From Ornithinimicrobium sufpigmenti (GTDB lineage Bacteria > Actinomycetota > Actinomycetes > Actinomycetales > Dermatophilaceae): a stretch of 64,000 nucleotides of DNA. Where the stretch lies: the NCBI RefSeq assembly GCF_004322775.1, contig NZ_CP036403.1, positions 3,162,001-3,226,000 of the forward strand, in the 5' to 3' direction. Position numbers and translations under genes: made by a program. Below, piece by piece: positions 1 to 64,000 of the stretch. Under the pieces are notes generated by a model. The model was not told the DNA's origin and did no database searches. It was given only the letters and a program-made list of their open reading frames with translations. Numbering within the stretch: position 1 is the stretch's first letter; the number at the start of each line of letters is the position of its first letter.

Positions 1-2708
<2,708 letters not shown>

Positions 2709-2846
2709 TTCGTGCTTCCTTCTCTCGTATGCAGTGAAAGCTCTGTAATTCTGGTGGTCGCCGGCCGGAGCGGTGGGGCCCCGCCCGGCGACCAGACGTC
2801 CCGGTCGACCACGCTCGCTTCGCTGGCGGTCGACCGGCATACCTGA
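2709..2846 (-). other. rpoB-rpoC spacer with two stem-loops
   Basis: The 138-nt spacer holds two inverted repeats. One is bounded by GGTCGACC at both ends (2798-2835) with an imperfect stem inside. The second has 9-bp arms GGTCGCCGG/CCGGCGACC (about 2757-2794). A GGCATACC octamer sits at 2836-2843, directly after the rpoB stop. The stems could be a partial terminator or an RNase processing site that tunes rpoC relative to rpoB; this is inference. Confidence 0.5.
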
Positions 2847-6320
<3,474 letters not shown>

Positions 6321-6485
6321 GGATGGGTCCTTCCACGGGCCTTAATATTGTGCAGCGGTCAAGCGAGCCCAGGACCGGCTCTCAGTAGCGGCCGTGAGGG
6401 CGCGGCGCCCGCGATCGGGGAGGATGCGGCGCGCAGAGTGCTCACTGGGTCGACTGGGGGCAGGTGCAGGGTAGCGCAAAGTACT

Positions 6486-6515
6486 ACTTTAGCGCCTTGA
6501 AGGCCCGTCGTCCAA
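6486..6515 (-). promoter_or_regulatory. rpoBC promoter
   Basis: On the minus strand TTGGAC (6510-6515) and TAAAGT (6486-6491) are separated by 18 bp, a good vegetative sigma-factor promoter. It would give a leader of roughly 160 nt before the TTG start of rpoB. The -10 element lies in a palindrome (GCGCAAAGTA c TACTTTAGCGC, one-base bulge) that could be a protein-binding site. The rest of the 6321-6829 gap shows no gene. Confidence 0.65.
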
Positions 6516-6735
6516 TCCAGGTCACGACGGGTCGTCCGGGGCTCCTGCGCCGACATCGGGAGCGGCCGCGCTCCCGGTCTACTCGGCACCGCCACGGGCG
6601 GTTGCACCCCATGATGGTGCGCCCTGACCGGCCTCGACGTCAAGCCGGACACACCTGTGCGCGGATCTGCCGGCGCCGATCGCGTCGCGCCGGCGACCCC
6701 GGCAGGGTGTCGGCCGCGGTGCCCGCCGACGACAA

Positions 6736-6775
6736 CGGGCGGGGCCGCATACCGATCGGTATGCAGCCCCGCCCG
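6736..6775 (-). terminator. Long hairpin terminator after rplJL
   Basis: Two 10-nt arms CGGGCGGGGC/GCCCCGCCCG, one C/A mismatch, then GCATACCG/CGGTATGC give a near-perfect 19-step stem. It lies about 55 nt beyond the rplL stop, with a short TTGTCGTC run after it on the minus strand. It should separate rplJL from rpoBC. The inner stem is an inverted pair of the GCATACC motif. Confidence 0.75.
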
Positions 6776-6829
6776 CGGCGAGGTGAAGCGTCCCTCAGGA
6801 CGACGCCGGCAGCGCCGCCCTGGAAGGGC

Positions 6830-7222
6830 TCACTTGAGCGTGACGGTGGCGCCAGCGCCCTCGAGCTGCTCCTTGGCCTTGTTCGCGGCCTCCTTGTCGA
6901 CCTTCTCCAGGACGGGCTTGGGGGCGCCGTCCACGAGGTCCTTGGCCTCCTTCAGGCCCAGGGAGGTCAGCGCACGGACCTCCTTGATGACCTGGATCTT
7001 CTTGTCGCCAGCGGACTCGAGGACGACGTCGAACTCGTCCTGCTCCTCCTCGGCGGCGGCGTCGCCACCGCCGGCGGCGGGGGCCCCGGCAGCTGCGACG
7101 GCGACCGGCGCGGCGGCGGTGACCTCGAAGGTGTCCTCGAAGGCCTTGACGAACTCGGACAGCTCGATCAGGGTCATCTCCTTGAACTGGTCAAGGAGCT
7201 CCTCGGTGCTCAGCTTCGCCAT
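6830..7222 (-). CDS. rplL: Ribosomal protein L7/L12
   Basis: Stalk protein of the large ribosomal subunit that recruits translation GTPases; 130 residues, normal length. Residues 1-35 are the dimerising N-terminal domain that binds L10. Residues 36-60 are an Ala/Gly/Glu hinge. The rest is the globular domain with the conserved [27 protein letters not shown] block. An AGGAAGGAA ribosome binding site precedes the ATG. It lies 68 nt after rplJ on the same strand, so both partners of the L10-L12 complex come from one transcript. Confidence 0.99.
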
Positions 7223-7290
7223 GATGGGCGTTCCTTCCTAGTTGGTGCCGTGAGTGGCGTTGTGGTGGTGCGCTGGGTGCCGTGCGGCAC

Positions 7291-7923
7291 TCAGCTCTCG
7301 TCGCCACCCTCGGCGACGTCGGTGCTCGCCTCGGCGTCAGCCTCGGCGGGGGTGGCCTCGGCGTCAGCCTCGGCGGGCGCGTCCTGCGACGCGGGGAGCG
7401 AACCGCCCTGCTCCTCGACCTTCGCGCGCAGCTGCTCGACCACACGGGCGGTGGCGGACAGCGGTGCGGCGAACAGGCCGGCGGCCTTGGACAGGTTGCC
7501 CTTCATGGCACCTGCCAGCTTGGCCAGCAGAACCTCGCGGGACTCCAGGTCCGCGAGCTTGGTGATCTCCTCGGGGGTCAACGGCTTGCCGTCGAGCACA
7601 CCCGCCTTGATGACCAGGGCCGGGTTGGCCTTGGCGAAGTCACGCAGACCCTTGGCTGCCTCCACCGGATCACCGGTGACGAAGGCGATGGCCGTGGGGC
7701 CTACCAGGTGCTCGTCGAGGCCCTCGATGCCGGCCTCGGCAGCTGCACGCTTGGTCAGCGTGTTCTTCACCACGGCGTAGGTGGCGTGCTCACGCATGGA
7801 AGTGCGCAGCTCGGTGATCTGACTCACCTTCAGGCCGCGGTACTCCGTCAGCACGGCCGCGCCCGAGCTGCGGAACTTCTCCGTCAGCTCGACGATGGCT
7901 GCTGCCTTCTGGGGCGTCGCCAT
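7291..7923 (-). CDS. rplJ: Ribosomal protein L10
   Basis: Base of the ribosomal stalk; binds 23S rRNA and the L7/L12 dimers, and in many bacteria represses its own mRNA. It has 210 residues, longer than the usual 165-175 because of an acidic Ala/Glu/Asp tail (about residues 172-210) with a repeated AEADAEATP pattern. The core starts [17 protein letters not shown] and contains the usual YRGLKV and KNTL motifs. Ribosome binding site GAAGGAGG lies upstream of the ATG. rplL follows; a leader hairpin precedes. Confidence 0.98.
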
Positions 7924-7974
7924 ATGGCCTCCTTCACGTCGTGGTGCCGGCTACCCCCTGGCCCGACACGACAA

Positions 7975-8002
7975 GAGCCCCGGCGCAGGCGCACCGGGGC
8001 TC
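7975..8002 (-). promoter_or_regulatory. L10 leader hairpin
   Basis: A perfect 9-bp stem (GAGCCCCGG/CCGGGGCTC, 10-nt loop) lies 52 nt upstream of rplJ, followed on the minus strand by TTGTCGTGTC. Position and shape fit the autoregulatory L10 leader known upstream of rplJ in many bacteria, here perhaps an attenuator. A GGTATGCC octamer at 8021-8028 adjoins it. No gene lies in 7924-8288. Confidence 0.55.
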
Positions 8003-8141
8003 GACATGCTGCATACACGGGGTATGCCGTCTCGCTGGGTCACCTACGCTGGTCGCCCCTGTCGTGGGGACCTTCGGCCGACGCGATCCGGAGTCTGCAC
8101 TCCGGGCACGCCGACAACCGGCGGTCTATGGGTAGAGCCTC

Positions 8142-8171
8142 AGACTACGGCATGCCCTCCCCCGCCCCCAA
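8142..8171 (-). promoter_or_regulatory. Possible rplJL promoter
   Basis: On the minus strand TTGGGG (8166-8171) and TAGTCT (8142-8147) are 18 bp apart. The -35 is poor. A start here would give a leader of about 210 nt, enough for an L10-binding structure. Assigned mainly from position. Confidence 0.35.
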
Positions 8172-8288
8172 ATCACGGGCGACGGGACCCCGTCCGGTCT
8201 CGGGACGTCTCTCTCCGTCGGCCTGCCGACCCTCGGTCGGGCCGTCCCGTCGGCGGAGACGTGAGGCGGCGCAGGGCAGGATGGGCCG

Positions 8289-9590
8289 GTGACCTCTTCT
8301 CCCTCCGTGCGATGGTTCCACCGCCTGGTCGACGAGGACCCCGAGGCCGAGGCCGAGCTCGGCGGCCCGCAGCGGGTGGCCTCGGGCGGTCTGCGGCTGA
8401 TCGGCGCCAACGCGCTGCAGAGCGCGGGCGACCAGGTCGTCAACGCGAAGACCGTGCTGCCCTGGCTGCTGTCCCTCCTGGGGGCGCCGGCAGCCCTGGT
8501 CGCGCTGCTGGTGCCCATCCGCGAGTCCGGGTCGATGCTCCCCCAGGCGGCCCTGACGCCGTGGGTGCTGCGGGCACCGCGACGCACGCGGGTCTGGATG
8601 CTGGGCGCCTCCGTCCAGGGGCTCAGCGTGCTGGCCATGGCCACCGCCGCCCTGACGCTCACCGGGGCGGTCGCGGGTGTCGCCGTGCTGGCCGCGCTGG
8701 CCGTCTTCGCGGTGGGGCGGGCGCTGTGCTCGATGGCCAGCAAGGACGTCCAGGGGCGGACGGTGCCCAAGGGTCAGCGTGGCCAGGTCACCGGCATCGC
8801 GACGGCGGTCTCGGGTGTGGTCGCGGTGGGCGTGGGGGTGCTGCTGCACCTGCTCGGTCCCGATCTCAACGCCGGCGCTCTCGCGGCTTTCCTGGGCGCC
8901 GCGGCGCTGACGTGGATCGTCGGGGTGTTCGTCTACGCCGGGATCCCCGAGGACGCCCCGAAGGCCGGCGCCCATCGCGAGCGTACTCCTTGGTTGCGGG
9001 ACCTGATCGACCTGGTGCGGCAGGACGGGACCTTCCGGCACTTCGTCGCGGCCCGGGCCCTCCTGCTCGTCTCGGCGCTGGCGCCACCGTTCCTGGTCAC
9101 GCTGGCCGTGGCGCAGGGCAGCTCGCTGCTGGCGGGGCTCGGATCGTTCGTCATCGCCCAGGGCGTCGCCTCGGTGGTCGGCGGGCGGGTGTTCGGTCGT
9201 TGGTCGGACCGGTCCAGCCGGCTGGTGATGACCTACGGCTCGGTGGTGGCCTCGCTCACCGTGCTGGCCGTGGTCGCCGTGGTGCTGCTCGACCGGCCGG
9301 GCCTGACCGTGGCGGGCCTGGTCGCTGGCTACTTCGTCATCAGCCTGGTCCACGTCGGCGTCCGGGTGGCGCGCAAGACCTACGTCATCGACATGGCCGA
9401 GGGTGACCAGCGCACCCGCTACGTCGCGGTCGCCAACACCGCGATGGGCGTCATCCTGCTGGTGACCGGCGCCATCAGCGCCGGCCTGGCCACCTTCGGC
9501 GAGCTCCCGGCCCTGGTCTTCCTCGCCGTGCTCGGCCTGGTCGGCGCCGCGGTCAGCTGGCGCCTGCCCGAGGTCTCGCGCGGGGCCTGA
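8289..9590 (+). CDS. Major facilitator superfamily permease, substrate unknown
   Basis: Integral membrane transporter of 433 residues. The start is GTG at 8289. After a soluble N terminus of about 40 residues there are roughly eleven to twelve hydrophobic helices, with a central basic loop at about residues 215-240. A GRWSDRSSR segment near residue 300 resembles the loop 2-3 motif of MFS carriers, here in the second half. The family covers drug, sugar and metabolite export or uptake; nothing local gives the substrate. It is transcribed away from rplJ, and nuclease-flanking repeats begin 2 nt after its stop. Confidence 0.8.
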   Translation: MTSSPSVRWFHRLVDEDPEAEAELGGPQRVASGGLRLIGANALQSAGDQVVNAKTVLPWLLSLLGAPAALVALLVPIRESGSMLPQAALTPWVLRAPRRTRVWMLGASVQGLSVLAMATAALTLTGAVAGVAVLAALAVFAVGRALCSMASKDVQGRTVPKGQRGQVTGIATAVSGVVAVGVGVLLHLLGPDLNAGALAAFLGAAALTWIVGVFVYAGIPEDAPKAGAHRERTPWLRDLIDLVRQDGTFRHFVAARALLLVSALAPPFLVTLAVAQGSSLLAGLGSFVIAQGVASVVGGRVFGRWSDRSSRLVMTYGSVVASLTVLAVVAVVLLDRPGLTVAGLVAGYFVISLVHVGVRVARKTYVIDMAEGDQRTRYVAVANTAMGVILLVTGAISAGLATFGELPALVFLAVLGLVGAAVSWRLPEVSRGA

Positions 9591-9592
9591 GC

Positions 9593-9654
9593 GCACAACC
9601 TGGGATCAGGGTGGCGCCCCGGAACCACGCCTGCCGCATGCCCCAGGGTCGTGC
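9593..9654. repeat. Palindromic repeat unit 1, left of nuclease gene
   Basis: Starts GCACAACCTGGG and ends CCCAGGGTCGTGC, so its ends are inverted copies of each other. It begins 2 nt after the MFS stop and overlaps unit 2 by two bases. It is the most diverged of the three units. Confidence 0.6.
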
Positions 9655-9735
9655 ATAACCTTGCCTCCAGATTGTGCTGAGAAATCACCCTGGCGCACGT
9701 GGTATCCCCGGCAAAACCTGGGATCAAGGTTGTGC
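9653..9735. repeat. Palindromic repeat unit 2, left of nuclease gene
   Basis: An 83-bp unit starting GCATAACCTTGCCTCCAG and ending CTGGGATCAAGGTTGTGC: imperfect terminal inverted repeats. Its internal TTGTGCTGAG and TCACC blocks reappear in reverse complement in unit 3 beyond the gene, so units 2 and 3 form a large inverted pair around the nuclease gene. Confidence 0.7.
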
Positions 9736-9853
9736 GACCTGCGACCTGCCACGCCTGCGACCTGCGGCGTTTGACCCCCGCCGCCCGCACCGCCCCCGTG
9801 AACTTCGGCCCGCGTCCTCGAGACCGGATCGCGTGACTTTCTCAGTGGCACAC

Positions 9854-10843
9854 TCACGCGGTCGCGCGGGCCGCGGCCTCGGCACGGGCGATCGCGGCCA
9901 GGATCTTGCGCCGAACCACCCGAGGGTTCCCCACATCCTCCCAGCTCAGCCGCACGACCTCGTAGCCGAGGGAGCGTAGGGCGTCCTCTCGCAGCTTCTC
10001 GGCGTGCAGGGCGTCAGGGCTGACGTACTTGCCCTTGCCGTCAAACTCCACGAGCACCCGCCAGCGCCCCAGCTTGAGGTCGGCGTAGACCGTGCGGTCG
10101 CCCAGATCCACCGGGTACTGCGGGAGGAGCGGGCCGAACCCCAGCATCTGCAGCAGCCATCGTGACCGGCTCTCGCCGACCGACTCGCTACGACCGTCGG
10201 CCAGCTCCACCACCTCGCGCACCACGCCGCTGGCGATGCCGAAACCCTCCTGCAGGCCTCGTTCGATGTCCTCCTCGACTCGTGCACGCGCCGGTCCTCG
10301 CCGTTGCCCCATCCTCTTGCGGTCCGTCGTCTCGGCCAGGTGCAGCACCCCGTCGAGGCAGACCAACCCGGCCTCGGCCCCATGCAGGGCCGCCACCTGC
10401 AGGGCCGCCAGTGCCGGGCGCACGACGTGGAGGCCGTCGACCTCGACGACCCAGCCGTGCTCGACCGGCCGATGGACGAAGATCGTCTCGTCGTGGCGCC
10501 CACGCCCCCCGTCGGTCCTGACCAGGTGCACCAGGCCGTCGGAGCCGAAGTACGCAAGCTCGTGCACCATCAGTGCGCTCTCGTGGCTCAGCGCGTGATG
10601 CCCAGCGGGATGAGCAGCCAGAGTGTGCCCCACCGCTCGCGTCCGCAGCTCCGCCCGCTCCCAGGGCGTGGCAGCCGCGTAGGCGCTGCCCAGCACGAAC
10701 GCCCCTCGGCGCACCCGCACGAGCACCTTGGTCCTCACCAGCGCGTCCACGATGTGCCGGGTCACCCCCGGCAGCGCCAGGAGCTCAGCGCTGCTGGCCA
10801 CCCCACCCTGAGCCTTCATGAGCTCGACGATCGCAGTCTCCAT
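9854..10843 (-). CDS. Winged-helix (AbiEi-like) plus DUF559/Vsr-like nuclease protein
   Basis: A 329-residue two-domain protein. Residues 1-50 look like the winged-helix domain found at the N terminus of AbiEi-type antitoxins (SSAELLALPGVTRHIVDALV, then a VRRGAFVLG hairpin). Residues about 225-325 look like a DUF559/Vsr-type PD-(D/E)XK nuclease fold: ESRSRWLL, then YADL, LVEFDGKGKY and REDALRSLGYEVVRL; the D, E-x-D and K positions expected at the active site are present. I take the ATG at 10843; an upstream extension is open but unlike coding sequence. There is no strong ribosome binding site. It stands alone between palindromic repeats. Its role (repair, defence or selfish nuclease) cannot be told from sequence. 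Confidence 0.75.
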   Translation of the reverse strand: METAIVELMKAQGGVASSAELLALPGVTRHIVDALVRTKVLVRVRRGAFVLGSAYAAATPWERAELRTRAVGHTLAAHPAGHHALSHESALMVHELAYFGSDGLVHLVRTDGGRGRHDETIFVHRPVEHGWVVEVDGLHVVRPALAALQVAALHGAEAGLVCLDGVLHLAETTDRKRMGQRRGPARARVEEDIERGLQEGFGIASGVVREVVELADGRSESVGESRSRWLLQMLGFGPLLPQYPVDLGDRTVYADLKLGRWRVLVEFDGKGKYVSPDALHAEKLREDALRSLGYEVVRLSWEDVGNPRVVRRKILAAIARAEAAARATA

Positions 10844-10932
10844 GGCTGCCAGTCTGCCGCCGTGCTGATGCTTCGACCGGGTTATCCACAGGTTGCAGCT
10901 GGATGACGACGCACCGGGGCCCTGTGCACTCT

Positions 10933-11015
10933 GCACGACCTTGATCCCAGAAAAGGCGGGTGGTGCCACGCGCTCGGCGGTGAATCCTCAGCACAACCCG
11001 GGTTCAAGGAGATGC
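10933..11015. repeat. Palindromic repeat unit 3, right of nuclease gene
   Basis: An 83-bp unit starting GCACGACCTTGATCCCAG and ending GGGTTCAAGGAGATGC. In reverse complement it aligns along its length to unit 2 (shared CTGGGATCAAGGT, TTGTGCTGAG and TCACC blocks). Together they bracket the nuclease gene as long inverted repeats. Confidence 0.7.
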
Positions 11016-11062
11016 GGGACGGGTCGTGAGGAGGCGAGGGAGCGAGCGCACCCGGCACAGCA

Positions 11063-11095
11063 ACGGGCCCCCGACCAGATCGGTCGGGGGCCCGT
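11063..11095 (-). terminator. Terminator after rplKA
   Basis: Perfect 14-bp stem ACGGGCCCCCGACC/GGTCGGGGGCCCGT with a 5-nt loop, 55 nt beyond the rplA stop. There is no T run, which is common in high-GC actinobacteria. Confidence 0.75.
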
Positions 11096-11149
11096 CGACA
11101 GCTTCTGCCGGCTCTCTCGAGCGCGGTGCTCAGTGCAGCGGGGTGGGGC

Positions 11150-11863
11150 TCACTCCGAGGTGGCGTCCGCCACGGTGCCCACGCGAGCCGGGTCCACGGG
11201 GATGCCGGGGCCCATCGTCGTGCTGACGGTCGCCTTGGTGACGTAGCGACCCTTGGAGGAGGACGGCTTCAGCCGCAGGATCTCGTCGATCGCCGCGCTG
11301 TAGTTCTCCACCAGCTTGGCCTCGTCGAAGGAGGCCTTGCCGATGATGAAGTGCAGGTTGCTGTGCTTGTCGACGCGGAACTCGATCTTGCCGCCCTTGA
11401 TGTCGGACACGGCCTTGCCGGTGTCCATCGTCACGGTGCCGGTCTTGGGGTTCGGCATCAGGCCGCGGGGGCCCAGGATCTTGCCCAGCCGACCGACCTT
11501 GCCCATCAGGTCCGGGGTGGCCACGACCGCGTCGAAGTCGGTCCAGCCGCCGCCGATCCGCTCGATCAGGTCGTCCGAGCCGACGTAGTCGGCGCCGGCC
11601 TCGCGGGCGGCCTCGGCCTTGTCACCGTTGGCGAGCACGACCACGCGGGCGGTCTTGCCGGTGCCGTTGGGCAGGTTGACGGTGCCGCGGACGAGCTGGT
11701 CGGCCTTGCGGGGGTCGACGCCGAGCCGCAGGGCGACCTCGACGGTCGAGTCGTACTTGGTGGAGGCGGTCTCCTTGGCCAGGCGGACAGCCTCGCGGGG
11801 GGCGTAGAACTTGCCCTCCTCGATCTTGTCCGCCGCGGCGCGGTAGGCCTTGCTGCGCTTCAT
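11150..11863 (-). CDS. rplA: Ribosomal protein L1
   Basis: Large-subunit protein of the L1 stalk, which moves tRNA out of the E site, and in many bacteria a repressor of its own operon. It has 237 residues, normal length, and starts [20 protein letters not shown]. The conserved block [15 protein letters not shown] (about residues 130-144) and the C-terminal [11 protein letters not shown] are present. It follows rplK by 150 nt on the same strand; a strong hairpin fills part of that spacer. A terminator follows. Confidence 0.99.
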
Positions 11864-11963
11864 GGTGACTCCTTGGTGTTCTGGTGGGAGCTGTGGTCAG
11901 GCGGGCCAGCGCAGGCCCTGCCACAGGCGGGACGGTGGGGCACATCGCCCAAGGCCCGTCCCT

Positions 11964-12004
11964 GGCCAGGTATGCCGCCGGCCGGGCGGGCGGCATACCT
12001 GGCC
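11964..12004 (-). terminator. Intercistronic hairpin between rplK and rplA
   Basis: Perfect 16-bp stem GGCCAGGTATGCCGCC/GGCGGCATACCTGGCC with a 9-nt loop, 9 nt after the rplK stop. Each arm contains the octamer GGTATGCC or its complement. It may cause partial termination, stabilise the rplK message or be an L1 target; sequence alone does not decide. Confidence 0.6.
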
Positions 12005-12013
12005 TGGGGGTGA

Positions 12014-12442
12014 TCAGGGGGTGGTGATGCCCATCGAGCGGGCGGTGCCAGCGATGATCCGCTTGGCCATGTCCACGTCGACGGCGTTGAGGTCCTTCAT
12101 CTTCATCTCGGCGATCTCGGTGAGCTGCGCGTCGGTCAGCGAGGCGACCTTCGTCTTGTGCGGCTCGCCCGAGCCCTTGGCGACGCCGGCAGCCTTCTTG
12201 ATCAGCTCGGCGGCCGGAGGGGTCTTGGTGATGAAGGTGAACGAGCGGTCCTCGTAGACCGTGATCTCGACGGGGATGACGTTGCCACGCTGGGACTCCG
12301 TCGCGGCGTTGTACGCCTTGACGAACTCCATGATGTTGACGCCGTGCTGACCCAGCGCGGGGCCGACGGGCGGGGCGGGCGTGGCGGCACCGGCCTGGAT
12401 CTGCAGCTTGATGAAGCCGGAGACCTTCTTCTTGGGGGGCAT
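12014..12442 (-). CDS. rplK: Ribosomal protein L11
   Basis: Binds 23S rRNA in the GTPase-associated centre, the thiostrepton target. It has 142 residues, normal length. The N terminus [20 protein letters not shown] carries the proline-rich [16 protein letters not shown] block (about residues 22-37) where thiopeptides act. The C-terminal RNA-binding domain ends in [19 protein letters not shown] precedes the ATG. Downstream of nusG and upstream of rplA on the same strand. Confidence 0.99.
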
Positions 12443-12495
12443 GGGTGTCTTCTTCCTTGGTTATGGGCCGACGCCGTGGGCGATGACCCGGTTGC

Positions 12496-12572
12496 ATGCC
12501 GAAAGACGGAGTCTTTCGGCATCCCAGGACGGAGTCCTGGGAAATCTATGAAGTTACGCGGGCGAAGCCCGC
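12496..12572 (-). terminator. Three consecutive stem-loops between nusG and rplK
   Basis: Stem 1: ATGCCGAAAGAC/GTCTTTCGGCAT (12496-12522). Stem 2: TCCCAGGAC/GTCCTGGGA (12522-12542). Stem 3: GCGGGC/GCCCGC (12558-12572). All are perfect, with triloops GGA, GGA and GAA on the plus strand. They lie 20-96 nt after the nusG stop and can separate nusG from rplKA or act as an rplK leader. Confidence 0.65.
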
Positions 12573-12591
12573 TCCGTGCCGGGCGCAGCCC

Positions 12592-13449
12592 TCAGAGCTT
12601 GGCGACCTGGTTGTAGGACAGCTCGACGGGGGTCTCGCGGCCGAAGATGGAGACCAGCACCTTGAGCTTGTTGCTCTCGGGCAGGATCTCGGAGATGGTG
12701 GCGGGCAGGGTCTCGAACGGACCCTCCATGACGGTGACCGACTCGCCGACCTCGAAGTCGACCTGCGGCGCGCCGGCCGGCAGCCCGAAGGCGGCGGCGT
12801 CCTCGCCCTTGGCCTCGGCGGCGACCGGGGCCTCGAAGACGGGGGCCAGCATGGAGACGACCTCGTCGATCGACAGCGGCACCGGCTGGTGGGCGTTGCC
12901 GACGAAGCCGGTCACGCCGGGGGTGTGCCGCACGGCGCCCCAGGACTCGTCGGTGAGCTCCATCCGGACCAGCACGTAGCCAGGCATTCGCACGCGGCGG
13001 ACCTGCTTGCGCTGGCCGTTCTTGATCTCGGTCACCTCCTCCATGGGGACCTCCACCTCGAAGATGTAGTCCTCCATGTTGAGGCTGACGATCCGGGTCT
13101 CCAGGTTGTGCTTGACCCGGTTCTCATAGCCCGCGTAGGAGTGGATGACGTACCAGTCGCCGAACTTGCCGCGCAGGCTCTGCTTGAACTCCTCCAGCGG
13201 GTCGACCGGCTCGGCGGCCTCGGCCGCGGGCGCCTCGTCGATCTCGGCGGCGTCAGCGTCGTCGGCCGGTGCCTCGGTGGTGATGTCGTCGGCCTCGCCG
13301 TAGACCTCGTCCTCGACGTCGGTCGGGGCGGCCTCGTCGGTCTCGACGGCGTCGACGGCACCGTCGAATCGCTCGGCGGCCTCCAGGTCGGCGTCCTGGA
13401 CGGACTGCTCGGCCGTGACCTCGTCGTGGTCAGGGGTCTGCTGGGACAT
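12592..13449 (-). CDS. nusG: Transcription termination/antitermination factor NusG
   Basis: Binds RNA polymerase and affects pausing, Rho termination and coupling to ribosomes. It has 285 residues, about 100 more than the E. coli protein, because of an acidic Ala/Glu/Asp N-terminal extension (residues 1-90), usual in actinobacteria. The NGN domain starts at [13 protein letters not shown] (97-109) and includes [11 protein letters not shown] second acidic insert ([14 protein letters not shown]) precedes the KOW domain (about 230-285, [14 protein letters not shown]). Downstream of secE and upstream of rplKA on the same strand. Confidence 0.98.
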
Positions 13450-13476
13450 GGCCTACTTCCTCATGTGATCGGTGCG

Positions 13477-13497
13477 TGCCGGCGTCGAGCGCCGGCA
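13477..13497 (-). other. Stem-loop between secE and nusG
   Basis: Perfect 8-bp stem TGCCGGCG/CGCCGGCA with loop TCGAG in the 62-nt spacer. Could modulate read-through into nusG; role unknown. Confidence 0.45.
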
Positions 13498-13511
13498 ACG
13501 GGGTGCGTGGC

Positions 13512-13757
13512 TCAGCCCGCGAAGACGAGGGCGACGAGCCGCTGGAAGACCTGGTCCAGGCCGAAGATGAAGCCGATCATCACCACGACGAAGACGAAGA
13601 CGACGATCGTGTAGGTGATCAGCTCCTGCCGCGTCGGCTGGACGACCTTGCGCAGCTCGGCCATGACCTGGGCGACGAAGGTCGCCGGTCGCGGCGGCTG
13701 GCCAGAGCCAGGCTGGTTGCGCGCGACACCCTCGGTGTCGTGGGCCGGGTTCGCCAC
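13512..13757 (-). CDS. secE: Preprotein translocase subunit SecE
   Basis: Small essential clamp of the SecYEG channel. It has 81 residues: a soluble N terminus rich in Pro/Gln, an amphipathic segment [20 protein letters not shown] (27-46) with the conserved W/R-x-P-T pattern, and a single membrane helix at about 47-69 ([19 protein letters not shown]). The single-helix form is the norm outside enterobacteria. It lies between tRNA-Trp and nusG on the same strand, the conserved actinobacterial order. Confidence 0.97.
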
Positions 13758-13803
13758 GGATCGCCTTCCTGTCTGCAGGTCAAGTGGTCATCAAGTGGTC
13801 ACG

Positions 13804-13827
13804 ACCGCATACCGTCCGGTCTGCGGT
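13804..13827 (-). other. Hairpin between tRNA-Trp and secE
   Basis: ACCGCATACC/GGTCTGCGGT with a 4-nt loop and one mismatch, another stem carrying the GCATACC motif. May serve as tRNA 3' processing or attenuation structure. Confidence 0.4.
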
Positions 13828-13837
13828 GCCGCTCGCG

Positions 13838-13910
13838 CAGGGCATGAGGGACTCGAACCCCCAACCGCCGGTTTTGGAGACCGGTGCTCTACCAATTGAG
13901 CTAATGCCCT
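13838..13910 (-). tRNA. trpT: tRNA-Trp (anticodon CCA)
   Basis: Cloverleaf on the minus strand: acceptor AGGGCAT/ATGCCCT, D-arm GCTC...GAGC, anticodon stem CCGGT/ACCGG with loop CTCCAAA, T-arm GGGGG-TTCGAGT-CCCTC, discriminator G. CCA is not encoded. Located directly before secE, as in other actinobacteria. Confidence 0.97.
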
Positions 13911-14020
13911 TCACCGGGTGTCCCGCGCTCGCCTACCGTTGGGGGGCAGGCTCACGCACGGTGCGAACACCCGAAGTGGCAGTCTACGGGACGGTGCGGA
14001 CTGGTGCAAAGATGGTCCGC

Positions 14021-15238
14021 GTGAGCGAGCACACGCAGAGGACCCGTATCTCCCGCCGGATCGGCGCGATCGCCGAGTCGGCCACCCTGGCGGTCGACGC
14101 CCGCGCCAAGGAGCTGAAGGCGCAGGGCCGGCCGGTCATCGGCTTCGGTGCCGGTGAGCCGGACGCCCCGACCCCCGACTACATCGTGCAGGCGGCGATC
14201 GAGGCGGCCAGCAACCCGGTCAACCACCGCTACTCCCCCGCGGGCGGCCTGCCCGACCTCAAGGCCGCGATCGTGGCCAAGACGGCGCGCGACTCCGGGT
14301 ATGCCGTGGAACCGGCGCAGGTGATGGTCACCAACGGTGGCAAGCAGGCGGTGTACAACGCCTTCGCCACGCTGCTGGACCCGGGCGACGAGGTGCTCCT
14401 GCCGGCGCCGTACTGGACCACCTACCCCGAGGCGATCCGGCTGGCGGGCGGAGAGCCGGTCGAGGTCTTCGCCGGCGCGGACCAGGGCTACCTGGTCACC
14501 GTGGAGCAGCTGGAGTCCGCGCGCACCGAGCGGACGAAGGTCCTGCTCTTCTGCTCCCCCTCCAACCCCACCGGTGCGGTCTACCCGCCGGAGCAGGTCG
14601 AGCAGGTCGGCCGCTGGGCGCTGGAGCACGGCATCTGGGTGGTCACCGACGAGATCTACGAGCACCTGGTCTACGACGGTGCGCAGGCGACGTCGATGCC
14701 GGTCCTGGTGCCCGAGCTCGCGGACACCTGCGTGGTGCTCAACGGGGTGGCCAAGACCTATGCGATGACCGGCTGGCGGGTCGGCTGGATGATCGGCCCC
14801 AAGGACGTCATCAGGGCCGCGACCAACCTGCAGAGCCACGCGACCTCCAACGTCGCCAACGTCTCCCAGCGCGCGGCGATCGCCGCCCTGGAGGGCTCGC
14901 TGGAGGCCGTCGAGACGATGCGGTCGGCGTTCGACCGTCGGCGGGCCACCATGGTGGAGATGCTCAACGCCATCGAGGGCGTGCACTGCCCGGTGCCGCA
15001 GGGCGCGTTCTACGCCTACCCCAACGTCGAGGGCGTCCTCGGCCGGACGATCCGGGGGCGCACCCCGCAGACCAGCGCCGAGCTCGCCGCACTGATCCTC
15101 GACGAGGTCGAGGTCGCGGTGGTGCCGGGCGAGGCCTTCGGCCCCTCCGGCTACCTGCGGCTGTCCTACGCCCTGGGCGACGACGACCTCGTCGAGGGCG
15201 TCGGCCGGATCCAGGCCCTGCTGGCCGAGGCTCGCTGA
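14021..15238 (+). CDS. Class I PLP-dependent aminotransferase (aspartate aminotransferase type)
   Basis: Transfers amino groups between aspartate (or similar) and 2-oxo acids. About 405 residues. Family signs: [15 protein letters not shown] near the start, the [12 protein letters not shown] substrate loop, [13 protein letters not shown], and the PLP lysine in [16 protein letters not shown]; close to the Ib subgroup of aspartate aminotransferases. I choose GTG at 14021 (M-S-E-H-T-Q); ATG at 14012 adds three residues and has no better ribosome binding site. Transcribed away from tRNA-Trp, convergent with argG. Confidence 0.9.
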
Positions 15239-15289
15239 CCCGCAGACCGGGGGTCCGGTCACCGCAGTCGGCGCGTCCGGGCACCGCAC

Positions 15290-15321
15290 GGCGCGCGCTC
15301 TGTCACCGCAGAGCGCGCGCC
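15290..15321. terminator. Bidirectional terminator between aminotransferase and argG
   Basis: Perfect 13-bp stem GGCGCGCGCTCTG/CAGAGCGCGCGCC with loop TCACCG between two convergent genes. Confidence 0.75.
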
Positions 15322-15343
15322 CGGCGTGCAGGAGGCCCGGGTG

Positions 15344-16849
<1,506 letters not shown>

Positions 16850-17557
16850 CTATTCATCACCGCGCAACTGGAAGCGCTGCAGGCGCCACCCGGCGGCACC
16901 GACGCCGGCGACAAGGATGACGAGCCCCGCCACCACGGCATACCCCAGGCCCATGTCCACACCGAGGTCCAGCGCGGAGAGGGCCTCGGTCAGCCGCTGG
17001 GTGATCGAGTACACCGAGACGTAGCGCAGGCCGCTGAGCAGCGCGCCCATCGCCCCCTCGAGGATCAGCACGTAGACGAGTCCGGCGATCATCCCGTGCC
17101 GGGTCGCGGCCGAGAACGCGGTGAAGAGCGCGGTGTAGAGCACGGCCCCGACCGCGCCGGCCACGACGGAGCCCAGCGCCCAGTCTGCCCCGAGCCCGCC
17201 GGCGAGCGCGGCCGCGGCGAGCCCGACCGCGCTGAGCAGCACGGAGACGCCGGCGGCGGTGGCCCACTTGGAGACGGCCATGGCATACCGGGACACGGGG
17301 GTGGAGAGCAGGTAGACGACCGAGCCGTCGTCGATCTCGGGTCCGAGCACGCCGTTGGCGGCCAGGAGCGCCACGACCGGCACGACGATGCCCAGCCCGA
17401 CCTCGACGATGATCGTCTGCCCGTCGACGGCCGCACCGGTGAGCATCCGCACGGTGGCCGCCAGAGCAACCAGCAGAAGCGGCAGCGCCAGGAGGACCAG
17501 GCCTCGGCGCTGGCCGACGAGGGCCCGCAGGGCAAGGCGGCTGATCGTCGCGTTCAT
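16850..17557 (-). CDS. ABC transporter permease, partner of ATPase at 17554
   Basis: Membrane subunit of 235 residues with about six hydrophobic helices (17-38, 50-68, 95-118, 125-150, 155-172, 205-225). The layout fits ABC-2 type permeases (NosY/CcmB-like). VVYLLSTPVSRYAMAVSKW in the first third is the usual segment after helix 2. The stop lies 54 nt from the argG start. The start overlaps the ATPase stop by 4 nt, so the pair is translationally coupled. Substrate unknown; this class exports drugs, peptides or lipids. Confidence 0.8.
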   Translation of the reverse strand: MNATISRLALRALVGQRRGLVLLALPLLLVALAATVRMLTGAAVDGQTIIVEVGLGIVVPVVALLAANGVLGPEIDDGSVVYLLSTPVSRYAMAVSKWATAAGVSVLLSAVGLAAAALAGGLGADWALGSVVAGAVGAVLYTALFTAFSAATRHGMIAGLVYVLILEGAMGALLSGLRYVSVYSITQRLTEALSALDLGVDMGLGYAVVAGLVILVAGVGAAGWRLQRFQLRGDE

Positions 17558-18477
17558 GACTGCACCAGGTAGGTGAAGACCGACTCCAGCGACTCGTCGG
17601 TGGGGGTGAGCTCGCGGACGGTGATCCCCGCGGCGCGGGCCAGGGCCGGCAGGGCGCGGGCGAAGTCGCCCATGTCAGTGACCTCCACGTGCACCTCGCT
17701 GGAGCCGGCCGGGGTCTCCAGGCTGACGCCGCGCACGCTGGGCTGGCCCATGAGGGCCGCGGCCAGGGCGCGGTCGTCGCTGCTGCGCACCGTGTAGCGG
17801 GTGGGCCGGTCGGTCATCAGCCGCCGGATGGCGCCGAAGTCGCCGCTGGCGGCGTGCCGTCCCGCGACGACCACCTCGACGTGCCGGGCGATGTGCTCGA
17901 CCTCCTCCAGGATGTGGCTGGAGAAGAGCACCGTGCGGCCCTGCTCCCCCATCCGGGTGAGCAGGTCCATCAGGTGCATCCGCTGCCGGGGGTCGACACC
18001 GTTGAACGGCTCGTCCAGGAGCAGCACCTGGGGCTCGTGCACCAGCGCACTGGCCAGCTTGGCCCGCTGGCGCATCCCCTTGGAGTAGGTGCTGATCGCC
18101 CGGTCCGCGGCGTCGACGAGGTCGACCTCCTCCAGCGCTCGCTGGGTGGCGGCGCGCGGATCGGGCAGCTTGTGCAGCTCGGCGTTGGCCTGCACGAACT
18201 GGCGGCCGGTGAGGTAGGCGAAGCTGACCTCGCGCTCGGGGACGAGCCCGAGCCTGCGGTAGACCTCGACGTTGCGCCAGACCCGCTCCCCGTCCAGGGT
18301 GACGGTCCCGGCGGAGGCCTCCAGGAAGCCGGACATCAGGGCGATCAGCGTCGACTTGCCGGCCCCGTTGGGCCCCAGCAGGCCGGTGACCCCCGGGCCG
18401 ATCGTCATCGTGACGTCGTTGACCGCGACCACGTTGCCGTACCAGCGGCTGACGCTGTCCAGGACGAGCTCACTCAT
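17554..18477 (-). CDS. ABC transporter ATP-binding protein
   Basis: Energises the neighbouring permeases. It has 307 residues. Walker A GPNGAGKST starts at residue 35; signature STYSKGMRQRAKLASAL; Walker B VLLLDEPFNGVDP; switch His in FSSHILEEVEH. Residues 215-307 form a C-terminal domain of the type seen in NatA/CcmA-like ATPases. The start ATG (18477) overlaps the upstream permease stop by 4 nt and its stop overlaps the next permease start, giving permease-ATPase-permease coupling. Second of two related ATPases in this operon. Confidence 0.92.
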   Translation of the reverse strand: MSELVLDSVSRWYGNVVAVNDVTMTIGPGVTGLLGPNGAGKSTLIALMSGFLEASAGTVTLDGERVWRNVEVYRRLGLVPEREVSFAYLTGRQFVQANAELHKLPDPRAATQRALEEVDLVDAADRAISTYSKGMRQRAKLASALVHEPQVLLLDEPFNGVDPRQRMHLMDLLTRMGEQGRTVLFSSHILEEVEHIARHVEVVVAGRHAASGDFGAIRRLMTDRPTRYTVRSSDDRALAAALMGQPSVRGVSLETPAGSSEVHVEVTDMGDFARALPALARAAGITVRELTPTDESLESVFTYLVQS

Positions 18478-19361
18478 CGGGCACCCCTGTTCCGGTAGCG
18501 GCGGACGAGGAAGAGCAGCCCGAGGGCGGCCAGACCCAGGGCGATCAGGAGCATCGCGAGGGCGGTGAGCGTGTCCTCGGGCGGGGCCTCGAAGGCGGCG
18601 GTCGCATCCCCGAGCCCGTGCTGCACGGCGTCGACGAGGACGAACGGCGAGAGCAGCCCGAGCCAGGTCGCGATGCCCTGCTGTCCCTGCTCGTTGGCCA
18701 CCTCCTGCAGGATCGCCGTCATGCCCAGGCCGAAGAGCAGCACGACGATCGAGCCGCCGATCGCCAGCCCGCGCCGCATGGTCAGGCACGACGCCACCGC
18801 CCCGACGGTGGCCAGCAGGACCGCCAGGAGCACCGCCCCGGCCATCGCGACCAGCCAACGGGGCAGCTCCTCGGTGAAGTCGGTCCCCGCCGTCAGACCA
18901 CCGATCAACATGACGACCAGCGGGGTGATGACGAAGGCCAGGATGGCCAGCACCAGCGAGGCCCAGCGGACCAGCGCGAAGGTGGTCGACCCCAGCGGGC
19001 GGGCCAGGTAGAGGCTGATCACCCCCGAGCGCAGGTCCCGGGTGAAGAGCACCGGCGCCTGGGCGGCGACGAAGAGGATGACGAAGAAGGAGATGTTCTG
19101 CTGGTAGCCGGCGTAGTCCAGCAGCGCGGAGCTGAGCCCGAGGAAGCTGACGATCCCGACGAGCACGAGGGCCGGCACGAGCGACATGAAGAGCAGGGCG
19201 AACGGCAGCACCTTGGCCTTACCGGAGCGGCCGAAGCCGAACGTCGACAGCGCCCCGTGCCGCAGCAGGCCGGCGATGATGCCCCACCTGCTCTGGCGCG
19301 GCCCGCGGTAGGGGCGGTAGCCGATGTCGTGGATGACGCTGCCATGTCCGTCGGTCGTCAC
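18474..19361 (-). CDS. ABC transporter permease, partner of ATPase at 19358
   Basis: Membrane subunit of 295 residues. The N terminus (HDIGYRPYRGPRQSRW) matches the start often seen in actinobacterial ABC-2 permeases. About six hydrophobic helices follow. VLFTRDLRSGVISLYLARPL marks the conserved cytoplasmic segment. It is the fourth-to-second coupled gene in the run: the start overlaps the stop of the upstream ATPase and the stop overlaps the start of the next ATPase (4 nt each). Substrate unknown. Confidence 0.82.
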   Translation of the reverse strand: MTTDGHGSVIHDIGYRPYRGPRQSRWGIIAGLLRHGALSTFGFGRSGKAKVLPFALLFMSLVPALVLVGIVSFLGLSSALLDYAGYQQNISFFVILFVAAQAPVLFTRDLRSGVISLYLARPLGSTTFALVRWASLVLAILAFVITPLVVMLIGGLTAGTDFTEELPRWLVAMAGAVLLAVLLATVGAVASCLTMRRGLAIGGSIVVLLFGLGMTAILQEVANEQGQQGIATWLGLLSPFVLVDAVQHGLGDATAAFEAPPEDTLTALAMLLIALGLAALGLLFLVRRYRNRGAR

Positions 19362-20485
19362 GGGGTCACCTCCTCGCGGAAGACGTCTTCGAGGCGGCCG
19401 GTCTCCGGCTGGACGCGCACCAGACCCAGGCCGAGATCGGCGGCGGTGTCGCGCACGAGGTCGCGCAGCCGGTCGTAGGCGAGGGCGGCGGCACGCGCGT
19501 CCGCCGTGTCTGCCGCGGCCTCTTCGCGTGTCCTGTCCGGCCCTTCCGCGTGTCCTGTCGGGACCTCTGCCGTGTCCTGTGGGTCCTTCTCGCGTGTCCT
19601 GTCGGGGGTGGGTGGGTCAGGGGTGGGTGGGTCGGGGGTCGCCCGTGGGTCGGGGGTCGCCCGTGGGTCGGCCGGGAGCGGGTCGATCTCGATGAGACCT
19701 CCCCGCGGCCGGCAGGACAGGCCGCGGGCGGCCAGCGCGTGCCCCATCCGGGTCTGTGCGTCGGTGCCGTCCGGACCCGGGTCCCCCAGGACCTCGACCA
19801 GGACGAGGCCGGTGTCGCCGAGGAAGGACCGGGTGGCCTGGGAGCGCAGCAGGTGCCCGCCGTCGAGGACGACCACGTGGTCGCTGATTCGCTCCAGCTC
19901 GCCCAGCAGGTGGGAGGTGACCAGGACCGGGATGCCGAAGTCGTGGCCGATCCGGCGCACCAGGGAGAGCATGTCGTCGCGGGCGGCAGGGTCCAGGCCG
20001 TTGGTCGGCTCGTCGAGCATGACGAGCCGGGGGTCGTGGACGAGGGCCTGGGCCAGCTTGGCCCGCTGCTTCATCCCGGTGGAGTAGCCGCCCATGAGGC
20101 GGTAGCGCTCCTCGGCCAGCCCCACGTGCCGCAGCACGTCGGCGGCCCGCTCGCGCGCCGCTGCCGGGGGGAGCCCCGAGACGCGCCCCATGTGCACCAC
20201 GAAGTCGATGGCGCGCATGTCGGGAGGCAGGCAGTCGTGCTCGGGCATGTAGCCGACCGCCTCGCGGATCTGCATCCCCTCCGTGCGGATGTCGTGCCCC
20301 AGCACCTGCGCGCCACCGGAGGTGGGCGTGAGCAGGCCCAGCAGGATCTTGATCAGCGTGGACTTGCCCGCCCCGTTGGCCCCGACCAGACCGGTCACGC
20401 CGTCCCCGATCTCCACGCTCAGGTCGCTGAGCGCAGCGACCTGAGCGGCGCCGTAGCGCATCCCGAGCGTCTGTGTCTGGATCAC
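19358..20485 (-). CDS. ABC transporter ATP-binding protein with repeat-derived linker
   Basis: First gene of the four-gene ABC operon, 375 residues from GTG at 20485 (AGGTGG upstream). Walker A GANGAGKST, signature YSTGMKQRAKLAQAL, Walker B LVMLDEPTNGLDP and switch SHLLGELE are intact. After the ATPase core (about residue 265) comes an unusual hydrophilic segment rich in PDPRAT, PDPPT and PDRTRE, then a normal-looking C-terminal end (YDRLRDLVRDTAADLGLGL). That segment is encoded by 18-bp and 22-bp tandem DNA repeats, so repeat DNA seems to have expanded a linker without breaking the frame. Confidence 0.9.
   Translation of the reverse strand: MIQTQTLGMRYGAAQVAALSDLSVEIGDGVTGLVGANGAGKSTLIKILLGLLTPTSGGAQVLGHDIRTEGMQIREAVGYMPEHDCLPPDMRAIDFVVHMGRVSGLPPAAARERAADVLRHVGLAEERYRLMGGYSTGMKQRAKLAQALVHDPRLVMLDEPTNGLDPAARDDMLSLVRRIGHDFGIPVLVTSHLLGELERISDHVVVLDGGHLLRSQATRSFLGDTGLVLVEVLGDPGPDGTDAQTRMGHALAARGLSCRPRGGLIEIDPLPADPRATPDPRATPDPPTPDPPTPDRTREKDPQDTAEVPTGHAEGPDRTREEAAADTADARAAALAYDRLRDLVRDTAADLGLGLVRVQPETGRLEDVFREEVTP
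19505..19614. repeat. Five tandem 22-bp units inside the ABC ATPase gene
   Basis: Units start at 19505, 19527, 19549, 19571 and 19593, exactly 22 bp apart, each beginning CGTGTC(C)TG on the plus strand. Because 22 is not a multiple of 3, the peptide repeats only every three units (PDRTRE 22 residues apart). Same family as arrays at 32014 and 36301, in the same orientation to transcription. Confidence 0.85.
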
Positions 20486-20566
20486 CCCCACCTGGTCGAC
20501 TCTAGACCGCGCAGGGTGGGACCGACAGTGGGTTAGCCCCCGTGTCGCGCCGTCTAGGGTGGGCGC

Positions 20567-21607
20567 ATGCCAGACCGCACGCGCTCCGTCCACGCGCTGC
20601 CGAAGGCCCACCTGCACCTGCACTTCACCGGGTCGATGCGGGTGCAGACCGTGCGGGAGATGGCCGCCAAGCACGGGCTGCGGCTGCCGCCGGCGCTCAC
20701 GACGCAGTGGCCTCCGCAGCTCTCGGCCCGGGACGAGCGGGGCTGGTTCCGCTTCCAGCGGCTCTACGACTCCGCCCGCGCCTGCGTCCGGGACGAGGAG
20801 GACCTGCGCCGGATCGTCCGCGAGGCGGCCGAGGACGACGCCGCGGAGGGGTCGCGCTGGCTGGAGCTGCAGGTGGACCCCACCTCCTACGCCCCGTCCG
20901 TCGGCGGGCTGACCCCGGCGATGGAGATCATCCTGGACGAGGCCCGCCTCGCCAGCGAGACGACCGGCACCCAGGTCGCCATCGTCGTGGCCGCCAGCCG
21001 GATGCGGCACCCCCTCGATGCGCGGACGCTGGCGCGGCTGGCCTCCCAGTACGCCGGCTACGGCCCCGGCTCGGTCGTCGGCTTCGGGCTGTCCAACGAC
21101 GAGCGTCGGGGAATGACAGCTGAGTTCGAGGGCGCCTTCCGGATCGCCCGGCGCGCCGGCCTGGTCAGCGTCCCGCACGCCGGGGAGCTCCTCGGCGCCG
21201 ACCACGTGCAGGTCGCTCTCGACCACCTCCGCCCGCACCGGCTCGGCCACGGGGTGCGCGCCGTCGAGGACCCCGAGGTGCTGCGTCAGGTGGTGGAGCG
21301 GGAGATCGTCCTCGAGGTCTGCCCGGGCAGCAACGTCGCCCTCGGCGTCTACCCGACCCTGGCCGACGTCCCGCTGAGCCGGTTGCTGGACGCCCGCGCG
21401 AAGGTGGCGCTCGGCGCCGACGACCCGTTGCTCTTCGGAACCCGCCTGGCCGACCAGTACCTCTCGGCGAGGGAGGACCACGGCCTGTCCGACGAGGTGC
21501 TGGCCGACCTGGCCCGGGCCTCCATCGAGGGCGCCCGCGCACCTGCGGACGTGCGCCGCGAGGTGCTGCAGGGCATCGACGCCTGGCTCGCCGACGAGCC
21601 TGCCTGA
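20567..21607 (+). CDS. add: Adenosine deaminase family protein
   Basis: Zinc hydrolase that deaminates adenosine (or a related purine), 346 residues. Metal-binding HLHLH is at residues 15-19; HAGE near 204, HRLGHG near 225 and the LGADDPLLF metal/catalytic aspartates near 283 are all present. The first motif continues FTGS where adenosine deaminases usually have LDG/EGS, and GFGLSNDE replaces the usual GxDLAGxE, so adenine or another purine is possible as substrate. Monocistronic, divergent from the ABC operon, convergent with murB after a 28-nt gap. Confidence 0.85.
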   Translation: MPDRTRSVHALPKAHLHLHFTGSMRVQTVREMAAKHGLRLPPALTTQWPPQLSARDERGWFRFQRLYDSARACVRDEEDLRRIVREAAEDDAAEGSRWLELQVDPTSYAPSVGGLTPAMEIILDEARLASETTGTQVAIVVAASRMRHPLDARTLARLASQYAGYGPGSVVGFGLSNDERRGMTAEFEGAFRIARRAGLVSVPHAGELLGADHVQVALDHLRPHRLGHGVRAVEDPEVLRQVVEREIVLEVCPGSNVALGVYPTLADVPLSRLLDARAKVALGADDPLLFGTRLADQYLSAREDHGLSDEVLADLARASIEGARAPADVRREVLQGIDAWLADEPA

Positions 21608-21635
21608 CGCGCCAGGGCGTCGTGCGTGGTCGCCG

Positions 21636-23021
21636 TCACAGCTCGAGGCCGACGAGGACCGGCTCGTTCACCAGCCGCACGCCGAAGGCCTCCTCCACCC
21701 CGTCCCGCACCTCGCGGGCCAGCGCGAGCAGGTCTGCCGCCCGGGCGGAGCCACGGTTCGTCAGGGCGAGGGTGTGCTTGGTGGACAGGCCGGCGGGAGC
21801 GCCCTGGAGGGTGCGGTGTCCCTTGCGGAAACCGGCCTTGTCGATGAGCCACGCCGCCGAGGTCTTGACGTGCGTGTCGTCGGTCGTCGGGAACTGCGGT
21901 GGCACAGGCCCGTCCGGACCGAGCTGGCGCCGGGCCCGCTCGGTGACGTGCTCCATCTGCTCGACAGTGATGATCGGGTTGGTGAAGAACGAGCCGCAGG
22001 ACCAGGTGTCGTGGTCGTCGGCGTCGAGCACCATCCCGCGCCGCCGACGCTGCTCCAGCACCGCCTCACGCGCGGCGGCGAGCGGAACCCGGTCACCGAC
22101 CTTGACGCCGAGGCCGGTGGCCAGGTCGGCATACCCGATCGGCTGGGAGAGCTCGGTGGGCCGCAGCGAGAAGGTGACGGTGAGCACGACGTGGCGCGGC
22201 GTCACCGCCCCGGGCACGGCGTCCGGGCCGACCATCGAGTCCTTGAGCACGGAGTGACGGTAGGAGAAGCGCAGGTCACTCGCGAAGAGGGTGCGGATGC
22301 GCTGCTCGGCGCGGTCCCAGACGCGGACCGACGCGATCGTCTGGGCCACCTCCTGCCCGTAGGCGCCGACGTTCTGCACCGGGGTCGCGCCGGTCGCGCC
22401 GGGGATGCCGGAGAGCGCCTCGATGCCGGACCACCCTTGCGCGCACGCGTGCGCGCACAGGTCGTCCCAGTTCTCCCCGGCCGCGACGGTGACGCTGACG
22501 CCACCGCAGGCGCTGGCGTGCGGCACCTCGACGCCGCTGGTACGGACCAGCACCACCGTCCCGGGAAAGCCCTCGTCGGCGACGAGCAGGTTCGAGCCGC
22601 CGCCCACGACGAGCAGCGGCTCCCCCGTCTCGTCCACCTCGCGGACCGCCTCGACCAGCTCGGCCTCGGTGGTCGCCGTCACCAGTCGCCGGGGCGGGCC
22701 GCCGACGCGGACCGTCGTGAGCTCGGACAGAGAGGGGTATGCCGAGCCGGTCCCGGGGTTTACGGGAGCGGAGCCGGTGGGGTTCGCCTCGGTGGAGCCG
22801 GTGCGGGGGTTCACGGGGGCGGAGCCCGTGGTCTCGGCGGAGCCGGTGCGGGGGTTCACGGGGGCGGAGCCCGTGGTCTCGGCGGAGCCGGTGCGGGGGT
22901 TCACGGGGGCGGAGCCCGTGGTCTCGGCGGAGCCGGTGCGGGGGTTCACGGGGGCGGAGCCCGTGGTCTCGGCGGAGCCGGTGCGGGGGTTCACGGGGGC
23001 GGAGCCCCTGTGTGACGTCAT
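21636..23021 (-). CDS. murB: UDP-N-acetylenolpyruvoylglucosamine reductase with N-terminal tandem repeats
   Basis: FAD/NADPH enzyme making UDP-MurNAc for peptidoglycan; 461 residues against the usual 340-370. The enzyme proper starts near residue 98 (LSELTTVRVGGP), with GGGSNLLVADEGF, IPGATGATPVQNVGAYGQEV and the catalytic-serine region CGSFFTNPI intact. Residues 6-97 are six copies of a 15-residue repeat (GSAPVNPRTGSAETT, last two degenerate). The start ATG at 23021 overlaps the hadB-like stop by 4 nt, so translation probably does begin upstream of the repeats. A later start would have to be a non-ATG codon near residue 90. Confidence 0.93.
   Translation of the reverse strand: MTSHRGSAPVNPRTGSAETTGSAPVNPRTGSAETTGSAPVNPRTGSAETTGSAPVNPRTGSAETTGSAPVNPRTGSTEANPTGSAPVNPGTGSAYPSLSELTTVRVGGPPRRLVTATTEAELVEAVREVDETGEPLLVVGGGSNLLVADEGFPGTVVLVRTSGVEVPHASACGGVSVTVAAGENWDDLCAHACAQGWSGIEALSGIPGATGATPVQNVGAYGQEVAQTIASVRVWDRAEQRIRTLFASDLRFSYRHSVLKDSMVGPDAVPGAVTPRHVVLTVTFSLRPTELSQPIGYADLATGLGVKVGDRVPLAAAREAVLEQRRRRGMVLDADDHDTWSCGSFFTNPIITVEQMEHVTERARRQLGPDGPVPPQFPTTDDTHVKTSAAWLIDKAGFRKGHRTLQGAPAGLSTKHTLALTNRGSARAADLLALAREVRDGVEEAFGVRLVNEPVLVGLEL
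22731..23006. repeat. 45-bp tandem repeat in the 5' end of murB
   Basis: Four near-identical 45-bp units plus two diverged ones. On the plus strand each contains GGGGGCGGAGCCC, able to form a hairpin, and GCGGAGCCGGTGCGGGGG. The unit length equals that of the nuoI repeat and shares its GGGCGGAGCCC core. Confidence 0.9.
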
Positions 23022-23428
23022 ACCCGGACCACGGCCTGGCAGCGCCCGAGCACCTTCTCCCCGTCGCAGGTGGCCGTGATCGCGATCGTCTCGGTGCCGG
23101 CCTCCTCGTCCTTCTTGGTCACCGTGCCCACCACCAAGACCTCGACGGTCTCCCCCTCGGGCACGACCACCATGCCGGTGAACCGGGTCTGGCAGGACAG
23201 CACGCGAGCCGGGTCGCCGCCGACGTAGGCGGTGACGACGTCCAGCGCTGCCCCCATGGTCCACATGCCGTGCGCGATGACGTCCGGGAGGCCGACGGAG
23301 CGGGCGACGTCTGCGTCCTGGTGGATGGGGTTCTGGTCGTCCGAGGCGTCGGCGTAGGCGACGAGCCGGGCCCGGTCGACGGTGACGGTGCGGGTCAGTG
23401 CGGCAGGGTCGGTGGCGGGCACGCTCAT
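23018..23428 (-). CDS. MaoC-like hydratase, HadB type
   Basis: Hot-dog-fold (R)-hydratase/dehydratase subunit, 136 residues. The hydratase-2 motif is seen as DASDDQNPIHQDADVARSVG...IAHGMW (about residues 28-57), with the catalytic Asp and His. In mycobacteria the HadB partner dehydrates 3-hydroxyacyl-ACP together with HadA. Here the upstream gene supplies the HadA-like half (coding ends overlap by 4 nt) and murB follows with another 4-nt overlap. Mycolic acids are not expected in this lineage, so the substrate is probably an ordinary 3-hydroxyacyl thioester. Confidence 0.85.
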   Translation of the reverse strand: MSVPATDPAALTRTVTVDRARLVAYADASDDQNPIHQDADVARSVGLPDVIAHGMWTMGAALDVVTAYVGGDPARVLSCQTRFTGMVVVPEGETVEVLVVGTVTKKDEEAGTETIAITATCDGEKVLGRCQAVVRV

Positions 23429-23874
23429 GAGCCCTCCCCTCGCACGACGATCGTGGACCGCACGGTGGTCACCGGCCGTCCCTCGTCGTCGGCGAGCTCG
23501 ACCCGGGTGGAGACCATCCCGCTGCCCCCGGCCTCGCGCATCCGGTCCACGTGCAGCACCCCGGTGAGGACGTCACCGGCGACGATCGGGCGGTGGTGGA
23601 CGAAGGCTTCCTCCCCGTGCACCACCCGGGCGAAGTCGATGCCGGCCGCGGGATCGCCGATGAGCTGGGCCTCGCACTGCTGGGCCAGGCGCACCGCGAA
23701 GGTGGTGGGCGCGACGACGTCGCGGTAGCCCAGGGCCTGCGCCGCGGCCTGGTCGTGGTGGGCCACGCCGGTCGCGCCGATCGCCTCGGCGAAGGCGACG
23801 ATCTCCTCGCGGCTGACGGTGAACGGGCCGGCGGGCGGGTACTCCCGGCCGGCGTAGTCCGGGTTGATGGGCAT
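23425..23874 (-). CDS. MaoC dehydratase-like protein, HadA/UPF0336 type
   Basis: Hot-dog-fold protein of 149 residues that usually pairs with a HadB-like subunit. Starts MPINPDYAGREYPPAGPFTVSREEIVAFAEAIG, typical of the N-terminal MaoC family. The APTTFAVRL and HGEEAFVHHRPIVAGDVL blocks are conserved; the full catalytic Asp/His pair is not obvious, in line with HadA being the substrate-binding half. Gene order rpmG-hadA-hadB-murB resembles the mycobacterial rpmG2-hadABC region near secE-nusG. Confidence 0.82.
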   Translation of the reverse strand: MPINPDYAGREYPPAGPFTVSREEIVAFAEAIGATGVAHHDQAAAQALGYRDVVAPTTFAVRLAQQCEAQLIGDPAAGIDFARVVHGEEAFVHHRPIVAGDVLTGVLHVDRMREAGGSGMVSTRVELADDEGRPVTTVRSTIVVRGEGS

Positions 23875-23995
23875 GCCGGCCAGACTATCGGTGGAGTCGC
23901 GCTGCGATGACGGCGTCCTGCGTTCCGGGTCCTGCACTTCTCGCGCTCTGACACCTGGACCGCAGGACCCAGACCGCAGGACCGCACAACGACGA

Positions 23996-24023
23996 AGGCC
24001 GCCACCCGGAGGGGTGACGGCCT
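23996..24023 (-). terminator. Terminator after rpmG
   Basis: AGGCCGCCACCC/GGGTGACGGCCT with a GGAG loop and one C/A mismatch, 19 nt beyond the rpmG stop. The 144 nt from here to the hadA-like start contain only short GC-rich repeats (ACCGCAGGACC) and presumably the hadAB promoter. Confidence 0.65.
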
Positions 24024-24041
24024 GCGTGGTCGAGCCTCGCG

Positions 24042-24212
24042 TCAGCGGGTCTCGCGGTGTGCGGTGTGCTTGCCGCAGCGCGGGCAGAACTTCGCCATCT
24101 CGAGCCGGTCGGGGTTGTTCCGCCGGTTCTTCTTGGTGATGTAGTTGCGCTCCTTGCACTCCGTGCACGCCATGGTGATCTTGGGGCGGATGTCAGCTGA
24201 CTTGCTGGCCAC
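24042..24212 (-). CDS. rpmG: Ribosomal protein L33
   Basis: Small large-subunit protein of 56 residues. I take GTG at 24212 ([10 protein letters not shown]), the usual N terminus; upstream codons run into the tRNA-Met end. It holds two cysteine pairs, CTEC (16-19) and CPRC near residue 45, so it is the zinc-binding (C+) form. It lies between tRNA-Met and the hadA-like gene on the same strand. Confidence 0.97.
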
Positions 24213-24251
24213 GGTTGCAACCTGCTCTCGGATTCGGGATGGATCTGCGGG

Positions 24252-24328
24252 TGGTAGCGGGAGCGGGGCTCGATCCCGCGACCTCACGATTATGAGTCGT
24301 GCGCTCTAACCAGCTGAGCTATCCCGCC
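24252..24328 (-). tRNA. tRNA-Met, elongator (anticodon CAT)
   Basis: Minus-strand cloverleaf GGCGGGA ... TCCCGCT with a G-T closing pair, D-arm GCTC, anticodon stem ACGAC/GTCGT-like with loop CTCATAA, T-arm CGCGGG-ATCGAGC-CCCGCT. CCA is encoded. It lacks initiator features. 40 nt upstream of rpmG. Confidence 0.95.
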
Positions 24329-24362
24329 TCGGGAGGCGACCCAGGTGGGCCAGCCTGCCAGA

Positions 24363-24435
24363 GCCCCCAAACGGAATCGAACCGTTGACCTTCTCCTTAC
24401 CATGGAGACGCTCTACCGACTGAGCTATAGGGGCC
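24363..24435 (-). tRNA. tRNA-Thr (anticodon GGT)
   Basis: Minus-strand cloverleaf GCCCCTA/TGGGGGC, D-arm GCTC...GAGC, anticodon stem TCTCC/GGAGA with loop ATGGTAA, T-arm AACGG-TTCGATT-CCGTT. CCA is not encoded. Just upstream of tRNA-Met. The stretch to 24570 holds no gene. Confidence 0.95.
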
Positions 24436-24570
24436 AGCTGTGAATCCTGCACGGGCCGAGGGCCCCGCAGGCAGCGAGAAGCAACTTTACACGGGCGTCG
24501 CGGCGGAGACAAAATCGCTGACGCAGGCCCGGGACCGGGCCCGGAATCGAGCTCGGAACCACCCTAGGCA

Positions 24571-24942
24571 TCAGGGCTGCGGATCAGGCTGCGCATCGGA
24601 CTCGCGATCCGTCCGTCGAACCGACTGGGGGCCTGACTGGGGATCCGTCTGTGGATCAAGCAGCAGCTGCAGCGCCGCACGGTGCCGCCGGTAGGCCTGC
24701 CGCCCCTCCGCGGTGCTGGCGTAGGTGGTGGTCGCCCCAGGCCCGCGCCCCGACTTGGCCACCGTCAGGTACCCGGCATCCGCCAGTGCGGTCATCTGCT
24801 TGGACAGGTCTGAGTCACTGAGCCCCAGGCGGGCCCGCACGTAGCCGAAGTCGACGCTCTCGGCCGAGTTCAGCAGCGCCAGCGCCGCCAGCCTCTTGGG
24901 TGCGTTCAGCACAGGGTCGAGGGCGGACAGCGGCGAGGTCAC
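24571..24942 (-). CDS. Winged-helix transcriptional regulator (MarR/HTH_27-like)
   Basis: DNA-binding protein of 123 residues from GTG at 24942. The helix-turn-helix core is about residues 10-85: LNAPKRLAALALLNSAES...LGLSDSDLSKQMTALADAGYL then a VAKSGRGPGATTTYASTAEG wing. The C-terminal 25 residues are Asp/Gln/Pro-rich with a DPQ repeat. Its start overlaps the stop of a small membrane protein by 4 nt; such regulator-membrane protein pairs are frequent in actinobacteria. Target unknown, most likely its own operon. Confidence 0.85.
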   Translation of the reverse strand: MTSPLSALDPVLNAPKRLAALALLNSAESVDFGYVRARLGLSDSDLSKQMTALADAGYLTVAKSGRGPGATTTYASTAEGRQAYRRHRAALQLLLDPQTDPQSGPQSVRRTDRESDAQPDPQP

Positions 24943-25394
24943 CGCAGCCGCTCCCGCACCTCTGCCGCGGCGCGCGGGTAGAGCCACCGCCCGTAGAGGG
25001 AATGCACCAGCGCCGTCGCGCATGCCGCCGCGATGACACCAGCGAGCCACCCGAGCAGCCACCACAGCACCGCAGCGACGACCCCGGCGGCCACCAGCCC
25101 GAGCAGGAACAGTCGGTGCGCAGCCCTCACTTCCGGCGGCGCCTCGGTCATGCGGGGCCATACTCCCCACCGGCGACGCAGGCCGGCGACCATGGCGATC
25201 TGCAGCACGATGAGGGCTGCGAGCACCGCGGAGGCCTCGCTCGACCGGCCCTGCGCGTACAGGTGGACCACCACGGCCAGGGCGCCCCACAGCAGCCCTG
25301 CCACGGCTTCGTACCACCACGGGGTCTTCGGACGGTCGACGAACGGTGAGGCCGCGGCCCGGTCCGCCTCTCGGAGCAGCTCAGAACTTTCCAT
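24939..25394 (-). CDS. Small membrane protein coupled to winged-helix regulator
   Basis: 151 residues from ATG at 25394, not assigned to a family. Four likely membrane helices: about 35-52, 60-78 (AVLAALIVLQIAMVAGL), 100-118 and 120-138. The N terminus is acidic, the C terminus basic (YPRAAAEVRERLR). First gene of a two-gene operon whose promoter ends right at the ATG, so its message is probably leaderless. May be a membrane sensor or target of the coupled regulator; that is inference. Confidence 0.75.
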   Translation of the reverse strand: MESSELLREADRAAASPFVDRPKTPWWYEAVAGLLWGALAVVVHLYAQGRSSEASAVLAALIVLQIAMVAGLRRRWGVWPRMTEAPPEVRAAHRLFLLGLVAAGVVAAVLWWLLGWLAGVIAAACATALVHSLYGRWLYPRAAAEVRERLR

Positions 25395-25401
25395 ACTGGA
25401 A

Positions 25402-25430
25402 ACTCTACCCAGAGCTTTCCGTCTGCGCAA
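25402..25430 (-). promoter_or_regulatory. Leaderless promoter with inverted repeat
   Basis: TTGCGC (25425-25430) and TAGAGT (25402-25407) with a 17-bp spacer on the minus strand. The ATG at 25394 begins 8 nt after the -10, so transcription should start at or next to the start codon. GGAAAGCTC/GAGTTTCC arms span the -10, a plausible site for the regulator in the same operon. Confidence 0.65.
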
Positions 25431-25459
25431 GTACTCTGCCGCGCGCGGGCCACCGCGAC

Positions 25460-26380
25460 TCAGGGTCGAGGACCCACCTGCATCGTCATGTGCACCCGCT
25501 CACCGTCGCGGGAGGTGACGGCGAGGTCGCCGCCCGCGAGCTGCATACCGCCCCGGAGCACCACCGTGGACGGCAGCAGGACCGGCTTGACGAACTGCGC
25601 GTCGATCCCGCACGCCTCCGGCAGGCGCGGCTGCACCGCCGCGAGCGCCCGGGCGTGGGTCCACATACCGTGCGCGATGGCGCGGGGGAAGCCGAGCGCC
25701 TTCGCTGTGGGGGCCGTCAGGTGGATCGGGTTGGCGTCGCCGGAGACCTTCGCGTAGTCGCGGCCCAGGTCCTTGGGCAGGCGCCAGGTGGCCAGCTCGG
25801 TCCGCGGTATGTCGTGCCGCTCACCAGAAGACGCCTCGGCAGCGTTCTCGTCGCCCTGGCCGCGGACCAGGTAGGTCGACCGTCCCTCCCAGACCACCTC
25901 GTCCCCGACCCGGGCCTCCCCGTGCAGGTCGACGGTGTGGCCCTTGCGGTGCGGGGCCAGGCCGTCGGCCCAGGAGGACAGGGTGAGGATCTCGTCGACG
26001 GTCACCGACCGATGTTGGGTCATCGCGTTGGCGACGTGGACCATGCCCATCATCGGGAACGGGAAGGCCCGGTCGGCCATCAGCTGGACCTGCAGCGGGA
26101 AGGTCAGCACGTGCAGCCAGGTGGTGGGCAGCCGGTCGGACAGCGTGGCGCCGATGACCTCGCAGTAGTCGGCCAGGCGCCGGACGTCCTGCTCGACGCC
26201 GGTGAGCATCACCCGGCGCCGCGGGAGGCTGCCCCGTGCGCCGGGTCGTCCGCGGCTGGTCGCGACCGCCTTGGCGAAGAGCGGTGCGATGCGCGGGGTG
26301 GCGTCGAGGAGGTGGACGTCCAGGTCAGCGGCGGGTCCGTCCTGCGGGTGGGGGGCGGGAGTGGTGTCGGTCATGCTCAT
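25460..26380 (-). CDS. Two-domain MaoC acyl dehydratase (HtdX-like)
   Basis: (R)-3-hydroxyacyl hydratase/dehydratase with a double hot-dog fold, 306 residues. The N-terminal half (about 1-185) is a degenerate MaoC domain. The C-terminal half holds the hydratase-2 motif AKVSGDANPIHLTAPTAKALGFPRAIAHGMW with catalytic Asp and His. The start ATG (26380) overlaps the stop of the reductase by 4 nt. The order hydratase-FabG4-thiolase matches the mycobacterial Rv0241c-Rv0242c-Rv0243 cluster, where HtdX and FabG4 act in sequence. Confidence 0.87.
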   Translation of the reverse strand: MSMTDTTPAPHPQDGPAADLDVHLLDATPRIAPLFAKAVATSRGRPGARGSLPRRRVMLTGVEQDVRRLADYCEVIGATLSDRLPTTWLHVLTFPLQVQLMADRAFPFPMMGMVHVANAMTQHRSVTVDEILTLSSWADGLAPHRKGHTVDLHGEARVGDEVVWEGRSTYLVRGQGDENAAEASSGERHDIPRTELATWRLPKDLGRDYAKVSGDANPIHLTAPTAKALGFPRAIAHGMWTHARALAAVQPRLPEACGIDAQFVKPVLLPSTVVLRGGMQLAGGDLAVTSRDGERVHMTMQVGPRP

Positions 26381-27810
26381 GCTCCCAGCTGGGACTGGCC
26401 GCAGACGCGCAGCACCTGGCCGGTGACGGCGGCGGAGGCGGGTTGGGAGAGGTAGCCGATCGCCTCGGCGACGTCGACCGGACGGCCACCCTGCTGCAGG
26501 GAGTTGATCCGGCGGGCCACCTCGCGGGTGCCCATCGGCATCCGGGCGGTCATCTCGGTCTCGATGAAGCCGGGGGCGACCGCGTTGACGGTGATGCCGC
26601 GCTCGGCCAGCCTGGGGTCGGCGCTCATGGCGCGGACCAGCCCGATGACGCCGGCCTTGGAGGCGGCGTAGTTGGTCTGGCCGCGGTTGCCGGCGATGCC
26701 GGAGGTGGAGGCGACGCCGATGATCCGGCCGCCGTCGTCCAGGCCGCCGGGCAGGTCCGGGTCGAGCAGGACGTCGTTGATGCGGATCTGGGCGGCCAGG
26801 TTGACCTCCAGGACGCTGGCCCACCGCTCCTCGTCGGTGTTGGCCAGCAGCTTGTCGCGGGTGATCCCGGCGTTGTGCACGATGGTGTGGATCCGGGCGG
26901 CGTCGCCGAACCGCTGGGCCACGTGGGCAGCGATCCGCTGGCCGGCGTCGGGTGCGGTGATGTCCAGCTGCAGGGCGGTGCCGCCGATGCGGTTGGTCAC
27001 CGCGGTCAGCCCCTCGCCGCCGGCGGGGACGTCGACCGCCACGACGAGGGCGCCGTCCCGGGCGTAGGTCTCGGCGATGGCGGCACCGATCCCACGGCCC
27101 GCGCCGGTCACGACGACCACCTGGCCCTCGAACGGGCGGGGGGTGGTGAGGTCGTCGACCGCGACCGGGCTGGTGGCGGCGCCGACGTGCAGGACCTGGC
27201 CGGAGACGTAGGCGGACCGTCCCTCGAGGAGGAAGGACAGCGTGGAGCCCAGGTCCGCCGCAGTGGTCGGGGTGCCGGTGAACAGGTCGACCCGCACCAG
27301 GTTGGCGGTGGCGCCCGCCCGCAGCTCCTTGCCGACGCTGCGGACGATGCCCTCCAGCGCCTGCTGGGCCGCGACGGCCGTCGGCGCGCCGGAGGTCTCC
27401 GGCTCGACGCCGACGACGATGACGCGGCCCGAGGTCTCCAGTCCCTTCATCGCCGGCCGCAGGAGCCCGCGCACCGACTCCAGGTCGGCGATCGAGGTCA
27501 CCTGGGTGGCGTCGACGACCAGGGCACCGATCGTGGCGGGGTACGGGGCCGGCACCTCGCGGGTGCGGCCCTTGTCGTCGGTCTGGCTCACCCGGGTGTC
27601 CGGGGTGTCGACGAGGGCGTCCTGGGGCTCGACGCCCAGCAGGCCGAGCGCGTCCCGGACCAGGTGGGCCGCACCCCCTGCTCCCCCGGCCACGCCGAGC
27701 ACGACCGGCCCGGTCGGCAGCGCGCGACCGCGGCGCAGCCTGGCCGCCTGCGGCACGCCCAGCTGCTTGGCCAGCGGGTTGGTGGTCAGCATCTGCATGA
27801 GGTCGGCCAT
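26377..27810 (-). CDS. fabG4: High-molecular-weight 3-oxoacyl reductase (FabG4-like)
   Basis: Short-chain dehydrogenase reducing 3-oxoacyl-CoA/ACP. It has 477 residues from ATG at 27810 (GGAAGGG upstream); GTG at 27819 is possible. Residues 1-205 are a flavodoxin-like N-terminal domain typical of FabG4. The Rossmann domain starts near 215 with VTGAGRGIGAAIAETY, then NAG (VHNAGITRDKL), catalytic Ser (VASTSGIAGNRG) and YxxxK (YAASKAG). It sits between the thiolase and the two-domain hydratase, all same strand, so three beta-oxidation-type steps are grouped. Confidence 0.92.
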   Translation of the reverse strand: MADLMQMLTTNPLAKQLGVPQAARLRRGRALPTGPVVLGVAGGAGGAAHLVRDALGLLGVEPQDALVDTPDTRVSQTDDKGRTREVPAPYPATIGALVVDATQVTSIADLESVRGLLRPAMKGLETSGRVIVVGVEPETSGAPTAVAAQQALEGIVRSVGKELRAGATANLVRVDLFTGTPTTAADLGSTLSFLLEGRSAYVSGQVLHVGAATSPVAVDDLTTPRPFEGQVVVVTGAGRGIGAAIAETYARDGALVVAVDVPAGGEGLTAVTNRIGGTALQLDITAPDAGQRIAAHVAQRFGDAARIHTIVHNAGITRDKLLANTDEERWASVLEVNLAAQIRINDVLLDPDLPGGLDDGGRIIGVASTSGIAGNRGQTNYAASKAGVIGLVRAMSADPRLAERGITVNAVAPGFIETEMTARMPMGTREVARRINSLQQGGRPVDVAEAIGYLSQPASAAVTGQVLRVCGQSQLGA

Positions 27811-27812
27811 GG

Positions 27813-29105
27813 TCAGCACCCTTCCAGGATCGCGACGACACCCTGGCCGCCGGCAGCACAGATCGAGATGAGGCCACGGCTCCCCGGGCCCTTCTCGTGC
27901 AGCATCTTGGCCAGCGTGGCCACGATGCGCCCGCCGGTCGCGGCGAACGGGTGGCCGGCGGCCAGCGAGGAGCCGTTGACGTTGAGCCTGCTGCGGTCGA
28001 GGGAACCCAGGGGGGCCTCGAGGCCGAGCCGCTCCCGGCAGTACTCCTCCGACTCCCAGGCCCTCAGCACGCTGAGGACGGTGGAGGCGAAGGCCTCGTG
28101 GATCTCGTAGTAGTCGAAGTCCTGCAGGGTCAGGCCCTGGCGCGCCAGGAGGCGTGGCACGGCATACGCACCGGCCATCAGGAGCCCTTCCTCACCGGAG
28201 ACGTAGTCCACGGCGGCGACCTCGGCGTCGACGAACCGGGCCAGCTGCGGGAGCCGGTGCGCCTCGGCCCAGTCCGGCGATCCCAGCAGCACCACCGCCG
28301 CACCGTCGGAGAGGGGGGTGGAGTTGCCGGCGGTCATCGTCGCGCCCTCGCCCTTGCCGAAGACCGGGGAGAGCGTGGCCAGCTTCTCCACCGAGGTGTC
28401 GGGCCGCAGACCCTGGTCGCGGGAGAGCTTGAGGAAGCTGGTGGCGAGGTCGTCGAAGAAGCCGGAGTCCCAGGCGCGGGCCAGGTTGTGGTGGCTCGCG
28501 GCGGCCAGCTCGTCCTGGGCCTCGCGGGTGATGCCCCACTCCTTGGTGGTGCGGGCCTGGTGCTCGCCCATCGACAGGCCGGTGCGCGGCTCGGAGTTGC
28601 GCGGGGTCTCGGGTGCGAGGTCGCCGGGTCGGATGGTGGCCAGGGCCTTGATCCGCTGCATGGGTGACCTGGCGGCGTTGGCCTTGATCAGCGCCTTGCG
28701 CAGACCCTCCCCCACGGCGATCGGGGCGTCGCTGGCGGAGTCGACGCCGCCGGCGACGGCGGAGTCGATCTGACCGAGCTTGATCTTGTTGGCGACCTGG
28801 ATGACGGTCTCCAGGCCGGTGCCGCAGGCCTGGGTCAGGTCATAGGCCGGGGTCGTCGGCGACAGGGCCGAGCCGAGCACGGCCTCGCGGGTCAGGTTGA
28901 AGTCACGGGAGTGCTTGAGCACGGCGCCGGCCGCCACCTCACCGACCTGCTGACCGGCCAGCCCGAAGCGGGCCACCAGCCCGTCCAGGGCGGCGGTGAG
29001 CATGGCCTGGTTGGAGGCTGCGGCATACGCGCCCCCGGCCTTGCCGAAGGGGATCCGGTTGCCGCCGACGACGACGGCGTCTCGCACGGTGGGCTGGTCG
29101 GGCAT
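27813..29105 (-). CDS. Acetyl-CoA acyltransferase / thiolase (FadA2-like)
   Basis: Degradative-type thiolase of 430 residues. Catalytic Cys in DLTQACGTGLE (about residue 95); the NxxHEAF block is DYYEIHEAFAS; GHPFAATGGR and the second Cys in SICAAGGQGVV complete the set. ATG at 29105 is preceded by AAGGAG. The first gene of the thiolase-FabG4-hydratase run; divergent from the TetR gene, with operator-like sequence between. Confidence 0.93.
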   Translation of the reverse strand: MPDQPTVRDAVVVGGNRIPFGKAGGAYAAASNQAMLTAALDGLVARFGLAGQQVGEVAAGAVLKHSRDFNLTREAVLGSALSPTTPAYDLTQACGTGLETVIQVANKIKLGQIDSAVAGGVDSASDAPIAVGEGLRKALIKANAARSPMQRIKALATIRPGDLAPETPRNSEPRTGLSMGEHQARTTKEWGITREAQDELAAASHHNLARAWDSGFFDDLATSFLKLSRDQGLRPDTSVEKLATLSPVFGKGEGATMTAGNSTPLSDGAAVVLLGSPDWAEAHRLPQLARFVDAEVAAVDYVSGEEGLLMAGAYAVPRLLARQGLTLQDFDYYEIHEAFASTVLSVLRAWESEEYCRERLGLEAPLGSLDRSRLNVNGSSLAAGHPFAATGGRIVATLAKMLHEKGPGSRGLISICAAGGQGVVAILEGC

Positions 29106-29144
29106 CGGGTGCTCCTTGGCTATGCAGGGAAAATCGATCGGCAT

Positions 29145-29186
29145 GTATCCGATACCGACTGTAGCCGATACGAGGTGTACCCGGTA
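29145..29186. promoter_or_regulatory. Candidate TetR operator between thiolase and TetR genes
   Basis: GTATCCGATAC (29145-29155) is a palindrome with one central base. CCGATAC recurs 15 bp on (29165), and GTACCCGGTACC (29178-29189) is another palindrome. The 91-nt divergent region is much more AT-rich than its surroundings. Likely shared control of both transcripts. Confidence 0.5.
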
Positions 29187-29196
29187 CCCTGACGCT

Positions 29197-29970
29197 ATGA
29201 GGTCACCTGGCCAGTCCCCCACGATCCTGCCCAACGGTGCTCGCGACGGTCGCGACATGCGTTGGGAGGCGCACCGGGCCAAGCGGCGCCGGCAGCTGGT
29301 GGAGGCTGCCCTCAAGGCGATCCGCAAGCACGGCGCGGGTGTGGGCATGGACGAGATCGCAGCCACGGCGGGCACCAGCAAGACCGTGCTCTACCGGCAC
29401 CTGGGCGACCGGTCCGGGCTCTACCACGCGGTCGTGGCCTCGGTCGACGAGACCATCCTGGCCGACCTGGCGGCGGCCCGGGAGAGCGGCGAGGACGTCG
29501 TCAGCCGGATCGCCGCGATGGTCAGCTCCTACCTGCACATGGTGGAGCGCGACCCGGCGATCTACCGGTTCGTCATGACCCGGCCCCTGGAGACGACCGA
29601 GGGCGACCCCAGCGACCCCATCCGACAGATCACCGGGCACATCGGTGAGCAGCTGACGCAGGTGCTGCACCAGCACCTGTCCACGACCGGACGGGCCGCC
29701 GAGGCCGACCTGCTGGCCCCGGTATGGGGTCACGGCATCGTCGGCCTCGTGCGCTCCGCGGCGGACCAGTGGCTGACCCGCACGCCACACAGCACGGGCA
29801 CCCCCACCCCGACCGTCGACGACGTCACCCACGCCGTCGTGGCCCTGATCCGCCCGGCCCTGAGCCACCCTGCACCGGAAGACCCGGACCCGGGGGCGCC
29901 TGTCCGCGCAGACCGGGCCAGCCCCATACCGAGCCCCACACCTGAGCCGCACCCGAGCAAAGGACGATGA
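29197..29970 (+). CDS. TetR family regulator of the acyl-CoA gene cluster
   Basis: Repressor of 257 residues. TetR N-terminal helix-turn-helix at about 28-75 (RRRQLVEAALKAIRKHGAGVGMDEIAATAGTS...LYRHLGDRSGLY, shown here in two parts). The C-terminal ligand domain is followed by a Pro-rich tail. It lies divergent from the thiolase and overlaps the acyl-CoA dehydrogenase start (ATGATGA), so it probably controls both by sensing an acyl-CoA. A start at 29257 (MRWEAHRAK) is also possible. Confidence 0.88.
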   Translation: MRSPGQSPTILPNGARDGRDMRWEAHRAKRRRQLVEAALKAIRKHGAGVGMDEIAATAGTSKTVLYRHLGDRSGLYHAVVASVDETILADLAAARESGEDVVSRIAAMVSSYLHMVERDPAIYRFVMTRPLETTEGDPSDPIRQITGHIGEQLTQVLHQHLSTTGRAAEADLLAPVWGHGIVGLVRSAADQWLTRTPHSTGTPTPTVDDVTHAVVALIRPALSHPAPEDPDPGAPVRADRASPIPSPTPEPHPSKGR

Positions 29971-32015
29971 TGACCACCCAGACCCCCACCCACCAGACCC
30001 GCCCGCGCACCGATGTGGAGATGCCGGCCGCAGCCTCCGCCGCCGCCACCTCGGCGACCCACCCCGAGCAGCTCACCGAGCTGGGTGAGGCGCTGCGCGA
30101 GGCCACCGGCGGCCGCTACGGGCAGGTCCGCGCGCTGGCCAGGGCCACCGTCCCCGCCGAGCTCATGGTGCGCGACCCCGCGCAGAGCATGGCGCAGGCC
30201 CGCGAGTGGACGCGGCACACCCTCAAGGAGCTGGTCGACCTCGGCATGGCCGGCAGCGGCTTCCCGGTCGAGCAGGGCGGGCTGGACGACCTCGGCCGCT
30301 CCTGCGTCGACTTCGAGATGACCGCGCACGGCGACCTCTCGACCACGGTCAAGAGCGGCGTCCACTTCGGCCTCTTCGGTGGAGCGGTCACCTCGCTGGG
30401 CACGCAGTGGCATCACGAGCAGTTCCTGCCCGCCAACCTGGCCATGGAGGAGATCGGCTGCTACGCGATGACCGAGTTCGGGCACGGCTCGGACGTCGCC
30501 TCGTTGGAGACGACGATCACCTACGACGGGCAGACCGACGAGCTGGTCGTGCACTCCCCCACCCCGTCCTCGGTCAAGACCTACATCGGTGCCGCGGCGG
30601 AGGACGCGCGGATCGCGGCCGTCTACGGCCAGCTCATCGTCGACGGCCAGGGCCAGGGCGTGCACGTGGCCCTGGTGCCGGTGCGGGACGAGGCCGGCGC
30701 CCCCCTGCCCGGGGTGACGCTGGGCGACAACGGGCACAAGGGCGGCCTGCTGGGGGTGGACAACGGCACGATCGCCTTCGACCAGGTGCGGGTCCCGCGC
30801 CGCATGCTGCTCGACCGGTATGGCGGCATCGACGACTCCGGTGCCTACGTCTCCGACATCGAGGGTGAGAGCAAGCGCTTCTTCACCATGCTGGGGACGC
30901 TCGTGCGGGGCCGGATCTGCGTCGCGGCCGGCGCGGCGGTGTCCTCGCGCAAGGCTCTTTCCATCGCGACCCGGTATGCCCTGCGCCGGCGGCAGTTCTC
31001 GGCCCCGGGCCACGACGGCGAGGTCGTCCTGATGGACTACCTGGCCCACCAGCGCAAGCTGGTCCCGGCGATCGCCACGGCTTACGCGCACACCTTCGCC
31101 CTCAACGAGATCGTGGAGCGGCTGCAGGAGCTGCACGAGATGCCGGGCAAGGACCAGGTGGCCCAGCGCGAGCTGGAGACCCGTGCCGCAGGGCTCAAGG
31201 CGCTCATGACCCGCTTCGCCAACGACACGATCCAGGTATGCCGTGAGGCGTGCGGCGGTGCCGGGTACATGTCCGAGAACGGGCTGACCACACTGCGCGC
31301 CGACGCCGACGTCTTCGCCACCTTCGAGGGCGACAACACCGTGCTGCTGCAGCTGGTCGCCAAGGGCCTGCTCACCGGCTACCGCGAGATGTGGGGCGAC
31401 CTCGACATGCGGGGCATGGTGCAGTTCGCCGCCCGCACCTTCGGCGGCCAGGTCGTCGAGGCCACCTCGGTGCGCCCGCTCGTGGAGCGGCTCATCGCCG
31501 CGGCGGCCCGCAAGTCCGAGGACGAGACGCTCCTCGACCGGGGCTGGCACCTGTCGATGTTCGCCGACCGCGAGCGCCACGTGCTGGAGACGGCGGTGGG
31601 CCGGCTGCGTGGCCGGGCCAAGGACGAGGACTCCTTCGAGGCGTTCAACTTCGCCCAGGACCACGTCCTGCTCGCGGCGCGCACCCACATGGACCGGCTC
31701 GTGCTCGAGGCTTTCGTCGCCGGGATCGACGCCTGCGAGGAAGGCGAGGCCCGCGCGGTCCTGGAACGGCTCTGCACCCTCTACGCGCTCAGCTCGATCG
31801 AGGCCGACTCCGGGTGGTTCCAGTCGCACAACCGGATGTCCGCCGCCCGCGCCAAGGCGGTCACCGCGCAGATCAACAAGCTGTGCGCCGAGCTGCGTCC
31901 CGACGCCCTGAGCCTGGTGGAGGGCATGGGCGTCCCGGAGGCCTGGCTGAACTCCGCGATGCTCGCCGAGGACCCCGAGTCGCTGGCCCGGTGGACCCCG
32001 GGCGCCCCCGCCTGA
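29967..32015 (+). CDS. Acyl-CoA dehydrogenase / oxidase (long form)
   Basis: FAD enzyme oxidising acyl-CoA to trans-2-enoyl-CoA. It has 682 residues, longer than ordinary acyl-CoA dehydrogenases (380-400) and close to acyl-CoA oxidases. Middle-domain CYAMTEFGHGSDVASLETT (about 170-188) binds FAD; CREACGGAGYMSENGL and FATFEGDNTVLLQLVA (about 425-465) match the C-terminal acyl-CoA oxidase pattern. Whether oxygen or an electron-transfer flavoprotein is the acceptor cannot be read. The mycobacterial counterpart of this cluster carries FadE5 here. Translationally coupled to the TetR gene. Confidence 0.87.
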   Translation: MMTTQTPTHQTRPRTDVEMPAAASAAATSATHPEQLTELGEALREATGGRYGQVRALARATVPAELMVRDPAQSMAQAREWTRHTLKELVDLGMAGSGFPVEQGGLDDLGRSCVDFEMTAHGDLSTTVKSGVHFGLFGGAVTSLGTQWHHEQFLPANLAMEEIGCYAMTEFGHGSDVASLETTITYDGQTDELVVHSPTPSSVKTYIGAAAEDARIAAVYGQLIVDGQGQGVHVALVPVRDEAGAPLPGVTLGDNGHKGGLLGVDNGTIAFDQVRVPRRMLLDRYGGIDDSGAYVSDIEGESKRFFTMLGTLVRGRICVAAGAAVSSRKALSIATRYALRRRQFSAPGHDGEVVLMDYLAHQRKLVPAIATAYAHTFALNEIVERLQELHEMPGKDQVAQRELETRAAGLKALMTRFANDTIQVCREACGGAGYMSENGLTTLRADADVFATFEGDNTVLLQLVAKGLLTGYREMWGDLDMRGMVQFAARTFGGQVVEATSVRPLVERLIAAAARKSEDETLLDRGWHLSMFADRERHVLETAVGRLRGRAKDEDSFEAFNFAQDHVLLAARTHMDRLVLEAFVAGIDACEEGEARAVLERLCTLYALSSIEADSGWFQSHNRMSAARAKAVTAQINKLCAELRPDALSLVEGMGVPEAWLNSAMLAEDPESLARWTPGAPA

Positions 32016-32079
32016 CAGAGCACGTCAAAGGGCCCGACAGAGCACGTCAAGAGGCCCGACAGAGCGCGCGAAACGGCCC
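32014..32079 (+). repeat. Three tandem 22-bp units after the acyl-CoA dehydrogenase stop
   Basis: Units start at 32014, 32036 and 32058: GACAGAGCACGTCAAAGGGCCC and near-copies (read in pieces: GACAGAGCACGTC then AAAGGGCCC). The array begins at the stop codon, in the sense orientation, and the next unit in register forms the left arm of a hairpin. Confidence 0.85.
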
Positions 32080-32108
32080 GTCAGGACACGGGGGCGTGTC
32101 CTGACGGG
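32077..32108. terminator. Hairpin ending the 22-bp array
   Basis: Perfect 14-bp stem CCCGTCAGGACACG/CGTGTCCTGACGGG with GGGG loop, between convergent genes. Its left arm is in 22-bp register with the preceding repeats. Confidence 0.8.
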
Positions 32109-32184
32109 CACGCGACGGGCACCCTCGGGCGACAAGTCGAGGAGGGCACCGCGTGGAGCGCGTCCTCCTCCGGCGCGCGAGCGG

Positions 32185-33153
32185 TCAGCCGTGGAAGGTG
32201 CGGCGCAGGGCCTCGACGAAGTCCCGGTAGTAGGCCCTGGTGATGCGCGCCTCCGGCATCTGGTCGTAGGCGTGGAAGCCGCCCGGGTAGACGTGCAGCT
32301 CTGTGGGCACCCCCTCGCAGATGAGCCGTCGGGCGTACTCGATGTCCTCCTCGAGGAAGAGGTCGAGGGACCCGACGCTGATGAAGGTCGGCGGCAGACC
32401 CGTCAGCGACTCGGCGCGCGCTGGGGCCGCATACGGCGAGACGTCCTCACCGCCCGGCTCGTGACCCAGGATCGACGCCCAGCCGAACCGGTTGTCCGCC
32501 GGCGTCCAGACGAACTCCCCTGCGTGCGGGTGCGGGTCGGTCGTCGAGGCGGTGCGGTCATCCAGCATGGGGTAGATGAGCAGTTGGTAGCTGATCGGGA
32601 ACTCGTCCCGGTCCCGTGCCAGTAGCGAGAGCGCCGCGGCCAGTCCACCGCCGGCGCTCAGCCCGCCGACGGCGATCCTGCCGGCATCGACTCCGAGGTC
32701 CGCGGCGTTGACGTGCAGCCAGCGCAAGGCCGCGTAGCAGTCCTCCACCAATCCCGGTGCCGTGGTCTCCGGCGCGAGCCGGTAGTCGACGGAGGCGACC
32801 ACCGCGTTGGTCTCGGTGGCGATCCGCCGGCAGAGCATCTCGTCGGCGTCGGCCGAGCCCAGCACGTAGCCACCGCCGTGGACCCAGACGAGGGCGGGGG
32901 CTGGCGTCGTCCGGTTCGTGGGCTCGTAGTAGAGGATGCGGACGTCGGGGTCACCCTCGGCGCCGGGCACATGTTTCTCGGTGGTGGTGACATCGGGATA
33001 GACCTCTGCGGGATCCGGGGCGCCCTCGACGGGGACGGCCATCCCCTGACGCACCAGGGGCAGGGTCTCCGCGCTGAGGTTGAGCGGGGGGAAGACCTCG
33101 AGCATGGGTGCGACCTCGGGGTCGACGAGGTGACGGGTGCTGACGGTGGTCAT
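32185..33153 (-). CDS. Alpha/beta hydrolase of the hormone-sensitive lipase family
   Basis: Carboxylesterase of 322 residues. Oxyanion-hole motif HGGGYVLGS (about 92-100), nucleophile elbow GLSAGGGLAAAL with catalytic Ser, acid in SVGSLDLFLEEDIEYA, and His in YPGGFHAYDQ. A soluble enzyme of the bacterial HSL (family IV) type. It lies 55 nt downstream of a Baeyer-Villiger monooxygenase on the same strand; the pair would convert a ketone to an ester and then cleave it. Confidence 0.9.
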   Translation of the reverse strand: MTTVSTRHLVDPEVAPMLEVFPPLNLSAETLPLVRQGMAVPVEGAPDPAEVYPDVTTTEKHVPGAEGDPDVRILYYEPTNRTTPAPALVWVHGGGYVLGSADADEMLCRRIATETNAVVASVDYRLAPETTAPGLVEDCYAALRWLHVNAADLGVDAGRIAVGGLSAGGGLAAALSLLARDRDEFPISYQLLIYPMLDDRTASTTDPHPHAGEFVWTPADNRFGWASILGHEPGGEDVSPYAAPARAESLTGLPPTFISVGSLDLFLEEDIEYARRLICEGVPTELHVYPGGFHAYDQMPEARITRAYYRDFVEALRRTFHG

Positions 33154-33208
33154 GCGTTCTCCTTCGGGTGGGGGTGGTGCACGGGGTGCAGACGGGTATG
33201 CAGGGTGC

Positions 33209-34864
33209 TCAGGCGGGCGCGGGGACCGCGGGGGCGGGGTCGCTCGGCACGGGGACGCCCACCCGGGTGAAGCCGGGGTAGCCCTGCTCGGCGACGGTGG
33301 CGCAGTGCTCGCGGTAGGCGCCGACCCCGCCCAGGTAGGGCATGAACACCCGAGGCTTGCCCGGGATGTTGGCGCCCATGTACCACGAGGCGGCCTTGGG
33401 GTAGAGGGTGTAGGAGGCGACCTCGTTGACGTGCTCGACCCAGGTGTCCTCCGCGTCCTGCTCCGGCTCGACGGCCGCCAGGCCGTCCCGGCGGATCGCG
33501 GAGATGTAGTCGCTGATCCAGTCCACGTGCTGCTCGATCGAGACGATCATGTTGCTCAGGACCGAGGGGCTTCCGGGCCCGGTGATCATGAACAGGTTGG
33601 GGAAGCCGGCGCTCGCCACCCCGAGGTAGGTCCGGGGACCCTCGGCCCACTTCTCGCGGAGCAGCTGCCCTCCCCGCCCTCGGATCTCGATCTGGTTGAG
33701 CGGGCCGGTCATGGCGTCGAAGCCGGTGGCGAAGACGATGACGTCCACGTCGTAGTCGGTGCCGTCGACGCGGACCCCGGCCCGGGTGATTCGCTCGATG
33801 GGCGTCTCGCGGATGCTCACCAGGCGGACGTTGTCCCGGTTGTAGGTCTCGTAGTAGTCGGTGTCGATGCAGATCCGCTTGGTGCCGATGGGATGGTCGC
33901 GCGGCAGCAGCAGCTCGGCCGTCGTCGGGTCCTTGACGATGCTGCGGATTTGGTCGCGCACGAACTCGGCCGTGACCTCGTTGGCGGTCTCGTCGACCGC
34001 GGTGTCGGTGAAGGCGCTCATGATGGTCGCGCCTCCCTCGTCCCAGCGCTTGCGCAGCTCCGCGGCGCGGTCCTGCTCCGGCAGGTCTGCCGTCGCGCCG
34101 ATGGGGTCGGAGACCAGCACCCCGGCGGGCGAGAACCGTGCCTGCTGACGCAGGGCGGGGAAGTGGGCCTTGACCTCTGCCTGCTCCTCGGGGTCCAGGG
34201 GGCGGTTCTGCGCCGGGACCGAGAAGTTCGGGGTCCGCTGGAAGACGGTGACCTGCTCTGCCTGGGCGGCGATCACCGGGATCGCCTGGATCCCGGAGGA
34301 CCCGGTGCCGATGACAGCGACCTTCTTGCCGGAGAGGTCGACGCCCTCGTGCGGCCACCGGCCGGTGTGGTAGGTCTCGCCGGTGAAGTCCTCCACGCCC
34401 TCGAAGTCGGGCACCCGGGAGGCGGACAGACAGCCGACCGCGGTGATGAGGAACTGTGCCTCGTAGCGCTGCCCGTCATCGGTGGTGACCTGCCAGCGGT
34501 GACGGTCATCGTCATACACCGCTGACTCGACCGAGGTCTCGAAGCTCATGTCCGGGCGCAGGTCGAACCGGTCGGCGACATGGTTGGCGTAGCGCAGGAT
34601 CTCGGGCTGGGTGGGGAAGCGCTCGGTCCACTGCCATTCCTGCTGCAGCTGGTCGTCGAACGAGTAGCTGTAGAACAGCGACTCCACGTCGCAGCGGGCG
34701 CCCGGGTAGCGGTTCCAGTACCACGTCCCCCCGACCCCCGTGCCTCGCTCGAAGACCCGGACCCGCAGCCCCAGGTCCTCGCGCAGGCGCAGCAGCTGGT
34801 ACATGCCGGCAAAACCGGCTCCGACGATGATCGCGTCGTACTCCGTCGTCGACTCGCGAGTCAT
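33209..34864 (-). CDS. Baeyer-Villiger flavin monooxygenase
   Basis: FAD/NADPH enzyme inserting oxygen next to a ketone, 551 residues from ATG at 34864 (GAGGAAG upstream). First dinucleotide site VGAGFAGMYQL near residue 14; GGTWYWNRYPGARCD; the type I fingerprint FTGETYHTGRWP (about 155-166, FxGxxxHxxxWP); second Rossmann site VIGTGSSGIQA; and the late ATGFD motif. Related to cyclohexanone and cyclododecanone monooxygenases; true substrate unknown. First gene of the pair with the esterase; a PucR-type regulator lies upstream. Confidence 0.93.
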   Translation of the reverse strand: MTRESTTEYDAIIVGAGFAGMYQLLRLREDLGLRVRVFERGTGVGGTWYWNRYPGARCDVESLFYSYSFDDQLQQEWQWTERFPTQPEILRYANHVADRFDLRPDMSFETSVESAVYDDDRHRWQVTTDDGQRYEAQFLITAVGCLSASRVPDFEGVEDFTGETYHTGRWPHEGVDLSGKKVAVIGTGSSGIQAIPVIAAQAEQVTVFQRTPNFSVPAQNRPLDPEEQAEVKAHFPALRQQARFSPAGVLVSDPIGATADLPEQDRAAELRKRWDEGGATIMSAFTDTAVDETANEVTAEFVRDQIRSIVKDPTTAELLLPRDHPIGTKRICIDTDYYETYNRDNVRLVSIRETPIERITRAGVRVDGTDYDVDVIVFATGFDAMTGPLNQIEIRGRGGQLLREKWAEGPRTYLGVASAGFPNLFMITGPGSPSVLSNMIVSIEQHVDWISDYISAIRRDGLAAVEPEQDAEDTWVEHVNEVASYTLYPKAASWYMGANIPGKPRVFMPYLGGVGAYREHCATVAEQGYPGFTRVGVPVPSDPAPAVPAPA

Positions 34865-34970
34865 GATCCCACTTCCTCGTGGTGTCCCCCGGGAGGTCCC
34901 GGGGCGCTCTGGGACGTCCGCGTCCGAGAGCATCGGTGTGCGGATGGGCATCACCCACCCTGCGCGAGGG

Positions 34971-34986
34971 TGTGATCTGAGTCACG
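34971..34986. promoter_or_regulatory. CRP/GlxR-like site upstream of the monooxygenase
   Basis: TGTGATCTGAGTCACG matches the CRP consensus TGTGA-N6-TCACA except the last base. Located about 107 nt before the monooxygenase ATG. Would place ketone use under cAMP-type control; not proven. Confidence 0.45.
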
Positions 34987-34989
34987 GTG

Positions 34990-35027
34990 CAGATGGCGCG
35001 ACCTGGGCCTGCTGGTGCGCACATCTG
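34990..35027. promoter_or_regulatory. Inverted repeat upstream of the monooxygenase
   Basis: CAGATGGCGC (34990-34999) and GCGCACATCTG (35017-35027) face each other across 17 bp; a candidate operator for the PucR-type regulator encoded next door. Confidence 0.4.
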
Positions 35028-35062
35028 GCGCACCGGCCTGCTCCCGAGGTTCGGCCGGCGGG

Positions 35063-36166
35063 TCAGCCGAGGTCGCGCGAGCCGTACAGCCGACGCAGCA
35101 CGAGCGCTAGGAACAGCCGGGTGCGCCCGTAGGGCTCGGTGAGCGGGAAGCCCAGGACCTGCTCGGCCCGCTCCACGCGTCGGGCGACCGTGTTGTGGTG
35201 CATGTGCACCGCCTGGGCAGCCTTGCGGAGCGAGTCCGTCGCCGCGACGGCCTCGAGGATGTCGAGCATCTCGGTGTCGCCGAGCTCACGACACAGCACG
35301 CCGAGGTGCTGCACGTCGGGCACCTGGAGGATGTCGTCCGGGTTGAGCCGGCTGGCCAGCAGGGCGTACCCGCCCAGGTGCTCGCTGCGGACCAGGACCG
35401 CCTCACGGGCGGCATACGGCCCGTGGTCGTGACGACTTGGGAGGGCGAACCGGAGGGCGAGCCGCGCCTCGCTCCAGGCAGTCGGTGCCTCCCGGGCCGG
35501 GCGTGTGGCGGAGATGGACGAGCGTAGACCGGTCGGGACGTCGAGACCCTCTAAGTCGACTTCGCCGTGGACCAAGCACAGATGAATGCCGTCCACCACC
35601 CCGTGGCGGACGAGGTCGGACCGCTCCCGCAGGCCCTCGCACACCCGGCCCGCGCACTTCTCATCACCGACCAGCAGGACCGCGGTGACGGGCGAGTCGG
35701 CGCGCAGGTGCAGGTAGCGCAGGGCCCGCTCCCGGCTCATCGGGTCCGCGCGCAGGTCCACGAGAGTGGCCAGCTGGCCGGCCACCGTGGTCACCGGCGG
35801 CGTACGGGAGGTGAGAGCCGCGCGGGCGACCAGCGCGAGGTGACGAAGGGTGCCGTCGCCGACCGGGCCGGACGGCGACTGGACCCAGGTCGCGGTGCCG
35901 TCGGGCAGGCGGTAGCTGGACGCGTCAGCCGGAGCCGGGGCGTGCCTGAGGCTCCCGTGCTCGCCCAGCGCCAGGCTGCGCCCGTCGGGGAGCAGCACCC
36001 CGACCCGGCCACCGAGCGCCGCTGAGGCGGCCGCCAGCACGTGCTCCAGGGGCGCCTCGGACTCGAGGAGGTCGTCGAGCAGCTCCCACAGCGGAGCCCC
36101 GTCCGTGGGGTCAGGTCTCACGGACCGAGGGGCTGTCAGGCCGGCTACGTTGCCCGGTGGCCACAT
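35063..36166 (-). CDS. PucR/CdaR-type transcriptional regulator
   Basis: About 367 residues. The C-terminal 60 residues form the PucR-type helix-turn-helix: DSLRKAAQAVHMHHNTVARRVERAEQVLGF. The middle (about 150-290) has the GGDEF-like fold pattern of this family (SPVTAVLLVGDE...HGVVDGIHLCLVHGE). The start is uncertain: ATG at 36166, GTG at 36184, or further upstream; no clear ribosome binding site. Placed upstream of the monooxygenase-esterase pair on the same strand, so it is the natural candidate regulator of that pair. Confidence 0.8.
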   Translation of the reverse strand: MWPPGNVAGLTAPRSVRPDPTDGAPLWELLDDLLESEAPLEHVLAAASAALGGRVGVLLPDGRSLALGEHGSLRHAPAPADASSYRLPDGTATWVQSPSGPVGDGTLRHLALVARAALTSRTPPVTTVAGQLATLVDLRADPMSRERALRYLHLRADSPVTAVLLVGDEKCAGRVCEGLRERSDLVRHGVVDGIHLCLVHGEVDLEGLDVPTGLRSSISATRPAREAPTAWSEARLALRFALPSRHDHGPYAAREAVLVRSEHLGGYALLASRLNPDDILQVPDVQHLGVLCRELGDTEMLDILEAVAATDSLRKAAQAVHMHHNTVARRVERAEQVLGFPLTEPYGRTRLFLALVLRRLYGSRDLG

Positions 36167-36274
36167 GCGAGGCAGATTACTCACCGCGATGAGGGAGCAC
36201 CAGGGTGGATGTCCAGCCTGAGGTCTGACCATGTTGCCGGTGGAGACCTCGGGCCATGGGCCTACAGGGCCGAT

Positions 36275-36304
36275 CGGCAGAACACGCCACGGCATGTCCT
36301 GTCG
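36275..36304 (-). terminator. Hairpin at the end of the second 22-bp array
   Basis: Arms CGGCAGAACACGCC and GGCATGTCCTGTCG (two G-T pairs and one mismatch, 2-nt loop). The right arm (plus strand) is a degenerate unit in register with the adjoining 22-bp array. It lies beyond the DinB-like stop. Confidence 0.6.
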
Positions 36305-36366
36305 GGCCCTTTGCCGTGTCCGGTCGGGCCCTTTGCCGTGTCCGGTCGGGCCCTTTGCCGTGTCCG
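36301..36366 (-). repeat. Three perfect tandem 22-bp units after the DinB-like gene
   Basis: Identical units at 36301, 36323 and 36345, plus 6 bases of a fourth (GTCGGG-CCCTTTGCC-GTGTCCG on the plus strand). They lie 13 nt after the DinB-like stop and are sense-oriented to it, as at 32014. No gene is seen in 36167-36384. Confidence 0.9.
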
Positions 36367-36384
36367 GTCGGGAGGGGGCGGGGG

Positions 36385-36951
36385 TCAGCGCAGGCCGTGG
36401 GCCCAGAGGTCGCGGAGCAGGGCGACCTCGGCCAGGTGGTGGATGCACTCCCGGTTGATGTGCAGGACCAGGGTGATCATCGGTTCCTCGGCGAAGTCAC
36501 CCTCCGCGGGGCCCACGGGTGCGGCGAGCGCCTCCGGGGTGAGGGCACGCACGCCGGCGGACCAGGCGGCATACGCCGCGTCCAGCTGGCGCAGCGCCTC
36601 CTGGGCGGTCCCGGCGTACTCCCAGCGCTCGTAGCTCATCTCCGGACCGCCGAAGTGGCTGGCTGCCCGGCCACCCAGCACCCCGACCACGACGTGCGCG
36701 AGCCGCCAGGCGATCGAGGTGAACGGCGCAGGGTCGGGCTCAGGGATGCCGTACTCGAGCACCCGCCGCCCCTCGCCCACGCGCCGGTTCACCGAGGAGG
36801 GCGAGTCCTGGTCGCGGTCACGGACGCTCCACGTGCCGGGAACCGGCTCCCACAGGTACTCCTCGTCGGTCAGCCCGTCCAGCCTCGGGCGGGCCAGCGC
36901 CTGCCAGTGCCATTCGAGCTGGTCGTGCAGCTGGGTCGTCAGGTCGGCCAT
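36385..36951 (-). CDS. DinB-like four-helix protein
   Basis: 188 residues, member of the DinB/YfiT-like group of metal-binding four-helix bundles; function usually unknown, some are thiol transferases. Starts MADLTTQLHDQLEWHWQALA; conserved LTDEEYLWEPVPGTWSVR in the first third; histidines in WRLAHVVVG and INRECIHHLAEVALLRDL fit the three-His metal site. Downstream of the hydrolase at 37036 on the same strand (84-nt gap with four 10-bp GTCAGTCGGG repeats), upstream of a 22-bp repeat array. Confidence 0.82.
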   Translation of the reverse strand: MADLTTQLHDQLEWHWQALARPRLDGLTDEEYLWEPVPGTWSVRDRDQDSPSSVNRRVGEGRRVLEYGIPEPDPAPFTSIAWRLAHVVVGVLGGRAASHFGGPEMSYERWEYAGTAQEALRQLDAAYAAWSAGVRALTPEALAAPVGPAEGDFAEEPMITLVLHINRECIHHLAEVALLRDLWAHGLR

Positions 36952-37035
36952 GGGGGTCTCGCTCTCTCGGTCGGTCTCGGGTATGCCGAGCCGGATCAGT
37001 CGGGGTCAGTCGGGGTCAGTCGGAGTCAGGCGGGA

Positions 37036-37818
37036 TCACACGGTGCCGGGCCGGCCCAGGGCGCGGTCGGCGATGATCTGGGCGAGGTCGGCGGGGCGGC
37101 TCCACATCGGCCAGTGGCCGGTGGGCAGGTCGACGACCTCGAGGCGGCGGTACTCCAGCAGCCCGGCCAGGAAGGGCATGCCCTGCTCGGCGTAGCTGCG
37201 GTAGTCGGCGCCGCTGTACGCGGTCGCGACGAGGGTCATCGGCACGTCCAGCCGCCGCTCGTCGGTGAGCCGCACCGCCTCGCGCAGGGCCGCACCCGGC
37301 TGCGGGACGGCCCGTTCCCTGAAGGTGGCCAGCTGGTCCTCGTCGAGGCCGGCCATCGACCCCTGCTCCAGCTCGTCGTCCCACTGCGCGTCCAGCGGGT
37401 GCTCCGTCCCGTCCGCCTCGGGGTCGAGCGCGAAGCCGTCGACCACCGGCGCCGTGTCGACCCACACCACGTGAGTGACCTGCTCGACGTGGCGGTCGAG
37501 GGCTGCCGTCACGGGAACGGCGGCGCCGCTGTGGGCGACCAGGACCGTGGACGCCTCCTCGGGCGCCGCGTCGATGGCGTCCTCGACCGCCCGGACGTGG
37601 TCCTCCAGGGTCACCGCGGCCCGCGATGCCGCGTCGCCGCTCGGGTCCAGGCCCGGAAGGGTGAGAGCGACCGGCTCCAGGCCGCGCTCGCGCAGGTGGG
37701 GCAGGACGTCGTCCCAGGCCCAGGCCCCGAGCCAGAAGCCGGGGACCAGCACGACGTGGGGCGGGGCGGAACGGGTGGGCCGAGAGGAGGTCCGGGATGG
37801 AGGTTGGCTGCTCTGCAT
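37036..37818 (-). CDS. Alpha/beta hydrolase
   Basis: Hydrolase of 260 residues. N-terminal VLVPGFWLGAWAWDDVLPHL; nucleophile motif VAHSGAAVP (G-x-S-x-G variant A-H-S-G) near residue 95; acid near the FALDPEADG/VATAYSGADY region; catalytic His in PTGHWPMWSRP. Resembles the EstC/salicylate-esterase-like subset annotated simply as alpha/beta hydrolase. Divergent from a WYL regulator with a perfect inverted repeat between, so likely under its control. Confidence 0.85.
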   Translation of the reverse strand: MQSSQPPSRTSSRPTRSAPPHVVLVPGFWLGAWAWDDVLPHLRERGLEPVALTLPGLDPSGDAASRAAVTLEDHVRAVEDAIDAAPEEASTVLVAHSGAAVPVTAALDRHVEQVTHVVWVDTAPVVDGFALDPEADGTEHPLDAQWDDELEQGSMAGLDEDQLATFRERAVPQPGAALREAVRLTDERRLDVPMTLVATAYSGADYRSYAEQGMPFLAGLLEYRRLEVVDLPTGHWPMWSRPADLAQIIADRALGRPGTV

Positions 37819-37838
37819 ACCCCGAGCATGTCCGGGCC

Positions 37839-37859
37839 CGCGGACAGTATCGGTCCGCG
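37839..37859. promoter_or_regulatory. Inverted repeat between hydrolase and WYL regulator
   Basis: CGCGGAC-agtatcg-GTCCGCG: perfect 7-bp arms, 7-bp spacer, centred in the 62-nt divergent region, over CAGTAT which may be a -10. Candidate WYL-regulator operator for both genes. Confidence 0.5.
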
Positions 37860-37880
37860 ATCAGTGGCAAGGTGGGTCGC

Positions 37881-38867
37881 ATGGCCGACACGACCGCACG
37901 GGTGCTACGGCTCCTGGGGCTGCTGCAGGGTCGGGCGATGTGGACAGGGCCGGAACTGGCCGAACGGCTGGGGGTCACCACGCGCAGCGTCCGGCGGGAC
38001 GTCGAACGGCTGCGTGAGCTGGGCTACCCCGTGCGGGCCAGCGCCGGCATCGGCGGCGGGTACCAGCTCGGCGCCGGAGGAACGCTGCCGCCGCTGCTCC
38101 TGGACCCCGACGAGGCCGTCGCCGTGACCGTCAGCCTGCGGCTGGCCGCCGGCGGCTCGGTGACCGGCGTGGAGGAGTCCGCGCTGCGGGCGCTGGCCAA
38201 GCTGGACCAGGTCCTCCCCAGCCGCCTGCGCGGGGAGGTGGAGGCGCTCAACGAGGCGGTGGTGGCCGTGGAGGGCGTCAGCATGCCGGTGGACGCCCGC
38301 CTGCTCAGCACCGTCGCCCGCGCCTGCCGGGACAAGGTGCGGCTCGAGCTGACCTACAGCGCTCGGGACGAGGCCACCACGGCGCGACGGATCGAGCCCT
38401 ACCGCGTCGTCGCGATGGGGCGACGCTGGTACCTGCTGGCCTACGACCTCGACCGGGATGACTGGCGCTCGTTCCGGCTGGACCGGGTGCATCCCGACTC
38501 CCTGCACGTGACGACCTTCCGGTTCACCCCCCGGCCGGCGCCCGACGCGGTGAGCTACGTCCGAGAGTCGGTGATCCGCTCCCCCTACCGGTATGTGGCC
38601 CGGCTCCGGCTGCACGCGCCGCTCGACGAGGTCGCCGCGCGCGTGCCGCAGAACGCGGGGACGCTCACCGACCTGGGCGACGACACCTGCGAGCTGGAGA
38701 CCGGGGCGGAGACGCTGGACCACCTCATCGGCGAGGCGCTCTGGCTCGGTGTGCCCTTCGAGGTGCTCGAACCGCCTGAGCTGCGGGACCGGGTGCGCGA
38801 GCTGGCGGAGATCCTGGCCGAGGCTGCCGGGGACGGGGGGTCCGTCCCCGGCGACCAGGAGACCTAG
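37881..38867 (+). CDS. HTH-WYL transcriptional regulator (DeoR/YafY-like)
   Basis: 328 residues. Residues 1-60 are a helix-turn-helix (RVLRLLGLLQGR..WTGPELAERLGVTTRSVRRDVERLRELGY). The WYL domain lies about 140-215: RRIEPYRVVAMGRRWYLLAYDLDRDDWRSFRLDRV, with the WYL triplet itself. The C-terminal WCX extension follows. WYL proteins sense small ligands or nucleic acid. Divergent from the hydrolase and DinB-like genes. Confidence 0.93.
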   Translation: MADTTARVLRLLGLLQGRAMWTGPELAERLGVTTRSVRRDVERLRELGYPVRASAGIGGGYQLGAGGTLPPLLLDPDEAVAVTVSLRLAAGGSVTGVEESALRALAKLDQVLPSRLRGEVEALNEAVVAVEGVSMPVDARLLSTVARACRDKVRLELTYSARDEATTARRIEPYRVVAMGRRWYLLAYDLDRDDWRSFRLDRVHPDSLHVTTFRFTPRPAPDAVSYVRESVIRSPYRYVARLRLHAPLDEVAARVPQNAGTLTDLGDDTCELETGAETLDHLIGEALWLGVPFEVLEPPELRDRVRELAEILAEAAGDGGSVPGDQET

Positions 38868-38878
38868 AGTGCTCGAGC

Positions 38879-40150
38879 TCAGGCCTGCTGCGCCTCGGTG
38901 ACCACCTCGGTGAGCGCGTCGGTCACGACCTTCAGCTCCTCGGCGGTGATGGTCAGCGGTGGCGCGAGGCGGATCGTGGAGCCGTGGGTGTCCTTGGCCA
39001 GGACCCCCTTCTTGGCCAGCTGCTTGCAGGCCTCCTTGCCGGTCATCAGCTCCGGGTCGATGTCGATGCCGGCCCAGAGCCCGCGGACCCGGACCTCGTC
39101 GACGCCGTTGCCGACCAGGGCCTGCAGCGCCTGCCGGAACTGGCCCTCCAGCTCTGCGGCGTGGCGCTGGTGCTCACCGGTGGCCAGCAGGTCGCAGACG
39201 GCCTTGCCGACGGCCGCGGCCAGCGGGTTGCCGCCGAAGGTCGAGCCGTGGGTGCCCGGGGTGATGACGTTCATCACCTCGGCGTCGGCCGCCACGGCCG
39301 ACACCGGGACGATGCCGCCGCCGAGCGCCTTGCCCAGCGTGTACAGGTCGGCCTCGACGCCCTCGTACTGGCAGGCCAGAGTGGTCCCGACCCGACCCAG
39401 GCCGGCCTGGATCTCGTCGGCGATCATCAGCACCTGGCGCTCGGTGCACAGCTGGCGCAGCCCGGGCAGGAAGCCCTCCGGCGGGATCTTCACGCCCTGC
39501 TCGCCCTGGATCGGCTCCACGAGCACGGCCACGGTGTTCTCGGTGATCGCGGCCTCGATCGCGGCGAGGTCGCCGTAGGGCACGGAGGTGAAGCCCGGGG
39601 TGTAGGGGCCGTACTCGTCGTGCGCCTCCGGGTCGTCGGAGAAGGAGATGATCGTCGTCGTGCGGCCGTGGAAGTTGCCGTCCATGACGATGATGTGGGC
39701 CTGGCCGTCGGCGACACCCTTGACCTGGTAGCCCCACTTGCGGGCGATCTTCAGCGCGGTCTCCACGGCCTCCGCGCCGGTGTTCATCGGCAGGATCATG
39801 TCCTTGCCGACGAGCTCGGCGAGCGCGACGCAGAACGGGCCGAGCTGGTCGTTGTGGAAGGCGCGGCTGGTCAGCGTCGAACGGTCCAGCTGCTCCTTGG
39901 CGGCCTGCACCAGGGCGGGGTGCCGGTGACCGAAGTTGAGCGCCGAGTAGCCCGACAGCGCGTCGAGGTAGCGGTTGCCCTCGACGTCGGTGACCCAGAT
40001 GCCCTCGGCCTGCTCGACCACCACCGGCAACGGGCTGTAGTTGTGGGCGGCGACCCGGTCCTCCAGGTCGATGTAGTCCTGGTTGGTGGAGAGGTTGGTC
40101 GAGAGGTCGGTCGAGAGGTCGGTCGCAACGTTCGTCGAGAGGTCGGTCAT
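38879..40150 (-). CDS. rocD: Ornithine aminotransferase with N-terminal repeat
   Basis: PLP enzyme converting ornithine plus 2-oxoglutarate to glutamate semialdehyde in arginine/ornithine breakdown, 423 residues. PLP lysine in LYTLGKALGGGIVPVSA; GAEAVETALKIARKWGY and HGRTTTIISFS are typical of RocD. The first 23 residues are an unusual run of (D/N)LST repeats encoded by 12-bp DNA repeats (40082-40150). ATG at 40159 would add three residues. Own promoter region contains an ArgR-like palindrome; convergent with the WYL regulator gene. Confidence 0.94.
   Translation of the reverse strand: MTDLSTNVATDLSTDLSTNLSTNQDYIDLEDRVAAHNYSPLPVVVEQAEGIWVTDVEGNRYLDALSGYSALNFGHRHPALVQAAKEQLDRSTLTSRAFHNDQLGPFCVALAELVGKDMILPMNTGAEAVETALKIARKWGYQVKGVADGQAHIIVMDGNFHGRTTTIISFSDDPEAHDEYGPYTPGFTSVPYGDLAAIEAAITENTVAVLVEPIQGEQGVKIPPEGFLPGLRQLCTERQVLMIADEIQAGLGRVGTTLACQYEGVEADLYTLGKALGGGIVPVSAVAADAEVMNVITPGTHGSTFGGNPLAAAVGKAVCDLLATGEHQRHAAELEGQFRQALQALVGNGVDEVRVRGLWAGIDIDPELMTGKEACKQLAKKGVLAKDTHGSTIRLAPPLTITAEELKVVTDALTEVVTEAQQA
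40082..40150. repeat. 12-bp tandem repeat at the 5' end of rocD
   Basis: GAGAGGTCGGTC-type units, about five, encoding LST(N/D) repeats directly after the start. Degenerate at one unit (GCAACGTTCGTC). Confidence 0.75.
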
Positions 40151-40233
40151 GCGCGTCATCCTAGGTGTGCGGGGGCGGGGCCCGGCCGGAGGTGATCGGA
40201 CGCCACACCAGGCCGAGAAGTCATACATCCCTC

Positions 40234-40246
40234 AGTATAACTATGC
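40234..40246 (-). promoter_or_regulatory. rocD promoter with ArgR-like palindrome
   Basis: TATACT (minus strand, 40234-40239) is a strong -10 about 84 nt before the rocD ATG. It overlaps GTATA-ac-TATGC (40235-40246), nearly the same palindrome as GCATA-ga-TATGC before argG. GGATGCATAG and GGATGTATGA flank it as a direct repeat. Confidence 0.5.
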
Positions 40247-40261
40247 ATCCATTGCCCACGG

Positions 40262-41611
40262 TCAGTGCACGTCGAGCGCGTCGCCGGCCCGCTCGGGCAG
40301 CATGCGGTATGCGGCCACGGCGCCCACCACGAACGCGCCGCCGAAGAGCCCGAACAGGGCCGCACTGCCCCACGTCGCCAGGATCACCGGGACGCTGAGC
40401 GGGGCGATGATCGAGGCGATCCGGCCGAAGCCGGCCGCCGCGCCCGCACCAGCGCCGCGCACCGAGGTCGGGTAGATCTCCGGGGTGATGGCGTACAGCG
40501 CGCCCCAGGCGCCGAGGTTGAAGAAGCTCATCGCGCACCCGGCCACGATGATCTGCCACACCTGGTCCGAGAGCCCGAAGCCGACCGCGGCCAACGCCGA
40601 GCCCAGTAGGAAGGTGGCCAGGGTCGCCCGCCTGCCCCAGACCTCCACCAGGACGGCGGCCACGGCATACCCGGGCAGCTGGGCGAGGGTGATGACCAGC
40701 GTGTAGCCGAAGGAGCGGACCAGGTCGAAGCCCTGGTCGTAGAGCAGCGTCGGCAGCCAGATGAACGCCCCGTAGTAGGAGAAGTTCACGCAGAACCAGA
40801 CCAGCCAGATGCCGGCCGTGCGCACCCGGTAGGTGGAGGACCACAGCACACGGGGCGGCGTCGTCGTGCGGGGCGGGGTGGGTGGCAGCGGCCGGCTCGG
40901 TGGGGAGGCCACGCCGGCGGACTCCTCGAAGGAGCGCACCACGGCCTCGGCCTGCTTGACCTTGCCGCGGCGCTCGAGGAACAGCGGCGACTCGGGCATC
41001 CCCCAGCGGATGACCGCGGCGTAGAGCGCCGGCACCATCCCCAGCGCGAACGCCCAGCGCCACCCGTCGTCCGACAGGGGCACCACGAAGTAGCCGATGA
41101 GGGCGGCCAGGATCCAGCCCAGGGCCCAGAACGACTCCAGCACGACGACCAGACGGCCACGGATCCGGGTCGGCGCGAGCTCGCTCACCAGGGTCGAGGC
41201 CACCGGCAGCTCGGCCCCCAGCCCCAGCCCGACGACGAACCGGAGCAGGAGCAGCACGGCCAGGCCGGTGACCAGGGCCGAGGCGCCGGTCGCCAGCCCG
41301 TAGATGACCAGCGTGGCGGCGAAGACCGTCCGCCGGCCGTAGCGGTCGGCGAGCAGCCCACCGACGGTCGCCCCCAGGGCCATCCCGACGAAGCCGATGG
41401 TCAGCAGCCAGGACTGCTCGGTGCGGCTCAGGTCCCACTGGGTGGCGATGGCCAGCCCGACGAAGGAGATGAGCCCGACGTCCATCGCGTCCAGCGCCCA
41501 GCCGGCGCCCGAGCCGAGCAGCACCCGGGTGTGTCTGCGGGTGTAGGGCAGTCCGCCCATCCGTTCCGCACGGGTGGGCCGCAGGTCTGCCGCGGACGCG
41601 TCGCTCGTCAT
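40262..41611 (-). CDS. MFS metabolite/proton symporter
   Basis: 449-residue transporter with twelve predicted helices. Starts MTSDASAADLRPTRAERM. MFS loop motif GGLLADRYGRRTVF (about 85-98), RIRGR after helix 5, and PESPLFLERRGK before the central loop match the sugar porter/metabolite:H+ symporter group; central loop is Pro/Thr-rich. Substrate is probably an organic acid or amino-acid-like solute; the adjacent rocD hints at ornithine/arginine metabolism but they are separately promoted. ATG at 41611; an upstream in-frame ATG exists. Confidence 0.85.
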   Translation of the reverse strand: MTSDASAADLRPTRAERMGGLPYTRRHTRVLLGSGAGWALDAMDVGLISFVGLAIATQWDLSRTEQSWLLTIGFVGMALGATVGGLLADRYGRRTVFAATLVIYGLATGASALVTGLAVLLLLRFVVGLGLGAELPVASTLVSELAPTRIRGRLVVVLESFWALGWILAALIGYFVVPLSDDGWRWAFALGMVPALYAAVIRWGMPESPLFLERRGKVKQAEAVVRSFEESAGVASPPSRPLPPTPPRTTTPPRVLWSSTYRVRTAGIWLVWFCVNFSYYGAFIWLPTLLYDQGFDLVRSFGYTLVITLAQLPGYAVAAVLVEVWGRRATLATFLLGSALAAVGFGLSDQVWQIIVAGCAMSFFNLGAWGALYAITPEIYPTSVRGAGAGAAAGFGRIASIIAPLSVPVILATWGSAALFGLFGGAFVVGAVAAYRMLPERAGDALDVH

Positions 41612-41651
41612 GGGCAGCGATGGTATGCCGGGGCCCGGCACACCCCGCAGG

Positions 41652-42149
41652 TCAGCGGTAGTTGGTGAACTGGATCGCGAAGTCCAGCTCCTTGGACTTC
41701 AGCAGCCGCTGGACCTCCTGCAGGTCGTCCCGCGACTTGGAGGTGACCCGCAGCTCCTCGCCCTGGATCTGGGCCTTGACGCCCTTGGGACCCTCCTCCC
41801 GGATGATCTTGGAGACCTTCTTGGCGTTCTCGGTCGAGATGCCCTCGGTCAGGGCGGCCTCCAGCCGGTACTCCTTGCCGGAGGCCCGCGGCTCGCCGTC
41901 GTTGCTGTAGTCGAGGTGCTTGAGCGAGACCCCCCGCTTGACCAGCTTGGTCTGCAGGACGTCGAGGACGGCCTTGCACCGCTCCTCACTGTTGGCGGTC
42001 ATCTTGATCGTCTCCCCCGCCAGCTCGACGCTCGCGCCGACGTTCTTGAAGTCGTAGCGCTGGGAGATCTCCTTGGCGGCCTGGTTGACGGCGTTGGCGA
42101 CCTCCTGGTGGTCGACCTTGCTGACGATGTCGAAGGACGAGTCGGCCAT
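41652..42149 (-). CDS. yajQ: YajQ family nucleotide/c-di-GMP-binding protein
   Basis: 165 residues, normal length for the family (UPF0234), which in Xanthomonas binds c-di-GMP and elsewhere RNA or nucleotides. Starts MADSSFDIVSKVDHQEVANAVNQA, contains YDFKNVGASVELAGETI and GKEYRLEAALTEGIS, and ends DFAIQFTNYR, all characteristic. Two ferredoxin-like RRM-type halves are expected. Monocistronic, divergent from tRNA-Tyr. Confidence 0.96.
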   Translation of the reverse strand: MADSSFDIVSKVDHQEVANAVNQAAKEISQRYDFKNVGASVELAGETIKMTANSEERCKAVLDVLQTKLVKRGVSLKHLDYSNDGEPRASGKEYRLEAALTEGISTENAKKVSKIIREEGPKGVKAQIQGEELRVTSKSRDDLQEVQRLLKSKELDFAIQFTNYR

Positions 42150-42239
42150 GGTTGTGCCTCCTGCTCTGCGGTGGGGTATGCGGTCTGTGTGCGGTGCTGG
42201 GCGCGGTGCTGAGTGCAGCTCGACTGCGGTGGTGCGCGG

Positions 42240-42269
42240 TTCGGCTGCGGTGGTCCTGCCTGTTATCCT
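42240..42269 (+). promoter_or_regulatory. tRNA-Tyr promoter
   Basis: TTCGGC and TATCCT (42264-42269) with an 18-bp spacer, about 28 nt before the mature tRNA 5' end. Confidence 0.5.
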
Positions 42270-42297
42270 GTCATCCGCGCCCCGCCAGGGACGCACT

Positions 42298-42383
42298 GGC
42301 AGGTTGTCCGAGCGGCCAATGGAAGCGGACTGTAAATCCGTCGGCGTATGCCTACGCAGGTTCGAATCCTGCACCTGCCACCA
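42298..42383 (+). tRNA. tRNA-Tyr (anticodon GTA)
   Basis: Class II tRNA with long variable arm: acceptor GGCAGGT/ACCTGCC, anticodon loop with GTA in CTGTAAA, variable arm around CGGCGTATGCCTACG, T-arm with TTCGAAT, discriminator A and encoded CCA. Confidence 0.97.
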
Positions 42384-42392
42384 GCACCGCTC

Positions 42393-42428
42393 GAGGGGCA
42401 CCAGGGTCAGACCCCGGTGCCCCTCTTT
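42393..42428 (+). terminator. Terminator after tRNA-Tyr
   Basis: GAGGGGCACC/GGTGCCCCTC with a partly paired AGGGTCAGACCCC loop and a TTT tail; the last bases approach the next gene's ribosome binding site. Confidence 0.8.
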
Positions 42429-42447
42429 GCTCATCGAGGAGGAACCG

Positions 42448-42978
42448 ATGGACTGGGGCAGCGTCTTTCTCCCGACCATGCCGGTGGTCGAGCTGGTCGT
42501 GCGTGGCACGGTGACCTTCCTGGCCCTCCTCCTGCTGCTGCGGCTCATGGGGCAGCGCGAGTCCGGAGGGCTGAGCCTGGTCGACCTGCTGGTCGTGGTG
42601 CTCGCGGCCTACGCCGCCAGCGCCGGGCTGCTCGGTGACTCCGAGAGCATCGGTGACGGCCTGATCCTGGTGCTCACCATCCTGGTATGGAGCGCGGCGC
42701 TCGACGCGGTCGCCTACCGCTGGCCGCCCCTGGGCAGGTTGCTCAAGGCCCGCCCGAAGGCCCTGATCCGGGACGGGGAGCTCAACCGCAGGGTCATGCG
42801 TCGCGAGCTGATGAACCACGACGAGGTCCTCTCCCAGCTGCGGCTCCACGGCATCACCGACCCGGGCGACGTGTACCGCGCCTACGTCGAGCCCAACGGC
42901 ATGATCAGCGTCATCGCCAGGCCCGGGGCCGCGGACGACGAGGAGATCGACGGCCCTCCCCGGCCCACGATCGCCTGA
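42448..42978 (+). CDS. DUF421 (YetF-like) membrane protein
   Basis: 176 residues with three N-terminal membrane helices (about 12-34, 44-63, 70-90) followed by a small cytoplasmic domain: RPKALIRDGELNRRVMRRELMNHDEVLSQLRLHGITD...YVEPNGMISVI, the conserved DUF421 C-terminal pattern. LRLMGQRESGGLSLVDLL links helices 1 and 2. In Bacillus, YetF-like proteins are linked to spore membrane function; role here unknown. ATG preceded by GAGGAGGAACC. Confidence 0.88.
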   Translation: MDWGSVFLPTMPVVELVVRGTVTFLALLLLLRLMGQRESGGLSLVDLLVVVLAAYAASAGLLGDSESIGDGLILVLTILVWSAALDAVAYRWPPLGRLLKARPKALIRDGELNRRVMRRELMNHDEVLSQLRLHGITDPGDVYRAYVEPNGMISVIARPGAADDEEIDGPPRPTIA

Positions 42979-43061
42979 GGCACCTGCCGCGGCCGGCGCT
43001 GCGCACGGACCACACGGCGTGGCCCGTGCAACACCGGCACCCGTCCGGACATAGTGCCGGT

Positions 43062-43083
43062 GTGACGTCGCGCAGGACGTCAC
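43062..43083. promoter_or_regulatory. Inverted repeat upstream of ECF sigma gene
   Basis: GTGACGTC-gcgcag-GACGTCAC, perfect 8-bp arms, 23 nt before the ATG. Candidate operator or mRNA hairpin over the start region. Confidence 0.45.
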
Positions 43084-43106
43084 CTTCGCCGATGGAAGGA
43101 AGAGCG

Positions 43107-43649
43107 ATGGCGCTTCGCACGGCCGGGGACGACCCCGGGACGGTGGCGGACCCGGAACCCCGGGACGCCACCTGGTTCGACGGGTTCTTCGCCCTGCACG
43201 CGACAGCGATCCACCGCTACTTCGTCCGGCGGGCCGACCGGGTCGACGTCGAGGACCTCTCCGCGGAGGTGTTCGCGACGGCCTGGCGCCGGCGGGACAA
43301 GATCCCGGCCGGCTTCGAGCTGCCCTGGTTGTACCGGACTGCGTCGTACGTGCTCGCCAACCACCGCCGCAAGCCCACCCTCACCCTGCTCTCGGACTAC
43401 GGGAGCGAGGAGGGCGGGCAACCTGCTCGCAGCGTCGACCCGGCCGACCTGGTGATGGCCGACGACGAGGTGCGGCGGGCGCTGGGCCGGCTGAGCGCCA
43501 GGGACCGCACGGTGCTCATGCTGCACGCCTGGGAGGGCCTGGACGGTGAGGGTATGGCGCACGCACTGGGGTTGACCCGGGGAGGCGCGGCGGCCGCGCT
43601 GTCCCGAGCCCGGGCCCGCCTTCGTGAGGCCTGGGCGGAGGACCATTGA
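43107..43649 (+). CDS. ECF-type RNA polymerase sigma factor
   Basis: Alternative sigma factor of 180 residues from ATG at 43107 (GGAAGGAAG upstream). Region 2 at about 25-90: HRYFVRRADRVDVEDLSAEVFATAWRR...ELPWLYRTASYVLANHRR. Region 4 at about 125-175: LSARDRTVLMLHAWEGLDGEGMAHALGLTRGGAAAALSRARARL. It is followed after 73 nt by a membrane-anchored protein, the usual place for an anti-sigma factor. A signal through that protein would free sigma to transcribe stress genes. Confidence 0.92.
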   Translation: MALRTAGDDPGTVADPEPRDATWFDGFFALHATAIHRYFVRRADRVDVEDLSAEVFATAWRRRDKIPAGFELPWLYRTASYVLANHRRKPTLTLLSDYGSEEGGQPARSVDPADLVMADDEVRRALGRLSARDRTVLMLHAWEGLDGEGMAHALGLTRGGAAAALSRARARLREAWAEDH

Positions 43650-43722
43650 GCCCCCCAGCCCAGACCTCGGCCCCGAACCAGCCTGAACGACACGACTCGC
43701 ATCCGCTCCAAGGAGAGAGATC

Positions 43723-45216
43723 ATGACCGAGCACGACGAAGCGATGGACCGCCTGCGCATCAGCGACCCCGCCAAGGGGTCCCACCCCGACCTGCACTCC
43801 CTGCGGGCCCTCGTGGCCCAGAAGGCGCCGGCGAGCCAGGGGTCGGACGAGGTCACCCGGCTCCACCACGATCCGCTGCGGGCACCCCGTGCCGTGGGGC
43901 CGTGGATCGCTGCGGCCGCGGTGGCGGCGATCGGCATGGGTGGAGGCGGCTACGCGCTGGGGGCGCAGCAGGCCGAGCCGACGACCCAGGTGGCCGTCGG
44001 CCCGGCGTCCTCCGGGCAGGAGGGTGCCGACTCAGGGCGGGACGGTGCTGGGGACGGTGCCGAGGACAAGGTTGGCGACGTGCCCGTGGACGTGGACCCG
44101 CCGGAGGGCGAGGCGGCGGACGGGGCCGGGGCGGACGGCGAGCCCGGACTGATCCCCGGGGGGGCGGACATGGCCATGGGCGGGGAGGACGCCATGGCCG
44201 AGGAGTACACCGACGACATGGGGATGGCCTACGACCCGGGACCGGTGCGTCTGGTCCCCGGCGAGGGACTGCCCACGGGACCCGGCACCGGGGAGGTACG
44301 GGCGTTGACCAGCGACCAGGACCCACAGGAGCTCGTCGACCGGCTCGTCGACGCGCTAGGGATGGACCCCCGACCGATACCCGAGGACGACGAGTGGAAC
44401 CCCTACGCCCACGGCGCCGTCGATCCCGGATCCGGAGAGGTGGTCCAGGCCGGCGTGGACGGCGGTCCGCTAAGCTTCCACTACGAGTCGATGTTCATCG
44501 GCGAATGGTGCAGCTCGATGTTCGAGGGGCTGGAGGAGCAGGACCTGGAGATCATCCGGGAGGACTGGGCCAGGTCCTACGGCCCTGACATGCCGCTCCC
44601 CGGCCCCGAGAGCTGCCGTACCCCCGAGGGCCCCGCACCGTCCGAGGAGGAGGCCAAGTCCATCGCCGCCGAGTTCTTCGCGACGGCGGGCATCGACACC
44701 ACCGGATACACCGTCGAGGTGTACGCCGACGACACCCAGAGCAGCGTCAACCTGGAGTACTGGCCCGAGGGCATGGAGTACGGCCAGCTCAACCTCAGCG
44801 CGGTCGTCGGCCCGGAGGGCGTGACCAGCGCCTACGGCAACGTCGGCGAGTTCACCTCGCTGGGGGACTACCCGGTGATCACCGCGGCCGAGGCCGTGGA
44901 GCGGTTCGGCACCCGAGAGTGGGGCATGGACCACTACGTCAGCATCTCGGAGGACTACGCCCCGTATCTGGAGGGTGAGACGAGCATGCCGGTGTATGAC
45001 GTGCCCGAGCCGGTCACGCTGGCGCCCGGCGACCGGATCCCCGTCCTGATGAAGGACAAGACGGTCACGGGGGCCGAGCTGGTGCAGGGCTCGCTGCACA
45101 CCCACACCGGCGGGACGATCGAGGTCCCGGTGTGGAAGCTACTGACCGCCGACGGGATGCACTATTCGGTCCTCGCCCTCGCGGAGGAGGCGTTGGACTA
45201 CCAGTCCTGGGAGTGA
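43723..45216 (+). CDS. Membrane-anchored protein paired with ECF sigma factor
   Basis: 497 residues, family not recognised. A cytoplasmic N terminus of about 58 residues (TEHDEAMDRLRISDPAKGS), one membrane helix at 59-80, then a large acidic outer part: a low-complexity Gly/Asp/Glu segment (84-165) and a domain (about 190-497) with EEEAKSIAAEFFATAGIDTTGYTVEVY and repeated beta-strand patterns, slightly like two-repeat lipoprotein/PepSY folds. Topology and position fit an anti-sigma factor, but no zinc (HxxxCxxC) motif is seen. AAGGAGAGAG precedes the ATG. Confidence 0.75.
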   Translation: MTEHDEAMDRLRISDPAKGSHPDLHSLRALVAQKAPASQGSDEVTRLHHDPLRAPRAVGPWIAAAAVAAIGMGGGGYALGAQQAEPTTQVAVGPASSGQEGADSGRDGAGDGAEDKVGDVPVDVDPPEGEAADGAGADGEPGLIPGGADMAMGGEDAMAEEYTDDMGMAYDPGPVRLVPGEGLPTGPGTGEVRALTSDQDPQELVDRLVDALGMDPRPIPEDDEWNPYAHGAVDPGSGEVVQAGVDGGPLSFHYESMFIGEWCSSMFEGLEEQDLEIIREDWARSYGPDMPLPGPESCRTPEGPAPSEEEAKSIAAEFFATAGIDTTGYTVEVYADDTQSSVNLEYWPEGMEYGQLNLSAVVGPEGVTSAYGNVGEFTSLGDYPVITAAEAVERFGTREWGMDHYVSISEDYAPYLEGETSMPVYDVPEPVTLAPGDRIPVLMKDKTVTGAELVQGSLHTHTGGTIEVPVWKLLTADGMHYSVLALAEEALDYQSWE

Positions 45217-45261
45217 GGCACGGCTCCTCCCTTGCTGGGCCGGCCGACGGGCTGGGCCCAG

Positions 45262-45295
45262 ACCACCGCCCCGGGCAGCTGCCCGGGGCGGTGGT
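45262..45295. terminator. Bidirectional terminator
   Basis: Perfect 16-bp stem ACCACCGCCCCGGGCA/TGCCCGGGGCGGTGGT, between the sigma-partner gene and htpX, which are convergent. Confidence 0.85.
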
Positions 45296-45349
45296 GTGTC
45301 CGGTGCAGGCCGGCGGGAGGGCACCGACGGGGCGGCAGGTCTTCCAGAC

Positions 45350-46219
45350 TCAGTAGCGGGTGATCCCGGGCTGCTGCCCGTTGGCCATCGCCTCCAGCCT
45401 GGCGATCCGCTGGTCCATCGGGGGGTGGGTGGCGAACATCTTGCCGACGTCGCGGGCACGGAAGGGGTTGGCGATCATCATGTGCGCCGCGCTCTGCACG
45501 CGGGGCTCGGGCGCGAGCGGCGCACGCTGGGTGCCGGCCTCCAGCTTGCGCAGCGCGGATGCCAGGGCCAGCGGGTCACCGGTGAGCTCGGCCCCGGACT
45601 GGTCCGCGTCGTACTCGCGCGTCCGGCTGATGGCCAGCTGGATGACGCTGGCAGCCAGGGGCGCGAGCAGCGCCATGGCCAGCAGCAGGATCGGGTTTCC
45701 TTGACGCTGGCGGCCGCCGAAGATCAGCGCCATCTGCGCCACGGAGGTGATGATGCCGGCGATACCGGCGGCGATCGAGCCGGTGAGGATGTCGCGGTTG
45801 TAGACGTGCATCAGCTCGTGGCCGAGCACGCCGCGCAGCTCACGCTCGTCCAGCAGGTGCAGGATCCCCTCGGTGCAGCACACGGCGGCGTTCTCCGGGT
45901 TGCGGCCGGTGGCGAAGGCGTTCGGCGCTGCCGTCGGGCTGACGTAGAGCCTGGGCATGGGCTGGCCGGCCTGGGCTGAGAGCTCCTCGACGATCTTGTA
46001 CATCGTCGGCTGCTGCTCTGGCGTGACCGGCTGGGCCCGCATCGCCCGGATCGCGAGCTTGTCGGAGTTCCAGTAGGTGTAGGCGGTCGAGGCCACGCCG
46101 AACAGCGCGAACAGCCACAGGAAGCGACCGCCCTCGATGACGGCTCCGAGACCCAGGAAGAGGGCCCAGATGGCGCCGAAGAGCAGGGCGGTCTTCAGTC
46201 CGTTCCGGTGGGTGCGCAT
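45350..46219 (-). CDS. htpX: Membrane zinc metalloprotease HtpX
   Basis: M48-family protease degrading misfolded membrane proteins, 289 residues. Two N-terminal membrane helices (about 10-27 and 30-48), zinc motif [10 protein letters not shown] starting near residue 134 (HExxH) with the glutamate ligand in [15 protein letters not shown], and two further helices at about 150-195. [15 protein letters not shown] is the usual block before the active site. Monocistronic. Confidence 0.97.
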
Positions 46220-46238
46220 GCTTCGACAACGCGGGCGG

Positions 46239-46268
46239 GACGTCCTGGTGTTCCCAGGTCAGGACGTC
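46239..46268. terminator. Inverted repeat between nuoN and htpX
   Basis: GACGTCCTG/CAGGACGTC arms, 12-nt spacer. May end the nuo transcript or be an htpX operator, since it lies only 20 nt from the htpX start. Confidence 0.45.
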
Positions 46269-46336
46269 GGTGGCCGCACTGCTGCCAGGTCGAGCGCCGG
46301 GTCGAGCCTCGGGTCGACTGTCGGGTGGGTGCCGGG

Positions 46337-47905
46337 TCAGACGATGCCGACGGGCAGGACGCTGCCGGCGACGAGGACAGCCGTGAGGACGCCCACCAGC
46401 ACCCAGACCCGGGCCGGGGTAGGCGTCGCACCCTTGGGGTCGTGGGCCTCGCGGTCGTCCGCCTCACGGTCGCCGGGCTCGTGGTCGCCGGGATCGTGGT
46501 CGTCGCGAAGCGGCGCGGCCCCGACGGCTGCGCGTGCCGGGCCGACAAGCACGGCCAGCCACCGGACGTAGACCGCCACCCCGAGGGCGATGTTGAGCGC
46601 CGCCACGACGGCCAGCCACCAGGTCCCGTCGCCCAGCACGGGGCGCAGGGCCACGATCTTGGCGACGACCCCGATGACGGCAGGCGGCAGGCCGGCGAGC
46701 GCCAGCAGGGCCAGGGCCAGGGGCAGCGCCAGGAGCGGTCGGGTCCGCAGCAGCCCCCGGTGCGCAGCGAGCGCTGTGGCCGGTGGACGTCCGGCCCGGT
46801 CCTCGGCGGGCGTGGCCGCCGCGACCGCGATGACGACGACGAACGCGAGCAGGGTCGCGATGACATAGACCACCAGGTAGGACGTGGCCGCGTGGGCGGC
46901 GCGGGAGGACAGCGAGGCCAGCGGCAGCAGGACCCAGCCCGCCTGGGCGACCGTGGACCAGGCCAGCAGCCGGACGGTGTCGGTCTGCGTGAGGGCGACC
47001 AGGTTGCCCAGGGTCATCGAGGCGGCCGCGAGGACGGCGATGGCGACCAGGGTGGTGTCGTCGACCACCCCGAGCGCCTGCACGACGACGATGAGGCCCC
47101 CGAGGGAGGCCACCTTGGACACGGTGGCCAGGTAGGCCGTCACGGGCAGCGGCGCTGCGGCGTAGGTGATGGGCGTCCAGGAGTGGAAGGGGACGGCCGA
47201 GACCTTGAACGCCAGCCCGGCCACGAGGAAGACCGCGGCGAGGACCAGCAGCGCGGGCTCCACCGTGGTGGGGCCCCCGAGCAGCGCCGTCCCGGTCGCG
47301 GCCACCCAGAGGCCGGCGCCGAGGGCGAGCAGCGCGAAGGACACCAGGGACGTGGTGAGGAGTGACACCGCGCCCTCCACGGCCCGGGCCCGCCGCTCGG
47401 GAGCCCACGTGGTGCGCACCAGGGCGACCAGCGCCACCGTGGGCAGGGTGGCCAGCTCGAGCGCGACCAGCAGGGTGCCCAGGTCACCTGCGGCCGGGAC
47501 CGCGACGACGCCACCGGTCGCGCCCAGGGCGAGCGCGGCGACCACCGGCGTCCTGCCCGTCACCTCCCCGCCTCCGTCCGGGCCGGTCGCGGTCCAGTCG
47601 CGCCAGGCGAGGACCACGACGACGAGCGCGGCCAGCAGCGCGGTGAGCTGGAGGACCGAGACGAGCCGGGACGCGGCATACAGGCACTGGCCGGAGGGGA
47701 GGCAGAACGCGCCGCGGGCGTCGCCGGCGGCGAGCCCCAGGCCGGGGAGGGTGGCCACGGCACCCGCGGCCAGGCCGGCAGCGGCCACGGCCAGGTGCGG
47801 CTCGCGCCGGTGCGGCACGGCGACGTCCAGGAGCAGCACGACGACCGCGGCCAGCAGCGGGGCCAGGACGGGAAGGGTGGCCGCCAGGTGCAGCTCGAGG
47901 CTCAT
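46337..47905 (-). CDS. nuoN: NADH-quinone oxidoreductase subunit N
   Basis: Proton-pumping antiporter-like subunit of complex I, 522 residues. About fourteen helices; conserved VALELATLPTVALVAL (helix 5 region with Glu), LAFKVSAVPFHSWTPITY (Lys and PFHxW), and KVASLGGL. Near residues 450-480 is an unusual hydrophilic loop alternating Asp, His, Glu and Arg with GDHEPGDREADDREAHD, unlike normal NuoN. The start ATG overlaps the nuoM stop by 4 nt. Last gene of the nuoH-N run. Confidence 0.93.
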   Translation of the reverse strand: MSLELHLAATLPVLAPLLAAVVVLLLDVAVPHRREPHLAVAAAGLAAGAVATLPGLGLAAGDARGAFCLPSGQCLYAASRLVSVLQLTALLAALVVVVLAWRDWTATGPDGGGEVTGRTPVVAALALGATGGVVAVPAAGDLGTLLVALELATLPTVALVALVRTTWAPERRARAVEGAVSLLTTSLVSFALLALGAGLWVAATGTALLGGPTTVEPALLVLAAVFLVAGLAFKVSAVPFHSWTPITYAAAPLPVTAYLATVSKVASLGGLIVVVQALGVVDDTTLVAIAVLAAASMTLGNLVALTQTDTVRLLAWSTVAQAGWVLLPLASLSSRAAHAATSYLVVYVIATLLAFVVVIAVAAATPAEDRAGRPPATALAAHRGLLRTRPLLALPLALALLALAGLPPAVIGVVAKIVALRPVLGDGTWWLAVVAALNIALGVAVYVRWLAVLVGPARAAVGAAPLRDDHDPGDHEPGDREADDREAHDPKGATPTPARVWVLVGVLTAVLVAGSVLPVGIV

Positions 47906-49518
47906 CGGGCCAGGACCTCTGCGACGTAGGGCGCGGTCACCGCGAGCAGGGCGGTCGGCAGGACCCCCACTGCCACCACCAGCACCCCGAGCAGGCCCAT
48001 GGCCCACCGTTCGGTCACGATCGCGTCGGGGACGCGGGGCTCGAGCCGGTCACCGGTCCAGACCTCGCGCAGGACCCGGACGCTGTAGGCGACGGCCAGG
48101 ACGGCGCCCAGCGCACCGATGACGGTGAAGGTCCGGAACCAGCCCTCCGGGCGGTCGGCCGCAGGCGCCCAGGAGGCGTAGAGCGCACCGATCTCCCCCC
48201 AGAACCCGGCGAGGCCGGGCAGGCCCATGCCGGCGGCGAGCCCGAGCGCGAGGCCGACACCCAGCCGGGGGGCCACCTCGCGCACCGCGGCCCGCGCGAC
48301 CGCCAGGTCCGCGCTGCCCCACCGGTGCTTCAGGCCGCCGACGACCACGAAGAGCAGCGCGGAGACCAGCCCGTGCGCGACGTTGCCGAAGAGCGCCGCC
48401 TGCAGCCCGGTCTGGGTGCCGGTGGCCAGCGCCAGCACGACGAAGCCGAGGTGGGCCACCGAGGCCCAGGCGATGAGCCGCTTCAGGTCGCGCTCCACCA
48501 GGCACGCCAGCCCGGCCCACACGATGCCCACCACGGCCAGCCCGCCCAGCAGGGGGGCCCAGAAGGCGAAACCGGTCGGGACCACCGGCACGACGAACCG
48601 CGCGATGCCGTAGGTGCCGAGCTTGAGCAGCACCGCCGCGAGCAGCACCGACCCGGCCGTCGGCGCGGTGGCGTGCACCCAGGGCAGCCAGGTATGCAGC
48701 GGGAACACCGGGATCTTCAGGGCGAGCCCGGTCAGGAGCAGGGCCGCGACGACGATCTGGGTGCTGCGGTCCAGGGCACCCGGCCCGTGCTGCGCCCACA
48801 GGGCCAGGTCGGTGGTGCCGGTGGCGGTCGCCAGGGCGAGCAGGCCGGTGAGCATGAGCGAGGAGCCCACGACGGTGATCACCAGGAACCGCTGGGCGGC
48901 ACCGCGGGGGTCGCTGGCGGGGTCGCCGTAGCGGCCGATCAGCAGCCACATCGGGATCAGGACCAGCTCGAAGCCGATGAAGAACAGCAGGGCGTCCCCG
49001 GCGAGGAAGGCCAGGAGGGAGCCGAGGAGGATGAGCAGCAGGCAGGCGTGGTAGCCCGCCAGGCCGGGGACGTCGGTCCCCCGGACCACAGGGATGGGCG
49101 AGGTGGGGGTGGTGCCCTCCAGGGCCGGGTCCGTCGGTCGGGGCGGCGGGGGCACGTGCAGGTGCAGGCTGGTGGCGACGACGCCGACCACGGCGGTGAG
49201 CAGGACCAGCGGCACGGACAGCCCGTCGGCCCGCAGGGTGAACCACACACCGAGGCTCTCGATCCAGGGCTGGGCGACCACCGGGCGGTGCAGGGCCGTG
49301 CCGAGCACGCCCGCCGCCGACAGCACGGCCGCCAGCATCGAGACCACATGCACCACGCGTCGTCCGGGCGGGGTGGGCCAGCGGCCCGCCGTGAGCAGGG
49401 TCACCGCCGCCAGCAGCAGCGGCCCCAGGGCCAGCAGCAGCCACCCGGTGCCCAGGTCCGGGACGAGCTCGCTGAGCTCGTCGCGGACCGCGACCAGAGC
49501 CTCGCTGACGCCGCTCAC
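47902..49518 (-). CDS. nuoM: NADH-quinone oxidoreductase subunit M
   Basis: Antiporter-like subunit of complex I, 538 residues from GTG at 49518 (coupled to the nuoL stop). FIGFELVLIPMWLLIGRYG holds the conserved helix-5 Glu; LALKIPVFPLHTWLPWVHATAPTAGSVLLA and KLGTYGIARF the pumping lysine and histidine region; DLKRLIAWASVAHLGFV follows. The hydrophilic N-terminal loop (about 120-150) is a little long. Intact. Confidence 0.95.
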   Translation of the reverse strand: MSGVSEALVAVRDELSELVPDLGTGWLLLALGPLLLAAVTLLTAGRWPTPPGRRVVHVVSMLAAVLSAAGVLGTALHRPVVAQPWIESLGVWFTLRADGLSVPLVLLTAVVGVVATSLHLHVPPPPRPTDPALEGTTPTSPIPVVRGTDVPGLAGYHACLLLILLGSLLAFLAGDALLFFIGFELVLIPMWLLIGRYGDPASDPRGAAQRFLVITVVGSSLMLTGLLALATATGTTDLALWAQHGPGALDRSTQIVVAALLLTGLALKIPVFPLHTWLPWVHATAPTAGSVLLAAVLLKLGTYGIARFVVPVVPTGFAFWAPLLGGLAVVGIVWAGLACLVERDLKRLIAWASVAHLGFVVLALATGTQTGLQAALFGNVAHGLVSALLFVVVGGLKHRWGSADLAVARAAVREVAPRLGVGLALGLAAGMGLPGLAGFWGEIGALYASWAPAADRPEGWFRTFTVIGALGAVLAVAYSVRVLREVWTGDRLEPRVPDAIVTERWAMGLLGVLVVAVGVLPTALLAVTAPYVAEVLAR

Positions 49519-51560
49519 GTGGTGAGCACCCCGATCGCGGCCAGCACGAGGACACCGGCCAGCACGAGCGCCATGCTCGGGGTGGCTCGCCGCGGGCTGG
49601 CCAGGTCACCGGCCCGGCCCAGCAGTCGCGGCGCGGCGCCCAGGCCCCGGACCCAGGAGTCCAGCACCTCCCGGTCGAACCAGGTCACCGCCCGGGCCAG
49701 CGCCAGCACGGGGGCGCCGACCAGGAGCCGGTAGGCGTAGTCGGCGCCGAGCCCCCGCTCGGCCGCCAGGCTCATCCCCGCCGGGATCCGCGCCGCCGCG
49801 TCGCGGGTGCGGACGCCGCGCGCGGCCAGCCGCACCAGCAGCGCGCTGACCAGCATGAGCAGCAGGGTCGCGGCCATCAGCCGCAGGTCGAGGTGCAGCT
49901 CGGACCGCCAGACCGGCAGCAGCAGGACGGCCCCGCTGAGCACGGTCATCACCATCAGCAGCGAGGTGCCCAGCCGGGCGGTCGAGCTGATCGCGGCCTC
50001 GGCCCGCTCCAGCCCCTCGGCCTCCTGCACCACCTGTGGCTCGTCGAAGAAGTCGTCGATCCGCTCCACGTCCCCCATCTCGTAGGCCTCGGCGAGGCGC
50101 TGCTCCAGGGTGGGCCGGCTGAGCACCAGCCAGGCCCGCATGCAGTAGGCGGCGGTCAATGGGGCAGAGGCGCCGACGGCGCCGAGGACGAGGATCGAGG
50201 CCAGTCCCCCGCCGGCGGAGGCCGCCGCCTCGGCGGTGCCGAGGATGAGCTCCTTGGCGACGAAGCCGACGAACGGCGGCACCCCGGCGAGCGCCAGCAG
50301 GCCCCAGCCGAAGCGGCGCCGCAGCACGCGGTAGCGGCGGGTGCCCGACGCCACCACGGCCATCGCGGTCCCGCCGACCAGCACCCCGAGCCAGCCGGTC
50401 GCCAGGAAGAGCAGGGCCTTGAACCAGGCGTGCCCGACGAGGTGCTGCAGCGCCGCGTCCGGCCCGGTCTGCGGGGTCGCCGCGGCCAGCACGGCCAGCA
50501 TCAGCGCGACCTGGCTGACGGTGGACCAGGCGAGCAGTCGCTTGAGGTCTCCCTGGGCGAAGGCGAGCACGGCGGCGCCCAGCATGGTGAAGCTGGCCAG
50601 CACCGCCAGCAGCAGCCGGGCGGGGCCCGTCACGGCCAGCAGCGGGAAGAGCTGGGTCAGCACCACGGTGCCGGCGGCGACCATGGTGGCGGCATGGATG
50701 AGTGCGGAGGCCGGCGTGGGGCCCTCCATCGCGTCCGGCAGCCAGTCCTGGAAGGGGAAGAGCGCCGACTTGCCGGCCACGCCGAGGACGACCAGCACCA
50801 TCGCGGCCGTCAGCGTCGGCCCCGGGCCGTCCACGGCCACCTGGGACCAGTGCGCGACGACCTCCCGCAGGGCGGTGGTCCCGGCACCCGCCGCGAGGAT
50901 CACCAGACCCACGATGAAGGCGGCGTCGGCCGTGCGGGTGACGATGAGGGCCTTGGCCGCGGCCCGCCTGGCCCCGGCCTTGGTGGAGTGGTGGCCGATG
51001 AGCAGGAACGAGCACCAGCCCATCACCTCCCAGCCCACCAGCGTGAGCAGCACGTCGTCGGAGAGCACCGTGAGCAGCATCGCCCCGGTGAACAGCGAGA
51101 CGGTAGCGGCGAAGGTGCGGTAGCGGGGGTCGTACCAGAGGTACCACCGGGCATACCCCTGGATGACGAGCGCGACCACGGCCACCGTGGCGCTGACCAG
51201 GGCCAGGGGCCAGCCGACGACGAGCTGCAGAGGTGCCTGCAGCTCGCCGAGGCTGAGCGGCCCGATCGTCCCTGCCGTGCGCTGGCTGTCCTCGATCCGT
51301 GCCAGCGTGTACAGCTGCCACAGGGACACCGCCGCCGTCGCCAGCGCCCCACCGACCGCGATCCAGGCACCCAGCCGGTTGGACCGGCCGGCGAGGGTGA
51401 CGCCGGCCAGCGCGGCCAGCAGGGGGATGAGCACCAGCCACTGCGACGGGCTGCCCCACAGGTCCGGCACCGGCAGGGAGGGGACGTCGAACGAGGGCAG
51501 CTGGAGGTCGTCCCAGGAGAGGGCGGGCAGAGGGGTGGACAGAGCGGCGGCAAGGCTCAT
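49515..51560 (-). CDS. nuoL: NADH-quinone oxidoreductase subunit L
   Basis: Largest antiporter-like subunit with the lateral helix, 681 residues. LVGWEVMGWCSFLLIGHH carries the helix-5 Glu; LGVAGKSALFPFQDWLPDAMEGPTPASALIHAATMVAAG and DLKRLLAWSTVSQ are typical. The lateral helix would be near the C terminus. EMGDVERIDDFFDEPQVVQEAEG, a charged loop around residue 490-512, precedes the last helices. Start ATG overlaps nuoK by 4 nt. Confidence 0.96.
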   Translation of the reverse strand: MSLAAALSTPLPALSWDDLQLPSFDVPSLPVPDLWGSPSQWLVLIPLLAALAGVTLAGRSNRLGAWIAVGGALATAAVSLWQLYTLARIEDSQRTAGTIGPLSLGELQAPLQLVVGWPLALVSATVAVVALVIQGYARWYLWYDPRYRTFAATVSLFTGAMLLTVLSDDVLLTLVGWEVMGWCSFLLIGHHSTKAGARRAAAKALIVTRTADAAFIVGLVILAAGAGTTALREVVAHWSQVAVDGPGPTLTAAMVLVVLGVAGKSALFPFQDWLPDAMEGPTPASALIHAATMVAAGTVVLTQLFPLLAVTGPARLLLAVLASFTMLGAAVLAFAQGDLKRLLAWSTVSQVALMLAVLAAATPQTGPDAALQHLVGHAWFKALLFLATGWLGVLVGGTAMAVVASGTRRYRVLRRRFGWGLLALAGVPPFVGFVAKELILGTAEAAASAGGGLASILVLGAVGASAPLTAAYCMRAWLVLSRPTLEQRLAEAYEMGDVERIDDFFDEPQVVQEAEGLERAEAAISSTARLGTSLLMVMTVLSGAVLLLPVWRSELHLDLRLMAATLLLMLVSALLVRLAARGVRTRDAAARIPAGMSLAAERGLGADYAYRLLVGAPVLALARAVTWFDREVLDSWVRGLGAAPRLLGRAGDLASPRRATPSMALVLAGVLVLAAIGVLTT

Positions 51561-51880
51561 CGCGGCTCCACCTCGCTCCGCGGCTCGAGGGGGGTATGCA
51601 GGTCCACGTGCCCGCGGGCGCGGAAGAGGGCCAGCAGGATCGCCAGCGCCACGACGACCTCGGCCGCCGCGATGGTGATGAGGAACAGGGTGAGCACCTG
51701 GGCCGAGGCGTCGGTGGCCACGCCGGTCTGGCCGACGGTGACCAGCAGCAGGCCGGCGGCGCCGAGCAGCAGCTCGACACCGATCAGCATGAGGACGGCG
51801 TGCCGGCGGGCCAGCACGCCGTAGGCACCGAGCCCGGCGAGGACCGCCACGAGGAGGTAGGGCAGGGCCGGACGGATCAC
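51557..51880 (-). CDS. nuoK: NADH-quinone oxidoreductase subunit K
   Basis: Small three-helix complex I subunit, 107 residues from GTG at 51880. Conserved helix-2 motif LMLIGVELLLGAAGLLLV with the key Glu and helix-3 ITIAAAEVVVALAILLAL with the second Glu. Both ends overlap neighbours by 4 nt. Confidence 0.96.
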   Translation of the reverse strand: MIRPALPYLLVAVLAGLGAYGVLARRHAVLMLIGVELLLGAAGLLLVTVGQTGVATDASAQVLTLFLITIAAAEVVVALAILLALFRARGHVDLHTPLEPRSEVEPR

Positions 51881-52383
51881 GTCTCGTCCTCCCCGCCGAC
51901 CGGAGCGCGGGCCACGGCGACGGCGGCGACCAGCGCGAGGAGCAGGAGCGCCGAGAGCAGCTCGAAGGGCCAGACGTGGGTGCCGAAGATCGCGGTGGCC
52001 ACCTCGGTGCCATCGGGTCCGGTGAGCTCCACCTGCCCCCAGCCGAAGGCGGTCAGCAGGGCTCCGCCGAGGACGACGGTCGTCCCGGCACCGACGAGGC
52101 CGGCGGCGACCCGGTGCGGGGCGGCGGCCACCGCGGGCACCTTGCCCTGCCGGGTGAGCATGAGGACGAACAGGATCAGCACGACCACGGCCCCGACGTA
52201 GACGAGCAGCTGCACCAGGGCCACCAGCTCGGCGCCCAGCACGAGGTAGCAGCCGGCGATCCCGCCAAGCGCCACCACGAGCCACAGCGCCGCGTGCAGC
52301 ACCTGCCGGGAGATGACCGCGAGCAGGCCGGCGCCCGCGGTGAGCAGTCCGACGGCCACGAAGAGCACGTCCAGACCACTCAC
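51877..52383 (-). CDS. nuoJ: NADH-quinone oxidoreductase subunit J
   Basis: Five-helix complex I subunit, 168 residues from GTG at 52383. Conserved helix 3 [19 protein letters not shown] and ending in a short acidic tail. GTGA overlaps with nuoI upstream and nuoK downstream. Confidence 0.95.
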
Positions 52384-53153
52384 GGGCGCTGCTCCCCGGG
52401 CTCCTCGGTCGTCCCCGTCCCGCCCGGTGCCGCCTCCTCGGACTCGGTCTGGGTCCCGGTGCCGGTCCTCAGCTCAGCAGCCTTCGTCTCCGCTGCCACC
52501 GCCGAGTCCCCCGGCACCCGGGCGGCGGCCCGCCTCTCCACCTCACCGTCGGGCAGCTGCGCCGCCCCCGCGGCGGTCGGGGGGGACTCGGGGGGCGGAG
52601 CCCCCCGAGTGACGGCAGCGGTCGGGGGGGACTCGGGGGGCGGAGCCCCCCGAGTGACGGCAGCGGTCGGGGGGGACTCGGGGGGCGGAGCCCCCCGAGT
52701 GACGGCATACCCCTCGGGCCAGGCCGACTCCGGCACCCGCCGCATCCAGGTGCCCAGCCGCTCCTTGTCGTGCAGGAGGTTGCGGATGTCGCCCTCGGCG
52801 TAGGCGAAGTCGGGCGCCCAGAAGAGGGCGTCGAAGGGGCAGACTTCGATGCAGATCCCGCAGTACATGCACAGCGAGTAGTCGATCTCGAAGCGGTCCA
52901 GGACGTTCTTCTGCCGGGCTCGGCCACCCTCCTTCTCCGGCGGGACCTCCTCCTTGTGCGAGTCGATGTAGATGCACCAGTCCGGGCACTCGCGGGCGCA
53001 GAGCATGCAGGAGGTGCAGTTGTCCTCGAGCAGGGCGATAACGCCGCGGGAGCGCTCGGGCAGCTCCGGCTCCACGTGGGGGTACTGCGCCGTGTGCGGG
53101 CGGCGGGTCAGGGTACGCAGGGTCGTGCGCAGTCCGCGCAGCAGGCCTTTCAT
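52380..53153 (-). CDS. nuoI: NADH-quinone oxidoreductase subunit I with repeat-bearing C-terminal tail
   Basis: Carries two [4Fe-4S] clusters (N6a, N6b) in the connecting arm, 257 residues against the usual 160-190. Cluster motifs: [12 protein letters not shown] (Cys 46, 49, 52, 56) and [12 protein letters not shown] (Cys 95, 98, 101, 105). After about residue 150 a long tail holds three identical 15-residue repeats ([15 protein letters not shown], 151-195) and an acidic Thr/Glu-rich end. The core is intact; the tail is encoded by a 45-bp DNA repeat. Coupled to nuoH and nuoJ. Confidence 0.95.
52566..52705. repeat. 45-bp tandem repeat in nuoI
   Basis: Three identical 45-bp units. Each has a perfect 10-bp hairpin CTCGGGGGGC-gga-GCCCCCCGAG (52587-52609, 52632-52654, 52677-52699). 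Same period and GGGCGGAGCCC core as the murB repeat. Confidence 0.92.
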
Positions 53154-54124
53154 CCGAGCACCACCACCCCGACGCCGGTGACCGCCAGCTGGGCCAGGGC
53201 CAGCGGCAGCAGCACCAGCCAGGCCAGCCGCTGCAGCTGGTCCTCCCGTACCCGCGGCCAGGCCACCCGCAGCCAGAGGATGAACGCCCCGACCACGGTG
53301 GCCTTGAGCAGCGTCCAGAGGGCGCCGACGCCGCCGATGTCGGCGAACGGGCCGCGCCACCCGCCGAGGAAGAGCACGGTGAACAGCAGGGACATCACCA
53401 CGATCCCGGCATACTCGGCCAGCAGGAAGAAGGCGAAACGCAGGCCGGTGTACTCGGTGAGCGGACCGAAGACGATCTCTGAGTCGGCGATCGGCGCGTC
53501 GAAGGGGGTGCGCTGCAGCTCGGCGACCGTGGCGGTGAGGAAGACGACGGCTGCAGGCGCCTGCCACAGCAGCCACCACCAGGACCACTCCTGGACGATC
53601 CCGGTCAGGGAGAGGGTGCCGGCCGCCATCGCGACCGAGGCGGCGGCCAGCAGGAGCGGGATCTCGTAGGAGACCAGCTGGGCACCGGCCCGCAGGCCGC
53701 CCAGCAGCGAGTACTTGTTGCCCGAGCCCCAGCCGGCCATGAGCGTGCCGATGACGCCCACGCTGGTCACCGCCAGCACGAGCAGGAGGCTGGCGGGGAC
53801 GTCAGCAGCCACCCAGGCCGCGCTCCACGGGATGACGGCCAGGGCGACCAGGTAGGGGATGAGGGCGACGGCGGGGGCCAGCCGGAAGACCGGCCGGTCG
53901 GCGGCCGCCGGCGTCACGTCCTCCTTCTGGGCGAACTTGATGCCGTCCGCGACCAGCTGCAGCATCCCGTGCGGCCCGGCCTCCATCGGGCCGAGGCGGC
54001 CCTGCATGTGCCCCATCAGCTTGTGCTCCAGCTGACCCAGCGCCAGGGGCAGGGTGAGGAAGGCCGCCACCACGACGACGGCCTTCAGCGCGACCTCGAG
54101 GGCCACCGGGAGTTCAGCGAGCAT
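53150..54124 (-). CDS. nuoH: NADH-quinone oxidoreductase subunit H
   Basis: Membrane subunit forming the quinone channel, 324 residues from ATG at 54124 (AGGGTGG upstream); GTG at 54133 adds three. Conserved [36 protein letters not shown] (read here in part) near residues 35-70 and [17 protein letters not shown] near 220. First gene of the nuoHIJKLMN run. In normal clusters nuoG precedes it; here a small protein gene and a terminator do. Confidence 0.95.
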
Positions 54125-54269
54125 CGCCGCCACCCTAACGACAACTGGCTACCCGCGTCTGGCGGCGCTCCGTGGGGCGTGAGGGCAGGGACGAGGACGA
54201 GCGGTGAGGAACGACGGCCAGCAAGGACGGAAAAGGAAGGGCGAGGCAAACGGGCCGGACCAGAAACGG

Positions 54270-54296
54270 GCCGGGCCGTCCGGCTGGACGGCCCGG
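54270..54296 (-). terminator. Terminator upstream of nuoH
   Basis: Perfect 12-bp stem GCCGGGCCGTCC/GGACGGCCCGGC with 4-nt loop and CCCGTTTC beyond it on the minus strand. It ends the small-protein transcript, so nuoH needs a promoter in 54125-54269; I see no clear one. Confidence 0.65.
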
Positions 54297-54389
54297 CTTG
54301 GACGCAGGGCGTGAAGGGTGCCTGGGGGGTGCCTGGTGTGTGCCTGGTGGGTGAGGGGCAGGAGCGGCGCGTGAGCCACCCCGGGCAGC

Positions 54390-54554
54390 TCACGCGTGGG
54401 CGACCACCGGGGTGGCGCCCCGGTGCGGCCGGGGCGGGTTCTGCCGCCGGCGGTCCGCCGGCTCGGCCCGGCGCTGGCGGGCCTGGAGGGCCAGGGCTCG
54501 TTCGCGCTCCTGGGCGATGCTGCGCCCGACGAGCTGGTTCATCAGGTGTTCCAT
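54390..54554 (-). CDS. Putative 54-residue basic protein
   Basis: Short reading frame from ATG at 54554 (GAAGGACG upstream) to TGA at 54390. N terminus MEHLMNQLVGRSIAQERERA, then an Ala/Arg/Gln helix (LALQARQRRAEPADRRR) and a Pro/Arg/His end. Predicted largely helical and strongly basic. Similar short Arg-rich helical proteins are often seen near membrane-stress genes in actinobacteria, but no family is claimed. A terminator follows at 54270. The 208-nt gap upstream holds three 10-bp GTCGTGGTGC repeats (54692-54721) and a GGTATGCC. Confidence 0.5.
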   Translation of the reverse strand: MEHLMNQLVGRSIAQERERALALQARQRRAEPADRRRQNPPRPHRGATPVVAHA

Positions 54555-54762
54555 GACGGTCGTCCTTCGTGGTGGTGGGTGGGCGGTGCGGGAGGGGAGG
54601 TGATGCGGGTATGCCGTGGTGGGCCAGCCGGCATGACGGGATGGCGGACCGGCGCAGGCGCCGTCCTAGAGGCGTGGGTATGGGGTTGAGCGTCGTGGTG
54701 CGTCGTGGTGCGTCGTGGTGCCTCAGGGTGCGCCGGGGGCCCGCGGAGCGTGGGCCGTGACG

Positions 54763-55605
54763 TCAGTGGGTGATGACGATGTCGCCCGTGCCGCTGCGCA
54801 CGCTGACCGAGAGGTGCTCCTGGCCCTCCTCGGGCGGTCCCGCCGGGTAGATCCGCTGGGTGACGTCACCGAGCCCGGTGTGCAGGTCGAGCCAGAGGGG
54901 CACGCCCCGCGGCACCTGCACCTGCACGTCGCCCGTGCCGGTGCGCACGGTGGCCTGGCCGGCCTGCAGGTCGAGCTCGACATCGCCGGAGCCGGTGACC
55001 GCGGCAGTCTCCTCGGTGCGGGTGTGCACCTCGAGGTCACCGCTGCCGCTGCGCAGCTGGAGGGTGCCGGGCCCGGTGGCCTGGTCGACACGCACGTCGC
55101 CGGAGCCAGTGGTCACGGTGCCCTCGGTGCACCTGCCCACCGTGATGTCGCCCGAGCCGCTGCTGGCCTTGAGCGATCCGCTCTCCTGGACGCGCAGGTC
55201 GCCGCTGCCGGTGGTGACCCGCGTCGTGCCGGTGGTGCCGGTCGTGGAGACGTCACCGGCGCGCGTCTTGGCCTCGACGTCCGCGCCCTGGGGCAGGTGC
55301 ACGACGACGTCGATGCAGGCGCTGTCCCCGGAGGAGAGCTTGAGCGGCCCCAGGCTGAAGGAGAAGCCGCGCGATCCCTCACCGCCGATCAGGGCCGGGA
55401 TGTCGACCGTGACCCGCCCGTCCCGGCAGCTGAGCTCGACGCCGTCGAAGTCGACCTCGCGGTCGGCGCGCAGCGCGACGGTGGCGGTGCCCGGGGCGGC
55501 GTCGGCGTGGATGGCGACATCGCCGCGGGCGTTGTCCAGCAGCAGCGAGATCGGCGCGTCGTCGGAGAAGGTCCGGGAGAGGCTGGTGGCGGTGGTCTGG
55601 TTCAT
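54763..55605 (-). CDS. DUF4097 beta-solenoid-like protein
   Basis: 280 residues from ATG at 55605 (AAGGAG upstream). The second half is a series of GSGD(V/L/I) repeats about 19-20 residues apart (TTGSGDLRV, SSGSGDITV, TTGSGDVRV, RSGSGDLEV, VTGSGDVEL, RTGTGDVQV), typical of DUF4097, a right-handed beta-solenoid. No signal peptide or membrane segment is seen, so it is probably cytoplasmic. In many actinobacteria a DUF4097 gene follows a ribbon-helix-helix gene as here (83 nt apart), suggesting joint function. Confidence 0.85.
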   Translation of the reverse strand: MNQTTATSLSRTFSDDAPISLLLDNARGDVAIHADAAPGTATVALRADREVDFDGVELSCRDGRVTVDIPALIGGEGSRGFSFSLGPLKLSSGDSACIDVVVHLPQGADVEAKTRAGDVSTTGTTGTTRVTTGSGDLRVQESGSLKASSGSGDITVGRCTEGTVTTGSGDVRVDQATGPGTLQLRSGSGDLEVHTRTEETAAVTGSGDVELDLQAGQATVRTGTGDVQVQVPRGVPLWLDLHTGLGDVTQRIYPAGPPEEGQEHLSVSVRSGTGDIVITH

Positions 55606-55688
55606 CACGGGCTCCTTGAGAGTCGAGCGTGGGTCAGGCTGGCGGGGCTGGCGGGGCTGGGTTCCGAGGGTCGGCATGGCTGGCTGGG

Positions 55689-56204
55689 TCAGGCCCAGCC
55701 GGTGACGCGGCGGGCGCTGTGGGTGCTCTGGGCGGTGGGCGTGCCGTCCCCGGACGCAGGCGCGGTGGCGCGGCGCAGGGTCTGCACGATCCAGGTGTTG
55801 AGGGAGACCTCCGCGTCGGTGGCCAGGCGGTCCAGGTGGCTCTTGAGCGACTGCGGCAGCCGCACGGTCACCCGAGCGGTCTCCCCGTCGTCCGGGTCGA
55901 CCGGCGGGTCGGGAACCAGGACGGGCGGCGCCGGGGGCGCAGGCGGTGCCGGAGGGGCAGCCTCCGTGCGGTGCACGGCGAGCACCGGGTCCCGGCCCTC
56001 CATCCGCACCACGACCGCGGAGTCGGTCAGCTCGCTGGTGATGGTCGCGGCCGCGTCGGAGAGGACCTGCACCAGCGCCAGCCGCAGGGCCGGCTCCACT
56101 GCCGTGGCCACCCGAGCGGCGACGGAGCGGGTCTGTTCGTCAGCGAGGGCGGTGGCCCGGTCGAGGTCGGCCGCGACGGAGGCGAGGTAGGGATCGAGGT
56201 TCAT
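55689..56204 (-). CDS. Ribbon-helix-helix (HicB-like) regulator
   Basis: 171 residues. C-terminal RHH domain near 108-145: ARVTVRLPQSLKSHLDRLATDAEVSLNTWIVQTLRRA, the pattern of HicB/Arc-type DNA-binding dimers. N-terminal 80 residues are helical (SVAARVATAVEPALRLALVQVLSDAAATI), followed by an AP-rich linker of PPAPPAPP. No HicA-like toxin gene lies beside it; a DUF4097 gene does. A phased array of TGACNNCA sites overlaps its start, so autorepression is likely. Confidence 0.82.
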   Translation of the reverse strand: MNLDPYLASVAADLDRATALADEQTRSVAARVATAVEPALRLALVQVLSDAAATITSELTDSAVVVRMEGRDPVLAVHRTEAAPPAPPAPPAPPVLVPDPPVDPDDGETARVTVRLPQSLKSHLDRLATDAEVSLNTWIVQTLRRATAPASGDGTPTAQSTHSARRVTGWA

Positions 56205-56277
56205 GACGCCATACTGACATCATCATGACGTCACTGTCAACAGTCCTGACACCACTGTGACGCCATCACGGCGTCAC
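56204..56277. promoter_or_regulatory. Array of TGACNNCA half-sites before the RHH gene
   Basis: Plus-strand sites: TGACGCCA 56204, TGACATCA 56215, TGACGTCA 56226, TGACACCA 56247, TGACGCCA 56258, then GGCGTCAC (inverse) at 56270. Spacings 11, 11, 21, 11 bp match the DNA helix. GTGACGCC-atcac-GGCGTCAC is a perfect palindrome. Fits cooperative binding by an RHH protein. Confidence 0.65.
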
Positions 56278-56355
56278 GCGTCCTGCTCGGCTCCGTCCCA
56301 GGCGCCTGCATACCCCGCACGGCGCCTCCATCGCCGAGGCGCGATGACCTCGTCC

Positions 56356-56934
56356 TCAGTGCTCGCGCGGCCCCCAGGACGGGTCGGGCACGCCCGGCGG
56401 CAGGAGCCGGCGGCGGGAGGGCGAACGGCGAGCGGTGGCTCCCTCGCCCTCGCCGGGTTCCTTGGCGCCCGGCCACGGCTTGGAGGCCCGCGCACCGAGC
56501 ATGAAGTCCTTGCGCAACGGCGTGCCCTCGAAGCCCTCGGGCAGCAGAAGAGGGCGCAGACCCAGCCCGGTGCCGTCGTCGAAGCCCTCGACATCCACGC
56601 CGAACATCTCGGCGAGCTCACGCTCGTGCCACGCGGCTCCTCGGAACATCCCGGTCACCGAGGGCAGTCGTTCCCCCGCTCGGAGCCGTGTCCGCAGCAG
56701 GAGGCTGCGCAGCCCCTCCCCCGCGGTGGGCCGGGTCACGTCCAGCAGGCGGCAGACGACCTCCAGGCCGGGGCCGGGCAGTCCCTCACCCTCCTCGGCG
56801 TCGCTCTCGTCCACGGCCGACAGCCAGTCGAAGAAGGCGAAGCCCCCGTCCCGGGCGTTCCGGACCGCCTCGACCCAGCCCGACGGCTCGACGCGTCGCT
56901 CCTCGCTGCCCAGCCCAGTCACCAGCCCAGTCAT
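56356..56934 (-). CDS. nuoC: NADH-quinone oxidoreductase subunit C
   Basis: Connecting-arm subunit of complex I, 192 residues. The diagnostic block WHERELAEMFGVDVEGFDD (about 103-121) and LLLPEGFEGTPLRKDFMLG are present; FFDWLSAVDESD opens the domain. The C terminus has a basic Arg/Ser tail. It is separated from nuoB by a YihY and a P450 gene and from nuoH by three genes; nuoD, normally next, is missing. Confidence 0.92.
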   Translation of the reverse strand: MTGLVTGLGSEERRVEPSGWVEAVRNARDGGFAFFDWLSAVDESDAEEGEGLPGPGLEVVCRLLDVTRPTAGEGLRSLLLRTRLRAGERLPSVTGMFRGAAWHERELAEMFGVDVEGFDDGTGLGLRPLLLPEGFEGTPLRKDFMLGARASKPWPGAKEPGEGEGATARRSPSRRRLLPPGVPDPSWGPREH

Positions 56935-56971
56935 GGCCCAAGCCTATGCCGCGCGCCCGAATCGGCTCGCG

Positions 56972-57940
56972 TCATCGGGCGTCCTCCGGGTGGGGCGGCA
57001 CGTCGTCGGCGACCGTGGCCTCCCGCCGGCCGGGCGGCCGGTCCGGCCCCACCGTGGAGTCACGGGCCGTCTGCCGCTCGCTCTCGGCGTTGAGGACGGC
57101 ACCCACCACCACGAGCAGGACGGTCAGCCAGAGCCAGAACATGCTGATCGCCACCCCTGCCAGGGAGCCGTAGGTGCGCTCGTAGGTGCCGAGGTTCTGC
57201 ACGTAGAGGAAGAGCGCGGCAGAGGCCCCCAGCCACAGGGCGGTCGCGACGGTGGCTCCCAGGCTGATCCAGCGCCACCTGGCCCGCCCCCGCCGGTCCG
57301 GCGCGAACCGGTAGAGCACGGCCAGACCCACCGCCATCAGCACGGCGAGCAGCACCCACACCAGGGCCAGGGCAGTGGCGCGGAACCAGCCGGGGGCGTC
57401 CGACAGCGAGCGGGTGAGCAAGGCAGTGCCGGTGATCACTGCTCCCAGCGCCAGGGCGCCGCCCACCACGAACGCCAGAGCCAGGCCACCCCGGCGCAGG
57501 GCGCCACGGGTCTCCTCCTCGCGGTAGGCGACGGTCAGGGCTTCCATCAGGAAGGTCATCGCGGTCATCGCCGTCCCGAGGGCGACCAGGAGCGCGAACA
57601 GTCCGCGCAGGGTCAGCAGCTGGGTCGAGGCGGCGGTGATGGACACCAGCTGGTCGGCCAGCACCTCCCCGAGCGCCGGGGGCAGCAGGTCGGCGATCCC
57701 GGAGAGATGGTCGAGGGCCTGCTCGGGGGTGTTGATGGCGCCGTAGACGGACAGCGCGGTGAGCAGCACGGGCGCGACCGACAGCACGGCGAAGAAGGCG
57801 ACGGACGCGCTGTGCATCGCGAGCCGGTCGCGACCGACCCGCAGGAGCACCCGACGGAGGATCAGCAGCCACCCGCGCCCGGGGATCTGCGTCGGCGCGT
57901 CGGAGTCAGCGCCGGGGTCAGGAGCCGGGCACGGCGTCAT
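56972..57940 (-). CDS. YihY/BrkB family inner membrane protein
   Basis: 322 residues, YihY/virulence factor BrkB family (formerly called RNase BN). Six helices; MHSASVAFFAVLSVAPVLLTAL and LGATVATALWLGASAALFLYVQNLGTYERTYGSLAGVAISMFWLW (read in pieces) match the family, including the conserved Y-Gs-L-agv pattern. Pro-rich N terminus and charged C-terminal tail. Function unknown, proposed transport. Sits inside the broken nuo locus on the same strand, 37 nt before nuoC. Confidence 0.88.
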   Translation of the reverse strand: MTPCPAPDPGADSDAPTQIPGRGWLLILRRVLLRVGRDRLAMHSASVAFFAVLSVAPVLLTALSVYGAINTPEQALDHLSGIADLLPPALGEVLADQLVSITAASTQLLTLRGLFALLVALGTAMTAMTFLMEALTVAYREEETRGALRRGGLALAFVVGGALALGAVITGTALLTRSLSDAPGWFRATALALVWVLLAVLMAVGLAVLYRFAPDRRGRARWRWISLGATVATALWLGASAALFLYVQNLGTYERTYGSLAGVAISMFWLWLTVLLVVVGAVLNAESERQTARDSTVGPDRPPGRREATVADDVPPHPEDAR

Positions 57941-58001
57941 ACCTCAGGCCGCCGGGGCGAGGTCGGCCGGCTGGGTGGGGCGGCGGCTCATGACCGCCAC
58001 C

Positions 58002-59315
58002 TCAGGCAGGGGTAGGGGCGGAGAGGGGGAACCTGAGCCGGAACGGTGACAGCAGCGAGGGAAGCCTGCCCGGCTCCAGCCCCGCGGTGGAGCTGAAGCT
58101 CCGCGACCCGATGAGGTGACCCACGGCCGTGCTGGCGACCAGCAGCACGACGTTGCGGCCCGGGCACATCGCGGGGCCACCGCTGAACGGCACCAAGGGC
58201 CAGTCCTCGTTGGTGCGCTCCTGCAGCCACTGGTCGGGGTCGAAGGCGTGGGCCTGGCGCAGGCGCTGGTCGTCGCGGTGGAAGAAGGGCGCGAAGATCA
58301 CGAGGGAGGTCCCCTCGGGCAGGGTGCCGTTCCGCCAGGAGGTCTCCCGGGTCGCCTCCCGCAGGATGAGCGGCGTGGTCGGCCACAGCCGCAGCGACTC
58401 CAGCACCGCGGACCGCACGAAGGGCAGGTCCGGTGCCTGACCCAGCTCTGCCCGAGCCCGGTCCGCGGCGCCGGGGTGGTCGGTCAGCAGTGCCAGCGCC
58501 CGGTAGCTGGCCCAGGTGGCGGCGTCGAAGGCGAACAGCCACTGCGGGATCTGCTGGTGCGGCTCGGTCCCGGGAGGGGCCGGCGTCCGCGCGACCACCT
58601 CGGCCAGGCTGCCCGGCTCGGCCCGGTCGACATACCCGCGCAGCCGCTCCAGGAACCGGGCTCGCAAGCGCGGCCGCCGCGGCGCCAGGTAGGACAGATT
58701 GCCCATCCGGCGCAGGGCCAGCAGCTCATCGGTCACCGCCTCGTCCTCCCGCGCACCGTCCCCCAGCACCGCCCGGCGCACGACCCGCATCCACGCGCGG
58801 GCATAGCTGTCCCAGTCCAGCTCGCCGGCGAAGTCGACGTGCCCCAGCAGCGCGTCCATCTCCTCCTGGGCGATCTGCGCCATCCGCAGGCCCACCCGCG
58901 GGTGCACGGTGGTGCCGGCTGCCAGCACCTCCTCGTTGAAGGGTCGACGCCGCAGCCGGTCCTCGTTGCTCGACGCGAGCACGCCGGCCGGCTGGAAGTG
59001 GCCGAGCGCGCCCCGCTTCTCCAGGGAGGCGGGCGCGAACGACTCGGGGCTCTCGTCGAGCACCCGGTGGACGTCCTCGGGGTCCAGCACGAAGGCCATC
59101 CGGCGGCCGGCGAGATTCATCTGGACGGGGTCCGGGCCGTACCTCTCCCGCAGCCGATGCATCTGGGTCAGCGCATGGGTCTCGGCGTCGAGGCGTTCCA
59201 GCATGGTCACGGCCCGGGGTCGACGGACGATCGGGCCCTTGACCACCGGCGGCAGCATCACCGCGCCCAGGGTGCGGACGAGGTCGGGTGGGCTGACGGT
59301 CGTGAGCTGTCCCAT
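58002..59315 (-). CDS. Cytochrome P450
   Basis: Haem monooxygenase of 437 residues. I-helix region FAFDAATWASYRAL lacks the usual AGxxT threonine pair. ExxR motif ESLRLWPTTP; haem-binding loop PFSGGPAMCPGRNVVL with Cys 384. This FSGGxxxCPGRN form is nearer eukaryotic-type/CYP class than the usual actinobacterial HxCxG type. No ferredoxin nearby. It lies between nuoB (32 nt) and YihY (61 nt), an odd place inside complex I genes. Confidence 0.9.
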   Translation of the reverse strand: MGQLTTVSPPDLVRTLGAVMLPPVVKGPIVRRPRAVTMLERLDAETHALTQMHRLRERYGPDPVQMNLAGRRMAFVLDPEDVHRVLDESPESFAPASLEKRGALGHFQPAGVLASSNEDRLRRRPFNEEVLAAGTTVHPRVGLRMAQIAQEEMDALLGHVDFAGELDWDSYARAWMRVVRRAVLGDGAREDEAVTDELLALRRMGNLSYLAPRRPRLRARFLERLRGYVDRAEPGSLAEVVARTPAPPGTEPHQQIPQWLFAFDAATWASYRALALLTDHPGAADRARAELGQAPDLPFVRSAVLESLRLWPTTPLILREATRETSWRNGTLPEGTSLVIFAPFFHRDDQRLRQAHAFDPDQWLQERTNEDWPLVPFSGGPAMCPGRNVVLLVASTAVGHLIGSRSFSSTAGLEPGRLPSLLSPFRLRFPLSAPTPA

Positions 59316-59347
59316 GCCTCCTACCGTGTCAGGTCAGGCCACGTCCC

Positions 59348-59956
59348 TCACGTCGGAGGGCCCACCGTCGGCCCACAGTCGACCTCCGGCGGGGCCACCA
59401 GGCCTCGGGTGACCTCGTCGGCGGACACCGGGCGGTCGGCATACCGCGCGCCGGGGCGGCGGGCGCGGGCCTGCCCGGCCACCTCACCGGCGATCTGCTG
59501 CTGGAGCTGCACGATCCCCGCCAGCAGGGCCTCGGGGCGCGGCGGGCAGCCGGGGACGTAGACGTCGACCGGGATCAGCTGGTCCACGCCCTTGGTCACG
59601 CAGTAGGAGTCCCAGTAGGGGCCGCCGGAGTTGGAGCAGGCGCCGAAGGAGATGACGTACTTCGGCTCGGGCATCTGCTCGTAGAGGCGGCGGATGGACG
59701 GCGCCATCTTGTCCGTGACGGTGCCGGAGACCACCATGAGGTCGGACTGACGCGGGCCGGGGGCGAACGGGATGACCCCGAGCCGGATGAAGTCGTGCCG
59801 GGCCATCGAGGCGCTGATGAACTCGATCGCGCAGCAGGCCAGGCCGAAGTTGAACACCCACAGCGAGTACTTGCGCCCCCAGTTGAGGACGACCTGGACG
59901 GCACGGGGCGCCTTCTCCACGGGGGCCCCCACGCGAGGGACGGGCAGGTCGACCAT
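59348..59956 (-). CDS. nuoB: NADH-quinone oxidoreductase subunit B
   Basis: Holds the N2 [4Fe-4S] cluster next to quinone, 202 residues. [24 protein letters not shown] gives the adjacent Cys pair; [11 protein letters not shown] and [19 protein letters not shown] the remaining two Cys. C-terminal extension of about 45 residues (Arg/Ala-rich) beyond the core. ATG at 59956 overlaps the nuoA stop by 1 nt. Confidence 0.95.
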
Positions 59957-60312
59957 CACCACCACCTCAGCAGACCGCGCCGCCACACGTGCAGCAGCGC
60001 CACGACGAGCACCCCGATGAAGATCGCCATCTCGACCAGCGAGGCCAGGCCCAGCTCGGTGCGGATGACCAGCGCCCAGGGGAAGAGGTAGACGGCGTCG
60101 ACCGCGAAGATCACGTAGAGCAGCGCGAAGACGACATACCGGACGCTGCCCTGCTCCCACCCCGACCCGACGGGGTCGACGCCGGACTCGTAGGTCGCCA
60201 GCTTGGCGGCCGACGGGTCGACGGGCGCGAGCAGGCGCCGGCCACCCATGGCGGCCGCCACGACGGCGATGCCCGCCAGCAGGGCGAGGGCGACGACGAG
60301 ATACTCACGCAT
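59956..60312 (-). CDS. nuoA: NADH-quinone oxidoreductase subunit A
   Basis: Three-helix complex I subunit, 118 residues. [43 protein letters not shown] contains the conserved ESG loop and the FDVE-equivalent [12 protein letters not shown]. Only 11 nt after the lipoprotein stop, so that gene may share its transcript. First nuo gene of the locus. Confidence 0.94.
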
Positions 60313-60323
60313 CGCGCCTCACC

Positions 60324-61907
60324 CTAGTCCTCGTCACCCGCCAGGTGCCGCAGGCCGGCCTCGACGATCGTGCTCATCCGCAGCTGGTCGATCATCGACC
60401 CGCTCCGCGTCTGCACCGTGAGTACGAACCCGTCGGGAGCGTCCTGCGCCGACGTCCCGGAGGCGGTGCCGGTCTCGACGTAGTAGCTCAGCGCCAGGAC
60501 GCCGGGGGCCGAGCCACCCTTGAAGCCCTGGTAGGTCACCCCGTCCGGCACCTGCCCGCCCGGGTTGGCCGCCAGGATGTCCCGCACCGGTGCGCCCGCC
60601 CCGGTGCTCGCCTGGTGCTGCAGCCGGGCGTGTATGGAGCACACCTCGCCCCCGGTGAGCGGCCAGTCCACGCCGTCCTGCCAGACCGGGGTGGTGACGG
60701 CGGCGACGTCCACCACCGACAGGTCCTGCGGCAGGTCGTCGAGGACGGCCTGACGTTCCTGCGGGGCGGTCGCCCGGGACCACCGGTCCCGGACGTCCTG
60801 CCCCACGCCCCAGCCGAGGATGAACAGCTCGCGCGTCGTCTGCAGCGGCGTGAGGCGCTCGGCGTCGACGCCTGCCTGCTCCGCCGAGGAGCGCAGCCGG
60901 TCCTGGCCGACGGCGGCGATGAGCAGGTCGGTGGCGGTGTTGTCGCTGATCGAGATCATCAGCTCGGCGGCCTCCTGCACGGTCACCGTCGAGCCGGCCT
61001 CCCGGTCCTGCAGGACGCCCGAGGGCAGGCTCTTGACGCCCTCGGTGACCTCCAGGTCGTCGTCCCAGGCCAGCTCGCCCGCCTCGACGGCGTCCACGAG
61101 CCCGGCCAGCACGAGCAGCTTGAAGACGGAGCCGGTCGGCCAGGCCTCCCCGCCCTCCGGGAGACCCTCGGTGGTGTGGACCGTCTGGCAGGTGCCGTCC
61201 CGGACCTCGCCGACCACGACCTGGGCCTCTGCACCGAGCTCGGTCAGCGCGGCGTCCAGGTCGGCCCACGCGCCGATGACCGGCGGCTCCCCCGAGGTGT
61301 CGTCCTGGTAGAAGAGCGTCTCGATCCGGCCCTCGTCGTCGAGGACGATCGACAGGATGAGCGGGCGCTGGTCGGAGTGCAGGGACAGGCTCGCGGCGCG
61401 CCCCACGCCTTCGGCGACGACGACGTCGGTGACCGTGTAGGGACCAGCGAGGCGCAAGGGGCCGATCCCGACGGAGAGCTCGAAGGCGCTGATCTGGTCC
61501 TGGAAGGCCTGGTCGAACCGCTCGGCGAACTCCTCCTCGGAGACGACACCTTCCTCTTCCAGCAGCCCCAGCGCCCACTGGGTCTGCTCGAGCAGGACCT
61601 CGTCGCTGATCACCGCGGCCGGGTCCACCTCGGACGGTGGGGTCGAGCCCGGCGCGGTGGTCGCCGCTGCGTCGTCCGGCCCCGCGGTCATCGAGTCGGG
61701 GGCGGGTGCCGCGGTCGTGGTCGACAGCTCGGTGGTGGTCGCTGTCGCGCTCGTCGGGTCCTGGCTCATCGGGTCCTCCTCGCCTCCGGTGCAGGCGGTG
61801 AGCAGCAGCGCGGCGGCGGCGGCGACGGCAACGGCCCCCGTTGAGCCGCGGCCAGCGGTGGCGCGGCCAGCGGTGGCGCGGTGGGCGCCTGCGGTGCGGG
61901 TCGGCAT
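60324..61907 (-). CDS. Penicillin-binding-like / class A beta-lactamase-fold lipoprotein
   Basis: 527 residues. Lipobox LLLTAC with Cys 39 after a basic N terminus, then an acidic Thr/Ala-rich linker to about residue 95. Serine hydrolase motifs: SVFK (S-x-x-K) near 261, SDN in MISISDNTATDL, and KGG in FKGGSAPG in place of KTG/KSG. The class A glutamate loop (ExxLN) is not apparent, so true beta-lactamase activity is doubtful. Residues about 115-215 resemble the NTF2-like/Cpe-type domain that precedes such hydrolases. Outer-surface anchored. Confidence 0.82.
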   Translation of the reverse strand: MPTRTAGAHRATAGRATAGRGSTGAVAVAAAAALLLTACTGGEEDPMSQDPTSATATTTELSTTTAAPAPDSMTAGPDDAAATTAPGSTPPSEVDPAAVISDEVLLEQTQWALGLLEEEGVVSEEEFAERFDQAFQDQISAFELSVGIGPLRLAGPYTVTDVVVAEGVGRAASLSLHSDQRPLILSIVLDDEGRIETLFYQDDTSGEPPVIGAWADLDAALTELGAEAQVVVGEVRDGTCQTVHTTEGLPEGGEAWPTGSVFKLLVLAGLVDAVEAGELAWDDDLEVTEGVKSLPSGVLQDREAGSTVTVQEAAELMISISDNTATDLLIAAVGQDRLRSSAEQAGVDAERLTPLQTTRELFILGWGVGQDVRDRWSRATAPQERQAVLDDLPQDLSVVDVAAVTTPVWQDGVDWPLTGGEVCSIHARLQHQASTGAGAPVRDILAANPGGQVPDGVTYQGFKGGSAPGVLALSYYVETGTASGTSAQDAPDGFVLTVQTRSGSMIDQLRMSTIVEAGLRHLAGDED

Positions 61908-62010
61908 ACCTGTCCCCCTCGTGTCCTGCGTGCGGTGGTCTTCCTGCGTGCGGTGGTCGACGCTGCGGACACCCATCCCACCACGACGCGGGTGCTGGCA
62001 TCATCCGGGC

Positions 62011-63204
62011 ATGGGCACGCCACGCTTCCTCCCTCTCGCTGACCCGGCCTTCGACGTGACCGGCGAGGAGGTCATCGCCGCGCGCGAGGAGGGGACGTGG
62101 GCGCGTACTGACTACGGCTATGCGCTCCTGCGGCACGCGGAGGTCACCGCGCTGCTGAAGGACCGGCGGTTCCGGCAGGGCAACGCCCGGTGGCCCTCGC
62201 AGAACGGCATCCACTCCGGGATGTTCAGCGACTGGTGGCAGCGGACCCTGCTGTCCCTGGAGGGGCAGGAGCATCTTCGGCTGCGGCGGCTGCTCAACCC
62301 GGCGTTCAAGCAGGGCGCGGTGAGCGCGATGGTGCCGGGCTTCACCGAGCTGGCCCACGAGCTCGTCGACGCGTTCAGCGAGCGCGGACGTGTCGAGCTG
62401 GTCACAGAGTTCGCCGAGCCCTACTCCAGCCGGATCCTGTGCCGCCTGCTCGGGCTGCCGGAGACCGAGTGGGAGCAGGTGGCGCACTGGGCCGACGACC
62501 TGGGCAAGAGCTTCGGGGTGCGGGTCAAGGAGGACCTCCCGCGGATCGAGGCGGCGCTGGAAGGGCTCTACGGCTACTGCGACGCCGTGGTCCAGGACCG
62601 CGCGGCGCACCCCCGGGACGACCTGGTCACCCGCCTGGTGGAGCACCAGCAGGCCGGCGACCTGACCGCGGAGGAGCTGTCGGTGGCGCTGGTCTTCCTC
62701 GCGTTCGCCGGGATGGAGACCACCCGCAACCAGATCACCCTCGCGCTCCGCACGCTGCTGGCGCACCCGGACCAGTGGCGGCTGCTCGGCGAGCAGCCGG
62801 AGCTCGGCCGCAACGCCGTCGAGGAGGTGATGCGGGTCAACCCGACCGTCACCTGGATCACCCGGGAGGCCGTCGACGACGTCGACCTGGGCGACGGCCT
62901 GGTGCTCAACGCCGGCGACATCGTGCAGGTCCTCTCGCACAGCGCCGGCACCGACCCCCGGGCCCAGCCCGACCCCGCCTTCGACATCACCGTCGAACAC
63001 CCCATGCACATGGGTTTCGGCGGCGGCGTCCACCACTGCCTGGGCCACTGGGTGGCGCGGATGGACATGGCGGTCGCGCTGCCGGTCCTCGCCGCCCGGA
63101 TGCCCGACGCCCGGCCCGACGGCCCCGGCGAGTGGCTGCCGATGTCGGGCAACACCGGCGCGATCCGCTACCCGATCGTCTTCACCCCGACACCGCGCCG
63201 CTGA
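62011..63204 (+). CDS. Cytochrome P450 (actinobacterial CYP)
   Basis: Haem monooxygenase of 397 residues. I-helix FAGMETTRNQITLALRTLL (AGxET), ExxR as EEVMRVNPTVTW, and haem loop HMGFGGGVHHCLGHWVARMD with Cys 343. Typical soluble actinobacterial type. ATG at 62011. Divergent from the lipoprotein (intergenic 17-bp direct repeat TCCTGCGTGCGGTGGTC at 61924 and 61941). No redox partner close by; substrate unknown. Confidence 0.94.
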   Translation: MGTPRFLPLADPAFDVTGEEVIAAREEGTWARTDYGYALLRHAEVTALLKDRRFRQGNARWPSQNGIHSGMFSDWWQRTLLSLEGQEHLRLRRLLNPAFKQGAVSAMVPGFTELAHELVDAFSERGRVELVTEFAEPYSSRILCRLLGLPETEWEQVAHWADDLGKSFGVRVKEDLPRIEAALEGLYGYCDAVVQDRAAHPRDDLVTRLVEHQQAGDLTAEELSVALVFLAFAGMETTRNQITLALRTLLAHPDQWRLLGEQPELGRNAVEEVMRVNPTVTWITREAVDDVDLGDGLVLNAGDIVQVLSHSAGTDPRAQPDPAFDITVEHPMHMGFGGGVHHCLGHWVARMDMAVALPVLAARMPDARPDGPGEWLPMSGNTGAIRYPIVFTPTPRR

Positions 63205-63275
63205 CCGACCGAGCGCGCCTGCTGCGATCACCGAGCGCACGCTCTGCACGCTGCACGCCGCGGTGCGCCCAGGCG

Positions 63276-64000
63276 CTAGCCGAGGACCCGCTCGGCGAGC
63301 AGACGCCGGCCGTTGTGCCACAGCACGTCCCGCAGCCACTCCTCCCCCAGCCCCCAGCGGTGCAGCGCCTCCAGCTGGTGGGCGTACGGGTAGGGGATCG
63401 TGGGGAAGTCCGAGCCCAGCACCACGCGGGAGCGCAGCTCCTGCAGGCGGCCCAGGAAATGCGGTGGTACCGGCGCCGAGCGCTCCATGAAGTCGGTGCC
63501 GACCATGGTGGTGTCCAGGTGCACCCGGGGGTGGCGCTCCACCAGGTCGGCGAACTCGTCATACTCCGGCATCCCCATGTGGGCGATGACCAGGGTTAGG
63601 TCGGGATGGGTGGCGAGCAGCCGTGCCACACCCTCCGGGCCGGCCTTGCCGGTGTCGCGCCCCTGCACCCGCGGGCCGGTGCCGGCGTGGATGATGACCG
63701 GCACGCGAGCACGGGCGAGCAGCTCCCACGAGCCACCCAGGAGGTCGTCGTCGGGAGCCAGGTTGCTGACCGTCACGTGCACCTTGACCAGGGCGAGGTC
63801 GCCTTTGACCGCGTCGCGGATCTGCTCGGTCATGCCCGGTTCGGGGTAGAGGGTGGCGCAGCGCAGCACCTGGGGGTGCGCCGCCGCGAAGTCGGCGCAC
63901 CAGGCGTTGAGGTCGGCCACCATCCCCGGCTTGTGCGCGTAGGTCAGCGCGGGGACCTGGTGCACCCCGAGGCGCGCCAGCGTCGCCAGCCGATCCTCGG
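63276..64000 (-). CDS. Amidohydrolase family protein (5' end outside window)
   Basis: COG2159-type metal-dependent hydrolase/decarboxylase; at least 240 residues, N terminus missing at the right edge. Visible motifs: VPVIIHAGTGP (metal His), LVIAHMGMPEYDEFADL, HLDTTMVG, and the catalytic aspartate in VVLGSDFPTIPYPYAHQLEAL. The missing start would hold the HxH pair. Related proteins act on carboxylated aromatics or 2-amino-3-carboxymuconate semialdehyde. Convergent with the P450; the 71-nt gap holds no clear terminator. Confidence 0.88.
   Translation of the reverse strand, partial: EDRLATLARLGVHQVPALTYAHKPGMVADLNAWCADFAAAHPQVLRCATLYPEPGMTEQIRDAVKGDLALVKVHVTVSNLAPDDDLLGGSWELLARARVPVIIHAGTGPRVQGRDTGKAGPEGVARLLATHPDLTLVIAHMGMPEYDEFADLVERHPRVHLDTTMVGTDFMERSAPVPPHFLGRLQELRSRVVLGSDFPTIPYPYAHQLEALHRWGLGEEWLRDVLWHNGRRLLAERVLG

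Follow-up and report, generated by a model that had tools for sequence, protein, structure and literature searches.

A nuclease gene of Ornithinimicrobium bracketed by matching palindromic units, a candidate REPtron-like element with an unrelated enzyme

REP and REPIN repeats have so far been linked to HUH transposases. Four reports describe a REPtron as a gene bordered by palindromes, mostly single-copy and vertically inherited, whose repeats are scattered and of which several distinct gene-repeat sets occur per genome (PMC8049555, PMC3116915, PMC8266576, PMC3733652); the CGTC repeats "apparently lack a dedicated transposase" (PMC3733652). AbiEi, the antitoxin of the AbiE type IV toxin-antitoxin system, represses its own promoter by binding to inverted repeats there, and its operator covers the promoter (PMC3985639). 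Here we describe a locus that shares features with both, found in a stretch of 64,000 nucleotides of the Ornithinimicrobium sufpigmenti genome (contig NZ_CP036403.1, positions 3,162,001 to 3,226,000), the whole of which we call the window.

As in REPtrons (RAYT/TnpAREP with REP/REPIN) and TIRtrons (TIRYT with TIRs), a gene is bordered here by palindromes. The gene (9854..10843, minus strand, stop codon included) encodes an AbiEi-like and Vsr/homing-endonuclease-like protein of 329 aa, its likely start codon is the ATG at 10843, and its two neighbours are rplA and a convergent MFS gene (Pfam Ribosomal_L1 and MFS_1). Upstream lies a unit of two near-palindromic 25-mers and a spacer (10933..11015, minus strand), and downstream its inverted copy (9653..9735, plus strand). 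The 25-mers of these ~83-nt units stand about 33 nt apart, and the matched arms of the pair (9648-9735 and 10933-11020) are 88 nt long and 70% complementary. A sequence-only reading of the window had described a nuclease gene between two inverted units of this size, each with terminal inverted repeats, and both points are borne out; what it took for a third unit at 9593 is one extra 25-nt arm beside the downstream unit (9593..9617, plus strand), so that three arms form an array on that side of the gene. The GCACAACCTTGATCCCAG sequence, with up to 3 mismatches, has 3 matches in the window versus 0.02 expected, and the window's own units fold weakly (z of -1.4 upstream and -2.2 downstream). A DnaA-box-like motif (10882..10890, minus strand; TTATCCACA on the plus strand) sits 47 nt upstream of the ATG. 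The perfect 14-nt stem between rplA and the upstream unit (11063..11095, minus strand), a probable rplA terminator, is a neighbour outside the element.

The matches of the window protein to AbiEi_4 (22.4 bits), DUF559 (18.5 bits) and MTES_1575 (19.1 bits) all lie below the curated cut-offs (25, 20.6 and 38.2, respectively). Its fold is confidently predicted as an AbiEi-like winged helix joined to a Vsr/homing-endonuclease-like nuclease. For the catalytic domain, the nearest fold in the predicted structure is that of a homing endonuclease (EDxHD, I-Bth0305I); unlike I-Bth0305I, the protein has an AbiEi-like N-terminal domain, and its gene is chromosomal, lies between host genes and has matching flanking units. 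The N-terminal part shares with the AbiEi antitoxin the predicted AbiEi fold with a winged helix, but the window protein carries a nuclease domain, and its locus has no AbiEii nucleotidyltransferase as a neighbour. Vsr, TnsA and Hjc nucleases are also among the closest known systems. The family names among the matches listed (120 of 976) were hypothetical, DUF559, endonuclease-domain, AbiEi-domain and very-short-patch-repair only. The nuclease residues E224, D255, E266, D268 and K272 are invariant, and the gene is under purifying selection (dN/dS 0.14-0.30, 11 pairs). The genome holds five paralogues, the window gene's next best being 59% identical, with a single member of the window gene's own clade and no near-identical second copy, unlike an insertion sequence with its near-identical multiple gene copies.

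The bracketing extends well beyond the window. We scored it as the best match between the 350-nt flanks of each gene, with a threshold of 15. Among 74 of a set of 80 homologue loci, an inverted flank match of at least 15 was present at 42, compared with 30 of 3337 equal windows from the same loci, and one of at least 20 at 31, compared with 0 of the 3337. Once these were pooled with loci from the genus, 53 of 99 distinct loci had a pair scoring at least 15 (vs 14 of 2454 flank pairs drawn from different loci) and 35 had one scoring at least 20 (vs 3 of 2454); the five strongest cross matches among mismatched flanks (at least 18) include pairs of related loci. Clustering at 60% identity to allow for kinship left a pair in 32 of 55 clusters. 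Direct-orientation matches were as frequent (54 of 99 loci), as expected of self-palindromes, so that family-wide these counts show a matching pair and not its inversion. At 46 of the 99 loci no pair reached the threshold; these include two of the genome's five paralogues. The upstream unit of the related genome G019, visible by eye, also fell below it. At the 53 paired loci the units have a median length of 91 nt, the upstream ones ending a median of 97 nt ahead of the start and the downstream ones beginning a median of 20 nt past the stop; with RNA parameters, folding z was below -2 for 43 upstream and 40 downstream units.

A second shared feature is a TGTGGA[CT]-type motif, which we take to resemble a DnaA box. 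Of the 99 genes, 84 (48 of 55 clusters) have it on either strand in the 250 nt upstream, versus 168 of 4178 control windows (4.0%), and 1 has it downstream. It stands at -47 to -49 in 33 of the 84 genes; in many others it is reversed and near -58 or -88. By eye, a CACACT/AGACTC/CATCCTG-like stretch also recurs some 10 to 15 nt ahead of the start codon of homologues and is perhaps the -10 element of a leaderless transcript. The order palindromic unit, DnaA-box-like motif, gene for an AbiEi-like winged helix with a Vsr/EDxHD-type nuclease, and matching unit is that of the element.

Unit sequences go with protein clades. We compared all 1378 pairs of the 53 paired loci, counting a unit as shared at a score of at least 15. 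Sharing was seen in 2 of 1327 pairs below 55% protein identity and in 11 of 14 pairs at 65% or more; all 14 of the latter lie in the same neighbourhood, so their sharing may be by descent. Between 55 and 65% identity, units were shared in 0 of 11 pairs from the same neighbourhood and in 5 of 26 from different neighbourhoods. Sharing beyond descent in place rests on these five pairs, which belong to one clade (core CAAGGTTGTGC).

As with REPtrons, the cognate repeats are also dispersed elsewhere in the genome, and one genome has several distinct sets of gene and repeat. The 18-nt core GCACAACCTTGATCCCAG (up to 3 mismatches) has 17 matches in the 4.17-Mb own genome, compared with 1 for the reversed pattern; the 3-mismatch match at 925035 looks like chance. 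Using a unit sequence profile built from 14 units of the own genome (G000) and G019, which these training units match by construction, we found 9 units at 7 sites in G000 and 6 units at 4 sites in G019; in six further genomes nothing fell below E 1e-3, the best other match having an E of 0.00125. Units apart from DUF559 genes, an outcome that the sequence-only reading had counted against itself, occur in part, six of the seven own sites being without such a gene; RAYT systems show the same picture. A gene remnant was absent from all 17 solo-unit loci tested, and the units flanking the window gene have, judged by eye, diverged further than most of the solo units. One own unit lies ~110 nt from a tRNA-Asn gene (L012:4043-4116) and another beside a TPP riboswitch (L013:4299-4404).

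Other clades have solo units of their own. Exact matches to GGNCAAGGTTGTGCACC occur in 5 of 31 genomes of the genus (G012 at 11 places, G013 at 4, G014 at 6, G016 at 1 and G018 at 3), and in four of these, G012, G013, G014 and G018, a gene of the corresponding subfamily is present and has GGNCAAGGTTGTGCACC units beside it; G011 has a relative with a variant unit and no GGNCAAGGTTGTGCACC match. With one mismatch allowed, 14 of 31 genomes match, the nine others with 1-3 matches that are in some or all cases due to chance; the reversed control gave 1 match over all 31. Of seven genomes searched for Arthrobacter-type units, those of L148 and L154 each have two places with such units away from the gene, that of L162 has its sole match at the gene, and the other four have none; the reversed controls had none either.

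Four unit sites are common to G000 and G019, and three G000 sites are without a unit match in G019. The unit at 534554 of G000 is missing in all seven aligned relatives, G019 included, which marks it as a gain since G000 and its nearest relative separated. The gain sits in a ~200-nt difference with ragged edges that also holds another repeat, and at this one aligned gain no target duplication is visible. G018 carries a unit of its own type in its counterpart of the gap at 1964k, and the neighbours there are variable. A short repeat of the GGACAAAGCGTGTCGCCGGTC type adjoins the gained unit (L009:4715-4759, near 534.7k of G000); it matches ~48 times in G019, frequently in tandem, and a few times in G001 and G023.

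The window gene is at the same site in G019. In the 620 nt that follow rplA, 8 of the 30 genomes compared from the genus have a homologue at this site; the other outcome that the sequence-only reading had counted against itself, the whole block at one site in all relatives, does not occur. The rplA-site genes from different genomes do not form one clade. At this site G016 (L083) has two to three decayed units and no gene, while G012 and G013 have both; among the sites compared, no clean empty/filled pair was found for the gene block. The earlier idea of a unit that moves or copies itself is only partly supported, by one unit gain, but the gene itself looks like a conserved single-copy one (dN/dS 0.14-0.30). 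In G025 the rplA-site homologue (1477668-1478563) matched in separate pieces, and its frame may be broken. By eye, other palindromic repeats of different sequence lie downstream of rplA in L085 (G026), L091 (G005) and L096 (G010), where no gene was seen within 620 nt.

We find it more probable than any single alternative, at slightly better than even chances, that the gene together with the unit on either side constitutes a single element, belonging to a family that is common in Actinobacteria and REPtron-like but with an unrelated enzyme. The proposed analogy to REP/RAYT systems, with a PD-(D/E)XK-type nuclease in place of the transposase, gains support outside the window, since homologues have their own bracketing units and solo units, and the Y1 transposase (PF01797) was found in 0 of 31 genus genomes, compared with 5 of 14 control genomes. 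The element also differs from a REPtron. The bracketed enzyme has a Vsr/homing-endonuclease-like fold and not an HUH/Y1 one, the units are longer and few in copy number (9 in G000, 6 in G019), a DnaA-box-like motif lies upstream, and no GTAG or CGTC end tag could be seen by eye when 14 units of the own genome and of G019 were aligned. Because the HUH enzyme, the defining part of REPtrons, is absent, we do not file the element among them, although by analogy it may work like one. We found no report in the open-licence papers searched of a nuclease of this type joined to cognate palindromic repeats and on that ground call the pairing a new kind; were the kind defined as "enzyme plus bordering palindromes", the element would count as a variant within it.

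In such an element, the winged helix would bind the cognate unit and the nuclease would nick or cut it, possibly while it is single-stranded or extruded as a cruciform. Units might occasionally be copied to new intergenic sites when the break is repaired or replication starts from it, the gene itself being mostly inherited in place, and DnaA could tie the gene's expression to replication. A bolder version, which we hold tentatively and at somewhat under even chances, is that an actinobacterial family of AbiEi-Vsr nucleases arrived at the REPtron principle a second time and independently, its members being DnaA-controlled, each recognising and spreading its own palindromes by nicking during replication, and the source of some RAYT-less interspersed palindromes in these bacteria. 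If true, the family would offer a candidate enzyme for enzyme-less palindromic repeats in Actinobacteria, the spread of repeats might be coupled to the initiation of replication, and there would be many natural enzyme-repeat pairs with which to test how a nuclease changes along with its DNA target.

The N-terminal AbiEi fold also suits a regulator, an AbiEi-like DNA-binding protein whose flanking units would be autoregulatory operators and whose solo units would mark a small regulon. AbiEi represses its own promoter via inverted repeats (PMC3985639), and three of the unit sites have stayed next to the same genes in both G000 and G019. This reading is nonetheless unlikely: the upstream units end a median of 97 nt before the start and another unit follows the stop, whereas the AbiEi operator covers the promoter (PMC3985639), and a regulator leaves the invariant nuclease residues unaccounted for. 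A little less likely again is an autonomous element, a transposon or homing-type mobile gene with the units as its ends and the solo units as internally deleted copies. Related genes with similar units in different neighbourhoods, the rplA-site copies that are present in 8 of 30 genomes and do not form one clade, and the homing-endonuclease fold all fit it, but the strong purifying selection, the own genome's lack of any near-identical copy of the gene and the 17 of 17 solo-unit loci free of gene remnants do not, nor was a clean empty/filled pair or a target duplication found.

Sites that have units and not the gene, together with the other repeat families crowding the same gaps, would equally be expected if another enzyme spread the repeats and they gathered near the gene for an unrelated reason. 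We regard this as improbable, given that units are particular to each protein clade and stand on both sides of the gene, in many genera, and that a search of the genus for transposases of the Y1 family found none. Least probable is an AbiE-like defence or toxin-antitoxin gene with ordinary terminators at its sides; weak AbiEi matches in a defence library and downstream units starting a median of 20 nt after the stop speak for it, but the terminators on the two sides of one gene need not be alike in sequence or be found alone elsewhere, and the neighbours here, MFS and ribosomal L1 genes, include no partner toxin.

Two homologous loci deserve separate mention. The own paralogue at 3140.6k has the clearest bracket in the genome, a pair of 53-bp matching hairpins of unrelated sequence (L020:1310-1362 and 2531-2583). 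The record QEUR01000269.1 (L102), titled as an Acidobacteria MAG, has the same protein start and the same length of 3808 as G023:C62 (L044) from the window's genus, and its Acidobacteria title looks wrong.
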